Shown piece after piece: positions 1 to 44,139 of a stretch of DNA of 44,139 nucleotides. The notes below the pieces were generated by a model. That model did not search any database and was not told the origin of the DNA. It saw nothing but the letters and a program-made list of their open reading frames with translations. The DNA lies in the NCBI GenBank assembly GCA_017623605.1, contig JAGAOR010000043.1, positions 1 through 44,139 on the forward strand. The letters are read 5' to 3'. The translations under genes were made by a program, and so were the position numbers. How positions within the stretch are numbered: the first letter of the stretch is position 1; every line of letters starts with the position of its first letter. The DNA comes from Clostridia bacterium (lineage in GTDB: Bacteria > Bacillota > Clostridia > Christensenellales > Borkfalkiaceae).

Positions 1-161
1 AACCCTCCACGTCTATTTCAATCTGTTGAACTCAAAATCAGACCTTGGAAAAAGGAGAGAACAACAGGAGAGAACAAACAAAAATATTCAGTTGTAAAAG
101 TCCAAAAATCCCTTATAAATCAAGGGTTTTCGGGGATAAATGTTCCAATAACGAGTACAAA
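1..161. other. AT-rich non-coding edge, possible end of an integrated element
   Basis: I see no convincing protein gene here. A reading frame on the plus strand runs through this stretch and on across the tRNA relic to about position 350, but it has no family resemblance and I treat it as chance. The stretch contains an imperfect inverted repeat at about 107-130 (AATCCCTT and AAGGGTT arms separated by ATAAATC). It directly abuts a tRNA-Ser half gene. Such palindromic AT-rich sequence next to a broken tRNA is what the attachment end of a tyrosine-recombinase element often looks like; this is inference, because no integrase is in the window. Confidence 0.35.
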
Positions 162-200
162 TTTCAAGACCGCCGCAATCGACCACTCTACCATCTCTGC
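162..200 (-). pseudogene. 5' half of tRNA-Ser(UGA), truncated in the anticodon loop
   Basis: Read on the minus strand, 39 nt match the first half of a serine tRNA: acceptor strand GCAGAGA, TG at positions 8-9, a D-arm containing GTAGAGTGGTCG, then anticodon strand GCGGT and loop CTTGAAA with anticodon TGA. The following bases (TTTGTAC) cannot pair with GCGGT, and no variable arm, T-arm or complementary acceptor strand (TCTCTGC) occurs further downstream in the window. The gene is therefore interrupted exactly after the anticodon loop, a favoured insertion point of tyrosine recombinases. It could be one arm of an attachment site or an old remnant. Confidence 0.7.
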
Positions 201-203
201 GTA

Positions 204-232
204 TATAAAATTTTTACAAAACTTCCCGTCAA
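204..232 (-). promoter_or_regulatory. Putative promoter of the tRNA-Ser fragment
   Basis: On the minus strand TTGACG (232-227) and TTTATA (209-204) are separated by 17 bp, directly upstream of the tRNA-Ser half. The predicted start falls at about the first tRNA base, so the fragment still looks expressible. The -10 box is weak. Confidence 0.4.
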
Positions 233-390
233 CGGTTTGACGCTCGCTTTTGCTCGCGATTCCGTCGCCTACGGCTCCTTACAAGACCGTCTCGTTAGGA
301 CCGCTTCGCAACGATTGCATTCTTTTTCTTTTACCATTCTATTATACTAATCAAAAGCGGAAAAGTCAATAATTTTTGTGGCCGAAACGT
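233..390. other. Non-coding region upstream of the tRNA fragment
   Basis: No gene is supported. The stretch at about 240-320 is rich in short GCG/CGC words, including GCGAGC repeated around AAAA on the minus strand. I cannot assign a function to it. Confidence 0.3.
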
Positions 391-425
391 AAAATCCCTT
401 GCGCCTTTTTACGCAAGGGATTTTT
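391..425 (-). terminator. Intrinsic terminator of the SPFH-RHH operon
   Basis: The arms AAAATCCCTTGCG (391-403) and CGCAAGGGATTTT (412-424) enclose an eight-base loop, with T or A runs on both sides. It lies six bases past the stop of the minus-strand ribbon-helix-helix gene and could work in both directions. Confidence 0.85.
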
Positions 426-430
426 AAAAC

Positions 431-634
431 TTATTCAATGTCTAATTCAGGGGGGACGTCGATTTCGTCAGAAACGTATTTGCCGTTCTTTTTGCGTTGT
501 CGCACACATTCGGAAAGCAGGTATTCGATTTGTCCGTTGACAGAGCGGAAATCGTCCTCCGCCCAAGCCGCAATCGCGTTATAGAGTTTGGGGGATAACC
601 GCAAGGGGACTTGTTTTTTCTGATTATCGTTCAT
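431..634 (-). CDS. Ribbon-helix-helix (Arc/HicB-like) DNA-binding protein, 67 aa
   Basis: This is a small putative DNA-binding protein. Residues 8-14 (QVPLRLS) look like the N-terminal beta strand of a ribbon-helix-helix fold, followed by two helices (about 15-27 and 32-48) with the turn [12 protein letters not shown] typical of Arc-type proteins. The tail (50-67) is charged and acidic. It follows the SPFH gene by 38 nt in the same direction and shares its terminator, so the two are probably co-transcribed. No toxin lies beside it, so an antitoxin role is not indicated. From memory, this RHH type often sits next to SPFH genes in Clostridia. Its DNA target is unknown; autoregulation of the operon is the simplest guess. 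Confidence 0.85.
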
Positions 635-672
635 ATCCGTTTACCTGCCTTTTATTTTCACTTCTCTTTTAA

Positions 673-1701
673 TCAATAGAGCGTGCCCGCGTTCACCACG
701 GGTTGTGCGTCGTGATTGCCACAAAGCACCACGAGCAAATTAGAAACCATAGCGGCTTTGCGTTCCTCGTCGAGTTGAACGAGTCCGTTGTCTTTCAGGC
801 GTTCAAGTGCCATTTCTACCATTCCCACCGCGCCGTCAACGATCATCTTTCTCGCGTCGATAATCGCCGAGGCTTGTTGGCGTTGGAGCATTACTGCCGC
901 GATTTCAGGCGCGTACGCAAGATACGTAATTCTCGCTTCAATGACTTCCAACCCCGCTTCATTCACTCGTGCTTGAATTTCGTCCCGAATACGGGAAGCC
1001 ACGATTTCGCTCGAACCGCGCAAGCTGCCGTCGTCGTCAATGCCGTCGCCCGTCGTGTCTACGCCCGGTGCTACGTCGTAGGGATAAAGGCGCACGATAT
1101 TTCGAAGCGCGCTGTCGCATTGTAAGGATAAGTATTCTTTATAATTGTCTACGTTGAATGCCGCTTTTGCGGTGTCAACCACTCGCCACATAACCGCGAT
1201 ACCAATCTCTACGGGGTTGCCGAGGCAATCGTTGATCTTTTGGCGGTTGTTGTTAAGCGTCATAATCTTCAACGAAATTTTCTTATTCGGGATTTCAAAC
1301 GAAATGTTCAGATCGGCGTTCACCGTCGGTTGCGCTTGCTTATGAGCAACGTCGCCGCTTTGATTAAGCTTCGTTTGCGCCGCGGGATTGACTGCCACAC
1401 AGAACGGATTAACGGCGTAAAAACCCGCGCCTTTGATTGTGCCAATATATTTACCGAAAAGCGTCAATACGAGCGCTTCGTTCGGTTTTAAAATGCGCAA
1501 GCCGACGAGGGGGATCCAAGAAATACAAGCGATTGCGATCGAAACGCCCATAAGTACCCCGCCGAGCCAAGCCATTTGCGGTGCTTGTTCAAGCGTTACG
1601 CCGCCCGCGATAATCCCCGCAATCGCCGCAAGCTCGATCAAAATGCATACGATCAACGTGCGCATACCGTTTTTCTTGTTAAGTAATAATTTTTCCTCCA
1701 T
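673..1701 (-). CDS. SPFH/Band 7 domain membrane protein, 342 aa
   Basis: This is a member of the stomatin/prohibitin/flotillin (SPFH) superfamily, membrane scaffold proteins that form large oligomers. Two hydrophobic segments (about residues 14-36 and 47-68) anchor it. The SPFH domain follows from about residue 72 (ALVLTLFGKYIGTIKGAGFY) to about 290, with the usual helical stretch MLQRQQASAIIDARK near the end of the domain. The start ATG has a strong CGGAGG site seven bases upstream and a TTGACA-17-TATCAT promoter. The downstream partner is the ribbon-helix-helix gene. The family assignment is firm; the physiological role (membrane domain organisation or stress tolerance) is not visible from sequence. 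Confidence 0.9.
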   Translation of the reverse strand: MEEKLLLNKKNGMRTLIVCILIELAAIAGIIAGGVTLEQAPQMAWLGGVLMGVSIAIACISWIPLVGLRILKPNEALVLTLFGKYIGTIKGAGFYAVNPFCVAVNPAAQTKLNQSGDVAHKQAQPTVNADLNISFEIPNKKISLKIMTLNNNRQKINDCLGNPVEIGIAVMWRVVDTAKAAFNVDNYKEYLSLQCDSALRNIVRLYPYDVAPGVDTTGDGIDDDGSLRGSSEIVASRIRDEIQARVNEAGLEVIEARITYLAYAPEIAAVMLQRQQASAIIDARKMIVDGAVGMVEMALERLKDNGLVQLDEERKAAMVSNLLVVLCGNHDAQPVVNAGTLY

Positions 1702-1734
1702 AAAACTACCTCCGAATATGGTTTTGATATTAAA

Positions 1735-1763
1735 ATGATATCATATTTCAAACCGATTGTCAA
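1735..1763 (-). promoter_or_regulatory. Promoter of the SPFH-RHH operon
   Basis: On the minus strand TTGACA (1763-1758) and TATCAT (1740-1735) are separated by 17 bp, 34 bp before the SPFH start codon. This is a near-consensus housekeeping sigma promoter. Confidence 0.8.
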
Positions 1764-1790
1764 GAGTTTGTATGGGGTTTTGAAAAAAAT

Positions 1791-3680
1791 TTAAATAAGA
1801 GTTTCGTATTCGTTATAGAGGGCGTCTAACGCGGTTCGAATTTCTTCCAAGCGGTTGCATTTTTCAGTAAGCAAAGAAAAGTTTGTCGTAATGGTGGGAT
1901 CGGCGAGCGAGGCGTTCAGCTCTGTTTCTTCCGTTTCCAAAGCGGAAATTTCCTTTTCGATTTGATTTATGCGCGTACGCTTGCGCGCCTCCGCTGCCCG
2001 TTCTTCTTTGCTCCGATAATAGGTCGATTTTTGTTCGTTTTTGTCGGAAACGGCGGTGGCAGGTACGCGTTGAACAGTTTCTCTCGCGTTGTTTTTATAG
2101 GCGGTGAAATCGTCGTAACTACCTGAAAAGGAGGTGAGTGTGCCGTTTTCGAGCTCGAAGATTTTCCCCGCGAGTGCGCGAATAAAATAGCGATCGTGAG
2201 AAACGAACAATAGCGTGCCTTCAAAATTTTGCAGGGCGGCTTCGAGGGATTCGCGGGCGGGGAGATCAAGGTGGTTGGTCGGCTCGTCCAAAAATAGCAC
2301 GTTGCCTTGTTCACATTCGAACACCGCGAGGGCGAGCTTTGCTCTTTCGCCGCCCGACAGCATACGCACTTTTTTGTCCATATCTTCTGCAACGAGCCCC
2401 GCGCTCGCGAGGATACTCCGCACGCGCGTTTGATCAAGCCCTACGTGTCTGCCCCAAAGCTCGTATAAAACCTCGTTGTCGGGATCAAGATTTGCGTGTT
2501 CTTGATCATAGTAAGCGAGGCGTACGAAACGTCCGAAACGAATAGCGGGATCTTTGTTTTCGGCAAGCTTTTTGAGAAGCGTTGATTTTCCCGTGCCGTT
2601 ATCGCCGAGTAGGGCGCACTTATCCCCGCGCGTAAGCTTCAACGAAAGGCTTGCGCATAACGTCTTATCGCCCGCCGTCAATTTCAGATTGTTCACCTCT
2701 AACACGTTTTCATACGATTTTTCGGGGAAAGTGAACGAGAAACGGGGAGGCGGGGGCGGAAGCAGGGGCTTTTCAACGAGCTCCATTTTTTCCAAGGTTT
2801 TCCGCCGCGATTGCGCCATTTTCGTCGTGGACGCACGGACGAGATTTTTATCGACGTATTCCTGCATATGCGCGCGTTCGGCTTGCTGCTTTTCGTATTC
2901 TTTTTCAAGCCGCGCGGTCTTTTCCGCTTTCAGCGTTTTATATTTGGTATAATTGCCCTTAAAAACGGATAATTTTTTGCGTTCAAGCTCGTAGATATGT
3001 GAAACGATTTTATCTAAAAAATACCGATCGTGCGACACGGTCAAAATTGCGCCTTTGAACGAGGATAAGTATTCTTCCAGCCAAAAGAGGGTTTTCATAT
3101 CCAAGTGGTTGGTCGGTTCGTCGAGCACGAGAAGATCGGGTTCTTCCAAAAGCAAACGACACAGCATTAAGCGCGTTTTTTCGCCACCACTCATCGTAGA
3201 GATTTTCCGATCGTAGAAATCGGAAAATCCCATACCGTTCAATACCGTTTTGATACGCACCTCGAAATGATAGCTATCCCGCGCGGCAATCCGCTTGTTT
3301 AAAGCCTCGTAGCGGGCGGAAAGCGCGCGATAATCGGCAGAACGGACGTCCGTTTTCGAAATTTGCATTTCCACTTCGCGCAGGGCGGCAAGATCGCGCA
3401 TATCGCTTTCGAATACGCTTTGCATTTCCTCAAACACGGCTTTTTGCGAATCGTAGCCGCCGTTTTGGGCAAGATACCCGATTTTTGCACCGTTTTTACG
3501 AAAAATCACGCCGCTTTCGGGTTCAAGCTCGCCTAAAATTAAACGAATAAGCGTCGTTTTTCCCTCGCCGTTGCCGCCAATTAAGCCCACGCGATCGCTT
3601 TCGTCTAACGAAAAGGAAACGCCCTCTAAAAGCGAGTCGCCGTGAAAGCCGAAAGACATATTTTCGCAGGAAATCAACAT
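1791..3680 (-). CDS. ABC-F family ATPase, 629 aa
   Basis: This is a soluble tandem ATP-binding-cassette protein of the ABC-F family, whose members act on the ribosome (translation factors or antibiotic protection) and have no membrane domain. Cassette 1 has Walker A GGNGEGKT (35-42), signature MSGGEK (about 162) and Walker B LLVLDEPTNHLD (about 180-190). A helical linker (about 225-315) follows. Cassette 2 has GDNGTGKS (about 360), LSGGERAKL (about 437) and VLFLDEPTNHLD (about 458). The C-terminal 85 residues form a charged coiled coil, as in the Uup/YdiF subgroup. The start has GAGG seven bases upstream. Whether it gives drug resistance cannot be told from sequence. Confidence 0.93.
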   Translation of the reverse strand: MLISCENMSFGFHGDSLLEGVSFSLDESDRVGLIGGNGEGKTTLIRLILGELEPESGVIFRKNGAKIGYLAQNGGYDSQKAVFEEMQSVFESDMRDLAALREVEMQISKTDVRSADYRALSARYEALNKRIAARDSYHFEVRIKTVLNGMGFSDFYDRKISTMSGGEKTRLMLCRLLLEEPDLLVLDEPTNHLDMKTLFWLEEYLSSFKGAILTVSHDRYFLDKIVSHIYELERKKLSVFKGNYTKYKTLKAEKTARLEKEYEKQQAERAHMQEYVDKNLVRASTTKMAQSRRKTLEKMELVEKPLLPPPPPRFSFTFPEKSYENVLEVNNLKLTAGDKTLCASLSLKLTRGDKCALLGDNGTGKSTLLKKLAENKDPAIRFGRFVRLAYYDQEHANLDPDNEVLYELWGRHVGLDQTRVRSILASAGLVAEDMDKKVRMLSGGERAKLALAVFECEQGNVLFLDEPTNHLDLPARESLEAALQNFEGTLLFVSHDRYFIRALAGKIFELENGTLTSFSGSYDDFTAYKNNARETVQRVPATAVSDKNEQKSTYYRSKEERAAEARKRTRINQIEKEISALETEETELNASLADPTITTNFSLLTEKCNRLEEIRTALDALYNEYETLI

Positions 3681-3691
3681 AATAACCTCGT

Positions 3692-3820
3692 ATGAAAAAT
3701 CAACGTAAAATTTTAAAAAAAATACGCAAAGCCGAAGCGGAAATCAGTTCCGCCACGCCCGCTAAAGCCGCCAAGCTCACGAGCAAAATCGTGCGCTTGA
3801 AAGCGATTATTTTTGATTAG
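3692..3820 (+). CDS. Possible small basic protein, 42 aa
   Basis: The frame opens with ATG at 3692 and ends in TAG at 3820, filling the gap between the two minus-strand genes. It encodes a lysine/alanine-rich, probably helical peptide (begins MKNQRKILKKIRKAEAEISS). Codon choice resembles the neighbours. Against it, there is no Shine-Dalgarno sequence and no obvious promoter on this strand. I do not recognise a family. It may be a real small protein or chance. Confidence 0.3.
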   Translation: MKNQRKILKKIRKAEAEISSATPAKAAKLTSKIVRLKAIIFD

Positions 3821-3823
3821 AAA

Positions 3824-4687
3824 TTAAAAATCCCATTTGGGAATATAGCTTTGTCCCGACGAGCCGCGTTCTTGTAAGAATAAATTTTCGATTCCCAGCT
3901 CGAACGCCGTTTGAACGACGGTTTCATATTCCCGCGCGGTAACAGGGCGGGAGAGCTCGGGAAAGCCTTCAATCTCGCCAAAGGGCGTATATTGACTCAT
4001 TAGGCTCAAATACGCGTGATTGGGAAGCTCGCGGGCGAACCATTTGAGTACGGCTTTGGAATCGGAAACGCAAAATGGCATTACGAGATGTCGCACGATC
4101 AACCCCGAAAGCATTTTTCCCTCTGTCGTCATTTTTAGCGGTTTGTTCGCCATAAACGCAATCGCCTTGCTTGCCACTTCAAAATAATCGGCTTTGCCAA
4201 GATAGCGCAAAGAAAGCGTGGGGGAATAAAATTTCATATCAGGCAAATAAATATCGACGTAGGGATCAATCAGGCGCAGCGTTTCGATTTTTTCGTATGA
4301 GCCCGTGTTGTAAACGACGGGAATTTTCGGCTTGTAAATTTCAAATGCAGACACCAGGTACGAAACGAAATGAGAGGGAGTTACGAGTGAGATATTCTCC
4401 GCGCCCATACCTTCCAGCTCCTTAAAAATATCTGCAAGCTCGCTTGGAGAAATTTCTTTGCCACGCTTGGCGCGCGATACTTCGTAATTTTGACAAAAAG
4501 CGCAACGCAGATTGCAGCCACAAAAAAAGATCGTGCCGCTTCCCTTTTCAAAGGAAATGCACGGTTCTTCGAACGGGTGCAGATAATATTTAGCGATTTT
4601 TAAGCCTTGCGCGCCGCAAGCTCCCGCACGCTCGTTTCGGTTTGCGCCACATTCCACAGGGCAGATTTTGCAATTTTGCATATCCAT
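3824..4687 (-). CDS. Radical SAM protein, PflA/PflX-like, 287 aa
   Basis: This is a radical SAM enzyme related to the putative pyruvate-formate-lyase-activating proteins (COG1313 type). The cluster motif C-x3-C-x2-C (CNLRCAFC, Cys58, Cys62 and Cys65) would bind the 4Fe-4S cluster. An additional N-terminal group (Cys6, Cys9, Cys13 and Cys24) suggests another metal site. The substrate is unknown, and no glycyl-radical enzyme is nearby. I chose the ATG at 4687, not the longer frame reaching 4744: family members begin close to this NCxxCP motif, and the extra 19 codons would run through the promoter. A TATAAT box ends exactly six bases before this ATG, so the mRNA is predicted to be leaderless. 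Confidence 0.85.
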   Translation of the reverse strand: MDMQNCKICPVECGANRNERAGACGAQGLKIAKYYLHPFEEPCISFEKGSGTIFFCGCNLRCAFCQNYEVSRAKRGKEISPSELADIFKELEGMGAENISLVTPSHFVSYLVSAFEIYKPKIPVVYNTGSYEKIETLRLIDPYVDIYLPDMKFYSPTLSLRYLGKADYFEVASKAIAFMANKPLKMTTEGKMLSGLIVRHLVMPFCVSDSKAVLKWFARELPNHAYLSLMSQYTPFGEIEGFPELSRPVTAREYETVVQTAFELGIENLFLQERGSSGQSYIPKWDF

Positions 4688-4693
4688 AAATAT

Positions 4694-4722
4694 ATTATAG
4701 CATAAACGGAAGAAATTTGCAA
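4694..4722 (-). promoter_or_regulatory. Promoter of the radical SAM gene, predicted leaderless start
   Basis: On the minus strand TTGCAA (4722-4717), a 17-bp spacer ending in TGC (extended -10), then TATAAT (4699-4694). The ATG at 4687 begins after exactly six bases, which is the expected +1 position, so no room is left for a Shine-Dalgarno sequence. Confidence 0.75.
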
Positions 4723-4731
4723 GATAATCGA

Positions 4732-4760
4732 TTGACAAATGCAAAGAAAATGATTATAAT
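4732..4760 (+). promoter_or_regulatory. Consensus promoter of metK-bioY-mgsA
   Basis: TTGACA (4732-4737), 17 bp, TATAAT (4755-4760): a perfect housekeeping promoter. It stands back to back with the radical SAM promoter, the two -35 boxes only nine bases apart. The leader to metK is about 30 nt, too short for a SAM riboswitch. Confidence 0.92.
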
Positions 4761-4797
4761 AGAATGGCGATTAAAGAAATAAAAAGAGGTTTTACAA

Positions 4798-5964
4798 GTG
4801 AGGAAATTTTTTACGAGTGAAAGCGTAACGGAAGGACATCCCGATAAGGTGTGCGATAATATTTCCGACGGAATTTTGGACGCGATTTTATCCGTTGATC
4901 CGTGTGCCCGCGCGGCGATCGAGTGTGCGGCGGCGTTCGATACCCTTTTGATTATGGGTGAGGTAACGACGAGCGCAGACGTCGATTACGAAAAAAAAGC
5001 GAGGGAAATTATCAAAGAGATCGGCTACGATTTCGGTAGCTTTGCATACGATAAATGCAAAATTATCACGGCAATTCACGCACAATCCCCCGATATTGCT
5101 ATGGGTGTAGATAAATCGCTCGAAAACAAAACGACCAACGAGATAGACGAAGCCGCGCAGCTTGGCGCGGGCGATCAAGGTATGATGTTCGGGTACGCTT
5201 GCCGTGAAACGAAAGAGCTTATGCCGCTCACCCTTTCCCTTTCCCACCGCTTGGCAAAACGCTTAACGGGCGTGAGAAAGAGCGGACTTTTGAAATATTT
5301 ACGTCCCGACGGCAAGACGCAAGTAACCGTCGAATACGAAAACGGCGAGGCAAAGCGCGTGGATACCGTCGTCGTTTCTACGCAACATAACGACAAGGTT
5401 TCGCAAGAGCAAATTCGCGCGGATATGAAAAAATACGTAATCGACGAGATCATTCCCGCTGCGCTTATGGACGAAGATACGAAAATTTATATCAACCCCA
5501 CGGGCAGATTTGAAATCGGCGGACCGGAGGGAGATAGCGGCTTGACGGGCAGAAAGATTATCGTGGATACCTACGGCGGTAGATGCGCTCACGGCGGCGG
5601 CGCGTTTTCGGGGAAAGATCCCACGAAAGTAGATAGAAGCGCGGCGTATTTTTGTCGTTATATTGCCAAAAATCTCGTCGCGGCGGGGCTTGCGGACGAG
5701 GTGGAAATTCAAGTGGCGTATGCAATCGGCGTTGCCAACCCCGTTTCCGTGTTCGTCGATAGCCACGGCACGGGCAAGTTGGACGACGAAACGCTTGCAG
5801 GGATCGTGAAAAAAGAATTCGATTTAAGACCGTATGCGATCATTAAAACGCTCGATCTTCGCAAACCCGTGTTCAAAAAGACGGCGGCTTACGGACATTT
5901 CGGTTATAAGGGCTTTTCTTGGGAACAGACGGATCGCGTAGAAGATTTAAAAAAATACCTTTGA
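4798..5964 (+). CDS. metK: S-adenosylmethionine synthetase, 388 aa
   Basis: It makes S-adenosylmethionine from methionine and ATP in the cytosol. The N-terminus carries the methionine/ATP site [25 protein letters not shown] (about 121-132) is the family signature; [18 protein letters not shown] (about 263-280) is the glycine-rich phosphate-binding loop. The length is normal for the family. Translation starts at GTG with AAGAGG eight bases upstream. It leads an operon with bioY and mgsA. Biotin synthesis consumes SAM, but here the neighbour imports biotin, so the link may be only positional. Confidence 0.97.
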
Positions 5965-6003
5965 GGCAGAGATGAAATCACAAAAGGGCGGGGCAGGTAC
6001 GCA

Positions 6004-6525
6004 ATGAATGCAAAAGAACTTTGTTATATCGGCATTTCTGCCGCGCTCCTTGCCGTATGCTCGTGGATATGCGTTCCGATCGGTAGCGTTCCCGTAACCT
6101 TGCAAACGCTCGCGTTGTTCGTGCTTTCAGGCGTTTTGGGTGCAAGGCGCGCGCTTTTTGCCGTTCTCACTTGGCTTGCGCTCGGTTTGTTTGGCGTACC
6201 CGTGTTTGCGGGATTTACGGGCGGGTTCGGTAAATTGTTTTCTCCTACGGGCGGTTTTTTGCTGGGCTTTATCGTAGCCGCGCCAATTACGGGGGGCTTG
6301 TATAGAGGTAGACTTTGGCAAAGAACGCTTGCGTGTGTTTTGGGTATGGCAATTTATAACGCGTTTGCCGTCGTTTGGTTTTGCGCTTTATACACGGGCT
6401 TTTTTTCAGGCGGTTTGTGGGCTTCGATCACGGTTTGCGTTTTGCCGTATTTGCCGTTCGACGTTATAAAAATAGCGCTCGCGCTTGTTTTGGCAGAGCA
6501 GCTCAAAAGGAAAATAAAGACATAG
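6004..6525 (+). CDS. bioY: BioY, biotin-binding S-component of an ECF transporter, 173 aa
   Basis: This membrane protein binds biotin and works with a shared ECF energizing module (EcfA, EcfA' and EcfT), which is not in this window. About six hydrophobic segments are visible. The conserved BioY loops [21 protein letters not shown] (about 61-81) and the C-terminal P-x-D-x-x-K ([13 protein letters not shown]) are present. It starts 39 nt after metK, with GGGCAGG before the ATG. The window shows no biotin synthesis genes, which fits uptake of the vitamin. Confidence 0.93.
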
Positions 6526-6536
6526 GGAAACGAAAG

Positions 6537-6920
6537 ATGAAAAGAAAAAAGACGATTGCTTTGATCGCACACGACAATAAGAAATCAGACATAGTAAATT
6601 GGGCACTTAAAAATAAGGAAACGTTAGAAAACTATGAGCTTTGCGGCACGGGCACGACGGCGCGTTTGATCGGCGAGGCAACCGATTTAAAAGTGAAAAG
6701 GTATTTATCCGGACCGCTCGGCGGCGATCAACAAATCGGCGCAAAAATCGCAGAAAAGAAGATTGATATGGTGGTGTTTTTCTGGGATCCGCTTTCCGCC
6801 CAACCACACGATCCCGACGTGAAAGCCTTGCTCCGTATTGCGGTGGTATACGATATTCCCATTGCTACCAACCGCGCCACGGCAGACTACGTCATTCATT
6901 CCTCGTATATGGAGCAATAA
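6537..6920 (+). CDS. mgsA: Methylglyoxal synthase, 127 aa
   Basis: It converts dihydroxyacetone phosphate to methylglyoxal and phosphate, a bypass that frees phosphate when sugar phosphates accumulate. Visible motifs are [12 protein letters not shown] at the N-terminus, the phosphate loop [10 protein letters not shown], the catalytic-aspartate region [11 protein letters not shown], and [18 protein letters not shown]. The length is typical for this small enzyme. I start at ATG 6537, 11 nt after the bioY stop. It is the last gene of the metK operon and ends just before a bidirectional terminator shared with asnA. Confidence 0.95.
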
Positions 6921-6925
6921 AAGAA

Positions 6926-6966
6926 ATTCCCGCTGACCGAAGCTTCGGTTAGCGGGAATACTGTTT
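6926..6966. terminator. Bidirectional terminator between mgsA and asnA
   Basis: A 17-bp hairpin, 6926-6942 paired with 6943-6959 (ATTCCCGCTGACCGAAG and its complement with one G-T pair), is followed by a T-rich run on the plus strand and preceded by A-rich sequence that serves the minus strand. Confidence 0.9.
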
Positions 6967-7974
6967 TTAAAGCAACACAATTCCGTTTTCCTTGCAGATT
7001 TTTTTGGTTTGTTCGTCCCAAAGGGAAACCTGGACTTCGCCGATATGGGCTTTTCCCAAAAGTAACATAGAAAGTCGTGATTGACCGATTCCGCCGCCCA
7101 TCGTAAGCGGCAATTCGCCTGAAAGTAAGGCTTTGTGAAAGGGAAGATTTCTCCGCTGGTCTGCGCCCGCTTTTTTGAGTTGCAGATCGAGTGATTTTTC
7201 GTCTACGCGAATACCCATTGAGGAAATTTCCACGGCGCAATCGAGTAAATCACTCCAAAATAAAATATCGCCGTTGAGTTGCCAATCGTCGTAGTCAGGT
7301 GCGCGGAGATCGTGCGGTTTGCCCGATTTAAGCTTGTCGCCGATCTGCATAATGAACACCGTTTTATTTTTCTTTACGTAAGCGTTTTCCCGTTCTTTGG
7401 ACGTAAGATTAGGGTAGAGATCTTCGAGCTGTTGCGAAGTAATAAAGGAAACGGTGCGGGTAAGCTCCACGTCAATTTGTGGATAGCGGCATTTGAGGTA
7501 ATCGAGGGTATCGCAGATCGCGCCTACGATTCCTTGCACGACTTTTTTCAAATATTCGACGTTCCGCGTTTCCTTGGTGATAATCTTTTCCCAATCCCAT
7601 TGATCGGTGTATACGGAATGAAGATTGTCCATTTCCTCGTCGCGACGAATGGCGTTCATATCGGTATATAAGCCCTCGCCGGCAGAAAAGCCGTAAACGG
7701 AAAGAGCCATACGCTTCCATTTGGCGAGTGAATGTACGACGACTGCGTCCTTTCCCGTTTCTTTGAGATCGAAGCGGACGGCGCGCTCCACGCCGCTCAA
7801 ATCGTCGTTCAAGCCCGTGTTGGGATCGACGAAGAGGGGAGCGGAAACGCGTTTCAAGTTCAAAACGAGGCAAAGCCGTTCCTCAAACGTGCGTTTCAAA
7901 AGCCCGATTGCCGATTGCGTGTCGTATAAATTTAAAGCCGAACGGTAATTCTTCGGTATAATCGTTTTACTCAT
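6967..7974 (-). CDS. asnA: Aspartate-ammonia ligase (asparagine synthetase A), 335 aa
   Basis: It makes asparagine from aspartate, ammonia and ATP; the fold is that of class II aminoacyl-tRNA synthetases. Recognisable stretches are the N-terminal LKRTFEERLCLVLNLKRVSAPLF-type segment, VVHSLAKWKRMAL, the DQWDWEK motif (about 128-134), and the C-terminal motif-3-like GGGIGQSRLSMLLLGKAHIGEVQVS. The length matches the usual 330 or so residues. The start ATG has AGGGTAGG upstream and a TTGACA/TATACT promoter. It is a single-gene unit convergent with mgsA and divergent from secA. No T-box leader is visible: the gap to the promoter is only about 30 nt. Confidence 0.96.
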   Translation of the reverse strand: MSKTIIPKNYRSALNLYDTQSAIGLLKRTFEERLCLVLNLKRVSAPLFVDPNTGLNDDLSGVERAVRFDLKETGKDAVVVHSLAKWKRMALSVYGFSAGEGLYTDMNAIRRDEEMDNLHSVYTDQWDWEKIITKETRNVEYLKKVVQGIVGAICDTLDYLKCRYPQIDVELTRTVSFITSQQLEDLYPNLTSKERENAYVKKNKTVFIMQIGDKLKSGKPHDLRAPDYDDWQLNGDILFWSDLLDCAVEISSMGIRVDEKSLDLQLKKAGADQRRNLPFHKALLSGELPLTMGGGIGQSRLSMLLLGKAHIGEVQVSLWDEQTKKICKENGIVLL

Positions 7975-8005
7975 AACCTACCCTGTAAAAAAAATAATTG
8001 TACAT

Positions 8006-8035
8006 AGTATAGCATATTGTAAGCGATTTTGTCAA
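8006..8035 (-). promoter_or_regulatory. Promoter of asnA
   Basis: On the minus strand TTGACA (8035-8030), an 18-bp spacer ending in TGC (extended -10), then TATACT (8011-8006). Confidence 0.8.
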
Positions 8036-8127
8036 CGATTTTCCGTAAAAAACGGTGTCAATCGTAGAAAAAACGGGTATAAGAAAAGAAAGGCAGATTT
8101 TTTCTTGATAAAAGCCGCGAAAACGCT

Positions 8128-8155
8128 TTGAATTTCCGCGGAAATATTGTAAAAT
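8128..8155 (+). promoter_or_regulatory. Promoter of secA with an internal 14-bp palindrome
   Basis: TTGAAT (8128-8133) and TAAAAT (8150-8155) are separated by 16 bp. The perfect palindrome ATTTCCGCGGAAAT (8132-8145) fills most of the spacer and could be an operator. secA follows with CGGAG before its ATG. Confidence 0.55.
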
Positions 8156-8221
8156 AGTAATGTATGGAAAATTGCAGATTTTCCAAGTGTATAGAAAAAT
8201 AAAAAATCGGAGCTAAAAGTA

Positions 8222-11158
8222 ATGGGATTGTTCAAATATCTAATGGGCGGCGACGGCAGAAGAAGCTTAAAGAAGCTGAATAAAATGGCAGACGAGGTAG
8301 AACTGCTCGAAGCGAAGTATCAAGCGATGGACGACGAAACGTTGCAGGAGCAAACGGCGGTGTTCAAAGCGAGATTGCAAGGCGGGGAAACGCTAGACGA
8401 TATTCTCTACGAAGCGTTTGCCGCGCTTCGGGAAGCGGCTTGGCGCGTTTTGGGAATGAAGCACTTCCGCGTGCAGATCATCGGCGGTATCTGTTTGCAC
8501 CAAGGACGTATTGCGGAAATGCGTACGGGCGAGGGAAAAACGCTGGTATCGACGTTGCCTGCATACCTCAACGCCCTTTCGGGAAAGAGTGTGCATATCG
8601 TAACCGTCAACGATTATCTTGCCAAGCGCGACGCGGAATGGATGGGCAAGGTGCATAAATTTATGGGGCTTACGGTAGGCGTCGTCGTGCCGGGAATGGA
8701 CGACGAAGAGAAGCGCGCGGCGTATAAGTGCGATATAGTCTACGGCACGAACAACGAATTTGGCTTCGATTATTTGCGAGATAATCTCAAAACCGATCTT
8801 TCGAAAATGGTACAGCGTGATCTTACGTTTGCAATCGTGGACGAAGTGGACTCCATTTTAATCGACGAGGCGAGAACGCCGCTTATCATTTCGGGTAAGG
8901 GTGAAAAATCCTCGGATTTGTACGTACAAGTAGATAAGTTAGTGCGCACCCTTTCGGGCGGATTCGACGACGAGCTGAAAGAAGCGGAGGACGCGGCATT
9001 AAACGCGCTCCGCGCCGATAAAAAGAAAAAGAAAAAACAAATCGTAGACGACGAAGAAGAGGAAGATGCCGTCGATTATACGAAGATGACGTTGGAAGAG
9101 CAAGCCAACTACGAAGCAGAGCAAGCGGAAAAGAAAGCGGCTGCGCTTGCGGCAGCCCCTGAGGGCAAACGCTCGCTTGCGGCTTCAAAGGATTGGGATT
9201 ATATCATCAACCGCAAGGAAAAAACGGTGGAGCTTACGGATAGTGGTGCGAGAAAGGCGGAGAAATTTTTCCGCATCGACAATATCGCGGAAATCGAGCA
9301 CGCCGATCTCAACCACCACATTCAACAGGCGCTCAAAGCGCATAAGCTTTTCAAGCTGGACGAGGATTATATCGTCAGCGACGGGGAAGTAGTGATTGTA
9401 GACGAATTTACGGGACGACTTATGATCGGGCGTAGATATTCCGACGGTCTGCACCAAGCGATTGAAGCGAAAGAAGGCGTCGAGGTTCGTAGTGAAAACA
9501 AAACGTACGCGACCGTTACTTTCCAAAATTATTTCCGTTTATATTCCAAGCTTTCGGGCATGACGGGTACGGCGAAAACGGAAGAGGCGGAATTTAGAAC
9601 GATCTATTCGCTGGACGTCGTAGAGATCCCGACGAACAAGCCCGTACAGCGCGTTGATTTGCCCGATATGGTATATTCGACGGTAGACGGAAAAAAGCGA
9701 GCGATCGTAAACGAGATTATGGAACGGCACGAAAGCGGGCAGCCGATCTTGGTAGGTACGTCGTCGGTGGATAAATCGGAAGAAATTTCTCGACTTTTGA
9801 AGCGTAACGGCGTGAAGCATAGTATTTTGAACGCGAAAAACCACGAGCGTGAAGCGGAGATCGTAGCGCAAGCAGGTCGTCTTGGCGCGGTTACCATTTC
9901 GACGAATATGGCGGGGCGTGGTACGGATATTCTGCTTGGCGGTAATCCCGAATATCTTGCGAAAAAGCGGCTTCGTGAAGAGGGGGCAAAGCACGAGGAC
10001 ATCGAGCTTGCGATTAGCACGTATATCACCGACGTACCCGAAGATATTTTAGCACTTCGCGAGCGTTATAAAAAAGTTTACGAGCATTATAAAAAGGAAA
10101 CGGACGCGGAAAAGGAACAAGTGATCGCAAAGGGCGGGCTTTGCATTATCGGCACGGAACGCCACGAATCGCGTCGTATCGACAATCAGCTTCGCGGTCG
10201 TACAGGACGTCAAGGCGATATTGGTATGTCGGTATTCTTCTTATCGCTTGAAGACGATTTGGTGCTTCGCTTTGGCGGCGAGAGAATGAAATCGCTGTAC
10301 GCGTTTTTCAAGATCGACGAAGACACGTGTTTGCAATCGAAAATGTTATCTCGCGGCATTGAAAACGCGCAAAAGACGATCGAGGGCAGAAACTTCGGTA
10401 TCCGTAAGAACGTATTGCAATACGACGACGTTATGAATAAACAGCGTATGGTAATGTACGAAGAGAGAATGAACGTGCTTCGCGGCGCAGACGTACACGC
10501 GCAGGTACTCAAATATATCCCCGATTACGTAGCGGAAACGCTTGCTTCGGCGGTGAACGTGGAGGATATGCCCGAGCTTTGGAACGAAGACGAGCTCAAC
10601 GCCGCACTCGAAGCAAAGGTGTTGCCCGAGGGCACGAATTACGTAACCCGCGAACGGCTTATGAAATGGGATTACGAGCTTGCGCTGAAAAAGATTTCCA
10701 ACAAAGTCGTTAAGGAATACGAAAAGAAGATCGAGGAGCTGAAAGAGCAAGGTATTGATTTCTCGTCGGTGGAAAGACGGGTGCTGCTCATGACGGTGGA
10801 TCGTAATTGGATTGATCATATCGACGCAATGGATCAGCTTCGCAAAGGCATTTCCCTGCGCGCCTACGGACAGGTAGATCCGATCATTTCGTATAAGAAA
10901 GAGGGCTTTGATATGTTCGACGAAATGGTAGCGCGTATTCAACGCACGACGATCAGTGTTTTACTCAAAGTGAAAGTAGAGGTTCGCCCCGCTCCGTCTG
11001 CGCCCACCGCTCCGCAAGGAAACGCGCCTACGGCGCAACCCGCCGTTCCGCCCAGACGTTTCCGTCGCCAAATGCCAGAGCCTTTAACGAATATGTCGTC
11101 GTTCAAGGAAAGAATGGCAAAAGCGCAAGAAAATAAAAACGAAGAACAGGGTAAGTAA
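8222..11158 (+). CDS. secA: Preprotein translocase ATPase SecA, 978 aa
   Basis: This is the motor of Sec-dependent protein export. Nucleotide-binding domain 1 has Walker A RTGEGKT (about 100-106) and the DEAD-type box VDEVDSILIDEARTP (about 206). The preprotein cross-linking domain, domain 2 (TNMAGRGTDI, RQGRTGRQGD-like region) and the helical scaffold follow in order. Two features are unusual. A charged insert of about 75 residues (roughly 248-323, with runs of Lys and Glu/Asp) interrupts the N-terminal half, which explains the large size. The C-terminus is proline- and charge-rich and lacks the cysteine zinc motif that binds SecB in many bacteria. prfB starts only three bases after the stop. 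Confidence 0.96.
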   Translation: MGLFKYLMGGDGRRSLKKLNKMADEVELLEAKYQAMDDETLQEQTAVFKARLQGGETLDDILYEAFAALREAAWRVLGMKHFRVQIIGGICLHQGRIAEMRTGEGKTLVSTLPAYLNALSGKSVHIVTVNDYLAKRDAEWMGKVHKFMGLTVGVVVPGMDDEEKRAAYKCDIVYGTNNEFGFDYLRDNLKTDLSKMVQRDLTFAIVDEVDSILIDEARTPLIISGKGEKSSDLYVQVDKLVRTLSGGFDDELKEAEDAALNALRADKKKKKKQIVDDEEEEDAVDYTKMTLEEQANYEAEQAEKKAAALAAAPEGKRSLAASKDWDYIINRKEKTVELTDSGARKAEKFFRIDNIAEIEHADLNHHIQQALKAHKLFKLDEDYIVSDGEVVIVDEFTGRLMIGRRYSDGLHQAIEAKEGVEVRSENKTYATVTFQNYFRLYSKLSGMTGTAKTEEAEFRTIYSLDVVEIPTNKPVQRVDLPDMVYSTVDGKKRAIVNEIMERHESGQPILVGTSSVDKSEEISRLLKRNGVKHSILNAKNHEREAEIVAQAGRLGAVTISTNMAGRGTDILLGGNPEYLAKKRLREEGAKHEDIELAISTYITDVPEDILALRERYKKVYEHYKKETDAEKEQVIAKGGLCIIGTERHESRRIDNQLRGRTGRQGDIGMSVFFLSLEDDLVLRFGGERMKSLYAFFKIDEDTCLQSKMLSRGIENAQKTIEGRNFGIRKNVLQYDDVMNKQRMVMYEERMNVLRGADVHAQVLKYIPDYVAETLASAVNVEDMPELWNEDELNAALEAKVLPEGTNYVTRERLMKWDYELALKKISNKVVKEYEKKIEELKEQGIDFSSVERRVLLMTVDRNWIDHIDAMDQLRKGISLRAYGQVDPIISYKKEGFDMFDEMVARIQRTTISVLLKVKVEVRPAPSAPTAPQGNAPTAQPAVPPRRFRRQMPEPLTNMSSFKERMAKAQENKNEEQGK

Positions 11159-11161
11159 TAT

Positions 11162-12259
11162 ATGTTCAAAGCAGACGATTACAGATTAAAAATACAAGGT
11201 ATGCGCGGTATACTCAAAGAAGCGGAATACGCGTTAGACATAGAGCATTTGCGTCCGCGCCTTGCCGAGCTTGAAAAGGAACAGGAAAACCCCGACGTGT
11301 GGCAGGATCTTGAAAAATCCACCAAGATCGGCAGAGAGGTTTCCGCGATTCGGAACAAGATCGCCGCGTACGAAAAGGGCGCGAATGCGCTTTCCGACGC
11401 CGAGGACGTGATTGATTTGATCGAAGAAACGGAGGACGAAAGCCTGATTGCAGAGCTCGACGAAATGCTAACGGTTGCAGAAAAGGACATTGAAGATATG
11501 CGTATCCGCGCGATCTTGAAAGGTCCTTACGATAGCCACAACGCTATGCTCGCATTGCACGCGGGCGCGGGCGGCACGGAGGCTTGCGATTGGTGTCAAA
11601 TGTTATACCGTATGTATTGCCGCTATTGCGAAAAAATGGGTTTCAAGGTCTACGAGCTGGATAGAGAAGCGGGCGACGGCGCAGGCTTTAAAAGCGTGGA
11701 TTTCCGTGTGGAGGGCGAAAACGCCTACGGATATTTGAAAGCGGAAATGGGCGTACACAGACTCGTTCGTATTTCCCCGTTCGACGCAAACAAACGTCGC
11801 CAAACCTCCTTTTGCTCGCTGGAAGTTATGCCCGAGGTTGAGGACGACAACGAGGTGGAGATCAACGACGACGATATTCGTATCGACATTTACCATTCGG
11901 GCGGCGCAGGCGGACAGAACGTAAATAAGGTAGCTTCGGCGGTGCGTATTACCCACTTCCCCACGGGTATCGTAGTGCAATGTCAAAACGAGCGTTCACA
12001 GCTTCAAAATAAAGCAATGTGCTTTAATATGCTCCGTTCCAAGCTGCTCGAAAAGAAGATCGAACAGCGGCAAGCGGAAGCGGCGGCAATGAAAGGCGAC
12101 GTGAAAAAAATCGAATGGGGCGCGCAAATCCGCTCCTACGTATTCTGTCCTTACACGCTTGCCAAGGATCACCGCACGGGCTATGAAAAGGGCGACATTC
12201 AAGCGGTTATGGACGGGGATATTCACGGCTTCGTAATTGATTATTTAAAGAAATCATAA
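11162..12259 (+). CDS. prfB: Peptide chain release factor 2, 365 aa, without the usual frameshift
   Basis: It releases finished proteins at UGA and UAA stop codons. The tripeptide SPF (in LVRISPFDANKRRQ), which reads the stop codon in RF2, and the catalytic GGQ (HSGGAGGQNVNKV, about 243-255) are both present; RF1 would carry PxT instead of SPF. The reading frame is continuous from ATG 11162. The in-frame UGA with the CTTTGA slippery site that usually autoregulates prfB near codon 25 is absent, where the sequence reads GMRGILKEAEYA. It follows secA by three bases, a common arrangement in Firmicutes, and is closed by a terminator. Confidence 0.96.
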   Translation: MFKADDYRLKIQGMRGILKEAEYALDIEHLRPRLAELEKEQENPDVWQDLEKSTKIGREVSAIRNKIAAYEKGANALSDAEDVIDLIEETEDESLIAELDEMLTVAEKDIEDMRIRAILKGPYDSHNAMLALHAGAGGTEACDWCQMLYRMYCRYCEKMGFKVYELDREAGDGAGFKSVDFRVEGENAYGYLKAEMGVHRLVRISPFDANKRRQTSFCSLEVMPEVEDDNEVEINDDDIRIDIYHSGGAGGQNVNKVASAVRITHFPTGIVVQCQNERSQLQNKAMCFNMLRSKLLEKKIEQRQAEAAAMKGDVKKIEWGAQIRSYVFCPYTLAKDHRTGYEKGDIQAVMDGDIHGFVIDYLKKS

Positions 12260-12260
12260 A

Positions 12261-12285
12261 AAAAAGCGGCAAACGCCGCTTTTTT
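12261..12285 (+). terminator. Terminator after prfB
   Basis: The hairpin AAAAAGCGGC (12261-12270), loop AAAC, GCCGCTTTTT (12275-12284), ends in a six-T run. It lies between the prfB stop and tsaD, so tsaD depends on read-through or an unseen promoter. Confidence 0.85.
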
Positions 12286-12298
12286 GGACAATAAGCGT

Positions 12299-13351
12299 AT
12301 GAAAACAAACGAAAAGAAAAATCCGATTATATTAGGCATAGAATCCTCGTGCGACGAAACGGCGGCGGCGGTGATTTGCGGCAGAAAAATCCTGTCGGAC
12401 GAAATCGCCTCGTCGGCAGATATTCAATCGCTTTATGGCGGCGTCGTACCCGAAATCGCTTCCCGCGCGCATACGGACGCGGTGGCGTCGGTGGTAGAAC
12501 GCGCCGTGAAAAACGCGGGGATTACCTATCAAGATATAGACGCGGTTGCGGTAACCTACGGCGCGGGCTTGCTTGGCGCGCTCCTCGTTGGAGTGTCCTT
12601 TGCCAAGGCTTTTGCCTACGCGCTAAATAAGCCGCTAATTGCCGTTAATCATATTAGGGGACATCTCGCGGCGGCGTATTTGGATGAGCCGACGTTAAAA
12701 CCTCCCTTTATTACGTTGCTTGCAAGCGGCGGTCATACCGCGATTTTGCATACGAAAACGCAATCGGAATTTGAAATTTTAGGCGCAACGTTAGACGACG
12801 CGGTGGGCGAGGCGTTCGATAAGGTGGCAAGGGTTTTAGGATTAAAATATCCCGGGGGTCCGCATATCGAGCGGTGTGCGAAAGAGGGCAAGCCCGTGAT
12901 TCCTATGCCCAAAATGCTCAAAGGCGGCGGTGGTTATAATTTTTCGTATAGCGGGTTGAAAACCGCGGTGATCAACTATTGCCACACGTGCGAGCAACGG
13001 GGCGAAAACTATCAAAAGGCAGACGTGGCGGCTTCCTTTCAATGCGCCGCGATCGACGTACTCGTAGAAAAGACGGTAGCGGCGGCAAAGGAACGGGGTG
13101 TAAATTGCGTAACGGCGGGGGGCGGCGTGGCGGCGAACGGGTATTTGCGCGAATCGCTCAAAGCGGCGTGTCAGAAAAACGGATTGCACTTGGTGTTGCC
13201 CGAAAAACGCTATTGTACGGACAACGCGGCAATGATCGCGGCGGAGGGCTTAACGCAATATCAGCTCGGCAATTTTGCCGATCTGCGTTTGACGGCAAAG
13301 GCTTCTATCCCGCTTGCGGCAACTTTGAAAACGGTGCAAAACGGGAAGTAG
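12299..13351 (+). CDS. tsaD: tRNA N6-threonylcarbamoyladenosine transferase TsaD, 350 aa
   Basis: It transfers the threonylcarbamoyl group to A37 of ANN-decoding tRNAs, acting with TsaB and TsaE (not in the window). Motifs in order are ILGIESSCDETAAAV, the metal-binding NHIRGHLAAAYL, ASGGHTAILH, GLKYPGGPHIERCAKEG, NFSYSGLKTAVINY, GGGVAANGYLRE and YCTDNAAMIAAEGL. The metal histidines are kept, but the usual Glu between them (HxEGH) is Arg here. I start at ATG 12299; an in-frame TTG at 12284 lies inside the terminator T-run. The ribosome site is weak. The next gene starts 13 nt downstream. Confidence 0.95.
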   Translation: MKTNEKKNPIILGIESSCDETAAAVICGRKILSDEIASSADIQSLYGGVVPEIASRAHTDAVASVVERAVKNAGITYQDIDAVAVTYGAGLLGALLVGVSFAKAFAYALNKPLIAVNHIRGHLAAAYLDEPTLKPPFITLLASGGHTAILHTKTQSEFEILGATLDDAVGEAFDKVARVLGLKYPGGPHIERCAKEGKPVIPMPKMLKGGGGYNFSYSGLKTAVINYCHTCEQRGENYQKADVAASFQCAAIDVLVEKTVAAAKERGVNCVTAGGGVAANGYLRESLKAACQKNGLHLVLPEKRYCTDNAAMIAAEGLTQYQLGNFADLRLTAKASIPLAATLKTVQNGK

Positions 13352-13364
13352 ACGGGAAACAAAA

Positions 13365-14309
13365 ATGGAACATTTTATAGAAATTTTAAAACACGCCGCA
13401 GTTGATACGCTCCCGCTTTTGCCGTGGATCTTGTTGATGTACGTTCTGATCGAGCTTTTGGAAAGTAAAACGGATCTTAAAACGGCGAACCGCTTTGGCG
13501 GGAAATACGGTCCTGTGGTGGGCGCGGCGACGGGGTTAATTCCGCAATGCGGCTTTTCCGTTATGGCGGCAAAATTATTCGAGCAAAAATATATCACGCT
13601 CGGCACGCTTCTTGCGATCTTTTTTTCCACGAGCGACGAAGCGTTTATCATTCTGCTCTCCTCGGGTGAGGGCGCGGTTTGGGTATTGCCGACGCTTGCT
13701 TTAAAAATTGTGTTCGGTGTGATAATCGGCTACGCCGTAGACGGCGCGTTGAAATGGCTTGGCAGGGGGCAGGTATGCGTTGAAATGCCTGAAATGCAAA
13801 ACGGCTCACCTAAGAGCGTGCACGAGATTTTTATAAAAAATTATTTAGACGATAAAGACGTTGACGTCGTTTGTTCTTGCGGCAAAGATCACGCGGATAG
13901 CGCGCCTTGGAGAAAATATCTGCTCAATCCTTTGTTGCACGCGTTAAAGGTGGCGGCGTTCATATTCCTCGTGAATTTCGTGCTAACGGCAATCGTGCAC
14001 GGGGTAGGGGAAGAAAATTTCGTGGCGTTTATGCACCGCAACCGTTTCGTGCAACCGTTTATCGCTTGCGCGATCGGGCTCATTCCCAACTGCGCTTCGA
14101 GCGTGGTGATCACGGAAGCGTTTTTAGGCGGCGGGATCGCGTTCGGCTCGTTCGTGGCGGGACTTTGCGCAAATGCTGGTATGGGCTTTGTCGTACTGTT
14201 CCGAAACGTACGCAAATGGAAACGGAATTTGTGGCTCTTCGGCTTTTGTTATCTCGTTTCCGTATTGATCGGGCTTTTGCTCAATATCGCGCCGCTTTCG
14301 CTTGTTTAA
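13365..14309 (+). CDS. ArsP_2-type putative metal permease, 314 aa
   Basis: This polytopic membrane protein looks like the family annotated as putative manganese transporter or ten-TM heavy-metal exporter (ArsP_2, PF11449). Two similar halves each carry a GLIPQCGF/GLIPNCAS motif: TGLIPQCGFSVMAAKLF (about 56-72) and CAIGLIPNCASSVVITEAF (about 236-254), typical of an inverted repeat around a transport site. A cytoplasmic loop holds a Cys/His cluster (CSCGKDH, about 169-175) that could bind metal. The substrate is not certain. It is probably transcribed with tsaD. Its stop codon lies inside the SigB-like promoter of the next operon. Confidence 0.8.
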   Translation: MEHFIEILKHAAVDTLPLLPWILLMYVLIELLESKTDLKTANRFGGKYGPVVGAATGLIPQCGFSVMAAKLFEQKYITLGTLLAIFFSTSDEAFIILLSSGEGAVWVLPTLALKIVFGVIIGYAVDGALKWLGRGQVCVEMPEMQNGSPKSVHEIFIKNYLDDKDVDVVCSCGKDHADSAPWRKYLLNPLLHALKVAAFIFLVNFVLTAIVHGVGEENFVAFMHRNRFVQPFIACAIGLIPNCASSVVITEAFLGGGIAFGSFVAGLCANAGMGFVVLFRNVRKWKRNLWLFGFCYLVSVLIGLLLNIAPLSLV

Positions 14310-14329
14310 AGCGGGATGGAAAGTGGTAT
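14304..14329 (+). promoter_or_regulatory. SigB/SigF-like promoter of the sigma operon
   Basis: GTTTAA (14304-14309), 14 bp, TGGTAT (14324-14329). The SigB consensus is GTTTAA, 12-15 bp, GGGTAT, so 11 of 12 bases agree. It lies 25 bp before the start of a STAS gene whose operon encodes a SigB/SigF-family sigma factor, and it overlaps the stop codon of the upstream permease. No good housekeeping promoter is seen at this point. Autoregulation is inferred. Confidence 0.6.
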
Positions 14330-14354
14330 ATATAAATATAAGGAGAAAACGGCA

Positions 14355-14663
14355 ATGGAAGAAGTAAAAATCGAGGGGCTCGTAGACGGGCGTTTAAAAA
14401 TCAACCTTTCGGGGGATATCGACCTTGGTAATGCCGAAGCGTTTTATCAAGTGGTGTCCGAAGCGTATAAAACCAACCCTGCAAGTATCACGTTCGATTG
14501 TAAGGAGCTGGATTTTATTGATAGCACCACGCTCGGCACGTTCGTAAAAATCCTCAAAATTTTAAAATCGGACGGCTTTGATATGAGGCTCGTAGGCTTA
14601 CAACCGAAAATCAAGAAATTGTTTTTGATTTGCTCGCTTGATTCAATTATTTCGATCGAATAA
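14355..14663 (+). CDS. STAS-domain anti-sigma factor antagonist (SpoIIAA/RsbV-like), 102 aa
   Basis: This small cytosolic protein is of the anti-anti-sigma class. In known systems the unphosphorylated form binds the HATPase anti-sigma factor and frees the sigma factor. The motif DFIDSTTLGTF places the phosphorylatable serine at Ser57, and the N-terminal LSGDIDLGNAEAF strand-helix is typical. I start at ATG 14355 with AGGAGA eight bases upstream, not at an earlier in-frame codon. It is the first gene of the operon behind the SigB-like promoter. It could equally be called RsbV- or SpoIIAA-like; sequence alone does not separate them. Confidence 0.88.
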   Translation: MEEVKIEGLVDGRLKINLSGDIDLGNAEAFYQVVSEAYKTNPASITFDCKELDFIDSTTLGTFVKILKILKSDGFDMRLVGLQPKIKKLFLICSLDSIISIE

Positions 14664-14799
14664 AACACGTATATGCGTCGCAATACGCCGTTGCTCTACG
14701 TTTTCCTTGCTCGTTTACGTAATGTAAACATCCCTTCGGAAAGCCTCGCGCGCCTTGTCTTGCTCGCATCTCCGCGTTTTATGAGTTTTGGAGAAGATT
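14664..14799 (+). other. 136-nt intra-operon spacer with hairpin and repeat-like sequence
   Basis: This is an unusually long gap inside an otherwise tight operon. It contains the small hairpin GTTTAC-GTAAT-GTAAAC (about 14714-14730) and a C/T-rich stretch (TTGCTC, CTTGCTCG, CTTGTCTTGCTCGC) resembling short dispersed repeats I recall from other genomes; I cannot verify that here. No T-run makes it a clear terminator. It might lower expression of the downstream genes relative to the STAS gene. Confidence 0.4.
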
Positions 14800-15156
14800 A
14801 TGGAAAAATTTTTAGTAGACCTCCCGCTTACGGGAGAATATCTCACGACGGTTCGTTTAACGACGGGCGGACTTTGCGCGCTCGTCGGCTTCGACGTAGA
14901 CGCGGCGGAGGATTATAAGGTCTGCGTAACGGAAAGCTTGTTGATCTTAAAGCGAAACGGTTATACGCGCGCTTCGATCGCCTTTGAAGTAGGTGAGGCG
15001 CTTGCCTGCAACGTATGCGGCGCGGAAAAGTCGGGGAAGCAAGAGGACTCCATTGAAGACGAAATCTCGCGCGCGCTTCTTGCCGCGCTCGTGGGCGAGG
15101 TGGAATTTATAAAAGATAGCGACGGCGCGGTAAAATCCATCGCTTTTGCAGGTTGA
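14800..15156 (+). CDS. Degenerate RsbW/SpoIIAB-like protein, 118 aa
   Basis: The first 55 residues follow the HATPase_c_2 anti-sigma pattern (LPLTGEYLTTVRLTTGGLCALVGF, then VDAAEDYKVCVTESLLIL), as in RsbW, where this region leads into the N-box E-x3-N-x3-H. Here Glu45 is present, but the Asn and His positions are replaced (ESLLILKRN). The G1 (DxGxG) and G2 (GxGL) ATP-binding boxes are missing from the shortened C-terminal half. It therefore should not phosphorylate anything. It may be a scaffold, a decoy that binds the sigma or STAS protein, or a decaying copy. The ATG at 14800 has GGAGA six bases upstream. It stops 23 nt before the sigma gene start. Confidence 0.65.
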   Translation: MEKFLVDLPLTGEYLTTVRLTTGGLCALVGFDVDAAEDYKVCVTESLLILKRNGYTRASIAFEVGEALACNVCGAEKSGKQEDSIEDEISRALLAALVGEVEFIKDSDGAVKSIAFAG

Positions 15157-15179
15157 TAGGGCATAGGGCGGAAGAGAAA

Positions 15180-15902
15180 ATGAACGAGCTGTTCGAGCGA
15201 TACAAAGAGACGGGCGATATTCGTATTCGAAACGAGATCGCCGAGAAATATCTCTACATAGCCGACATTCTCGCGAAAAAATTCGTGGGGCGGGGCGTGG
15301 AATACGACGATTTGAAACAAGTGGCGTCGTATGCGCTTTTGCGTGGGATCGACCGTTTTGATCCGTCGCTGGGTATGCAATTCACGACCTTTATCACCCC
15401 CACGATCACGGGCGAGATTAAAAATTATTTCCGCGATAAATCACGGCTCGTAAAATTGCCTCGTCGGCTTGGTGAGATCAGCGTGTCAGTGCGCAATTTT
15501 TCTAGCGAATACGAAGCGAAAAACGGTATCAAACCGAGCGTGAGGCAGATCGCCGAAACGCTTTCCCTTTCCGAGGAAGACGTGGTAAAGGCACTTGAAG
15601 TAGGCGGCACGGTATCGCTTGACGGAATGTCAAGCGACGCGGAAACCGAGAATGATAAATCGCTATATTCTCTGCTTGCAAGCGGCGAGGACGCTTACGA
15701 AAAATTTGAGATCAAGGAAGCGTTGCTTGCGGCAATGCGCGATTTTAGCGACACGGAAAAGGCGTTAATCGAATACCGTTTCGTTCGTGCGCTTTCGCAA
15801 AGTGAAACGGCAAAAAAGTTAGGCGTTTCGCAAATGTTCGTGTCCCGAATGGAGCGGAGATTGTTGCTTCGGCTTAAAGAACGCTTACAAGATAGCGTTT
15901 GA
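15180..15902 (+). CDS. RNA polymerase sigma factor of the SigB/SigF/SigG family, 240 aa
   Basis: This is a group 3 alternative sigma factor. Region 2 covers about 17-88, including the DLKQVASYALLRGIDRFDPS core-binding segment and the FTTFITPTITGEIKNYFRD -10-recognition helix. Region 3 is at about 100-165, and region 4 at about 185-235 has the helix-turn-helix SQSETAKKLGVSQMFVSRME. The order STAS, HATPase-like, sigma recalls spoIIAA-spoIIAB-sigF, but a second HATPase gene follows. The start ATG 15180 has GGAAGAG upstream. It might control stress response or a developmental programme; no sporulation genes are visible here, so I do not call it SigF. Confidence 0.88.
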   Translation: MNELFERYKETGDIRIRNEIAEKYLYIADILAKKFVGRGVEYDDLKQVASYALLRGIDRFDPSLGMQFTTFITPTITGEIKNYFRDKSRLVKLPRRLGEISVSVRNFSSEYEAKNGIKPSVRQIAETLSLSEEDVVKALEVGGTVSLDGMSSDAETENDKSLYSLLASGEDAYEKFEIKEALLAAMRDFSDTEKALIEYRFVRALSQSETAKKLGVSQMFVSRMERRLLLRLKERLQDSV

Positions 15903-15913
15903 GGGAGGACGGT

Positions 15914-16273
15914 ATGTTTTTTCAAATCAACGATTACGCTTCCCTGCGCGAAGCGATAGAAGACGTAAGCCGATTTTTAAACGAAAAGGACGTACCCTCC
16001 GAGCGGGTATTCGACGCGCGGCTTGTAGTAAACGAATTGATAGGGAACGTTTTTAGGCACGCAAAGTCAACGGCACGGCTTGGCGTAGAGCTCAACGGTG
16101 GATTTTTAGAGCTGCACGTGTTATCTGAAATTCCTTTTATCCCACCCACGATCAGTAAAAGAGCGGAAGTGTTTGCGGAAAACGGTAGAGGACTCTTTCT
16201 TGTAGATAGCGTAAGTGAGGAACGAAGCCTTACCGAGGAGGGGGGAATCCTCGTCCGAATAAAAATTAAATAA
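15914..16273 (+). CDS. HATPase_c_2 anti-sigma factor (RsbW/SpoIIAB-like), 119 aa
   Basis: This is the likely anti-sigma kinase of the operon. The N-box is intact (NELIGNVFRHA: Glu41, Asn45, His49), and a glycine-rich G2 box follows (ENGRGLFLVDSV, 89-100). The G1 aspartate of the usual D-x-G-x-G is not evident: the equivalent stretch reads HVLSEIPFIPP. It might bind ATP weakly or not hydrolyse it normally. A strong GAGGGAGG site precedes ATG 15914, and the start lies 11 nt after the sigma stop. Which of the two HATPase-like proteins holds the sigma factor is open; this one is the better candidate. Confidence 0.82.
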   Translation: MFFQINDYASLREAIEDVSRFLNEKDVPSERVFDARLVVNELIGNVFRHAKSTARLGVELNGGFLELHVLSEIPFIPPTISKRAEVFAENGRGLFLVDSVSEERSLTEEGGILVRIKIK

Positions 16274-16300
16274 TTTTCCAAAGCATAAAAAAGCATAAAA

Positions 16301-16330
16301 AAAGAACCGACTTGCAAAAGTCGGTTCTTT
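16301..16330. terminator. Bidirectional terminator closing the sigma operon
   Basis: The 13-bp stem AAAGAACCGACTT (16301-16313) pairs with AAGTCGGTTCTTT (16318-16330) around a four-base loop. It serves the plus-strand sigma operon and the minus-strand membrane protein gene. Confidence 0.9.
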
Positions 16331-16346
16331 AATCGTTCAAGAGAAG

Positions 16347-17759
16347 TTATGCGTTGCGGATTGCGAATTGATAAATTTTCGCAAGAAGCCCGTCGGGAAT
16401 ACGATCTCTGTATTGACCGAGATAGATGAACAGCTTGCGGAAGAATTCCTTGTTGTCGCCACCCACTTGATAATCAGGGATTTCGGGCATAACGCCTTTA
16501 TATTTCAAAATGAACAGTTCGGTGAATTGATTTCTCTCTTCGCCGTTCAAGATTGCGATAAACGGATCGAAGCTCTTGGAATTGTAGAAATCGTAGCCTG
16601 CGGTGTTCACCTGAACGGGTTCGATGGGATTTTCTTCGAAGGTGGGGTTAACTTCCTGCGCAATCTCTACGCCCTCAACAGGACCACCCTCGTAGGGAAG
16701 CGCTTCCGCGTATTCTTCCACCGTATATTCGGGCACAGGTTCGGGAGCAGGTTGTTCTACGGGTGCAACCTCTTCTTCCACCTTGTTTGCTTTCTTGCCG
16801 CTCTTGCCTTGCAAAATGCAGAACACAATTTGTACCAAGGATACTGCCGCCGCAACGATTGCATAGATCAAAAGCATATTGTCTTCCGCTTTTGCCGTGA
16901 ACGCCACGTAGCAAAGTACGCCGCCAACGACGAGTTGTACGATATAACGGATCATATCAAGCGCAAGGCCTTTTTTGGTAAGGAGGCGAATTGCGCCGAG
17001 CAATGCAACTACCCAAATCACCGCCGCCACGATCTGCACCGTAAGGTCGATCGTCAAGCCAAAGCCTTCTACTGCCGTGGTGATTTCTGCCGTATAGCCG
17101 TTGAACGCCATAACGGTTGCCGCCACGAACACGAGCGTGAAGAGAAGCTGAATAAGGCTTGCAAACGCTTTTTTACCTTTCTTTGCAAAACCAAGTACGA
17201 GATACAGGAGCGCGCCTACTGCCGCGATTGCCACGGTGATAAGATCAAGCTCGGTTGCCGTACCCTTAATAGCAGGGAGCGCGTAACCGCAAACCGCGTA
17301 TGTACCGAAGCCCGTTGCAAAGAAGAACGCAGCCGTGCGGAAGAGACAAGCCTTGCCGCTGATAAGCGCGATCAAACCGAATACGACGGTGAGTGCGATT
17401 GCCGCAAGGAGGGCGTAGAATACGACACCCGCAAGCAAACCAGCCACGTTTGCCGCGTCGGTGTAAACGGGAAGCATACCGAAAAGTTTAGAAGCTTCGT
17501 TGCCGCCGAAAAGATCGGTGATGGAAGCGAAAAGCGTTGCGCTTTCAGGCGCGAAGCCTTTCAAAACTTGAACGGGCAAGAAAAGTGCAGCCACGCTCAC
17601 GGCGATCAAAAGCAGAGAGAAGATGCGGCAAGCCGCTTTTTTCTGCTTGGGTGCAGGCGCTTCCGTTTGAGGCGCTTCCACCGTTTCGGGGAGCGTTTCG
17701 GGTACGTCGGTGCAAGGCACAACGTCGAACTCGATAGAATTTGTGTTGGTGTTGCTCAT
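16347..17759 (-). CDS. Multispanning membrane protein of unknown function, 470 aa
   Basis: I do not recognise a characterised family. A cytoplasm-like N-terminal 40 residues rich in Glu, Pro and Thr is followed by about eight hydrophobic segments (roughly 43-320), then a Glu/Pro-rich linker (about 328-385). A compact soluble C-terminal domain of about 85 residues (YDFYNSKSFDPFIAILNGEE onward, ending AKIYQFAIRNA) looks conserved and could be an interaction module; from memory, similar tails occur in uncultured Clostridia. The start has AGGAG at good spacing and a consensus TTGACA-17-TATAAT promoter, so it is probably well expressed as a single gene. Confidence 0.75.
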   Translation of the reverse strand: MSNTNTNSIEFDVVPCTDVPETLPETVEAPQTEAPAPKQKKAACRIFSLLLIAVSVAALFLPVQVLKGFAPESATLFASITDLFGGNEASKLFGMLPVYTDAANVAGLLAGVVFYALLAAIALTVVFGLIALISGKACLFRTAAFFFATGFGTYAVCGYALPAIKGTATELDLITVAIAAVGALLYLVLGFAKKGKKAFASLIQLLFTLVFVAATVMAFNGYTAEITTAVEGFGLTIDLTVQIVAAVIWVVALLGAIRLLTKKGLALDMIRYIVQLVVGGVLCYVAFTAKAEDNMLLIYAIVAAAVSLVQIVFCILQGKSGKKANKVEEEVAPVEQPAPEPVPEYTVEEYAEALPYEGGPVEGVEIAQEVNPTFEENPIEPVQVNTAGYDFYNSKSFDPFIAILNGEERNQFTELFILKYKGVMPEIPDYQVGGDNKEFFRKLFIYLGQYRDRIPDGLLAKIYQFAIRNA

Positions 17760-17843
17760 AACAAATCTCCTGAAAAGTTTTTTATTTGTTTTCCGTTGTC
17801 CTTGCGCGTGCGCGTGGGCGACGAAAATGATTTACTTTATTGT

Positions 17844-17872
17844 ATTATATCACTTTCCAAAGGATATGTCAA
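17844..17872 (-). promoter_or_regulatory. Promoter of the 470-aa membrane protein
   Basis: On the minus strand TTGACA (17872-17867), 17 bp, TATAAT (17849-17844): perfect consensus, with a leader of about 80 nt. Confidence 0.88.
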
Positions 17873-17964
17873 TACTAAATAAAAAGATTTGAAAAATTTT
17901 AAGAAAAAGTTTGGAAAATTTTTTGATTTTTTTACGAGGATATGCCGTACGGGGTGAAAAAGCC

Positions 17965-17993
17965 TTGAAAAATTTTTTCGTTTGGGGTATAAT
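17965..17993 (+). promoter_or_regulatory. Promoter of pucR-like gene and S41 protease
   Basis: TTGAAA (17965-17970), 17 bp, TATAAT (17988-17993), about 70 nt upstream of the regulator start, with the 11-bp tandem repeat lying in the leader. Confidence 0.82.
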
Positions 17994-18023
17994 AATAATG
18001 TAGTCTGAAATAAGGCTTACAAT

Positions 18024-18056
18024 AAACGAAAGTCAAACGAAAGTCAAACGAAAGAC
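18024..18056 (+). repeat. Three tandem copies of an 11-bp unit
   Basis: AAACGAAAGTC is repeated exactly at 18024-18034 and 18035-18045 and with one change (AAACGAAAGAC) at 18046-18056. It lies between the promoter and the ribosome site of the PucR-type gene. One helical-turn spacing (11 bp) would suit a cooperative binding site, or it may be replication slippage. Confidence 0.85.
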
Positions 18057-18071
18057 GAACGGAGGAAGCAA

Positions 18072-19088
18072 ATGACGGAGCTTGAAAAAATTGTTAAAGA
18101 AACGTCGAGCAAATTAGGGATAGAATTTTCCTATTATCCCGAAACGGCAAAGCCGGTGGGGGCGATCACGTGCGATCGCCCATTCGAGGAGGTAACCGAC
18201 GACGGCACGCATACCTTTTTCCGTTTTCTTTTCAAAGGCATAGGATATATTGGGGTAATCGGAGGTGCGAGCGAAGCGGAGAAAAATTACGCCGCGCTAC
18301 TTCCTGCTTATATTGAGAGCTTTATTGATCGGGAATCGGAGCTTTCGAAAACGGAATATTTAAAACGCATTTTACTTGGAGAATGTTCCTCGCTCGGCGT
18401 GTATAAATACGCCACGCGCTATTCCGTGCGCGGTTCTGCGTGTTTTGCGATTGCGCTGAAAGTTCCGAAAATGATGAAAGAAACGCTCGCCGTCATCGAA
18501 CAATACGGTGGGAACAGCCTTGACACGGCAGTTGAGATAAGCGAGGAAACGTGCGTACTCGTCAAATACCTTGATAAGACGGAAAACGAATACCAATCCT
18601 CTGTCGATTACGCGGAATTTTTAGCGCAATCGCTCAAAGAGGAGTTGGGGATTGATTGCGTCGTAGGCGTAGGACCGACGGTGCGGGATTTAAAAGACAT
18701 TGCACATTCGTACGCGCGCGCGGAAAACGCGATCCGCTACGCCGATCTTTTCGAGGAAAAGGGAAGCGTACATTCCTATCGCGAATTTATCTTAATCAAA
18801 ATGCTCGAAGACATTCCCGAAAACAAGCTCGAAGCCTATTTTTCAGAGCTCACCGACGAGAGTTTCAAGGAGATTTTTGAGGACGAGGAAATGCTTGGCA
18901 CGGCGGAAGAATTTTTACGCAGTAGCTTAAACGTAAGCGAAACCTCGCGCAATTTATATATGCACCGCAACACGCTCTTGTATCGGCTCGATAAAATCGA
19001 AAAGGCGACGGGCTTGAATATCCGTTCCTTTTCCGACGCCGTATCCTTCCGTGTGTTGACGGTTATTCACCGCTTGCTCGGTAAATAA
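18072..19088 (+). CDS. PucR/CdaR-family transcriptional regulator, 338 aa
   Basis: The C-terminal 60 residues are the PucR-type helix-turn-helix (FLRSSLNVSETSRNLYMHRN then TLLYRLDKIEKATGL, about 278-316), including the characteristic N-x-x-x-T-A/R-x-x-L-x-x-H-R-N-T-L-x-Y-R-L pattern. The middle resembles a GGDEF-like/CdaR sensing region (VVGVGPTVRDLKDIAHSYARAENAI). The N-terminal 100 residues are probably ligand-sensing and unassigned. The ATG has GGAGG upstream. The S41 protease gene follows after 16 nt and is likely co-transcribed, so it may be a target or a partner. The effector is unknown. Confidence 0.85.
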   Translation: MTELEKIVKETSSKLGIEFSYYPETAKPVGAITCDRPFEEVTDDGTHTFFRFLFKGIGYIGVIGGASEAEKNYAALLPAYIESFIDRESELSKTEYLKRILLGECSSLGVYKYATRYSVRGSACFAIALKVPKMMKETLAVIEQYGGNSLDTAVEISEETCVLVKYLDKTENEYQSSVDYAEFLAQSLKEELGIDCVVGVGPTVRDLKDIAHSYARAENAIRYADLFEEKGSVHSYREFILIKMLEDIPENKLEAYFSELTDESFKEIFEDEEMLGTAEEFLRSSLNVSETSRNLYMHRNTLLYRLDKIEKATGLNIRSFSDAVSFRVLTVIHRLLGK

Positions 19089-19104
19089 AGGAGAAAAATA
19101 AAGT

Positions 19105-20412
19105 ATGACCAAACCAAATACGACGAACGGTAAAGCGCGCAAAATCCTCTTTGGGACTTTGGGAATCGCGCTTGCCGTTTTCTGTTTTTTCTGCGGCTTT
19201 GTCGTAAGTAGACTTGCGCTCGATAGCGAAATCCGTTCGTTAATGCAATTAAAAGACGCCGTACAGGCGGAATACTACGAAGAGATCACGGACGAAGAAT
19301 TTTACGGCGCAATGTTTGCGGGAATAAACGATAATTTGCTCGATCCCTATTCGAAGTATATGACGGCAGACGAATACGCGCAAGCGCAATCGGAGGGAGC
19401 GGGGAATAAAAGCGGGCTCGGGCTCGTGTTCGTAGTGGAAAACGCAGAGGGAGAAGCGCAAATGCTAATCTCCCGCGTTTGCGGCAATTCTCCTGCGGAA
19501 AAAGCGGAGATCAAAGCGGGGGAATATCTCGTGGGCTTTGGAACGAGCGAATCGGAAATGCGAGAAAGCGTGGTATTCGAAGAATTTTCCGCGTTTTTAG
19601 CTCAGCGGCAAACGGGGGAAAGCTTTTTCCTGCGTGTGCAATCGGGCGCGGGCGCGCGAAGCGTTGAAATCGCAAAAGCCGAATACGTAGAAAATTACGT
19701 ATTCTATCGCACGAGTACGGACTCCTACCGTTTCACGGGAAACAAAGCGACGGAACTCGTCGAAAGCGGAGAGCCGCTTTCCTCGCTTCCGGAAAACGCC
19801 GCGTATATTCGCTTGACTCAATTTAACGGCGAAGCGGCGGAAGAATTTAAAAAGGCAATGGGGCTTTTCAAGGAACAAGGCAAAAAAAATCTCGTGCTCG
19901 ATCTGCGTGAGAACGGCGGCGGATATTTGCACGTTATGCAATCCATTTCGAGCTATTTTTGTAAAACGAGTAAGGAAGCCAAACCGATCGTAGCAATCGC
20001 CGATTACGGCGAAAGAAAGGAAAATTACCGCGCGGACGGGAATTATTACGACGAATATTTTAGCGAAGAGAGTCGGATTTGCGTGCTTGCGGATAGCTCG
20101 ACGGCTTCCGCTTCGGAGGCGCTTATGGGCTGTATGCTCGATTACGCCGCGATTTCTTATCACGATATTTGCCTTTCCGAACGTGCGGGGGTAGCCAAAA
20201 CCTACGGCAAGGGGATTATGCAAACGACGTTCCCGTTCGGACTTATCCATTCGGACGCGGTGAAGCTTACGACGGCGAGAATTCTTTGGGGTGTTTCGGG
20301 TAATTGCATACACGGTAGGGGGATTTTACAATCAGACGGTACGTTATCGGTTGCGGAAAGCTACGTCGGGGACGAAGAAATCAACGCCGCGATCGCAAAG
20401 TTCTTCTCTTGA
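19105..20412 (+). CDS. S41-family (C-terminal processing) peptidase, membrane-anchored, 435 aa
   Basis: A single N-terminal hydrophobic helix (about 14-36) anchors a secreted protease. A CtpA-type helical N-region (EYYEEITDEEFYGAMFAGIND and LDPYSKYMT) is followed by a PDZ-like segment (about 110-190), then the S41 core. LVLDLRENGGG is conserved; the likely nucleophile is Ser335 in DSSTASASEALMG and the base Lys369 in TYGKGIMQ. The Ser-Lys distance (34) is about nine residues longer than in CtpB-type enzymes. The natural substrate is unknown; the neighbour is a PucR-type regulator. A terminator follows. Confidence 0.92.
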   Translation: MTKPNTTNGKARKILFGTLGIALAVFCFFCGFVVSRLALDSEIRSLMQLKDAVQAEYYEEITDEEFYGAMFAGINDNLLDPYSKYMTADEYAQAQSEGAGNKSGLGLVFVVENAEGEAQMLISRVCGNSPAEKAEIKAGEYLVGFGTSESEMRESVVFEEFSAFLAQRQTGESFFLRVQSGAGARSVEIAKAEYVENYVFYRTSTDSYRFTGNKATELVESGEPLSSLPENAAYIRLTQFNGEAAEEFKKAMGLFKEQGKKNLVLDLRENGGGYLHVMQSISSYFCKTSKEAKPIVAIADYGERKENYRADGNYYDEYFSEESRICVLADSSTASASEALMGCMLDYAAISYHDICLSERAGVAKTYGKGIMQTTFPFGLIHSDAVKLTTARILWGVSGNCIHGRGILQSDGTLSVAESYVGDEEINAAIAKFFS

Positions 20413-20440
20413 ACAATAGGGGTAGTTATAAGATGAAAAC

Positions 20441-20476
20441 AAAAGCGCGTGCTTAAAAAGTACGCGCTTTTGCAAT
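20441..20476 (+). terminator. Terminator after the S41 protease
   Basis: AAAAGCGCGT (20441-20450) pairs with ACGCGCTTTT (20462-20471) around an 11-base loop. The trailing T-run is short. Confidence 0.75.
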
Positions 20477-20582
20477 TATATGGAGGTGTTCCTTGGAATA
20501 AGGAAACGTGTGAGCTTTTTTATGGTTTTATTATAGCGCGAAATTGCGAAAAATTCGTTGTGAAAAAGTGAAAAAGAGATGA

Positions 20583-20617
20583 AAAAAATATAACCGCGGA
20601 GCGTTTCGCTCCGCGGT
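20583..20617 (-). terminator. Terminator of the mutase-transketolase operon
   Basis: On the minus strand the 11-bp stem ACCGCGGAGCG / CGCTCCGCGGT (20617-20607 with 20603-20593) has a three-base loop and is followed by TATATTTTTTT. It lies 19 bp past the tkt stop. Confidence 0.9.
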
Positions 20618-20635
20618 CAAATCTTATCATAATGC

Positions 20636-22636
20636 TTATTTACTCTTTTCAATCGAAGCGAGCGCTTTGTCTACGATGTTTTCAACTGTAAAGCCGAAGT
20701 AGGGGAAGAGCTTGCCTGCGGGGGCAGACGCGCCGAACGTATTCATAGCAACGATCTCGCCGTTGTCGCCTGCATAGCGATACCAGCTGTAAGGCGAGCC
20801 TGCTTCTACGCATACTCTCGCTTTAACGTCCTTGGGCAATACGCTTGCTTTATAATCTGCCGTTTGCTTTTCAAATTCTTCCATACAAGGCATAGAAACG
20901 ACGCGTGCATTTACGCCTTTTTCTTGAAGTACGGCTTTTGCTTTCACACAAAGCTCGATTTCTGAACCCGTACCGATTAAGAGAACGTCGGGCGTACCCT
21001 CGCAATCTGCGAGCACGTAGCCGCCTTTTAACGCTTCCTTACCGCTGTTTTCGTATTGAGGCAACGCTTGACGGGTAAGCACGAGAGCGGTGGGTTCGTT
21101 GCCGCTCATTGCCGAAACCCAAGCCGCCGCCGTTTCTTTGCCGTCTGCGGGGCGATATACTTTCATACCAGGGATCGAACGGAGCATAATCAGTTGTTCG
21201 ATCGGTTGGTGTGTAGGACCGTCCTCACCGACGCCGATCGAATCGTGCGTCATAATATACGTTACGGGCAATTTCATAAGCGCGGCAAGTCGCATAGCGG
21301 GCTTACAATAATCGGAGAACACGAAGAACGTCGCGCAATACGCTTGCAAGCCGCCGTGGAGCTGCATACCGTTGACGATTGCCGCCATTGCGTGTTCACG
21401 GATACCGAAATGGACGTTTCTACCTGCGAAATTATCGGGGGTGAAATGCCCGTATTTTGTATCGTCCGTGTCTTTCATTTCCGAAAGGTTGGAGGGTGCG
21501 AGGTCAGCCGAGCCGCCCATAAGCGCGGGCATTTTAGCCGCGAGCTTATTCAAAATCTGCGCCGAAGTTTGACGGGTAGCCATGGGCTTTTCAAATTCGT
21601 AAAGCCCGTCGATTAAATCGAAATCAGGTTTCTCGCCCGCCATTGCCGCGCGGTATTCTTCCGCAAGTTCGGGATATTGATTTTCGTAATCAATCATCAT
21701 TTTCTTCCAATGCACTTCCGCATTCTTGCCCGAGGTTGCCGCTTCCTTGCAATGCTCGAAAACCTCTTCAGGGCATTCGAACGGAGGATATTCCCAACCC
21801 AATTTTTCTTTGGATTTTTGCAGGTTTTCCGCACCGAGAGGCGCACCGTGGCTCTTTTCGCTGCCTTCAAGAGGCGAACCGTAGCCGATGCGCGTATGGC
21901 AGATAATAACGGAGGGCTTTTCCGTGTTTTCTTTCGCCTTTGCGATTGCTGCCGAAAGCGCGTCTACGTCGTCGGGCGAAGCTACGAGATCGACGTGCAA
22001 AACTTGCCAATTTTGCGCTGCGAATCGCGCGCCGACGTTTTCTTTAAACGTTACGTCCGTATCGCCCTCGATCGTAATATCGTTATCGTCGTAAAGGAGA
22101 ATCAATTTGCCGAGCTTATGCGTGCCCGCAAACGAGCAAGCCTCGTAAGAAATACCCTCTTCCAAGCAGCCGTCGCCACAGAGCGCGTAGGTGTAGTGAT
22201 CGACGACGTTAAAGCCGGGGCGGTTGTATTTTGCGGCAAGGTTGGCCTCCGCAAGCGCCATACCCACGGCGTTGGCAATACCCTGTCCCAAAGGTCCGGT
22301 CGTCGTTTCGATACCAACGGTATGACCGTATTCGGGGTGTCCGGGCGTTTTCGAGCCGAGTTGACGGAAATTCATAATATCCTCTTTCGTCAAGCCGTAG
22401 CCGTAGAGATAGAGGAGGGAATAATAAAGCATCGAGCCGTGTCCTGCGGAAAGTACGAACCGATCACGGTTGTCCCATTTGGGATCACGGGGATTGAATT
22501 TCAAGAAATTCTGGTAAAGAGTATACGCGATCGGTGCGCAACCCATAGGCAAGCCGGGGTGTCCGGATTTTGCCGCTTCGATTGCCTCCGCGGATAAAAT
22601 TCTGATCGCGTTGATAGTGGTTTTCTGTACGTCCAT
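20636..22636 (-). CDS. tkt: Transketolase, 666 aa
   Basis: This thiamine-diphosphate enzyme of the non-oxidative pentose phosphate pathway moves two-carbon units between sugar phosphates. The full-length single-chain form is present. It includes the N-terminal AKSGHPGLPMG, the ThDP/Mg motif CGDGCLEEGISYEACSFAG with NDITIEG downstream (about 153-190), the pyrimidine-domain HDSIGVGEDGPTHQPIEQL and the C-terminal domain ending in FGASAPAGKLFPYFGFT. Its ATG has GGAGAAAAG upstream. It follows the phosphohexomutase gene by 37 nt and is last in that operon. Confidence 0.97.
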   Translation of the reverse strand: MDVQKTTINAIRILSAEAIEAAKSGHPGLPMGCAPIAYTLYQNFLKFNPRDPKWDNRDRFVLSAGHGSMLYYSLLYLYGYGLTKEDIMNFRQLGSKTPGHPEYGHTVGIETTTGPLGQGIANAVGMALAEANLAAKYNRPGFNVVDHYTYALCGDGCLEEGISYEACSFAGTHKLGKLILLYDDNDITIEGDTDVTFKENVGARFAAQNWQVLHVDLVASPDDVDALSAAIAKAKENTEKPSVIICHTRIGYGSPLEGSEKSHGAPLGAENLQKSKEKLGWEYPPFECPEEVFEHCKEAATSGKNAEVHWKKMMIDYENQYPELAEEYRAAMAGEKPDFDLIDGLYEFEKPMATRQTSAQILNKLAAKMPALMGGSADLAPSNLSEMKDTDDTKYGHFTPDNFAGRNVHFGIREHAMAAIVNGMQLHGGLQAYCATFFVFSDYCKPAMRLAALMKLPVTYIMTHDSIGVGEDGPTHQPIEQLIMLRSIPGMKVYRPADGKETAAAWVSAMSGNEPTALVLTRQALPQYENSGKEALKGGYVLADCEGTPDVLLIGTGSEIELCVKAKAVLQEKGVNARVVSMPCMEEFEKQTADYKASVLPKDVKARVCVEAGSPYSWYRYAGDNGEIVAMNTFGASAPAGKLFPYFGFTVENIVDKALASIEKSK

Positions 22637-22673
22637 TTACTTTTCTCCTAAATAATGATATATTTTAAATTTT

Positions 22674-24272
22674 TTACTGTTTTGGTGCGACTTTACCTGC
22701 CGCAACGAGCTTGGCATTCACTTCTTCAAGCTTGTTTGTTCTCCAAGCTGCGATCGCGTTTTGGAGCGGGGAAATATCGAGGAAATCGTATTTTCGTAAG
22801 AAATAATAGAGGTCTTTCACGATTTTCACCGCGCCGTCTTTGGTTGCGCTTTCCACGTTTATGGGAAGCACGGGATCGTGCAAGCTCATACGCATAAGAG
22901 CCCAGCCGTTACCGTGGTGTTCGTCGTAGCACAAGCGGAAGCCCTCGTAGTTGTCGGGGGCGGGGGAGGCGTAATAAAGCCCGTTTCCGTATTGCGTGAA
23001 ATCGTCGATCAAATTTTTACCGAGCGTTTTGAAATCGACGCCGTCCTTGAATTTTGCGCGGAGCTCCAACGCTTCCACGGGCATTTCAAGCTCGGCGATC
23101 AAATCGGTTAAATCCTTGCCCTCTTTCGCCGCTTGCGCCATAGCGATCAGCAGCCTCGTGATCAAATACGCGCCGTCGTCGAGGAAGTAATTCTCGTAAA
23201 GCGCGGCGTGTCCGCTCGTTTCCATAGCAAGAGGGGCGTATTCACCCGCTTCGTTGAGGCGGATTGCCTCATTGATTACGTTTTTATAGCCCCGTTTAAA
23301 GCGTAAGTGCTTTCCGCCTTTTTGGGCGATAAATTTCGCCAAGCCGTCGGAGGTTACCGAATCGGTAACGATCGTACCCGCCCGCTCTTTTAAAAGAACG
23401 GCGGAAATAAGCGCGATCAAACGGTTGCGGTTGATTTCCGTTCCGTCCTTGTCCACCGCGCCCGCTCTGTCTACGTCGGTATCGAAAATAATACCGAAAT
23501 CGGCGTTTGCGGCTTTCACGGCGTTGCACACCGATTCCATTGCTTGCGCGTTTTCGGGATTGGGAATATGATTCGGGAAATTGCCGTCAGGGTTTAAAAA
23601 TTGCGAGCCGGAAGTATCCGCGCCGAGGGGCGCAAGCACCTTGTCGGCAAAAAAACCACCTGCGCCGTTGCCCGCGTCCACCACGATCTTTTTACCAGAA
23701 AGCGGCGTATCCTCGCCTGTTGCCACGCGTACCTTTTCCACGAGGGAAGCGGCGTAAGCTTCGAGGTAGGGGGAATCGAAAGTTTCACCCACGTTCGTCG
23801 TTTCCGCAAAACGATAGGTGGCGGCAAGCTCTAAAATTTCTTTCACGTCGTTAGCCTCCAAGCCGCCGTTGTGTGAGAAAAATTTCAAGCCGTTTCGGTT
23901 AAAGGGCAAATGGCTTGCCGTAACCATAATCGAGCCTTGGCAATATCGCTCGTTCATACGCTCCACGTCCTTTAATAAGGCGAACATAGAGGGGGTAGTA
24001 GAAAGCCCCGTAATCACGGCGTTATGACCTGTGGAAACGATACCACGGACCGCGGCTTGACAAAGCGCGGGAGAGGTGAGGCGGGAATCGTAGCCCACGG
24101 CGACGGTTACTTGCGTTTTTCCCGTATGCGAGATCAGCCAAACGCAAAACGCTTTCGCAACGTTTTCCACCGCTTCTTCGGTAAGGGTAATCGGCTCGCC
24201 CGCTACGCCGTCCATAGCAACGCCGCGCACGTCCGTTCCGTTTCTTAATTTTAAGTATTCTTGTAACGTCAT
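22674..24272 (-). CDS. Alpha-D-phosphohexomutase (phosphoglucomutase/phosphomannomutase family), 532 aa
   Basis: It interconverts hexose 1- and 6-phosphates through a phosphoserine. The active-site loop is TASHLPFNRNG with Ser120; the magnesium loop DTDVDRAG lies at about 262-269; the sugar-recognition loop METSGHAAL sits near 350; the C-terminal phosphate-binding domain follows. The length is typical of the larger Firmicute version. Glucose versus mannose (or glucosamine) preference cannot be read from the sequence. It is the first gene of the operon with tkt, behind a TTGAAA/TATAAT promoter; both enzymes feed central sugar metabolism. Confidence 0.9.
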   Translation of the reverse strand: MTLQEYLKLRNGTDVRGVAMDGVAGEPITLTEEAVENVAKAFCVWLISHTGKTQVTVAVGYDSRLTSPALCQAAVRGIVSTGHNAVITGLSTTPSMFALLKDVERMNERYCQGSIMVTASHLPFNRNGLKFFSHNGGLEANDVKEILELAATYRFAETTNVGETFDSPYLEAYAASLVEKVRVATGEDTPLSGKKIVVDAGNGAGGFFADKVLAPLGADTSGSQFLNPDGNFPNHIPNPENAQAMESVCNAVKAANADFGIIFDTDVDRAGAVDKDGTEINRNRLIALISAVLLKERAGTIVTDSVTSDGLAKFIAQKGGKHLRFKRGYKNVINEAIRLNEAGEYAPLAMETSGHAALYENYFLDDGAYLITRLLIAMAQAAKEGKDLTDLIAELEMPVEALELRAKFKDGVDFKTLGKNLIDDFTQYGNGLYYASPAPDNYEGFRLCYDEHHGNGWALMRMSLHDPVLPINVESATKDGAVKIVKDLYYFLRKYDFLDISPLQNAIAAWRTNKLEEVNAKLVAAGKVAPKQ

Positions 24273-24302
24273 TTTTTTCTTCCTTTTATAGGCTATACAT
24301 AT

Positions 24303-24331
24303 ATTATAGCGGTTTCGAATGATTTTTTCAA
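24303..24331 (-). promoter_or_regulatory. Promoter of the mutase-tkt operon
   Basis: On the minus strand TTGAAA (24331-24326), 17 bp, TATAAT (24308-24303), about 30 bp before the start codon, with a GGAAG ribosome site between. Confidence 0.82.
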
Positions 24332-24442
24332 GCCTTTTGCCGAAAAAAGCCGTAAAATTTTCCGAAAAAATAAAAAAGTTTTTCTTTATCGTATTTTGTC
24401 ATAAAAAAATATGACTGTTTTCACAAAGCCCCGTGAATTTTA

Positions 24443-24472
24443 TTGACGAACGGGCGGAAAATATGTTATAAT
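24443..24472 (+). promoter_or_regulatory. Promoter of the DegV gene
   Basis: TTGACG (24443-24448), 18 bp, TATAAT (24467-24472), then AGGGAG before the ATG at 24504. Confidence 0.82.
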
Positions 24473-24503
24473 AAGCAATACAAAGAAATTCAGGGAGAAC
24501 AAT

Positions 24504-25412
24504 ATGGCATTGTTTGACGTTTCCAGCGATTCAACTTGCGATTTGAAAAAGGACTACGTGGAAAAACGGGGGATCTGGTTTGTTCCGCTCACGTTCACTA
24601 TGGAAAAGGACGGAAAGATCGAAGAGGGCTTCGATAATTTTTCTGCGACTGAGCAATACGAAGAATTTTACAAAAAGGTACGTGCGGGCTACTTTCCGAG
24701 GACGGCGAAGCTCAACTATGAAGCGCATATCGCGCATTTCACGAAAATGGCGGAAGCGGGAGTAAAAGACGTCGTTCATTTTACCATTTCCTCGGGGCTT
24801 GCTAACACCATTACGATCACTACGAAAGCGGCGGCGGACGTGAAAGAAAAGTATCCCGATTTCAACGTATATGCAGTCGATCCGCTCACAGCAACGATCG
24901 GGCAGGGCTTACTCGTGCGTGTTGCGGCGGATTGTCGCGATAAAGGTATGACGGCGAAAGAAACGTTTGAATATATAATGGAATTGCGCCAAAATATCCA
25001 ACATTGCGTAATCCCCGACGATTTATTTTATTTAAAAAAGGGCGGTCGGGTGTCTGCGGTGAGTGCGGCGTTCGGTACGATGTTGAATATCAAACCAATG
25101 ATCGTGTTCGATAGAGAAGGGAAACTGTCCGTCGTAGAAAAGAATAAAGGTATGAAAAAGGCGTTCGCGCGGGTGATAGAGCACCTTACGAAAGCGCCGA
25201 TCCGCGAAGAGGGGCTTGCCGTAGTGGTGCACACCGATAACGAAAAAGGGGCGATCGAACTCGCCACACTTATCGAAGCAAAAACGGGCGTTCGTCCTGA
25301 AATTACGATTATGGGACCGGTAATCGGCTCGCACGTAGGACCGGGTTCGGTGTCTTTTGCTTGGCTTTCCACGAAAACGCGGGATTGGCTGCATAAAGAA
25401 TTATATTCCTAA
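24504..25412 (+). CDS. DegV-family fatty-acid-binding protein, 302 aa
   Basis: The DegV fold binds a fatty acid and, as FakB, presents it to the FakA kinase in Firmicutes. The start (FDVSSDSTCDL, with the conserved DSTCDL), VHFTISSGLANTI (fatty-acid head-group Ser region), KKGGRVSAVSAAFGTMLNIKPM and a C-terminal GPVIGSHVGPGSVSFAW are all family features. Full length. No FakA (DAK-like) gene is in this window. It is a single gene between its own promoter and a terminator, and could be a FakB or a related lipid carrier. Confidence 0.92.
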   Translation: MALFDVSSDSTCDLKKDYVEKRGIWFVPLTFTMEKDGKIEEGFDNFSATEQYEEFYKKVRAGYFPRTAKLNYEAHIAHFTKMAEAGVKDVVHFTISSGLANTITITTKAAADVKEKYPDFNVYAVDPLTATIGQGLLVRVAADCRDKGMTAKETFEYIMELRQNIQHCVIPDDLFYLKKGGRVSAVSAAFGTMLNIKPMIVFDREGKLSVVEKNKGMKKAFARVIEHLTKAPIREEGLAVVVHTDNEKGAIELATLIEAKTGVRPEITIMGPVIGSHVGPGSVSFAWLSTKTRDWLHKELYS

Positions 25413-25421
25413 AATGTTGAA

Positions 25422-25447
25422 AAACGGCAGAAATGCCGTTTCTTTTT
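25422..25447 (+). terminator. Terminator after the DegV gene
   Basis: AAACGGCA (25422-25429), loop GAAA, TGCCGTTT (25434-25441), then a C and six T's. Confidence 0.88.
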
Positions 25448-25462
25448 TACAGCAACAAACGC

Positions 25463-25491
25463 TTGCTTTTTGCACTTTGGCGTGATATAAT
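25463..25491 (+). promoter_or_regulatory. Promoter of the cobalamin riboswitch transcript
   Basis: TATAAT at 25486-25491 is clear; the -35 TTGCTT (25463-25468) is weak, with a 17-bp spacer. Transcription would begin near 25498, just ahead of the riboswitch. Confidence 0.65.
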
Positions 25492-25504
25492 ATAAGAAAT
25501 AAAT

Positions 25505-25677
25505 ACGAACGAGCGGTACGCTTTTTGGGAAAAGCGTTTAATAGGGAAGAGAGAAATTGCTCCACTGCCCCCGCAACCGTAAGAACGCCTGTGCTTTTTC
25601 ACTGTGAAAACGGGAAGGACAAGCACGGACAAGCCGTCAAGGGCGTTGTAAGTCGGGAGACCTGCCGAGCGTTTTAG
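25505..25677 (+). ncRNA. Cobalamin (B12) riboswitch aptamer
   Basis: The conserved elements appear in order: TAATAGGGAA (about 25539-25548), the core CTGCCCCCGCAACCGTAA (25565-25582), and the B12 box AGTCGGGAGACCTGCC (25651-25666). Spacing and order agree with the cobalamin riboswitch class, which lowers expression of B12 uptake or synthesis genes when the coenzyme is plentiful. It precedes a lipoprotein and an ECF S-component, so it predicts that these two take up corrinoids. The aptamer borders are approximate. Confidence 0.95.
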
Positions 25678-25730
25678 AAATTACGATTTTTCGAGGGTGT
25701 GCGAAAAGCGATTGTTTTACGCTTGCAGTT

Positions 25731-25773
25731 TTTCCGCGCGCCCGAAAGATCGGGATAGCGCGGAAATTTTATT
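25731..25773 (+). terminator. Riboswitch expression-platform terminator
   Basis: TTTCCGCGC (25731-25739) pairs with GCGCGGAAA (25758-25766), with an inner CCCGA/TCGGG stem, followed by TTTTATTT. It lies between the aptamer and the AGGAGG ribosome site of the lipoprotein gene, as expected for transcription attenuation. Confidence 0.82.
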
Positions 25774-25787
25774 TAGGAGGTTTCATT

Positions 25788-26216
25788 ATGAAACGAAAAT
25801 TTATTTCTCTTGTAACTTTATTGGCTACGGTGCTTTTGTCCGTGTTTTGCTTCGTCGCTTGCGGTGGCGGAACGGCGGCTGCGGAAGTGGTAGAAACGAC
25901 GGATACGCTCGTCGCGATCCGAGTGAACGAAACGGACGGCGCGGCAACCCTTTACGACGTAATGGAGGACTTGCAAGAAGCGAACGCGTTGCAATTCGAG
26001 CTTTCGGGCAATATGTTAAAAGGCTTAAACGGCAAGGAAAATCCCGCCGACTTCTCGTTTTGTTGGATACTCTATACGTCCGATTCCGAAATGGGCAATA
26101 GCGAATGGGGCACGTATGAATGGAACGGCGAAACGCTCGCAAGCGCAATCTTGGGTGGCGACGCGTTGATCGTGTCAGAGGGCGAAACCTACCTTTGGGT
26201 TTATACGTCTTTCTAA
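25788..26216 (+). CDS. DUF4430-like lipoprotein under B12 control, 142 aa
   Basis: This is a secreted lipoprotein: a basic hydrophobic signal peptide ends in FVAC, with Cys25 as the lipid-modified residue. The mature part resembles the transcobalamin C-terminal-like (DUF4430) fold. It has ATLYDVMEDL, then LSGNMLKGLNG, CWILYTSD and W-x-x-Y-x-W-N-G, ending in GDALIVSEGETYLWVYTSF. The match is by pattern, not by search. It is the first gene behind the cobalamin riboswitch and sits 22 nt before an ECF S-component, so it may capture corrinoids outside the membrane for that transporter. Alternative: a generic surface protein unrelated to B12 binding, which the riboswitch makes unlikely. Confidence 0.78.
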   Translation: MKRKFISLVTLLATVLLSVFCFVACGGGTAAAEVVETTDTLVAIRVNETDGAATLYDVMEDLQEANALQFELSGNMLKGLNGKENPADFSFCWILYTSDSEMGNSEWGTYEWNGETLASAILGGDALIVSEGETYLWVYTSF

Positions 26217-26238
26217 AAACAGATAGGGCAGGTATGTG

Positions 26239-26829
26239 ATGAACGACAAAAACCGCCAAAATACGGCAACGGAAAAAGAAGCGGAAAAACAAACGAAAAG
26301 GGTGGCGGCGCGCTCGGCAAAAGAGTGCGCGTACCTTTCCGCATTCGTTGCGCTTTTGATCGTGGCACAGCTGGTGTTTTCCTTTCTTCCGGGGGTAGAA
26401 ATCGTTACCGTTTCTTTCGTAACGTATTCGCTTACAATGGGTGCACGGCGAGGCACAGTCGCGGCGACGGCATTTTCGCTTTTGCGCCAGCTTGTGTTCG
26501 GCTTTTTTCCAACCGTACTCGTTTTGTATTTGATCTATTTTAATTTGCTCGCGTTGTGTTTTGGCGGTATCGGCTTGAAATGGAAGGCGGGGGTAAAAAC
26601 GTTGCCTTGGCTCGTCGTAATCGCGTGCGCGTGCACGGTTTGTTTTACGCTTATTGACAACGTACTCACACCCCTTTGGTACGGCTATTCCGCCAAGGCG
26701 ACACGGGCGTATTTTTTTGCTTCGTTGCCTTTTATGATTCCGCAAGTCATTTGCACGGCGGTATCGGTGATCGTGCTTCTGTTTCCGCTGTCGAGAGTAT
26801 TTTCATACGTAAAAAAACAATTATTTTAA
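26239..26829 (+). CDS. ECF transporter S-component, probably for cobalamin, 196 aa
   Basis: This is a small integral membrane protein with about five or six hydrophobic segments after a charged N-terminal 30 residues. The stretch AYLSAFVALLIVAQLVFSFLPGVEI, then TMGARRGTVAATAFSLLRQL and the late FASLPFMIPQVICTAVSVIVLLFPL are laid out as in ECF S-components. Substrate is inferred from the cobalamin riboswitch and the DUF4430-like neighbour. It would need a shared EcfAA'T module located elsewhere. I start at ATG 26239 with GGGCAGG upstream; a GTG sits directly before it. Confidence 0.8.
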   Translation: MNDKNRQNTATEKEAEKQTKRVAARSAKECAYLSAFVALLIVAQLVFSFLPGVEIVTVSFVTYSLTMGARRGTVAATAFSLLRQLVFGFFPTVLVLYLIYFNLLALCFGGIGLKWKAGVKTLPWLVVIACACTVCFTLIDNVLTPLWYGYSAKATRAYFFASLPFMIPQVICTAVSVIVLLFPLSRVFSYVKKQLF

Positions 26830-26847
26830 AAATAGTGAAAAAAGATA

Positions 26848-26876
26848 TTGACATTTCTTTCCTTTTGCTGTAAAAT
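26848..26876 (+). promoter_or_regulatory. Promoter of the PH-domain protein gene
   Basis: TTGACA (26848-26853), 17 bp, TAAAAT (26871-26876). The start codon is 45 bp downstream. Confidence 0.82.
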
Positions 26877-26921
26877 AATAATAAGAAGCAGAAGCTTTTA
26901 TAACGATATGGCGAGGTCGGT

Positions 26922-27446
26922 ATGGGAAACTACGTTGAAAAGAATTTATACGAAAACGAATTGATCGTAGAAAAAGCGCGTCGGGATAAATGGGGTTTGA
27001 TCGGAACGTGGATTTTTGGAATTTTGTTTTGTTGGCTTTTGCTTATCCCTTTGATAATTGCAATCAAAGAAACGGTCGTATTCACGCGCACCGAACTCGT
27101 GTTGACGAATAAACGTATCGTGCGCAAGTCAGGCGTGTTTCACACGAAAGCATTCGACGCACCTTTGAGCAAAATCTTGAACGTATACGTAGAAACGACG
27201 TTTTGGGGCAAGGTTTTCAACACGAATAAGATCCGTATAACGACGGCGCTTGGCGTAATCGTCGATCGGATTCAAAACGCGGACGATTTCAAGAGTACGA
27301 TTTTAGGGCAAATAGATCAATTCGAAGAAGCGCGGCTCGCGCGTCAAGCGGCGTGGACGGCACAGGCAATGGCAAGTCATACGAACGCGCAGAGCAAAAC
27401 GGTTTCCGAGCCCGCGAAAAAGAAACGCGTGGGTAGATACGATTAA
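26922..27446 (+). CDS. Bacterial PH-domain (YdbT/bPH_2-type) membrane protein, 174 aa
   Basis: One or two closely spaced hydrophobic stretches (about 24-48) are followed by a bacterial pleckstrin-homology-like domain of the DUF304/bPH_2 kind: TRTELVLTNKRIVRKSGVF, then APLSKILNVYVETTFWGKVF, with a short strand pattern to about residue 130. The C-terminal 45 residues are hydrophilic, with an Ala/Gln-rich part and a final KKKR cluster. The function of such proteins is poorly known; they are thought to sit at the inner face of the membrane. It is a single gene with its own promoter and terminator. Confidence 0.85.
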   Translation: MGNYVEKNLYENELIVEKARRDKWGLIGTWIFGILFCWLLLIPLIIAIKETVVFTRTELVLTNKRIVRKSGVFHTKAFDAPLSKILNVYVETTFWGKVFNTNKIRITTALGVIVDRIQNADDFKSTILGQIDQFEEARLARQAAWTAQAMASHTNAQSKTVSEPAKKKRVGRYD

Positions 27447-27461
27447 AATTTGGCGAAACTA

Positions 27462-27487
27462 AAAAGGACGGCGAGCCGTCCTTTTTT
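27462..27487 (+). terminator. Terminator after the PH-domain gene
   Basis: The ten-bp stem AAAAGGACGG / CCGTCCTTTT (27462-27471 with 27476-27485) has loop CGAG and is followed by more T's. It could also serve the converging minus-strand gene. Confidence 0.9.
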
Positions 27488-27494
27488 TATGCTA

Positions 27495-27917
27495 TTATTC
27501 ACCGCGTAAATGAGAAAAATCTTGCACTTCCGACATCATTGTGCAGGTGTCGAACACGCGGAGATTGCAGCCCCGAACGGCGTGATTTTCGCCCGTAATA
27601 TTTTCAATTACGCCGTCGATACAAAAGCCTTTTTTAAACAGTTTCACGAGTTTTTCGGATAACCGTTTATCCAAATAACCGAGCACGCGGTTGAGGGGAA
27701 TACTGTACACGAACACGTTATGCGGATAATTTTCTTTTGGCACGTGCACGAGCTGCAACCTATCGCCCGATTGACTTTGCGTGATCGCGCCTTGCCTGTC
27801 TGCGTTTTTCACGCCGTGGACTTTGCAAAAGAGTGGAAAGGCAAGATTTAAGCGTTTGCATTTGCGGCGGTATAAAAATGTAGATATGCTTTTTTGTAGA
27901 TAAGTAAATATGCACAT
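27495..27917 (-). CDS. HIRAN-like domain protein, 140 aa
   Basis: From about residue 45 to 100 the sequence follows the HIRAN pattern: SGDRLQLVHVPKENYPHNVF, then LNRVLGYLDKRLSEKLVKLF and KKG. In helicases and nucleases this domain recognises DNA ends; here it stands alone, as in many small bacterial proteins. The first 40 residues are basic and contain several cysteines. I start at ATG 27917: it is preceded by exactly six bases after TATAAT, and the longer frame upstream would run through the promoter. Partner and role are unknown. The assignment is by pattern only. Confidence 0.6.
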   Translation of the reverse strand: MCIFTYLQKSISTFLYRRKCKRLNLAFPLFCKVHGVKNADRQGAITQSQSGDRLQLVHVPKENYPHNVFVYSIPLNRVLGYLDKRLSEKLVKLFKKGFCIDGVIENITGENHAVRGCNLRVFDTCTMMSEVQDFSHLRGE

Positions 27918-27923
27918 ATTCAC

Positions 27924-27953
27924 ATTATAACATATATTTTGCGGTTTTGTAAA
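27924..27953 (-). promoter_or_regulatory. Promoter of the HIRAN-like gene, predicted leaderless start
   Basis: On the minus strand TTTACA (27953-27948), 18 bp, TATAAT (27929-27924), then six bases and the ATG at 27917. The geometry is the same as at the radical SAM gene; no ribosome site fits. Confidence 0.7.
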
Positions 27954-28003
27954 GCGAGAGAAAGAATACCACAAAAAAAGTAAAGAATTTTACGAACATT
28001 CTT

Positions 28004-28033
28004 TTGTCAATAACTTGCTTTTTAGTGTAGAAT
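28004..28033 (+). promoter_or_regulatory. Promoter of the UDP-sugar pyrophosphorylase gene
   Basis: TTGTCA (28004-28009), 18 bp, TAGAAT (28028-28033), followed by AGGAG and the ATG at 28064. Confidence 0.6.
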
Positions 28034-28063
28034 TTGCTACAATGTAAGAAAGGAGAAAGAAAT

Positions 28064-29296
28064 ATGATAACTTTTGACCAAGCAAAAAAGCTTTTGGGGG
28101 GTAAAGGGCAAGCGCAGCTTTTGCGCTATTATAACGAACTTGACGAGGCGGGCAAGAATAAGCTTCTGTCGGCGATAGAAAATATCAGCTGGGATTTTGA
28201 AGACGCGCTGAAAAACCCTGTGGATATGAGCGGTAAGGATAGAGATATACGTCCAATTTCGGGGCTTCGACTTGGCGAAATAGCGAAGAATAAAGAAAAA
28301 TACGAAACGCTTGGCGTGGAAGCAATCAAAGCGGGTAAAGTTGCTGCGGTGCTTTTGGCGGGCGGTATGGGCACGCGCCTTGGTGTAGACGGACCGAAAG
28401 GGGCGTACGATATAGGCGTTACGAAGCCCTTGTATATATTCGAACAACAGATGAAAAACCTTGCCGAGGTGAACGAGAAATGCGGGGTGCGCGTGCCCTT
28501 GTATATTATGACGAGCGATAAAAATCACGAACAGACGACGAGCTTTTGGAAAGCGCACGCATACTTTGGCTACGAAGAAAAGGACGTGAAATTTTTCAAG
28601 CAAGATATGGCACCCGCGGTAGATTATAGCGGTAAAATTCTTTTAGAAACGAAGGATACGCCCGCGCTTTCTCCCAACGGTAACGGCGGTTGGTTCGGTT
28701 CGCTTTGTAGAGCGGGACTTTGCGAGGATTTGCACGCGCGCGGCGTGGAATGGTTAAATATCTACGCGGTGGACAACGTTTTGCAACGTATCGCCGATCC
28801 GATTTTTGTGGGTGCGACGATCGCTGCGGGTGTGAATTGCGGAGCAAAGGTAATCTGTAAGACGAATCCGAGCGAAAAGGTAGGTGTGCTTTGTATGGAC
28901 GGCGATAAGCCCGATATTATCGAATATTACGAGCTCACGGACGAAATGGCGAATCAAAAGGACGAAAACGGCGATTTGGCGTATTGCTACGGCGTGATAA
29001 TGAATTACTTGTTCCGCCTTTCCAAGCTGGAAGAGATCGCAGAGCAAAAAATCCCGGTACATATCGTGGAAAAGAAAATTGAATGTCTTTGCGAGGACGG
29101 CGTAACGAGAAAGCCGGAAAAGGAAAACGGTAAGAAATTCGAAACGCTCGTGGTAGATTTGATTAAGCCTATGGGAAGCGTATTGCCTTTTGAAGTGGTG
29201 CGTGAAAAGGAATTTGCGCCGATTAAGAATAAGACGGGCGTAGATAGTGTGGAATCGGCTCGCGAGCTTTTGAAATTAAACGGAGTGGAATTATAA
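28064..29296 (+). CDS. UTP-sugar-1-phosphate uridylyltransferase (UDPGP family), 410 aa
   Basis: This is a nucleotidyltransferase of the eukaryote-like UDPGP/UAP family (PF01704 type) that makes UDP-sugars from UTP and a sugar 1-phosphate. The nucleotide loop is VLLAGGMGTRLGVDGPKGAYDIG (about 104-126); LSPNGNGGWFGSL (about 203-215) and the later EYYELTDEM and PVHIVEKKI belong to the sugar and uridine sites. N-acetylglucosamine or -galactosamine versus glucose is undecided. I start at ATG 28064 (AGGAG at seven bases), 30 nt after an earlier TTG. A small helical protein overlaps its stop codon by one base. Confidence 0.88.
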   Translation: MITFDQAKKLLGGKGQAQLLRYYNELDEAGKNKLLSAIENISWDFEDALKNPVDMSGKDRDIRPISGLRLGEIAKNKEKYETLGVEAIKAGKVAAVLLAGGMGTRLGVDGPKGAYDIGVTKPLYIFEQQMKNLAEVNEKCGVRVPLYIMTSDKNHEQTTSFWKAHAYFGYEEKDVKFFKQDMAPAVDYSGKILLETKDTPALSPNGNGGWFGSLCRAGLCEDLHARGVEWLNIYAVDNVLQRIADPIFVGATIAAGVNCGAKVICKTNPSEKVGVLCMDGDKPDIIEYYELTDEMANQKDENGDLAYCYGVIMNYLFRLSKLEEIAEQKIPVHIVEKKIECLCEDGVTRKPEKENGKKFETLVVDLIKPMGSVLPFEVVREKEFAPIKNKTGVDSVESARELLKLNGVEL

Positions 29297-29649
29297 TGGC
29301 TACGGATTTGGTAGGAAACGAAACGCTACAACGCTTTATCAAGCTTTTGTGCGATCTTAATCACGAAGCGGTGGATTTTTTAAAATCGGGCAACGCGGAA
29401 TTGCTGTTTGCGATGAACGACACGATCGAGGAAATTTACGCAATCCAACACGCGGGCACGGAGGACGCGTATACCGCAATCGAAGAAGACGCGCAGATTA
29501 TTTATAAAAACTTCAACGCGGCGGTAACGATGATGAAAAGTAACGAGAACGCGGCGGTGGATAAAACCACGAGCGAAGCGGTGAAAATATTCGTTAGAAA
29601 TATTTTCGACGCAAACGTACGTATCGTGCTTGCCTACGGCTTGGCTTAG
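29296..29649 (+). CDS. Small helical protein of unknown function, 117 aa
   Basis: I do not recognise this protein. It is almost entirely predicted alpha helix, acidic and without membrane segments or cysteine pairs; one Cys lies near the start (KLLCDLNHEAVDFLKSG). Its ATG shares the final A of the TAA stop of the pyrophosphorylase gene (TAATG), so the two are translationally coupled and probably work together or at fixed ratio. It could be a regulatory subunit or a separate four-helix protein. Confidence 0.7.
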   Translation: MATDLVGNETLQRFIKLLCDLNHEAVDFLKSGNAELLFAMNDTIEEIYAIQHAGTEDAYTAIEEDAQIIYKNFNAAVTMMKSNENAAVDKTTSEAVKIFVRNIFDANVRIVLAYGLA

Positions 29650-29676
29650 TATCGGCTTTTTTAAGCAAGGTTAAGC

Positions 29677-29702
29677 GGCGGCGTGGAAATTTCCACGCCG
29701 CC
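29677..29702 (+). terminator. 26-bp perfect palindrome after the helical protein gene
   Basis: GGCGGCGTGGAAA and its exact complement run without a spacer (29677-29689, 29690-29702), followed by AAAATTTT. As RNA it gives a strong hairpin; the T-run is weak, so a terminator is likely but a protein site is not excluded. Confidence 0.65.
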
Positions 29703-29722
29703 AAAATTTTCCTATAAAAAGG

Positions 29723-29750
29723 TGAGTAAAAACGCGTAACGGTGCGTCTA
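29723..29750 (+). promoter_or_regulatory. Possible ECF-type promoter of the sigma gene
   Basis: TGAGTA (29723-29728), 16 bp, CGTCTA (29745-29750). ECF factors often prefer AAC near -35 and CGTC near -10; only the -10 fits well. Autoregulation is a guess. Confidence 0.3.
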
Positions 29751-29775
29751 ATAAACGGAAGGAGCGAAAAAAGGA

Positions 29776-30345
29776 ATGTCGAAGCGTGAGAACAAGACAA
29801 CTGAATTATTGTATAAACGCTTTTTTCGTGGCGAAACAGAGGCGGTTGCGGAGCTTGCAAGCGAACATAGAAACGGTTTGATCTTATTTATTAACGGTTA
29901 CGTTCGAGATACGTCCGTGGCGGAAGATCTTGCGAGTGATACGTTTGCAAGCCTACTCGTCAAGCGTCCAAAGATAAAGGACGCGTCACGTTTTAAAACG
30001 TATCTCTTTTCTATGGCGAAGAATGCCGCACTTTCCTTTCTTCGTAAAAACAAACGCGCCAAGATAAACGAGAAAGAGAACACGGACACGAAAGAATTTT
30101 TAGACGATCCCGAACACGTACTTATTCTTCAAGAGGAGCGCGAAACGGTGTTTCGCGCGATCGGACAATTAGCGGAGGATTATCGAAACGTTTTAATTTT
30201 ACGCTTCTATGAAGAACTGTCTGTGGAAGAAATTTCGATAGTAATGAAGAAAAGTAAGAAGCAGGTGTATAACCTTTTGCAAAGAGCAAAAGAGACGCTC
30301 AAAAATATTTTGAGGGAGGAGGGGGTTGCATATGAAACCGATTGA
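29776..30345 (+). CDS. ECF-type RNA polymerase sigma factor, 189 aa
   Basis: This is a group 4 sigma factor with only regions 2 and 4. Region 2 (about 10-90) has YVRDTSVAEDLASDTFASLL and FKTYLFSMAKNAALSFLRK. A charged linker follows. Region 4 (about 125-180) ends in the helix-turn-helix LSVEEISIVMKKSKKQVYNL then LQRAKE. The 14-nt overlap with the following membrane-anchored gene is the usual arrangement of ECF sigma and anti-sigma pairs. A weak CGTC-type promoter lies just upstream. The inducing signal is unknown, presumably at the cell envelope. Confidence 0.92.
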   Translation: MSKRENKTTELLYKRFFRGETEAVAELASEHRNGLILFINGYVRDTSVAEDLASDTFASLLVKRPKIKDASRFKTYLFSMAKNAALSFLRKNKRAKINEKENTDTKEFLDDPEHVLILQEERETVFRAIGQLAEDYRNVLILRFYEELSVEEISIVMKKSKKQVYNLLQRAKETLKNILREEGVAYETD

Positions 30346-31978
30346 AGAGTTTACGCAAGACATTTTGCAAAAACAGAAGCGGCTAAAAAAGAAAAAACGT
30401 ATTATCCGTTCAAGCGTTGCGCTTTCTCTTGTCGGCTTGCTTACGTTCGGAGTAGTATATAGTAACATTATTCCTTTTGGCGAACTGTTTGAATCGCGGG
30501 CGTATGAACGGTATATGCAATCGTACGTTTCTTCCGATCAAAATACGCGTTTGAAAATTATTGACGGCGACAATGCGGCGATCACCGTCGGTAACCGAGC
30601 GTACGCTTGCGCTTTGAAAGAAGAAAACGCGCAAACGTTTTCCTTGTCCGTGCATTCGGAGGAGATAGAAAACGAAAATTTATCCGTGCGCTTTTCAGAT
30701 GGTAGAGCGGAGCTTTCAGGGAAATTGAATGGGGAAAATATCGGCAAAACCTTAAATATCGTGCAGGATATGGAAGTGGAAAACGGCGCGTGGACGCATT
30801 TTGAAAGCCGACAATACGAAAACGGCACACGGGGCGCGATTTTTGATTGGCTTTTAGTGGACGAAACACAGTCCTATTGCGGCAACGAGGCGTATGCGCT
30901 TGAATGTGAATTCGTTGCGGTTGGGGATATTGTTTTACAATACGTCAAGGATCAAGTGAGCGGTATTTATACGGCGTTGCTTTTCGAAACGGTGTCTACA
31001 ACCGTTTATGGTTTTCCTGTCGTGAGCGTTACGGGCTACTTAAATGCGGACGGTTCAGAATGGATCACGAGTTATTTCAAGCAGATCGACGAAAAGGAGC
31101 GGTTGGATTTTTCGGGCGGAACATTTGAAACGGAATTGATTGATTACGAGCTGACTTCGAGATACTACGATGCTTTGGATATGTCGGGAGGTTCTGGCTT
31201 GGAGGGGGGGATCGGTTGGCGACTTATGCCTCTCTCCCCGATTGCAAAAACTCGCTCAAAGGATTTAAAATTATCGCTTCATTTAAACGCGGACGGTTCG
31301 CTTTCCTTTCGATCGTCAGGGCATTGGCTTTTGAATATGTCGTGCGGCGGGAAATGGATAGCTTTTGAAGATTTTTTGCTCGTAATTTTAGATAAGGAAT
31401 ATCCGTATTTAGGATTAAAATCATTTACGATTAAACAAAACGAAAGTACTTTTTTGCAAGGCGATTTTCTACAAACGGCGGTTAGTCAAATAGGCACGGC
31501 GGGTGTTTACAAGGTGGGGTATCACACGTTTACCTATTATTATTACAACGCCGAAGCGATGGTGTATTGGGGTAGCGAATGGTCGGAGGACACTATAAAA
31601 CCCAAGCTTTTATACGACGTGGTGTATGCCTTTGACGGTTGGTTTGAAGATTGGCACGCGCAGAATAGTAAAGGCGAGCGTGTTCCGTTGGTAGAGGACA
31701 ACGGTACGGAGCTTATTTTCCGCGAGAACGGGAAATGTGAAGTGTATAGAAACGGTGAGTTAAAGCAAACGATCGGGTATCGCTTTAACGTGATCAACGA
31801 AGAGAATTTCTCTGTGCGCTTTGATAGTCGGTTGTACGTTTATTGCGAAGGGGAACGGTATAGCACCTACTATTTGAACGTTTACGCAAAGCGCTTATTT
31901 GCGCAAACGGAGGAATACGCTTATGTAAACGACGTATTTTCAACGCGTGGGTGGCAGATTGCTTTCCGCACACGATAA
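30332..31978 (+). CDS. Membrane-anchored putative anti-sigma factor, 548 aa
   Basis: A short basic cytoplasmic N-terminus (about 1-24), one transmembrane helix (about 25-44), and a large extracytoplasmic part of about 500 residues without a recognised domain. This is the topology of an anti-sigma factor whose sensor faces outward, and the gene overlaps the ECF sigma stop by 14 nt with GGAGG at the start. The cytoplasmic segment is short for binding a sigma factor and lacks a clear zinc anti-sigma motif (H-x3-C-x2-C), so the assignment rests on gene position. The outer part is rich in aromatic residues and may bind a cell-wall or carbohydrate ligand. I start at ATG 30332. Confidence 0.65.
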   Translation: MKPIEEFTQDILQKQKRLKKKKRIIRSSVALSLVGLLTFGVVYSNIIPFGELFESRAYERYMQSYVSSDQNTRLKIIDGDNAAITVGNRAYACALKEENAQTFSLSVHSEEIENENLSVRFSDGRAELSGKLNGENIGKTLNIVQDMEVENGAWTHFESRQYENGTRGAIFDWLLVDETQSYCGNEAYALECEFVAVGDIVLQYVKDQVSGIYTALLFETVSTTVYGFPVVSVTGYLNADGSEWITSYFKQIDEKERLDFSGGTFETELIDYELTSRYYDALDMSGGSGLEGGIGWRLMPLSPIAKTRSKDLKLSLHLNADGSLSFRSSGHWLLNMSCGGKWIAFEDFLLVILDKEYPYLGLKSFTIKQNESTFLQGDFLQTAVSQIGTAGVYKVGYHTFTYYYYNAEAMVYWGSEWSEDTIKPKLLYDVVYAFDGWFEDWHAQNSKGERVPLVEDNGTELIFRENGKCEVYRNGELKQTIGYRFNVINEENFSVRFDSRLYVYCEGERYSTYYLNVYAKRLFAQTEEYAYVNDVFSTRGWQIAFRTR

Positions 31979-31985
31979 GAATGTG

Positions 31986-32010
31986 AAAAACGCCCGCGGG
32001 GCGTTTTTCC
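31986..32010. terminator. Terminator between converging genes
   Basis: AAAAACGCCC (31986-31995), loop GCG, GGGCGTTTTT (31999-32008). It ends just before the DUF4363 gene stop at 32012 and can act on both strands. Confidence 0.9.
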
Positions 32011-32011
32011 T

Positions 32012-32389
32012 TTAAAATATATTTTCAATTCCAAGCGAATAGGCTTGTGGGATATTCTCGCACATACCGAGCACGACTTCAAGCTTGGGCAGGGCGTTTT
32101 TATAATCGCGCACGCAGATAAACCCGACTGCTTCGTAAAGCTGATAATCGACCTCCTGAATGGCGGTATGGGGAAGCCAAATTTGAAGCGTTTCCTTTTT
32201 TTCTTCCCAAAGCTGACGCACCGCCGTGCCGTCCTCAAAGGTAGCTGTTTGCGCCTCCGTTTTATCGTGTAAAGTCAAAAGCACTTGCGTAAGTAGATCA
32301 AAAGTAGATTTGACGTAATAAATTTCAAAGCAGGAAGCGCCGATAATCAAGCCGAGCGTGATTGCAATGCTCACGAGCGTTTTCACCAT
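32012..32389 (-). CDS. DUF4363-type membrane protein, 125 aa
   Basis: It has one N-terminal hydrophobic helix (about 2-25), then a helical extracytoplasmic region (LHDKTEAQTATFEDGTAVRQ, KETLQIWLPHTAIQEVDYQL, ICVRDYKNALPKLEVVLGMC). This pattern fits the DUF4363 family often found beside YetF-like genes in Clostridia. Start ATG 32389 has GGAGGAAAC upstream and overlaps the yetF-like stop by seven bases (ATGGTGA), so the pair is translationally coupled. The function is unknown. Confidence 0.75.
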   Translation of the reverse strand: MVKTLVSIAITLGLIIGASCFEIYYVKSTFDLLTQVLLTLHDKTEAQTATFEDGTAVRQLWEEKKETLQIWLPHTAIQEVDYQLYEAVGFICVRDYKNALPKLEVVLGMCENIPQAYSLGIENIF

Positions 32390-33069
32390 AACGTTTCCTC
32401 CCAATTCAAATCAAACACCTTATATTTCGTGCCCTTTTCCTGTAAATATACTTTCCCGTTTCCGTCCACCGTCATTACGAGTATGCGTTTGAGCTTGTTG
32501 CAACCCTGTTTTTTCAACACGTCGAGATAATATTGACGATCGCGCTTCGTGAGCGCGAGATTTTTTTCGTCGAATTTACCCTCGTTGACGAGGATCACGG
32601 GCAAGGAATTTTGTAATTGCTCGTAGTTGGGCTTGGGGAGAGCGGAAAACGTTCCTTCTGCCTCGTAGAGGGCGTAATCGACGGCGTCGAGCGAGAAATA
32701 ACCTTCCGTTCGAAGCGATTCGATTAAATCGGAGACGTCGAGGCTATTTTTTTTTAGTTCCGCGTCGTCGATGCCGTTCTTATTGAGTAGCACGCTCGGC
32801 ACGCCGCTCACGATCGCCTTGGCAGGCTTGAAATTGAGATCGAGCAAGCATACGATCTGATGCAATAAAAACACGGCGAGTATCGCCATAACGCCGTATA
32901 AAAGAGGCGTCGAGGGATCTGCCATAGGAATTCCCGCAAGCTCGGAAATGATCAAGGTTACGACGAGCTCGTAAGGCTGCATTTCTCCGATCTGCCGTTT
33001 GCCCATAAGTCGCATCACGATAAGAAGCGTAATGAAAATAATAACAGTTCTTATAAAAATAAGTCCCAT
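32383..33069 (-). CDS. YetF-family (DUF421) membrane protein, 228 aa
   Basis: Three N-terminal transmembrane helices carry the family motif MRLMGKRQIGEMQPYELVVT followed by ISELAGIPMADPS, and two small cytoplasmic YetF-type domains occupy the rest (about 85-215). In spore-formers such proteins include SpoVA-neighbour/YetF and YdfS types. I start at ATG 33069, where family members begin; the longer frame to 33120 would overlap the riboswitch promoter. No clear ribosome site precedes it. It is followed, with overlap, by the DUF4363 gene. Confidence 0.85.
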   Translation of the reverse strand: MGLIFIRTVIIFITLLIVMRLMGKRQIGEMQPYELVVTLIISELAGIPMADPSTPLLYGVMAILAVFLLHQIVCLLDLNFKPAKAIVSGVPSVLLNKNGIDDAELKKNSLDVSDLIESLRTEGYFSLDAVDYALYEAEGTFSALPKPNYEQLQNSLPVILVNEGKFDEKNLALTKRDRQYYLDVLKKQGCNKLKRILVMTVDGNGKVYLQEKGTKYKVFDLNWEETLW

Positions 33070-33114
33070 ATTGACAGTTTGTAGAAAAAGAATAAAAATA
33101 TACCCCTCAAACGC

Positions 33115-33143
33115 TTGCAATTTCTGAAAAGAGCGTGTATAAT
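33115..33143 (+). promoter_or_regulatory. Promoter of the THF riboswitch and folT
   Basis: TTGCAA (33115-33120), 17 bp, TATAAT (33138-33143). Transcription would start near 33150, at the first base of the riboswitch. The -35 box is palindromic and might also serve the divergent yetF-like gene. Confidence 0.82.
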
Positions 33144-33150
33144 AATTGCA

Positions 33151-33264
33151 TTAGAGTAGCCTTTGGCGCGTGAAGTGTTACCGAACGGGACGTTGTCGGT
33201 AAACGAAAGAGAAACGGAGCGTTTAAGCGATCGTTTTTCTGCGGTGTCAAGGCGCGTCCGCTAT
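33151..33264 (+). ncRNA. Tetrahydrofolate (THF) riboswitch
   Basis: It aligns by eye with the known THF (folT-type) aptamer. In order it has GAGTAG, GCGTGAAGTG (33168-33177), ACGGGACGTTGTC, then the P3 stem GTTACCGA with TCGGTAAACGAA, an extended P4 hairpin (about 33208-33240), and the 3' part GCGGTGTCAAGG and CGCGTCCGCTATAA. P2 is CCTTTG with CAAGG. It binds reduced folates and shuts off folate uptake. The next gene is a folate-type ECF S-component, which agrees. Confidence 0.92.
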
Positions 33265-33324
33265 AAAAACGGGGCAGGCAGGTATGCGTTGAGCGCATTT
33301 CTACGCCGTATAACCCGCACGCGG

Positions 33325-33350
33325 ACCTCTTGGAAAAAAGGAGGTTTTTA
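33325..33350 (+). promoter_or_regulatory. Expression-platform hairpin covering the folT ribosome site
   Basis: ACCTC (33325-33329) can pair with GAGGT (33341-33345), which overlaps the AAGGAGG ribosome site (33338-33344) ten bases before the folT ATG. The following TTTTTATTTT could make the same hairpin a weak terminator. Translation blocking in the ligand-bound state is likely. Confidence 0.6.
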
Positions 33351-33354
33351 TTTT

Positions 33355-33945
33355 ATGAATTGCACCAAAGAAAAATGGAAACGGGTATTGTTTTCGTCTA
33401 CGCTCGAAGGTAAGAACGAAAGCCACAAGATTGCGTATATTGCGGTGATGACGGCGCTTATCGTGGTGGCGAATATGTTTTTTGAATTTAAGTTCGCAGA
33501 AACGCAATTTTCGCTCACGCTCGTAATCTCGGCGCTCACGGGTTTTATGATCGGACCGCTTTTCGGTTTTGCCGCCTGCTTTTTAGGCGATCTCGTCGGG
33601 TTTTTATATCATTCGGCGGGGTATGCGTATTTGCCGTGGATCGGAATTTCTATGGGATTGACGGCAACGATTGCGGGACTTTGCGGAGAATTACCCTTTG
33701 CTTTCAAGGGAGGAAAATATATCAAGCTCGCGCTTGTTTCGCTTCTTTCGTTTGCCGTTTGCACGGTTGCAATCAACACCACGGCGTTTTGGCTTTTATA
33801 TGCAAAAGGCGTGCCGTATACGACGTATTTGATCTCGCGCCTGTTCGTGCAGGGACAAATTTGGAACAGTTTGTTCAATTACGCGCTTTTGTTTATCGCC
33901 GTGCCTGCGCTTGCAAAAGTGAAGCCGCTCGGGCTTCGTCTTTGA
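33355..33945 (+). CDS. folT: FolT, folate-family ECF S-component, 196 aa
   Basis: This membrane protein takes up folate with a shared ECF module not present here. About six hydrophobic segments follow a basic N-terminus. The stretches AYIAVMTALIVVANMFFEFK, then ALTGFMIGPLFGFAACFLGDLVGFLYHS and WLLYAKGVPYTTYLISRL then FVQGQIWNS match the folate S-component family (FolT/QueT-like). The upstream THF riboswitch fixes the substrate class. The ATG at 33355 has AAGGAGG ten bases before it, inside a regulatory hairpin. It is the only gene of its transcript; a terminator-like hairpin follows. Confidence 0.9.
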   Translation: MNCTKEKWKRVLFSSTLEGKNESHKIAYIAVMTALIVVANMFFEFKFAETQFSLTLVISALTGFMIGPLFGFAACFLGDLVGFLYHSAGYAYLPWIGISMGLTATIAGLCGELPFAFKGGKYIKLALVSLLSFAVCTVAINTTAFWLLYAKGVPYTTYLISRLFVQGQIWNSLFNYALLFIAVPALAKVKPLGLRL

Positions 33946-33964
33946 CGAAAATGTGAAAAATTCG

Positions 33965-34000
33965 AAAAAGCCGCTCACAGAGGTTGACGGCTTTTTCTTT
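33965..34000 (+). terminator. Terminator after folT, overlapping the lgt promoter
   Basis: AAAAAGCCG (33965-33973) pairs with CGGCTTTTT (33988-33996), with inner TCA/TGA pairing, then CTTTTT. The -35 box of the lgt promoter (33984-33989) lies inside its 3' arm. Confidence 0.82.
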
Positions 34001-34012
34001 TTATGTTATACT
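33984..34012 (+). promoter_or_regulatory. Promoter of the lgt-trkH gene run
   Basis: TTGACG (33984-33989), 17 bp, TATACT (34007-34012). The -10 box lies inside a perfect 22-bp palindrome, and the -35 box inside the folT terminator. Confidence 0.75.
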
Positions 34013-34022
34013 TATAACATAA
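34001..34022. promoter_or_regulatory. Perfect 22-bp palindrome, possible operator
   Basis: TTATGTTATA, a CT centre, TATAACATAA: two ten-base arms match exactly. It covers the -10 box and the start point of the lgt promoter, the place where a dimeric repressor would block transcription. Confidence 0.6.
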
Positions 34023-34056
34023 AGTGGCGCAAAAGCCACGAAAAAAGGAGAAACGT

Positions 34057-34869
34057 ATGTATCCTCATAAAATTTTCGGTTTGTTTTATCTCTACGGCTT
34101 GATGATCGCAATCGGTTTGCTTGCGGCGTTCGCCGTACTGTTTTATTGGGGTAAGAAGAAAAAGATAGAAGAGAAATTCGTCGATTTTATTTTCTATAAC
34201 GGTATTGTATCCATTGCGGTAGGGTTTGGCGCGGCGGCGCTTTTCCAAGCGACGTATAACTATATTGAAAATCCGGAAGCGGGTTTTAAGATCAGTGGTT
34301 CGATCACGTTTATGGGCGGGCTCGTTGGGGGCGTACTTTGTTTCCTTGCGATCTATTTCATTTTCAGAAAACGTTTCAAAACCAAGCTCGTAGATACGCT
34401 TTCTATGTTTCCTTGCGCGATTTTAATTGCGCACGGGTTCGGGCGAATCGGCTGTTTTTTCGCGGGTTGTTGCTACGGAAGCGAAACGGAAAGTTTCCTT
34501 GGCGTTCAGTTCCCGCACTTGCCAGCCCCCGTGCACCCCACCCAGCTTTACGAGGCGGCGTTTTTATTTCTTATGTTCGGCGTTTGTTTCTATCTTTTAA
34601 TGAAGAAAGATTTTAGGCATAATTTAAGCGTATATCTCGTATCCTACGGCATATTCCGTTTCCTGATCGAATACGTGCGCGCCGATCATCGAGGGGAATT
34701 TATCGGGGGAATTTCCCCGTCGCAGTTTTGGGCGATTATTATGGTCGTAGCGGGCGTTGCGTTGTTTTTAGCACTTTGGTATATGGAAAAGAAAGCGAAA
34801 GAAAAAGGAAAAGTAAAAGAAGAAAAGGCGGAAATGGTGGAAGAAACGCAAAAGGAGATAGAAGAATGA
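34057..34869 (+). CDS. lgt: Prolipoprotein diacylglyceryl transferase (Lgt-like), 270 aa
   Basis: It attaches diacylglycerol to the lipobox cysteine of lipoproteins. There are about seven hydrophobic segments. The family signature HGFGRIGCFFAGCCYG (about 128-143), then HPTQLYEA and FLIEYVRADHRGEF, are present. The usual His of the I-H-G-G-L motif is Met here (FMGGLVGG). The C-terminal 25 residues are charged. Start ATG 34057 has AAGGAG seven bases upstream; an earlier GTG lacks this. It leads a run of nine genes that also contains lspA, the next enzyme in lipoprotein maturation. pncB starts in its stop codon (ATGA). Confidence 0.9.
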   Translation: MYPHKIFGLFYLYGLMIAIGLLAAFAVLFYWGKKKKIEEKFVDFIFYNGIVSIAVGFGAAALFQATYNYIENPEAGFKISGSITFMGGLVGGVLCFLAIYFIFRKRFKTKLVDTLSMFPCAILIAHGFGRIGCFFAGCCYGSETESFLGVQFPHLPAPVHPTQLYEAAFLFLMFGVCFYLLMKKDFRHNLSVYLVSYGIFRFLIEYVRADHRGEFIGGISPSQFWAIIMVVAGVALFLALWYMEKKAKEKGKVKEEKAEMVEETQKEIEE

Positions 34870-36329
34870 GAAACTTAACCTTACTTACCGATTTGTATCA
34901 GCTGACGATGGGCTACGGCTTTTACCGCCAAAACAAGCACGAGGAAGAAGTCGTGTTCGACGTGTTTTTCCGCAGGAATAAATTGATTACGTATTCGATT
35001 GCGGCAGGACTTCAAGACGTAGTGAAATACCTCTTGAATTGGCGTTTTGACGAAGACGATATAGCGTATTTGCGCTCGCTCCATTTGTTTAGCGAAGAGT
35101 TTTTAGAATATTTGAGAAATATGCGCTTCACGGGGGACGTGTACGCGGTGAAAGAGGGCGAACCCGTATTTCCTGGCGAGCCTATTCTCACGGTAAAAGC
35201 GCCTTTAATCCAAGCGCAATTTGCAGAAACGGCGATTTTGAATTTAATCAATCACCAAACGCTGATCGCGACGAAATCCTCAAAGATTTGCCGTGCGACG
35301 GCGGGAAAGGGTTTTGTTATGGAATTCGGTTTACGGCGAGCGCAAGGACCTGACGCAGGCATCAACGGCGCGCGCGCGGCGATTATCGGCGGGTGTACTT
35401 CTACGTCAAACGTAATCGCAGGGCAAAAATTCGACGTTCCCGTAGCGGGTACGATGGCGCATAGCTGGGTTATGGATTACGACAGTGAGTATGAGGCATT
35501 TAAAGCGTACGCGGCGGCATATCCCGACAACTGTCTACTTCTCGTCGATACCTACGACACGCTCCGAAGCGGCGTGCCTAACGCAATCAAGGTATTTAAA
35601 GAGCTGAAAGCGGCGGGGCATAAGCCCAAGGGGATTCGTTTAGATAGCGGAGACTTGGCGTATCTTTCCAAGGAAGCGCGGAAAATGATGGACGCGGCGG
35701 GCTTCCCAGAAGCAATAATTTGCGTTTCGGGGGATTTGGACGAGCGTTCGATCAATTCTCTTTTGCAACAGGGCGCGAAAATTGATTCTTGGGGTGTGGG
35801 AACGAAATTGATCACGTCGGAAGATCTGCCCGCGCTTGGCGGTGTGTATAAGCTTTCCGCGGTAATCGGGAAAGACGGTAAAATCACGCCGAAAATTAAG
35901 CTTTCGGATAACGCGGAGAAGATCACAAACCCGTCGTTTAAAAATTTATACCGCTTATACGACAAAGAAAGTGGAATGGCGATTGCCGATCTGATTACGT
36001 TGCGCGACGAAGCGGTAGACGAAGACAAGCCGCTCACGATCTTCCACCCGATTGAAACGTGGAAGAAGCACGAGGTGGAAAACTTCCGAGCCGAGCCGCT
36101 TTTGCATACGATCGTGGAAAAGGGCACGCTCGTATACGAATTTCCCAAGCTTACGGAGGTTGCGGCGTTTTCCAAAGCCGAGCTTTCGAAATTCTGGGAG
36201 GAATATCTGCGCTTGGATATGCCACAGGTCTACAAAGTGGATTTGTCGGCAAAATTACACGCGCTCAAAATTTCTATGATCGACGAAATTCGCGCCAATG
36301 CAAAACGGGAGCGAAAGAATGAAAAATAA
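34866..36329 (+). CDS. pncB: Nicotinate phosphoribosyltransferase, 487 aa
   Basis: It is the first step of NAD salvage from nicotinate in the cytosol. The conserved N-terminal LLTDLYQLTMGYGFYRQN, ATAGKGFVMEFGLRRAQGPD, GTMAHSWVMDY (phosphoribosyl site region), GIRLDSGDLAYLSKEAR and GVGTKLITSEDLPALGGVYKL are all present. Full length. The ATG overlaps the lgt stop by four bases, and its own stop overlaps the lspA start by 11. Being placed between lgt and lspA seems unrelated in function; perhaps only co-expression matters. Confidence 0.95.
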   Translation: MRNLTLLTDLYQLTMGYGFYRQNKHEEEVVFDVFFRRNKLITYSIAAGLQDVVKYLLNWRFDEDDIAYLRSLHLFSEEFLEYLRNMRFTGDVYAVKEGEPVFPGEPILTVKAPLIQAQFAETAILNLINHQTLIATKSSKICRATAGKGFVMEFGLRRAQGPDAGINGARAAIIGGCTSTSNVIAGQKFDVPVAGTMAHSWVMDYDSEYEAFKAYAAAYPDNCLLLVDTYDTLRSGVPNAIKVFKELKAAGHKPKGIRLDSGDLAYLSKEARKMMDAAGFPEAIICVSGDLDERSINSLLQQGAKIDSWGVGTKLITSEDLPALGGVYKLSAVIGKDGKITPKIKLSDNAEKITNPSFKNLYRLYDKESGMAIADLITLRDEAVDEDKPLTIFHPIETWKKHEVENFRAEPLLHTIVEKGTLVYEFPKLTEVAAFSKAELSKFWEEYLRLDMPQVYKVDLSAKLHALKISMIDEIRANAKRERKNEK

Positions 36330-36972
36330 GCAAAAAAACCAACGAAGAAGAAGCGCCCCGCTTTGGGGTATGCTACTCTTTTTCATACTCGTTGCAATCG
36401 ACCAGCTTACCAAACTGTTCGCCGACGTATATTTCACCGCCAACGGTGCGCCCGAAAAAATCACGGTAGTCGAGGGTTGGCTTTGGCTTCGTATCACGTA
36501 TAATCGCGGAATTTCCTACGGGCTTGGCGCAAATTCCTCGCCGATTTTGAAAATACTCGTGATCGCGGCAACGGCGGTGATGATGGCAGGTCTTTTGGTG
36601 CTGTTTTTTAAATTAGATAATAATCGTCGCCCGATAAAAACCGCGCTCGTGTTCGTCGTAGCAGGGGGCGTGGGCAATTTGATCGATCGGGTGTATTATC
36701 GCGTATGGGATACTGCCACGAAACCGTTTGGCGTGCGCGATATGGTAGATTTGAGCAAATTCGGCTTTGCCGTTTGCAATTTTGCCGATTTCTTTATCAC
36801 AGCGGGCGCGGTGATGCTCGTATTGTCCTTGTTGTTCTTCGATAAGGACGCGGCGTTCCCGCTGGGTAAATATAAAAAGCTCGCCAAGGACGCAGAAGAA
36901 GCAGAAGAAGCGGAAGCAGCGGGAGCAGTCGAGACGAAAAGAAAAGCAGAAAGGGAAGAAACGAATGGATAA
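36319..36972 (+). CDS. lspA: Signal peptidase II, 217 aa
   Basis: This is the lipoprotein signal peptidase. Four membrane helices are present. The catalytic aspartates are in VRDMVDLSKFG and NFADFFITAG, and GGVGNLIDRVYYR is also conserved. A charged tail of about 45 residues after the last helix (KYKKLAKDAEEAEEAEAAG and on) is longer than usual. I start at ATG 36319 within the last codons of pncB. It works after Lgt, two genes upstream. The next gene overlaps its end by eight bases. Confidence 0.95.
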   Translation: MKNKQKNQRRRSAPLWGMLLFFILVAIDQLTKLFADVYFTANGAPEKITVVEGWLWLRITYNRGISYGLGANSSPILKILVIAATAVMMAGLLVLFFKLDNNRRPIKTALVFVVAGGVGNLIDRVYYRVWDTATKPFGVRDMVDLSKFGFAVCNFADFFITAGAVMLVLSLLFFDKDAAFPLGKYKKLAKDAEEAEEAEAAGAVETKRKAEREETNG

Positions 36973-37915
36973 AAGGCTGTTTATCGCCGAACGCGCCTAT
37001 AAACGGCTCGACGTATTTTTGAGCGAGCAGACGGACGAATTTACCCGTTCGCGGTTAAAAAAACTGATCGAAGAGGGAAACGTTTCGGTAGGAGGCGTGC
37101 CGCAAACGAAAGCGGGCGCGGATATAAAAGTAGGCGAAGCGGTGGAGCTGACCGTGCCGGAAGTTGTGGAATACGCGGTAAAGCCCGAAAATATCCCGAT
37201 AGAGATCGTGTACGAGGACGCCGACCTTGCGGTGGTGAATAAGCCCAAGGGAATGACGGTGCATATGGGCAACGGCGTAGTGGAAGGGACGCTCGTAAAC
37301 GCGCTTTTATACGCGCTCGATTCGCTCAGTGGGATCGGTGGAGTGTTAAGACCGGGGATCGTACACCGAATTGATAAGGACACGACGGGCTTGCTCGTGG
37401 TGGCGAAAAACGATAAGGCGCACGTATCCTTGGCAAAACAGATCGCGGAAAAAACTTGTAAACGAACGTATTTTGCGCTTTTAGAGGGCAATTTGAAAGA
37501 GGATCGCGGCACGATCGTAACGGATATAGGCAGACACCCGACCGACCGTTTGAAAATGTCGGTTTTGCCCGAGGGAAAGGGCAAGCTTGCGATCACGGAA
37601 TTTGAAACGGTGGCGCGCTTTGGAACAGAATTTACTCTTTGTAAATTCAAGCTCCAAACGGGTAGAACGCACCAAATCCGCGTACACGCCAAGCATATGG
37701 GACACCCTGTGGCGGGCGATCCCGTATACGGTTATAAAAAGCAAAAATTAAATGCAGACGGGCAGCTTTTGCACGCGTGGCAGTTGGAGCTCACGCACCC
37801 TCAAAGCGGAGAAAGAATGACGTTCAACGCACCCCTGCCCCCCGCCTTTCAAGAAATTTTAAGGAAACTTTGCAAACGCTATCAAGTTTGCGGGGAATTT
37901 GAAAGCTTATGTTAA
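36965..37915 (+). CDS. RluA-family pseudouridine synthase with S4 domain, 316 aa
   Basis: It converts uridines of rRNA (or tRNA) to pseudouridine. An N-terminal S4 RNA-binding domain (about 10-70: RLDVFLSEQ, SRLKKLIEEGNVSVGG) precedes the synthase domain, with the catalytic motif PGIVHRIDKDTTGLLVVAK (Asp of RIDKDTTG, about residue 138) and the later KLQTGRTHQIRVHAKHMGHP. The target position (RluD-type 23S sites) is inferred, since the subfamily cannot be fixed by eye. It overlaps lspA upstream and the DUF512 gene downstream by seven bases, as often in Firmicutes. Confidence 0.94.
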   Translation: MDKRLFIAERAYKRLDVFLSEQTDEFTRSRLKKLIEEGNVSVGGVPQTKAGADIKVGEAVELTVPEVVEYAVKPENIPIEIVYEDADLAVVNKPKGMTVHMGNGVVEGTLVNALLYALDSLSGIGGVLRPGIVHRIDKDTTGLLVVAKNDKAHVSLAKQIAEKTCKRTYFALLEGNLKEDRGTIVTDIGRHPTDRLKMSVLPEGKGKLAITEFETVARFGTEFTLCKFKLQTGRTHQIRVHAKHMGHPVAGDPVYGYKKQKLNADGQLLHAWQLELTHPQSGERMTFNAPLPPAFQEILRKLCKRYQVCGEFESLC

Positions 37916-39210
37916 AAATATCCAAAGTAAAACGCAATTCAATCGCAAAAGAGCTTGGCTTGGAAGCGGGCGATCAAATAATAGCCTTTAACGGCTTGCC
38001 CTGCGAGGACGAGCTGGATTATTTATATTATATCGAAACCGACGGCTTTTCTATGGTCGTGAAAGATCATAGAACGGGCAGTGAAACCGCGGTGGAGGTT
38101 GAAAAGGAAGAGGGCGAGGATTTAGGTTTGACGTTTGAAAAGAACGAAAAAATACGCACTTGTCATAACCGTTGCGTATTCTGTTTCGTTGATCAAATGC
38201 CGAGTGGTATGCGAGAAAGCCTGTACGTAAAGGACGACGATTATACTATGAGCTTTACCTGCGGAAATTTCGTAACGCTCACCAATCTTTCGGACGAGGG
38301 CTTGGAGCGGATTATCCGTTTAAAGCTTTCACCGCTCTATATTTCCGTACACACGACCAATCCCGAATTGCGTGTAAAATTGCTACGCAACCGTTATGCG
38401 GGAAAAATAAGCGAGCAGATAAGGCAGCTTGCCGCGGGAGGTATCGAAATGCATTGTCAAGCGGTACTCGTACCAAACGAAAACGACGGAGACGAGCTTG
38501 CGCGCACCGCGCGGGAATTGTTTCAATATTATCCCGCCGTTCGCGATCTTGCGTGCGTGCCGACGGGTATTACTAAATATCGCGACGGCTTGACGTATAT
38601 TCCCGACGTAGATAAAGCGTATAGTGAAAAATTGCTGGATCTCGTTCATTCGCTTAACGCAGAATTTGGGGTAGATTTTCTTCTCCCCGCCGATGAATAT
38701 TTCGTAAAGGCGGAGCGCGCATTTCCCTCGCCCGATTTCTACGGAGATTTTTCCCAAATAGAAAACGGGATAGGACTGACGACGAAATTTTTATCGGAAG
38801 CGGAAGCCGCGCTTTGTCCTTGCGAGTTAAAAAGTGCGAAAAAGACGTTGATCGTTTGCGGCGTATCGGCGGCGAAAACGTTGAAAGTGCTCGTAGAAAG
38901 GTGTAACCAAACGATTAAGGGCTTGCAAGCGGAGCTTTTGCCGATCGAAAACGATTTTTTCGGGCATACGGTAACGTGTACGGGTTTGCTCACGGGTAGA
39001 GATATAACGGCGGCGATTGAGAAATACCGCGAAGAAAAGGGACGATTTGACGAAGTGATTCTTGCAAAGGACACGTTAAAAGAATTTGAGGACGTGTTTC
39101 TTTGCGGTATGACGCTCGGGGAAATGAGAGCGCGGTTGCAGTTTAAAAACATACGCGTAAACCGCGACGGCGGCGCAGGGCTCGTGCGCTTGCTGGGTAG
39201 CGAAAAATAG
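37909..39210 (+). CDS. DUF512 protein with PDZ and radical-SAM-like cysteines, 433 aa
   Basis: A PDZ-like N-terminus (about 1-65, KRNSIAKELGLEAGDQIIAF) is followed by a C-x3-C-x2-C cluster (CHNRCVFCFVDQMP, about 84-97), the iron-sulfur site of a radical-SAM-like fold, and then the DUF512 region (FYGDFSQIENGIGLTT, VTCTGLLTGRDI, and the C-terminal LGEMRARLQF). Such proteins often sit next to der in Firmicutes, as here (16 nt). The reaction is unknown; the neighbours point to ribosome assembly or rRNA, which is inference. Confidence 0.92.
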   Translation: MLKISKVKRNSIAKELGLEAGDQIIAFNGLPCEDELDYLYYIETDGFSMVVKDHRTGSETAVEVEKEEGEDLGLTFEKNEKIRTCHNRCVFCFVDQMPSGMRESLYVKDDDYTMSFTCGNFVTLTNLSDEGLERIIRLKLSPLYISVHTTNPELRVKLLRNRYAGKISEQIRQLAAGGIEMHCQAVLVPNENDGDELARTARELFQYYPAVRDLACVPTGITKYRDGLTYIPDVDKAYSEKLLDLVHSLNAEFGVDFLLPADEYFVKAERAFPSPDFYGDFSQIENGIGLTTKFLSEAEAALCPCELKSAKKTLIVCGVSAAKTLKVLVERCNQTIKGLQAELLPIENDFFGHTVTCTGLLTGRDITAAIEKYREEKGRFDEVILAKDTLKEFEDVFLCGMTLGEMRARLQFKNIRVNRDGGAGLVRLLGSEK

Positions 39211-39226
39211 AGTAAGGAGAAAAAGA

Positions 39227-40540
39227 ATGGCGAATCCGTTGATAGCGTTGGTGGGTAGACCAAACGTAGGGAAAAGTACGTTTTTCAATAAAGTAGTAGG
39301 TCGAAAAATTTCGATTACGGAGGATAGGCCGGGCGTTACGCGCGATCGGCTGTACGCAGACGCAACGTGGCGAGATAAGCATTTTACGATGGTAGACACA
39401 GGCGGGTTGGAGCTGAAAAGCGAGGACGTAATGTGGAGAGAGATCGCAAAGCAAGCGGACGTGGCGATTGAAACTGCGGACGTGATCTTGTTTTTCACCG
39501 ACGGCAGGGACGGGCTGCACCCGTCCGATTACGACGTGGCGGACATATTGCGCCGTAGTAAGAAGCCCGTAATTTTGGTGGTGAATAAAATCGACGAGTA
39601 TTCGCCTGAAAAGGTGTTTGAATTTTACGCTTTGGGGCTCGGCGAGCCGTTTGCGGTATCCGCCGAACATTCGCAGGGTATTGGCGACGTGCTGGACGAA
39701 GCGATAGGGTACTTCCCCGACGGAACGGAAGAACCCGTGCCGTCGCTTAAAATAGCGGTGGTAGGCAAGCCCAACGCGGGCAAATCGAGCTTGGTGAATA
39801 AAATTTTAGGCAACGAAAGAAGTATCGTAACGCCTATGGCGGGCACGACGCGCGACGCGATCGACACGCTGTTTTATCGCGGGGAAAAGGCGTATACGAT
39901 TATCGACACGGCGGGGATTAGAAAGAAAAAGAACGTAGACGACGACGTGGAATATTATAGCAATATGCGCGCGTTCGACGCGGTGCGCAGAAGCGACGTG
40001 TGCCTTTTGATCGTAGATAGCGCCGAGGGTTTGACGGAACAGGACGTAAAAATTATCGGCTACGTACACGAGCAAGGCAAGCCCTCCGTAGTGGTGATGA
40101 ACAAATGGGATCTGATTGAAAAGGATACGCACACGGTGAATAAATTTGAGGAAAAACTTCAAGAGGATTTGAAGTTTATGAGCTACTATAAATCGGTGTA
40201 TATCTCGGCAAAAACGGGGCAACGGGTGGAGAAATTACTTTCGGCGGCAGAGGAGGCTTACGCGCACGCGTGCTTCCGCGTACCGACGGGTGAGCTCAAC
40301 GATCTAATCGGCGACGCGGTGCGGCTTCAAGAACCGCCCTCGTATTTAGGAAGAAGAATGAGGGTGTTTTTCTCCTCGCAGGTGGGTGTTTGTCCGCCTA
40401 CGTTCGCGTTGTTCGTCAACGACGAAAACCTGCTCCATTTCTCCTACGAGCGGTATTTGGAGAATACCATTCGCCGCGCATATGATTTCAGCGGTACGCC
40501 GATTAAGATCGTAGTGCGCGAGAAAAAGGACGAGGATTGA
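39227..40540 (+). CDS. der: Ribosome biogenesis GTPase Der (EngA), 437 aa
   Basis: This tandem GTPase is needed for 50S subunit assembly. The first G domain has GRPNVGKSTFFN (about 10-21), DTGG and NKIDEY. The second has GKPNAGKSSLVN (about 179-190), DTAGIRKKKNVDDDVEYYS and NKWDLIEK. The C-terminal KH-like domain ends with GTPIKIVVREKKDED. Length and order are standard. It lies 16 nt after the DUF512 gene and 16 nt before plsY; an AAGGAGA site precedes the ATG. Confidence 0.98.
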   Translation: MANPLIALVGRPNVGKSTFFNKVVGRKISITEDRPGVTRDRLYADATWRDKHFTMVDTGGLELKSEDVMWREIAKQADVAIETADVILFFTDGRDGLHPSDYDVADILRRSKKPVILVVNKIDEYSPEKVFEFYALGLGEPFAVSAEHSQGIGDVLDEAIGYFPDGTEEPVPSLKIAVVGKPNAGKSSLVNKILGNERSIVTPMAGTTRDAIDTLFYRGEKAYTIIDTAGIRKKKNVDDDVEYYSNMRAFDAVRRSDVCLLIVDSAEGLTEQDVKIIGYVHEQGKPSVVVMNKWDLIEKDTHTVNKFEEKLQEDLKFMSYYKSVYISAKTGQRVEKLLSAAEEAYAHACFRVPTGELNDLIGDAVRLQEPPSYLGRRMRVFFSSQVGVCPPTFALFVNDENLLHFSYERYLENTIRRAYDFSGTPIKIVVREKKDED

Positions 40541-40556
40541 TAGCGGGGGCGCGTGT

Positions 40557-41276
40557 ATGAAAACTTTCTCTTTTGCGCAAAGCTGGTGGCAATTTATAAT
40601 CATAGCGATCGTATGCTATCTGATCGGTTGCTTTAATTTTGCGCTTTTCATCTCCCGTGCGAAAAAGCGGGACATCACGAAAATCGGTAGCGGAAATCCG
40701 GGCACGATGAATATGAGCCGAGAATTTGGCTTAAAGGTAGGCTTTATCACTTTTCTTTGCGACGCACTCAAAGGCGGTGTGCCCGCGCTGATCGTTTATT
40801 TTGTGTATCGAGGCTACGTGTTCGAGGGTACGGCGATGCTCGTTTCTGATTTTGCGCGCTATTTTAGCGGCTTGTGCGTAGTAATCGGGCACGTTTTTCC
40901 CGTAACGATGAAGTTCAAAGGGGGCAAGGGAATTGCTTCCACGCTGGGGCTTTTTTGGGCTTGCCTTTCCTGCGAAAATCCTTGGTGGATACTTTTCGCA
41001 TTTTTGTGCCTCGTTGGCGTAGTCGTGTTTATATTTCTCACCGAATGGGGCTCGCTCGGCTCGCTTTTAGGCGTAACGGGCTTTTCGATTATCCAGCTTA
41101 CGATCTTTCTCTTGCGCTACGCAAACTTCGCGGTGAACGCGTACACGGTAGCCACCTATTTAATTATTTTTGCAATCAACGTGCTCACGTGGACGGCGCA
41201 TAGAGAAAATCTCGTGCGGCTTTTTGCGGGGGAAGAGCGGCACACTTCCATTAGAAAACTTGCCAAAAAGAAATAA
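40557..41276 (+). CDS. plsY: Glycerol-3-phosphate acyltransferase PlsY, 239 aa
   Basis: This membrane enzyme moves an acyl group from acyl phosphate to glycerol 3-phosphate, the first step of phospholipid synthesis. Motif 1 is IGSGNPGTMNMSREFG (about 42-57), motif 2 is VTMKFKGGKGIASTLG (about 117-132), and a late motif with TEWGSLGSLLG (about 162-172) follows. About six hydrophobic segments. It is slightly longer than typical, with a basic C-terminal tail. A der-plsY order is common in Firmicutes. Confidence 0.95.
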   Translation: MKTFSFAQSWWQFIIIAIVCYLIGCFNFALFISRAKKRDITKIGSGNPGTMNMSREFGLKVGFITFLCDALKGGVPALIVYFVYRGYVFEGTAMLVSDFARYFSGLCVVIGHVFPVTMKFKGGKGIASTLGLFWACLSCENPWWILFAFLCLVGVVVFIFLTEWGSLGSLLGVTGFSIIQLTIFLLRYANFAVNAYTVATYLIIFAINVLTWTAHRENLVRLFAGEERHTSIRKLAKKK

Positions 41277-41286
41277 AGGAGAGGTT

Positions 41287-42642
41287 ATGAATGTTATTAT
41301 AATCGGTTGTGGTCGAGTCGGTAGAACGCTCGCCGAAAAACTCAACGCCGACGGCAACGACGTAACGGTCGTGGATATGTCCGCGGAGAAGGTAAAAACG
41401 ATCACGAGCCGTTGCGACGTAATGGGCGTAGTGGGAAACGGCGCAACGCATACGATCCAGCGGGAAGCGGGGATCGGCGCGGCGGATCTATTGATCGCGG
41501 TTACCAATTCCGACGAGCTGAATCTGCTTTGTTGCGTGGTTGCAAAAAAAGAGGGAAATTGCCACACGATCGCGCGCGTAAAGAACCCCGATTATAGCAA
41601 GGACGCGCCCTATTTGAAAGAGCAGCTGGGGCTTGCTATGGTGATTAACCCCGAATACGCGGCGGCGGAAGAGATCGCGCGCGTGCTTCGTTTTCCCGCG
41701 GCGATCAAAATTGAACCGTTTGCCAAAGGGCGAGTGGAGCTCGTGAAATTCAAGCTTCCCAAGGATAGCCCGCTTATCGGTCTGACGGTGAAAGAAATGG
41801 CAATGCGGTATCGCTGCGATCTGCTCGTTTGCACGATCGAGCGCGGGGAGGAAGCGTTGATTGCGAACGGCGATTCCCGTTTTGAAGAAAAGGACGTCGT
41901 TTCGATTATCGCCACGCCCAAGAACGCGAACGAATTTTTCACGAAAATCGAATATAAAGGACATTCGATCAAGAACGCGCTCGTGGTGGGCGGCGGGGTA
42001 ATCACGCATTATCTTTGCGAAATCTTGGAGCGCACGAATATTCGGCTTCGCATCATTGAAAAGGATTTAAAGGTCTGTGAAGAAATGAGCGCAGAGTGGG
42101 ATAAGTGCGACGTAATCCACGGCGACGGCTCCGATCGTGAGCTTTTAATGGAGGAGGGGATTTCCAAAGCGGGCGCGTTCGTTGCGCTTGCAAATTTAGA
42201 CGAGGAGAATATACTCCTTTCCGTGTTTGCGAAAAACGCAGGCTGTCAAAAGCTGGTAACCAAGATCAACCGTATTGATTACGATCACGTGCTTGGGCAG
42301 TTGGAACTCGATACGACGATTTGTCCAAAGAATATCACGTCGGATATAATTTTGCGTTACGTGCGCGCGATGAGAAATACGGTTGGCAGTAACGTAGAAA
42401 GGTTGTATAATATCATTCAAGATCAGGTAGAGGCTTCGGAATTTATCGTAAAAGAAAATTCACCGATCGCGGGCAAACCGCTCGTGGAGCTTAAATTCAA
42501 AGAAAATATTCTGATTGCTTGTATTACGCGTGGAAACGAAGTGATCATTCCCCGCGGTCAAGACGTAATCAAAGCGGGGGACGCGGTGGTAATCGTGTCC
42601 AAACAAATCGGCTTGCAGGACGTAACCGACGTTTTGAAATGA
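41287..42642 (+). CDS. trkA: Trk potassium system peripheral protein TrkA, 451 aa
   Basis: This cytosolic regulator of the TrkH potassium channel has two RCK units. The first NAD-binding fold begins IIIGCGRVGRTLAEKL with Asp-rich VTVVDMS, followed by a TrkA-C domain (about 140-220). The second Rossmann fold (VVGGGVITHYLCEIL, about 234-248) and a second TrkA-C domain (about 370-450) follow. The ATG at 41287 has GGAGAGG eight bases before it. trkH starts nine bases after the stop, giving a complete K+ uptake pair. Confidence 0.96.
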   Translation: MNVIIIGCGRVGRTLAEKLNADGNDVTVVDMSAEKVKTITSRCDVMGVVGNGATHTIQREAGIGAADLLIAVTNSDELNLLCCVVAKKEGNCHTIARVKNPDYSKDAPYLKEQLGLAMVINPEYAAAEEIARVLRFPAAIKIEPFAKGRVELVKFKLPKDSPLIGLTVKEMAMRYRCDLLVCTIERGEEALIANGDSRFEEKDVVSIIATPKNANEFFTKIEYKGHSIKNALVVGGGVITHYLCEILERTNIRLRIIEKDLKVCEEMSAEWDKCDVIHGDGSDRELLMEEGISKAGAFVALANLDEENILLSVFAKNAGCQKLVTKINRIDYDHVLGQLELDTTICPKNITSDIILRYVRAMRNTVGSNVERLYNIIQDQVEASEFIVKENSPIAGKPLVELKFKENILIACITRGNEVIIPRGQDVIKAGDAVVIVSKQIGLQDVTDVLK

Positions 42643-42651
42643 GGTGAGAGG

Positions 42652-44097
42652 GTGAATTATCGCATTGTTATCAGAACGCTTGGCTTCATACTTCTTTTTG
42701 AGGCGGTATTTCTTCTCGTACCGGCTATCACCGCTTTGTGTTATAAGGAAGCGGAAATTTTGGATATACTCGCAACGATGCTCCTTTGCGGGGCGACGGG
42801 TGGAGCGTGCTTGCTTGTCAAAACGAACAACGATACTATGTACGCCAAGGAAAGCTTCGTGATCGTAGCGTTAAGCTGGATTGTTATGAGTCTTTTCGGC
42901 GCGTTGCCCTTTTGGTTTTCCCGTGCAATCCCCTCGTATATCGACGCGCTGTTTGAAACGGTTTCGGGCTTCACGACGACGGGTTCGACGATTTTACCGA
43001 GCGGAGCGGCAATCGAAGCGTTGCCCAAATCCTTGCTTATGTGGCGAAGCTTCACCCATTGGATCGGGGGAATGGGCGTACTCGTATTCGTTATGGTCTT
43101 TTTGCCGCTTTCAGGCGGACGGAATATCAATTTATTGCAAGCGGAAAGCACGGGTGCGGCGGTAAATAAGCTCGTGCCGAAAATGCGTTCCACGGCAAGA
43201 ATTTTATATCTCATCTACACCGTGCTCACTCTGTTGCAGCTTGCGTTGCTCGTATTCGATATGCCCTTTTTTGAGGCAATCACCACGGCGTTCGGCACGG
43301 CGGGCACGGGCGGTTTTTCGGTGAAAGGGGATAGCCTTGCAGGCTATTCGGCGTATTCGCAAATCGTGGTAACGGTGTTTATGGTGTTGTTTTCTATCAA
43401 CTTCACGTCTTTTTATCTCATTTTGTGCGGTAGAATCAAGGAAGCGTTCAACACGGAAGTGCGCGTTTTTCTTTGTATCGTGGCGGCGGCGATTGCGCTA
43501 ATTGCGATTAATTTGTGTTTGACGAATTTTGGGTATAGCGTAGGGGAGGCAATTTTACATTCCGCCTTTTCGGTTGCTTCGATCATTTCCACGACGGGTT
43601 TTGCAACGGCGAATTTCGATATATGGTCGCCGTTTGCCAAAATCATACTCGTTCTGTTAATGTTTATCGGCGCTTGCGCAGGGAGCACGGGCGGAGGGTT
43701 AAAGGTTTCGCGGGTAGTCGTGCTATCCAAGGGCGCAACGCACGAAATGAAACGCATTTTGCACCCTCGCCAAGTTAAAAAGATCACGGTAGATAAACGC
43801 ATAGTGGAGCACGAGGTGGTGCGAAGAATAAACGCCTATTTCTTCGCGTATATACTTATCTTTATCACGTCGCTTCTAATAATCTCTTTCGACGGGTTCG
43901 ATCTCGTTACTAATTTCACGGGCGTTGCGGCAACGCTAAACAATATCGGTCCGGGGCTCGGTATGGTAGGACCGAACGGGAGCTTTGCGGCATTCTCCGA
44001 TCTTTCCAAGCTCACGTTGATCTTTGATATGCTCGCGGGGCGGCTGGAAGTATTCCCTATGCTCGTGTTGTTTATCCCTTCTACGTGGCGAAAATAA
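42652..44097 (+). CDS. trkH: Trk potassium transporter membrane subunit TrkH, 481 aa
   Basis: This K+-conducting membrane protein has four pore-loop repeats. Selectivity-filter segments include SGFTTTGSTIL (about 105-115), GTAGTGGFSVKGDSL (about 221-235), SIISTTGFATANFD (about 314-327) and NNIGPGLGMVG (about 436-446); GACAGSTGGGLKVSRV lies before the third transmembrane bundle. It starts at GTG 42652. It ends 12 bases before a terminator at the window edge. The partner TrkA is directly upstream. Confidence 0.96.
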   Translation: MNYRIVIRTLGFILLFEAVFLLVPAITALCYKEAEILDILATMLLCGATGGACLLVKTNNDTMYAKESFVIVALSWIVMSLFGALPFWFSRAIPSYIDALFETVSGFTTTGSTILPSGAAIEALPKSLLMWRSFTHWIGGMGVLVFVMVFLPLSGGRNINLLQAESTGAAVNKLVPKMRSTARILYLIYTVLTLLQLALLVFDMPFFEAITTAFGTAGTGGFSVKGDSLAGYSAYSQIVVTVFMVLFSINFTSFYLILCGRIKEAFNTEVRVFLCIVAAAIALIAINLCLTNFGYSVGEAILHSAFSVASIISTTGFATANFDIWSPFAKIILVLLMFIGACAGSTGGGLKVSRVVVLSKGATHEMKRILHPRQVKKITVDKRIVEHEVVRRINAYFFAYILIFITSLLIISFDGFDLVTNFTGVAATLNNIGPGLGMVGPNGSFAAFSDLSKLTLIFDMLAGRLEVFPMLVLFIPSTWRK

Positions 44098-44109
44098 AGC
44101 GTAAAAAAC

Positions 44110-44139
44110 CCGCCTTTTTCAAGATTTTGAAAAAGGCGG
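44110..44139 (+). terminator. Terminator hairpin at the window edge
   Basis: CCGCCTTTTTCAA (44110-44122) pairs with TTGAAAAAGGCGG (44127-44139) around GATT. The window ends on the last base of the stem, so the T-run is not visible. It closes the lgt-trkH run. Confidence 0.75.

Follow-up and report, generated by a model that had tools for sequence, protein, structure and literature searches.

How a sigma factor is controlled by an operon that encodes two HATPase-fold proteins, and which genes it serves, is the question raised by a four-gene stress switch in a gut bacterium. The switch spans positions 14355-16273 of the window, i.e. the whole stretch of 44,139 nucleotides that we analyzed. We consider it fairly probable that the operon is autoregulated, that the jobs of RsbW are split in it between an RsbW-fold protein without an ATP site (X) and a second HATPase-fold protein (HAT), and that the sigma factor has replaced HrcA/CIRCE at grpE-dnaK. 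The observations on sequence made in a first-pass annotation of this DNA were confirmed, while its interpretation found support in part only.

A four-gene sigma factor operon with its own promoter

All four open reading frames were found, in the order STAS, X, sigma, HAT. The locus comprises the following features:

14304..14332, + strand: SigB-type promoter (GTTTAA, 14-nt spacer, TGGTAT, then ATA), from footprinting in the genus
14355..14663, + strand: STAS anti-anti-sigma protein, RsbV/SpoIIAA-like (PF01740, E 4e-17; TIGR00377 above cut-off)
14664..14790, + strand: 127-nt dispersed repeat between STAS and X, with similar copies elsewhere in the fetched relatives
14800..15156, + strand: X, putative anti-sigma protein with an RsbW fold, lacking the N-box Asn as well as G1 and G2 (AlphaFold2, Foldseek and profile matches)
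15180..15902, + strand: sigma factor, SigB/SigF/SigG family (TIGR02980, E 3.5e-58), start ATG 15180 or TTG 15153
15914..16273, + strand: HAT, second HATPase-fold protein (PF13581, E 7e-10, above cut-off)
16296..16332, + strand: inverted repeat resembling a terminator, with a T run after it, ahead of a convergent gene (as read from the sequence, unscored)

The start of the sigma gene is uncertain because of the in-frame TTG at 15153. We looked for the four-gene order, as claimed by the first-pass annotation, in relatives and found it complete in 54 of 56 genus loci, the other two being truncated by contig ends. It was also complete in 74 of 80 named loci, a count that depends on the former because the two sets share many contigs. 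In the order relatives L062 and L069, just X and sigma remain together. STAS and X are separated by 0-40 nt in most relatives; the copies of the 127-nt repeat elsewhere in the fetched relatives are about 71-82% identical where most of its length is covered. The fold of the repeat was no better than that of shuffles (z -1.1), and in an Rfam scan of 14200-16400 the best matches stayed far under the gathering scores. The repeat is probably outside the switch proper. A misread spoIIA operon was ruled out, since a separate spoIIAA-spoIIAB-sigF operon is present in the genome (G000:C13).

The product of the first gene groups with RsbV and SpoIIAA, as it consists of a STAS domain with a threonine (Thr58) at the phosphorylation position, and threonine occupies this position in 78 of 78 rows from the genus and its near relatives. 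TIGR02980 is the best family match of the sigma factor, although the score of 197 bits does not reach the curated cut-off of 234. Sigma regions 2, 3 and 4 are present (PF04542, PF04545 and PF04539 above cut-off, the last by 0.1 bit), and an orthologue with 56-84% identity was found in 55 of 56 other genus genomes.

An exact GTTTAA-14-TGGTAT element at 14304-14329 places the GTTT-spacer-GGTAT form of a SigB-type autoregulated operon before the first gene. The SigB-like promoter proposed in the first-pass annotation is conserved genus-wide: the strict motif was found upstream of STAS in 36 of 54 relatives and a loose form in 48 of 54, the shuffle control (mean 0.1 of 54, maximum 1) applying to the strict form only. 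In total, the strict motif occurred 38 times in the 558,044 bases of the loci and the window, both strands included. At the last T of TATAAT, a position left free in the search, 97% of the 36 operon promoters carry A. The footprint in 36 to 48 of 54 relatives rules out a chance match that overlaps the upstream stop codon.

Proposed distribution of RsbW functions between X and HAT

Structure prediction with AlphaFold2 gave an RsbW fold for 14800-15156 with a mean pLDDT of 93.8. The model of X matched RsbW (6m37; Foldseek E 2e-8, TM 0.78) and a chain of an anti-SigF complex (8jzt; E 1e-6), and its sequence profile matched 6m36 (E 2e-15) and 8jzt/8ih8 (E 6e-9). Pfam returned zero matches to X, and the NCBIfam RsbW models covered residues 5-48 only (E 4e-6, far under the cut-offs). 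X thus has the HATPase fold of the RsbW/SpoIIAB-type kinases and none of their N-box Asn, G1 and G2: the asparagine occurs in 0 of 88 aligned homologues, and G1 and G2 are absent too, in line with the earlier description of an RsbW-like protein without ATP-binding boxes. The claim that X is a decayed copy does not hold, as its mean pairwise identity within the genus is 65%, compared with 45% for HAT, indicating strong constraint; X is as conserved as STAS. X is also neither a pseudogene nor a non-HATPase protein, since it is present in every genus locus that reaches it and its model matches RsbW. The N-box glutamate equivalent to SpoIIAB Glu46 is found in 88 of 88 homologues, and the arginine equivalent to SpoIIAB Arg20 in 87 of the 87 rows covering that position. 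In SpoIIAB, Arg20 has been described as mediating sigma contact (PMC10345196).

Of the four operon proteins, HAT (mean pLDDT 89.1; Foldseek match to SpoIIAB 1tid, E 4e-6) shows the lowest conservation. Its N-box Glu and Asn and the G2 Gly-Arg-Gly are present in 81 of 81 rows from the genus and near relatives, and the G1 Asp is found at the aligned column in 0 of 81, which makes ATP binding doubtful and sets HAT apart from an RsbW2-type STAS kinase with N, G1 and G2. An Asp one column after the G1 position was seen in 6 of the 56 genus rows and in 3 of the 25 from near relatives, and the G1 Asp itself in 5 of 6 order-level relatives. In this clade, an [FY]-x-P-P, conserved for the most part, stands in place of the G1 box. 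The first-pass annotation had noted the intact N-box and the missing aspartate correctly, but HAT is not simply the better copy that it took it for, the G1 box being gone in this clade. HAT-type proteins represent HATPases in which the phosphate/Mg side of the site is kept and the adenine side lost.

These data bear on which of the two proteins holds sigma and whether either is a kinase. HAT might be the holder of sigma, with X as an antagonist pairing with HAT or binding STAS, like M. smegmatis RsbW3, and the N-box and G2 retained in HAT fit with this. We regard this arrangement as unlikely, because it is X that adjoins sigma in the two-gene loci, X is better conserved, and the Arg20-type residue is kept in X, whereas the corresponding column of HAT mostly holds L, I, V or M. 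Over all rows, the distance correlation with sigma is likewise strongest for X (0.81 versus 0.61 for HAT); within the genus it is strongest for STAS (0.67; X 0.54, HAT 0.51). Since the weak all-row signal of X stands against the genus signal of STAS, the correlations do not settle the binding partners. It is also conceivable, although rather doubtful, that no HATPase-fold protein of the operon is a kinase, that STAS is under SpoIIAB or another kinase or works free of phosphorylation, and that HAT senses a ligand or misfolding. The exchange of the G1 box for [FY]-x-P-P and the intact SpoIIAB encoded in the genome would agree with such a role, but invariance of the N-box and G2 in an otherwise poorly conserved protein, together with the invariant STAS threonine, argues against it. 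More tentatively than the split of RsbW jobs favored above, we propose that in these gut Clostridia a SigB-type sigma factor for heat shock took the place of HrcA/CIRCE and that its two RsbW-fold partners have no complete ATP site between them; X would be a dedicated anti-sigma factor and HAT a phosphotransferase or sensor in which G1 is now an [FY]-x-P-P site, possibly for another nucleotide or ligand.

Sigma-type sites at grpE and dnaK and loss of HrcA

Sites resembling the operon promoter precede grpE, dnaK, a SufC-like gene and others. The genome-wide scan that had been suggested along with the first-pass annotation yielded 213 sites in 57 genomes compared to 44 with the reversed pattern. 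The dnaK and grpE sites of the genome that contains the window were matched by relaxed patterns alone, and there the relaxed pattern was no richer than its reversed control (9 matches compared to 7). The regulon list was derived from 98 of the 213 sites, and its proportions are biased because the loci were partly picked for recurring sites; 27 of the 98 precede genes seen once (one of these is a STAS promoter with a misassigned ORF, L152), 4 precede no clear gene, and 9 lie inside a long ORF.

Tests at grpE are less biased than this list. From the 53 genus genomes with a grpE match, 30 loci were fetched and 28 parsed, and a site was present upstream of grpE in 26 of the 28 by script, or 27 with one start corrected. 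We scored 30 further grpE loci on a fixed 300 nt upstream: the site was found in 0 of 8 loci with hrcA and CIRCE and in 22 of 22 without hrcA, and the reversed pattern in 0 of 30. HrcA was detected in none of the 57 genomes of the genus, 12 of which reach a completeness of 90% or more, and in 42 of 44 relatives outside the genus; in the 24 genomes reached via named loci, its presence was judged from about 1.5 kb beside grpE. CIRCE was present in 30 of 30 inspected HrcA loci outside the genus. Within the genus, by contrast, no CIRCE was found with up to 5 mismatches allowed, either upstream of groES (30 loci) or in the 28 grpE and 20 dnaK/grpE loci inspected. The genus therefore combines the absence of HrcA and CIRCE with a sigma-type site at grpE/dnaK, as would be expected where a heat-shock sigma factor has replaced HrcA. 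We found no report of such a replacement in the open-licence literature searched.

The replacement seems neither complete nor a direct consequence of the operon. Eight order relatives with X and sigma retain HrcA, and so do the nearer operon-bearing genomes G103, G107 and G111; hence, the operon alone does not imply HrcA loss. In the sigma tree, this loss could not be placed as a single clean event, the bootstrap being unsettled and the outgroup branch very long. Moreover, groES has a sigma-A-type promoter (TTTG[AG]-N17..19-TATAAT in 30 of 30 genus groES upstreams), indicating that the chaperones moved only in part.

Alternatively, the sites at grpE, dnaK and suf could be promoters of the usual kind for sigma-A or SigF, and a different, narrow regulon could belong to the operon sigma. 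The -35/-10 spacing does resemble that of a sigma-A promoter, chance would account for about one fifth of the genome-wide sites judging from the reversed pattern, and SigF of the same genome, a member of the same sigma family, presumably has a related promoter preference, which counts against the regulon of the split model. We nevertheless judge this explanation distinctly unlikely: the same motif precedes the sigma operon itself, its A in place of the last T of TATAAT contrasts with the TATAAT present at groES, and in three genomes of the same family without this sigma factor (G057, G058 and G060) hrcA/CIRCE is still found and grpE lacks the site. These three show weaker sigma matches only, that of G060 adjoining spoIIAA-spoIIAB. 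It is very improbable that CtsR rather than a sigma factor took the place of HrcA, even though such control has been reported for Oenococcus oeni (PMC6305308). Box-like pairs (up to 2 mismatches) were found in 1 of 20 dnaK, 1 of 30 grpE, 0 of 30 groES and 0 of 3 clp/lon loci, about as rarely as the reversed box pattern, which matched twice in the same loci, and CtsR boxes were rejected as chaperone control.

Proposed model

Overall, we infer a switch in which X would bind and hold sigma and be unable to bind ATP or to phosphorylate. STAS without phosphate would bind X, whereupon sigma would be freed; HAT, as an atypical kinase, would phosphorylate STAS at Thr58 and thereby turn the system off. 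This phosphorylation might be reversed by a PP2C phosphatase encoded elsewhere, and the genome has two PP2C-type genes, one within a 778-aa frame and the other 362 aa long. STAS could also be a target of SpoIIAB from the spoIIA operon or of another kinase. Besides its own operon, freed sigma would transcribe a regulon for proteostasis with grpE, dnaK, the SufC-like gene and others, and control of grpE-dnaK may have passed to it from HrcA/CIRCE, now lost, in the genus and most of the near relatives examined. If true, this bacterial lineage would offer a clear example of chaperone control moving from repression by HrcA to a sigma factor under partner switching, and as relatives are still in the older HrcA state, the steps of the swap are readable from genomes.

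Comparison with known systems

In B. subtilis, dnaK is under HrcA/CIRCE control, and a second HATPase, RsbT, is encoded upstream and acts on the stressosome. RsbW of this organism combines anti-sigma and kinase functions, unlike the proteins described here. The order of STAS, RsbW-fold protein and sigma factor is shared with rsbV-rsbW-sigB, as is control of the operon by its sigma factor, the sigB operon being reported to be under sigma-B control (PMC5207722). The spoIIAA-spoIIAB-sigF operon of the same genome (G000:C13) likewise resembles the switch in its STAS-HATPase-sigma order and sigma family; however, its SpoIIAB has N-box, G1 and G2, unlike X and HAT, and the ORF list contains no HAT-like gene after sigF.

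With respect to chaperone control, O. oeni is comparable in that it is described as having no hrcA or CIRCE and dnaK/groEL under another regulator, CtsR (PMC6305308). This regulator is a repressor, whereas an activating sigma factor is proposed here.

The closest parallel to the predicted arrangement is the SigF system of M. smegmatis (RsbW1/RsbW2/RsfB), in which RsbW1 is reported to serve as the anti-sigma factor and a separate protein, RsbW2, as the kinase acting on the STAS protein (PMC7693655). The first-pass annotation thus went too far in ascribing just one anti-sigma kinase to the known systems: the split design is already known, and the present switch is a variant of it, although we found no four-gene or pseudokinase version of such a switch in the open-licence literature searched. 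Both systems would pair a non-kinase RsbW-type anti-sigma factor with a separate RsbW homologue, and the matches of X to the anti-SigF chains 8jzt and 8ih8 extend to sequence profile and fold. RsbW2 differs from HAT in that it is reported to have N, G1 and G2 (PMC7693655). The M. smegmatis genes lie at separate loci, whereas all four genes are joined here in one operon, which adds a compact form to the split anti-sigma/kinase design, and, unlike in M. smegmatis SigF, the predicted regulon includes grpE-dnaK.

Operon organization and conservation

The window is contig C18 of a source genome of 1.36 Mb that is 81% complete. As claimed in the first-pass annotation, it contains an operon of four genes on one strand:

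14355-14663, same strand as the other three: STAS, anti-anti-sigma protein
14800-15156, same strand as the other three: X, RsbW-fold protein without ATP boxes
15180-15902, same strand as the other three: sigma, SigB/F/G-family sigma factor
15914-16273, same strand as the other three: HAT, second HATPase-fold protein

The operon is preceded by an arsenic-efflux-type gene (NF037962) and ends in a terminator-like repeat, followed by a convergent gene. We found a sigma orthologue in 56 of the 57 genus genomes, the window's own counted, and the one genome lacking it is 67% complete. The order STAS-X-sigma-HAT is complete in 54 of these 56 loci, while the other two are broken off by contig ends. The full set is also found in five of eight order-level relatives; two others have X and sigma only, and one is cut by the contig start. 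A scan of named genomes, mostly gut metagenome bins, identified 213 relatives of X; the same order was assigned automatically in 74 of 80 retained loci, many of which lie on contigs already among the genus loci.

One genus contig (G006:C98; loci L010 and L070) carries two operon copies in opposite orientation with equally scoring sigma copies, which may be an assembly artefact. In order-level relatives (L064-L068), a gene resembling HlyD-type adaptors, as judged by eye, lies directly 3' of HAT, which suggests a different output there. In the window, STAS and X are separated by a 127-nt dispersed repeat (14664-14790), copies of which occur at ~71-82% identity elsewhere in the fetched relatives and, in genome G005, also between STAS and X. 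Its matches to Rfam were far under threshold, and it folded no better than shuffled sequences.

X and HAT

X had been described as a decaying RsbW copy. Searched as a single sequence, it matched nothing in Pfam, and in NCBIfam it matched RsbW only at the N terminus. A profile built from 63 homologues matched the solved structures of B. subtilis RsbW (E 2e-15) and of the anti-sigma-F RsbW chains 8jzt and 8ih8 (E 6e-9). The AlphaFold2 model (pLDDT 93.8) matched RsbW (E 2e-8, TM 0.78) as well as chains of sigF/anti-sigma complexes (E 1e-6). When the X homologues are aligned to the SpoIIAB of this genome, all 88 lack the N-box Asn, and G1 and G2 are gone; the equivalents of Arg20 and Glu46 are kept in 87/87 rows covering the position and in 88/88, respectively. 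In SpoIIAB, Arg20 is reported as a sigma contact, Asn50 as an Mg ligand, and Glu46 as the catalytic base (PMC10345196). Based on these matches, residue patterns and roles, X is a conserved RsbW-fold protein in which the ATP site is absent and the likely sigma-contact residue retained, and the notion of decay was abandoned.

The HAT model shows the SpoIIAB/RsbW fold. Glu41, Asn45, and the G2 Gly-Arg-Gly are invariant in all 81 genus and near-relative sequences. Since the mean pairwise identity of HAT is 45%, lower than for the other three proteins (64-70%), the invariance of these residues points to retained function and not to decay. The G1 Asp is found in none of these 81 sequences, compared to five of six order-level relatives, while nine of the 81 have an Asp one column further on. 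G1 is replaced by a largely conserved pattern, with F/Y at position 75 (51/56 genus and 22/25 near-relative rows) and Pro at 78 (53/56 and 25/25).

Operon promoter and putative regulon

The proposed SigB-type element GTTTAA-14-TGGTAT is present at 14304-14329, and the motif recurs across the genus. The strict form GTTTRA-N10..16-GKTAYA occurs in 36 of 54 genus upstream regions, always with a gap of 15 or 16 nt, and a looser form in 48. The strict motif has 38 sites in total in 558,044 searched bases and a mean of 0.1 per 54 shuffled upstream regions. Its conservation and rarity indicate that the operon is very probably transcribed by its own sigma factor, as reported for sigB of B. subtilis (PMC5207722). 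In 97% of the 36 operon promoters, A occupies the position of the last T of TATAAT. A related SigB consensus, WGWTT-N13-17-(G/T)GGTWA, is given for C. difficile (PMC7494833).

Across the 57 genus genomes, GTTTRAN{15,16}GKTAYAWA has 213 sites, compared to 44 for the reversed pattern. Downstream genes were examined for 98 sites, with loci partly picked for site recurrence: dnaK (19), grpE (15), a SufC-like ATPase (14), STAS (9), a membrane protein of 431-439 aa (5), a CobW-type GTPase (3), one pair, genes seen once (27), and no clear gene (4). Those seen once include clpX, clpB, lon, and thioredoxin, besides others without a stress link. ClpX and thioredoxin scored above the NCBIfam cut-off; the SufC-like protein and the ClpB and Lon fragments fell below it. 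As a less biased test, 28 parsed genus grpE loci had the site upstream in 26 cases by script, or 27 with one start codon corrected. The window's own genome has a strict site before the SufC-like gene; its dnaK and grpE sites fit only a relaxed pattern that is not enriched there (9 versus 7 in the control), so that their assignment relies on the relatives.

In five genomes (L107, L137, L149, L177, L180), a sigma-type site lies 58-85 nt 5' of the start codon of the membrane protein (~431-439 aa, start MAQQKKG), one representative of which had no NCBIfam match at E 1e-10. In addition, groES, found in only 36 of the 57 genus genomes, has a TTTG[AG]-N-TATAAT promoter in 30/30 loci (L188-L217).

Chaperone control

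The heat-shock repressor HrcA was detected in 0/57 genus genomes, 12 of them at least 90% complete. Of the 44 relatives from the family and order, 42 have it; the exceptions are G059, which has the operon, and G066, which is 51% complete. CIRCE was present in all 30 outside HrcA loci fetched of the 42, and in none of the tested genus dnaK, grpE, and groES stretches. We analyzed 30 further grpE loci, from 24 X-bearing genomes outside the genus sample, four same-family relatives, and two order relatives. Eight have hrcA and CIRCE, and in 22 hrcA is not beside grpE. Within a fixed 300 nt 5' of grpE, the site occurs in 22/22 loci without and 0/8 with hrcA (Fisher p 2e-7, uncorrected for kinship), and the reversed pattern in 0/30. 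CtsR boxes were not above control.

This apparent transfer of chaperone control to the operon's sigma factor raises the interest of the locus. Three operon-bearing relatives among these further loci (G103, G107, G111) still keep hrcA, and HrcA likewise persists in the eight order relatives that carry X and sigma. This distribution suggests that the operon arose first and took over chaperone control later, but in the sigma tree HrcA loss is not one clean event. In O. oeni, dnaK is described as being under CtsR, with no HrcA (PMC6305308). Our searches of an open-licence library turned up no report of HrcA control being taken over by a partner-switched sigma factor.

Proposed mechanism

Of the three-way switch with a pseudo-kinase proposed in the first-pass annotation, the underlying observation was confirmed and the interpretation held in part, without the decayed copy. 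Most likely, X would act as the anti-sigma factor, STAS as its antagonist, HAT as an atypical STAS kinase, and a PP2C phosphatase as the activator. The weak step is HAT, whose ATP use is doubtful without the G1 Asp. The genome encodes two PP2C genes. One, on another contig (L079, G000:C20, 2351-3439), encodes a 362-aa protein of the SpoIIE/RsbU type, a candidate STAS phosphatase, with no NCBIfam match at E 1e-10. The proposed division between X and HAT mirrors that reported for M. smegmatis, where RsbW1 is described as binding SigF with no kinase activity and RsbW2 as phosphorylating RsfB with no SigF binding (PMC7693655).
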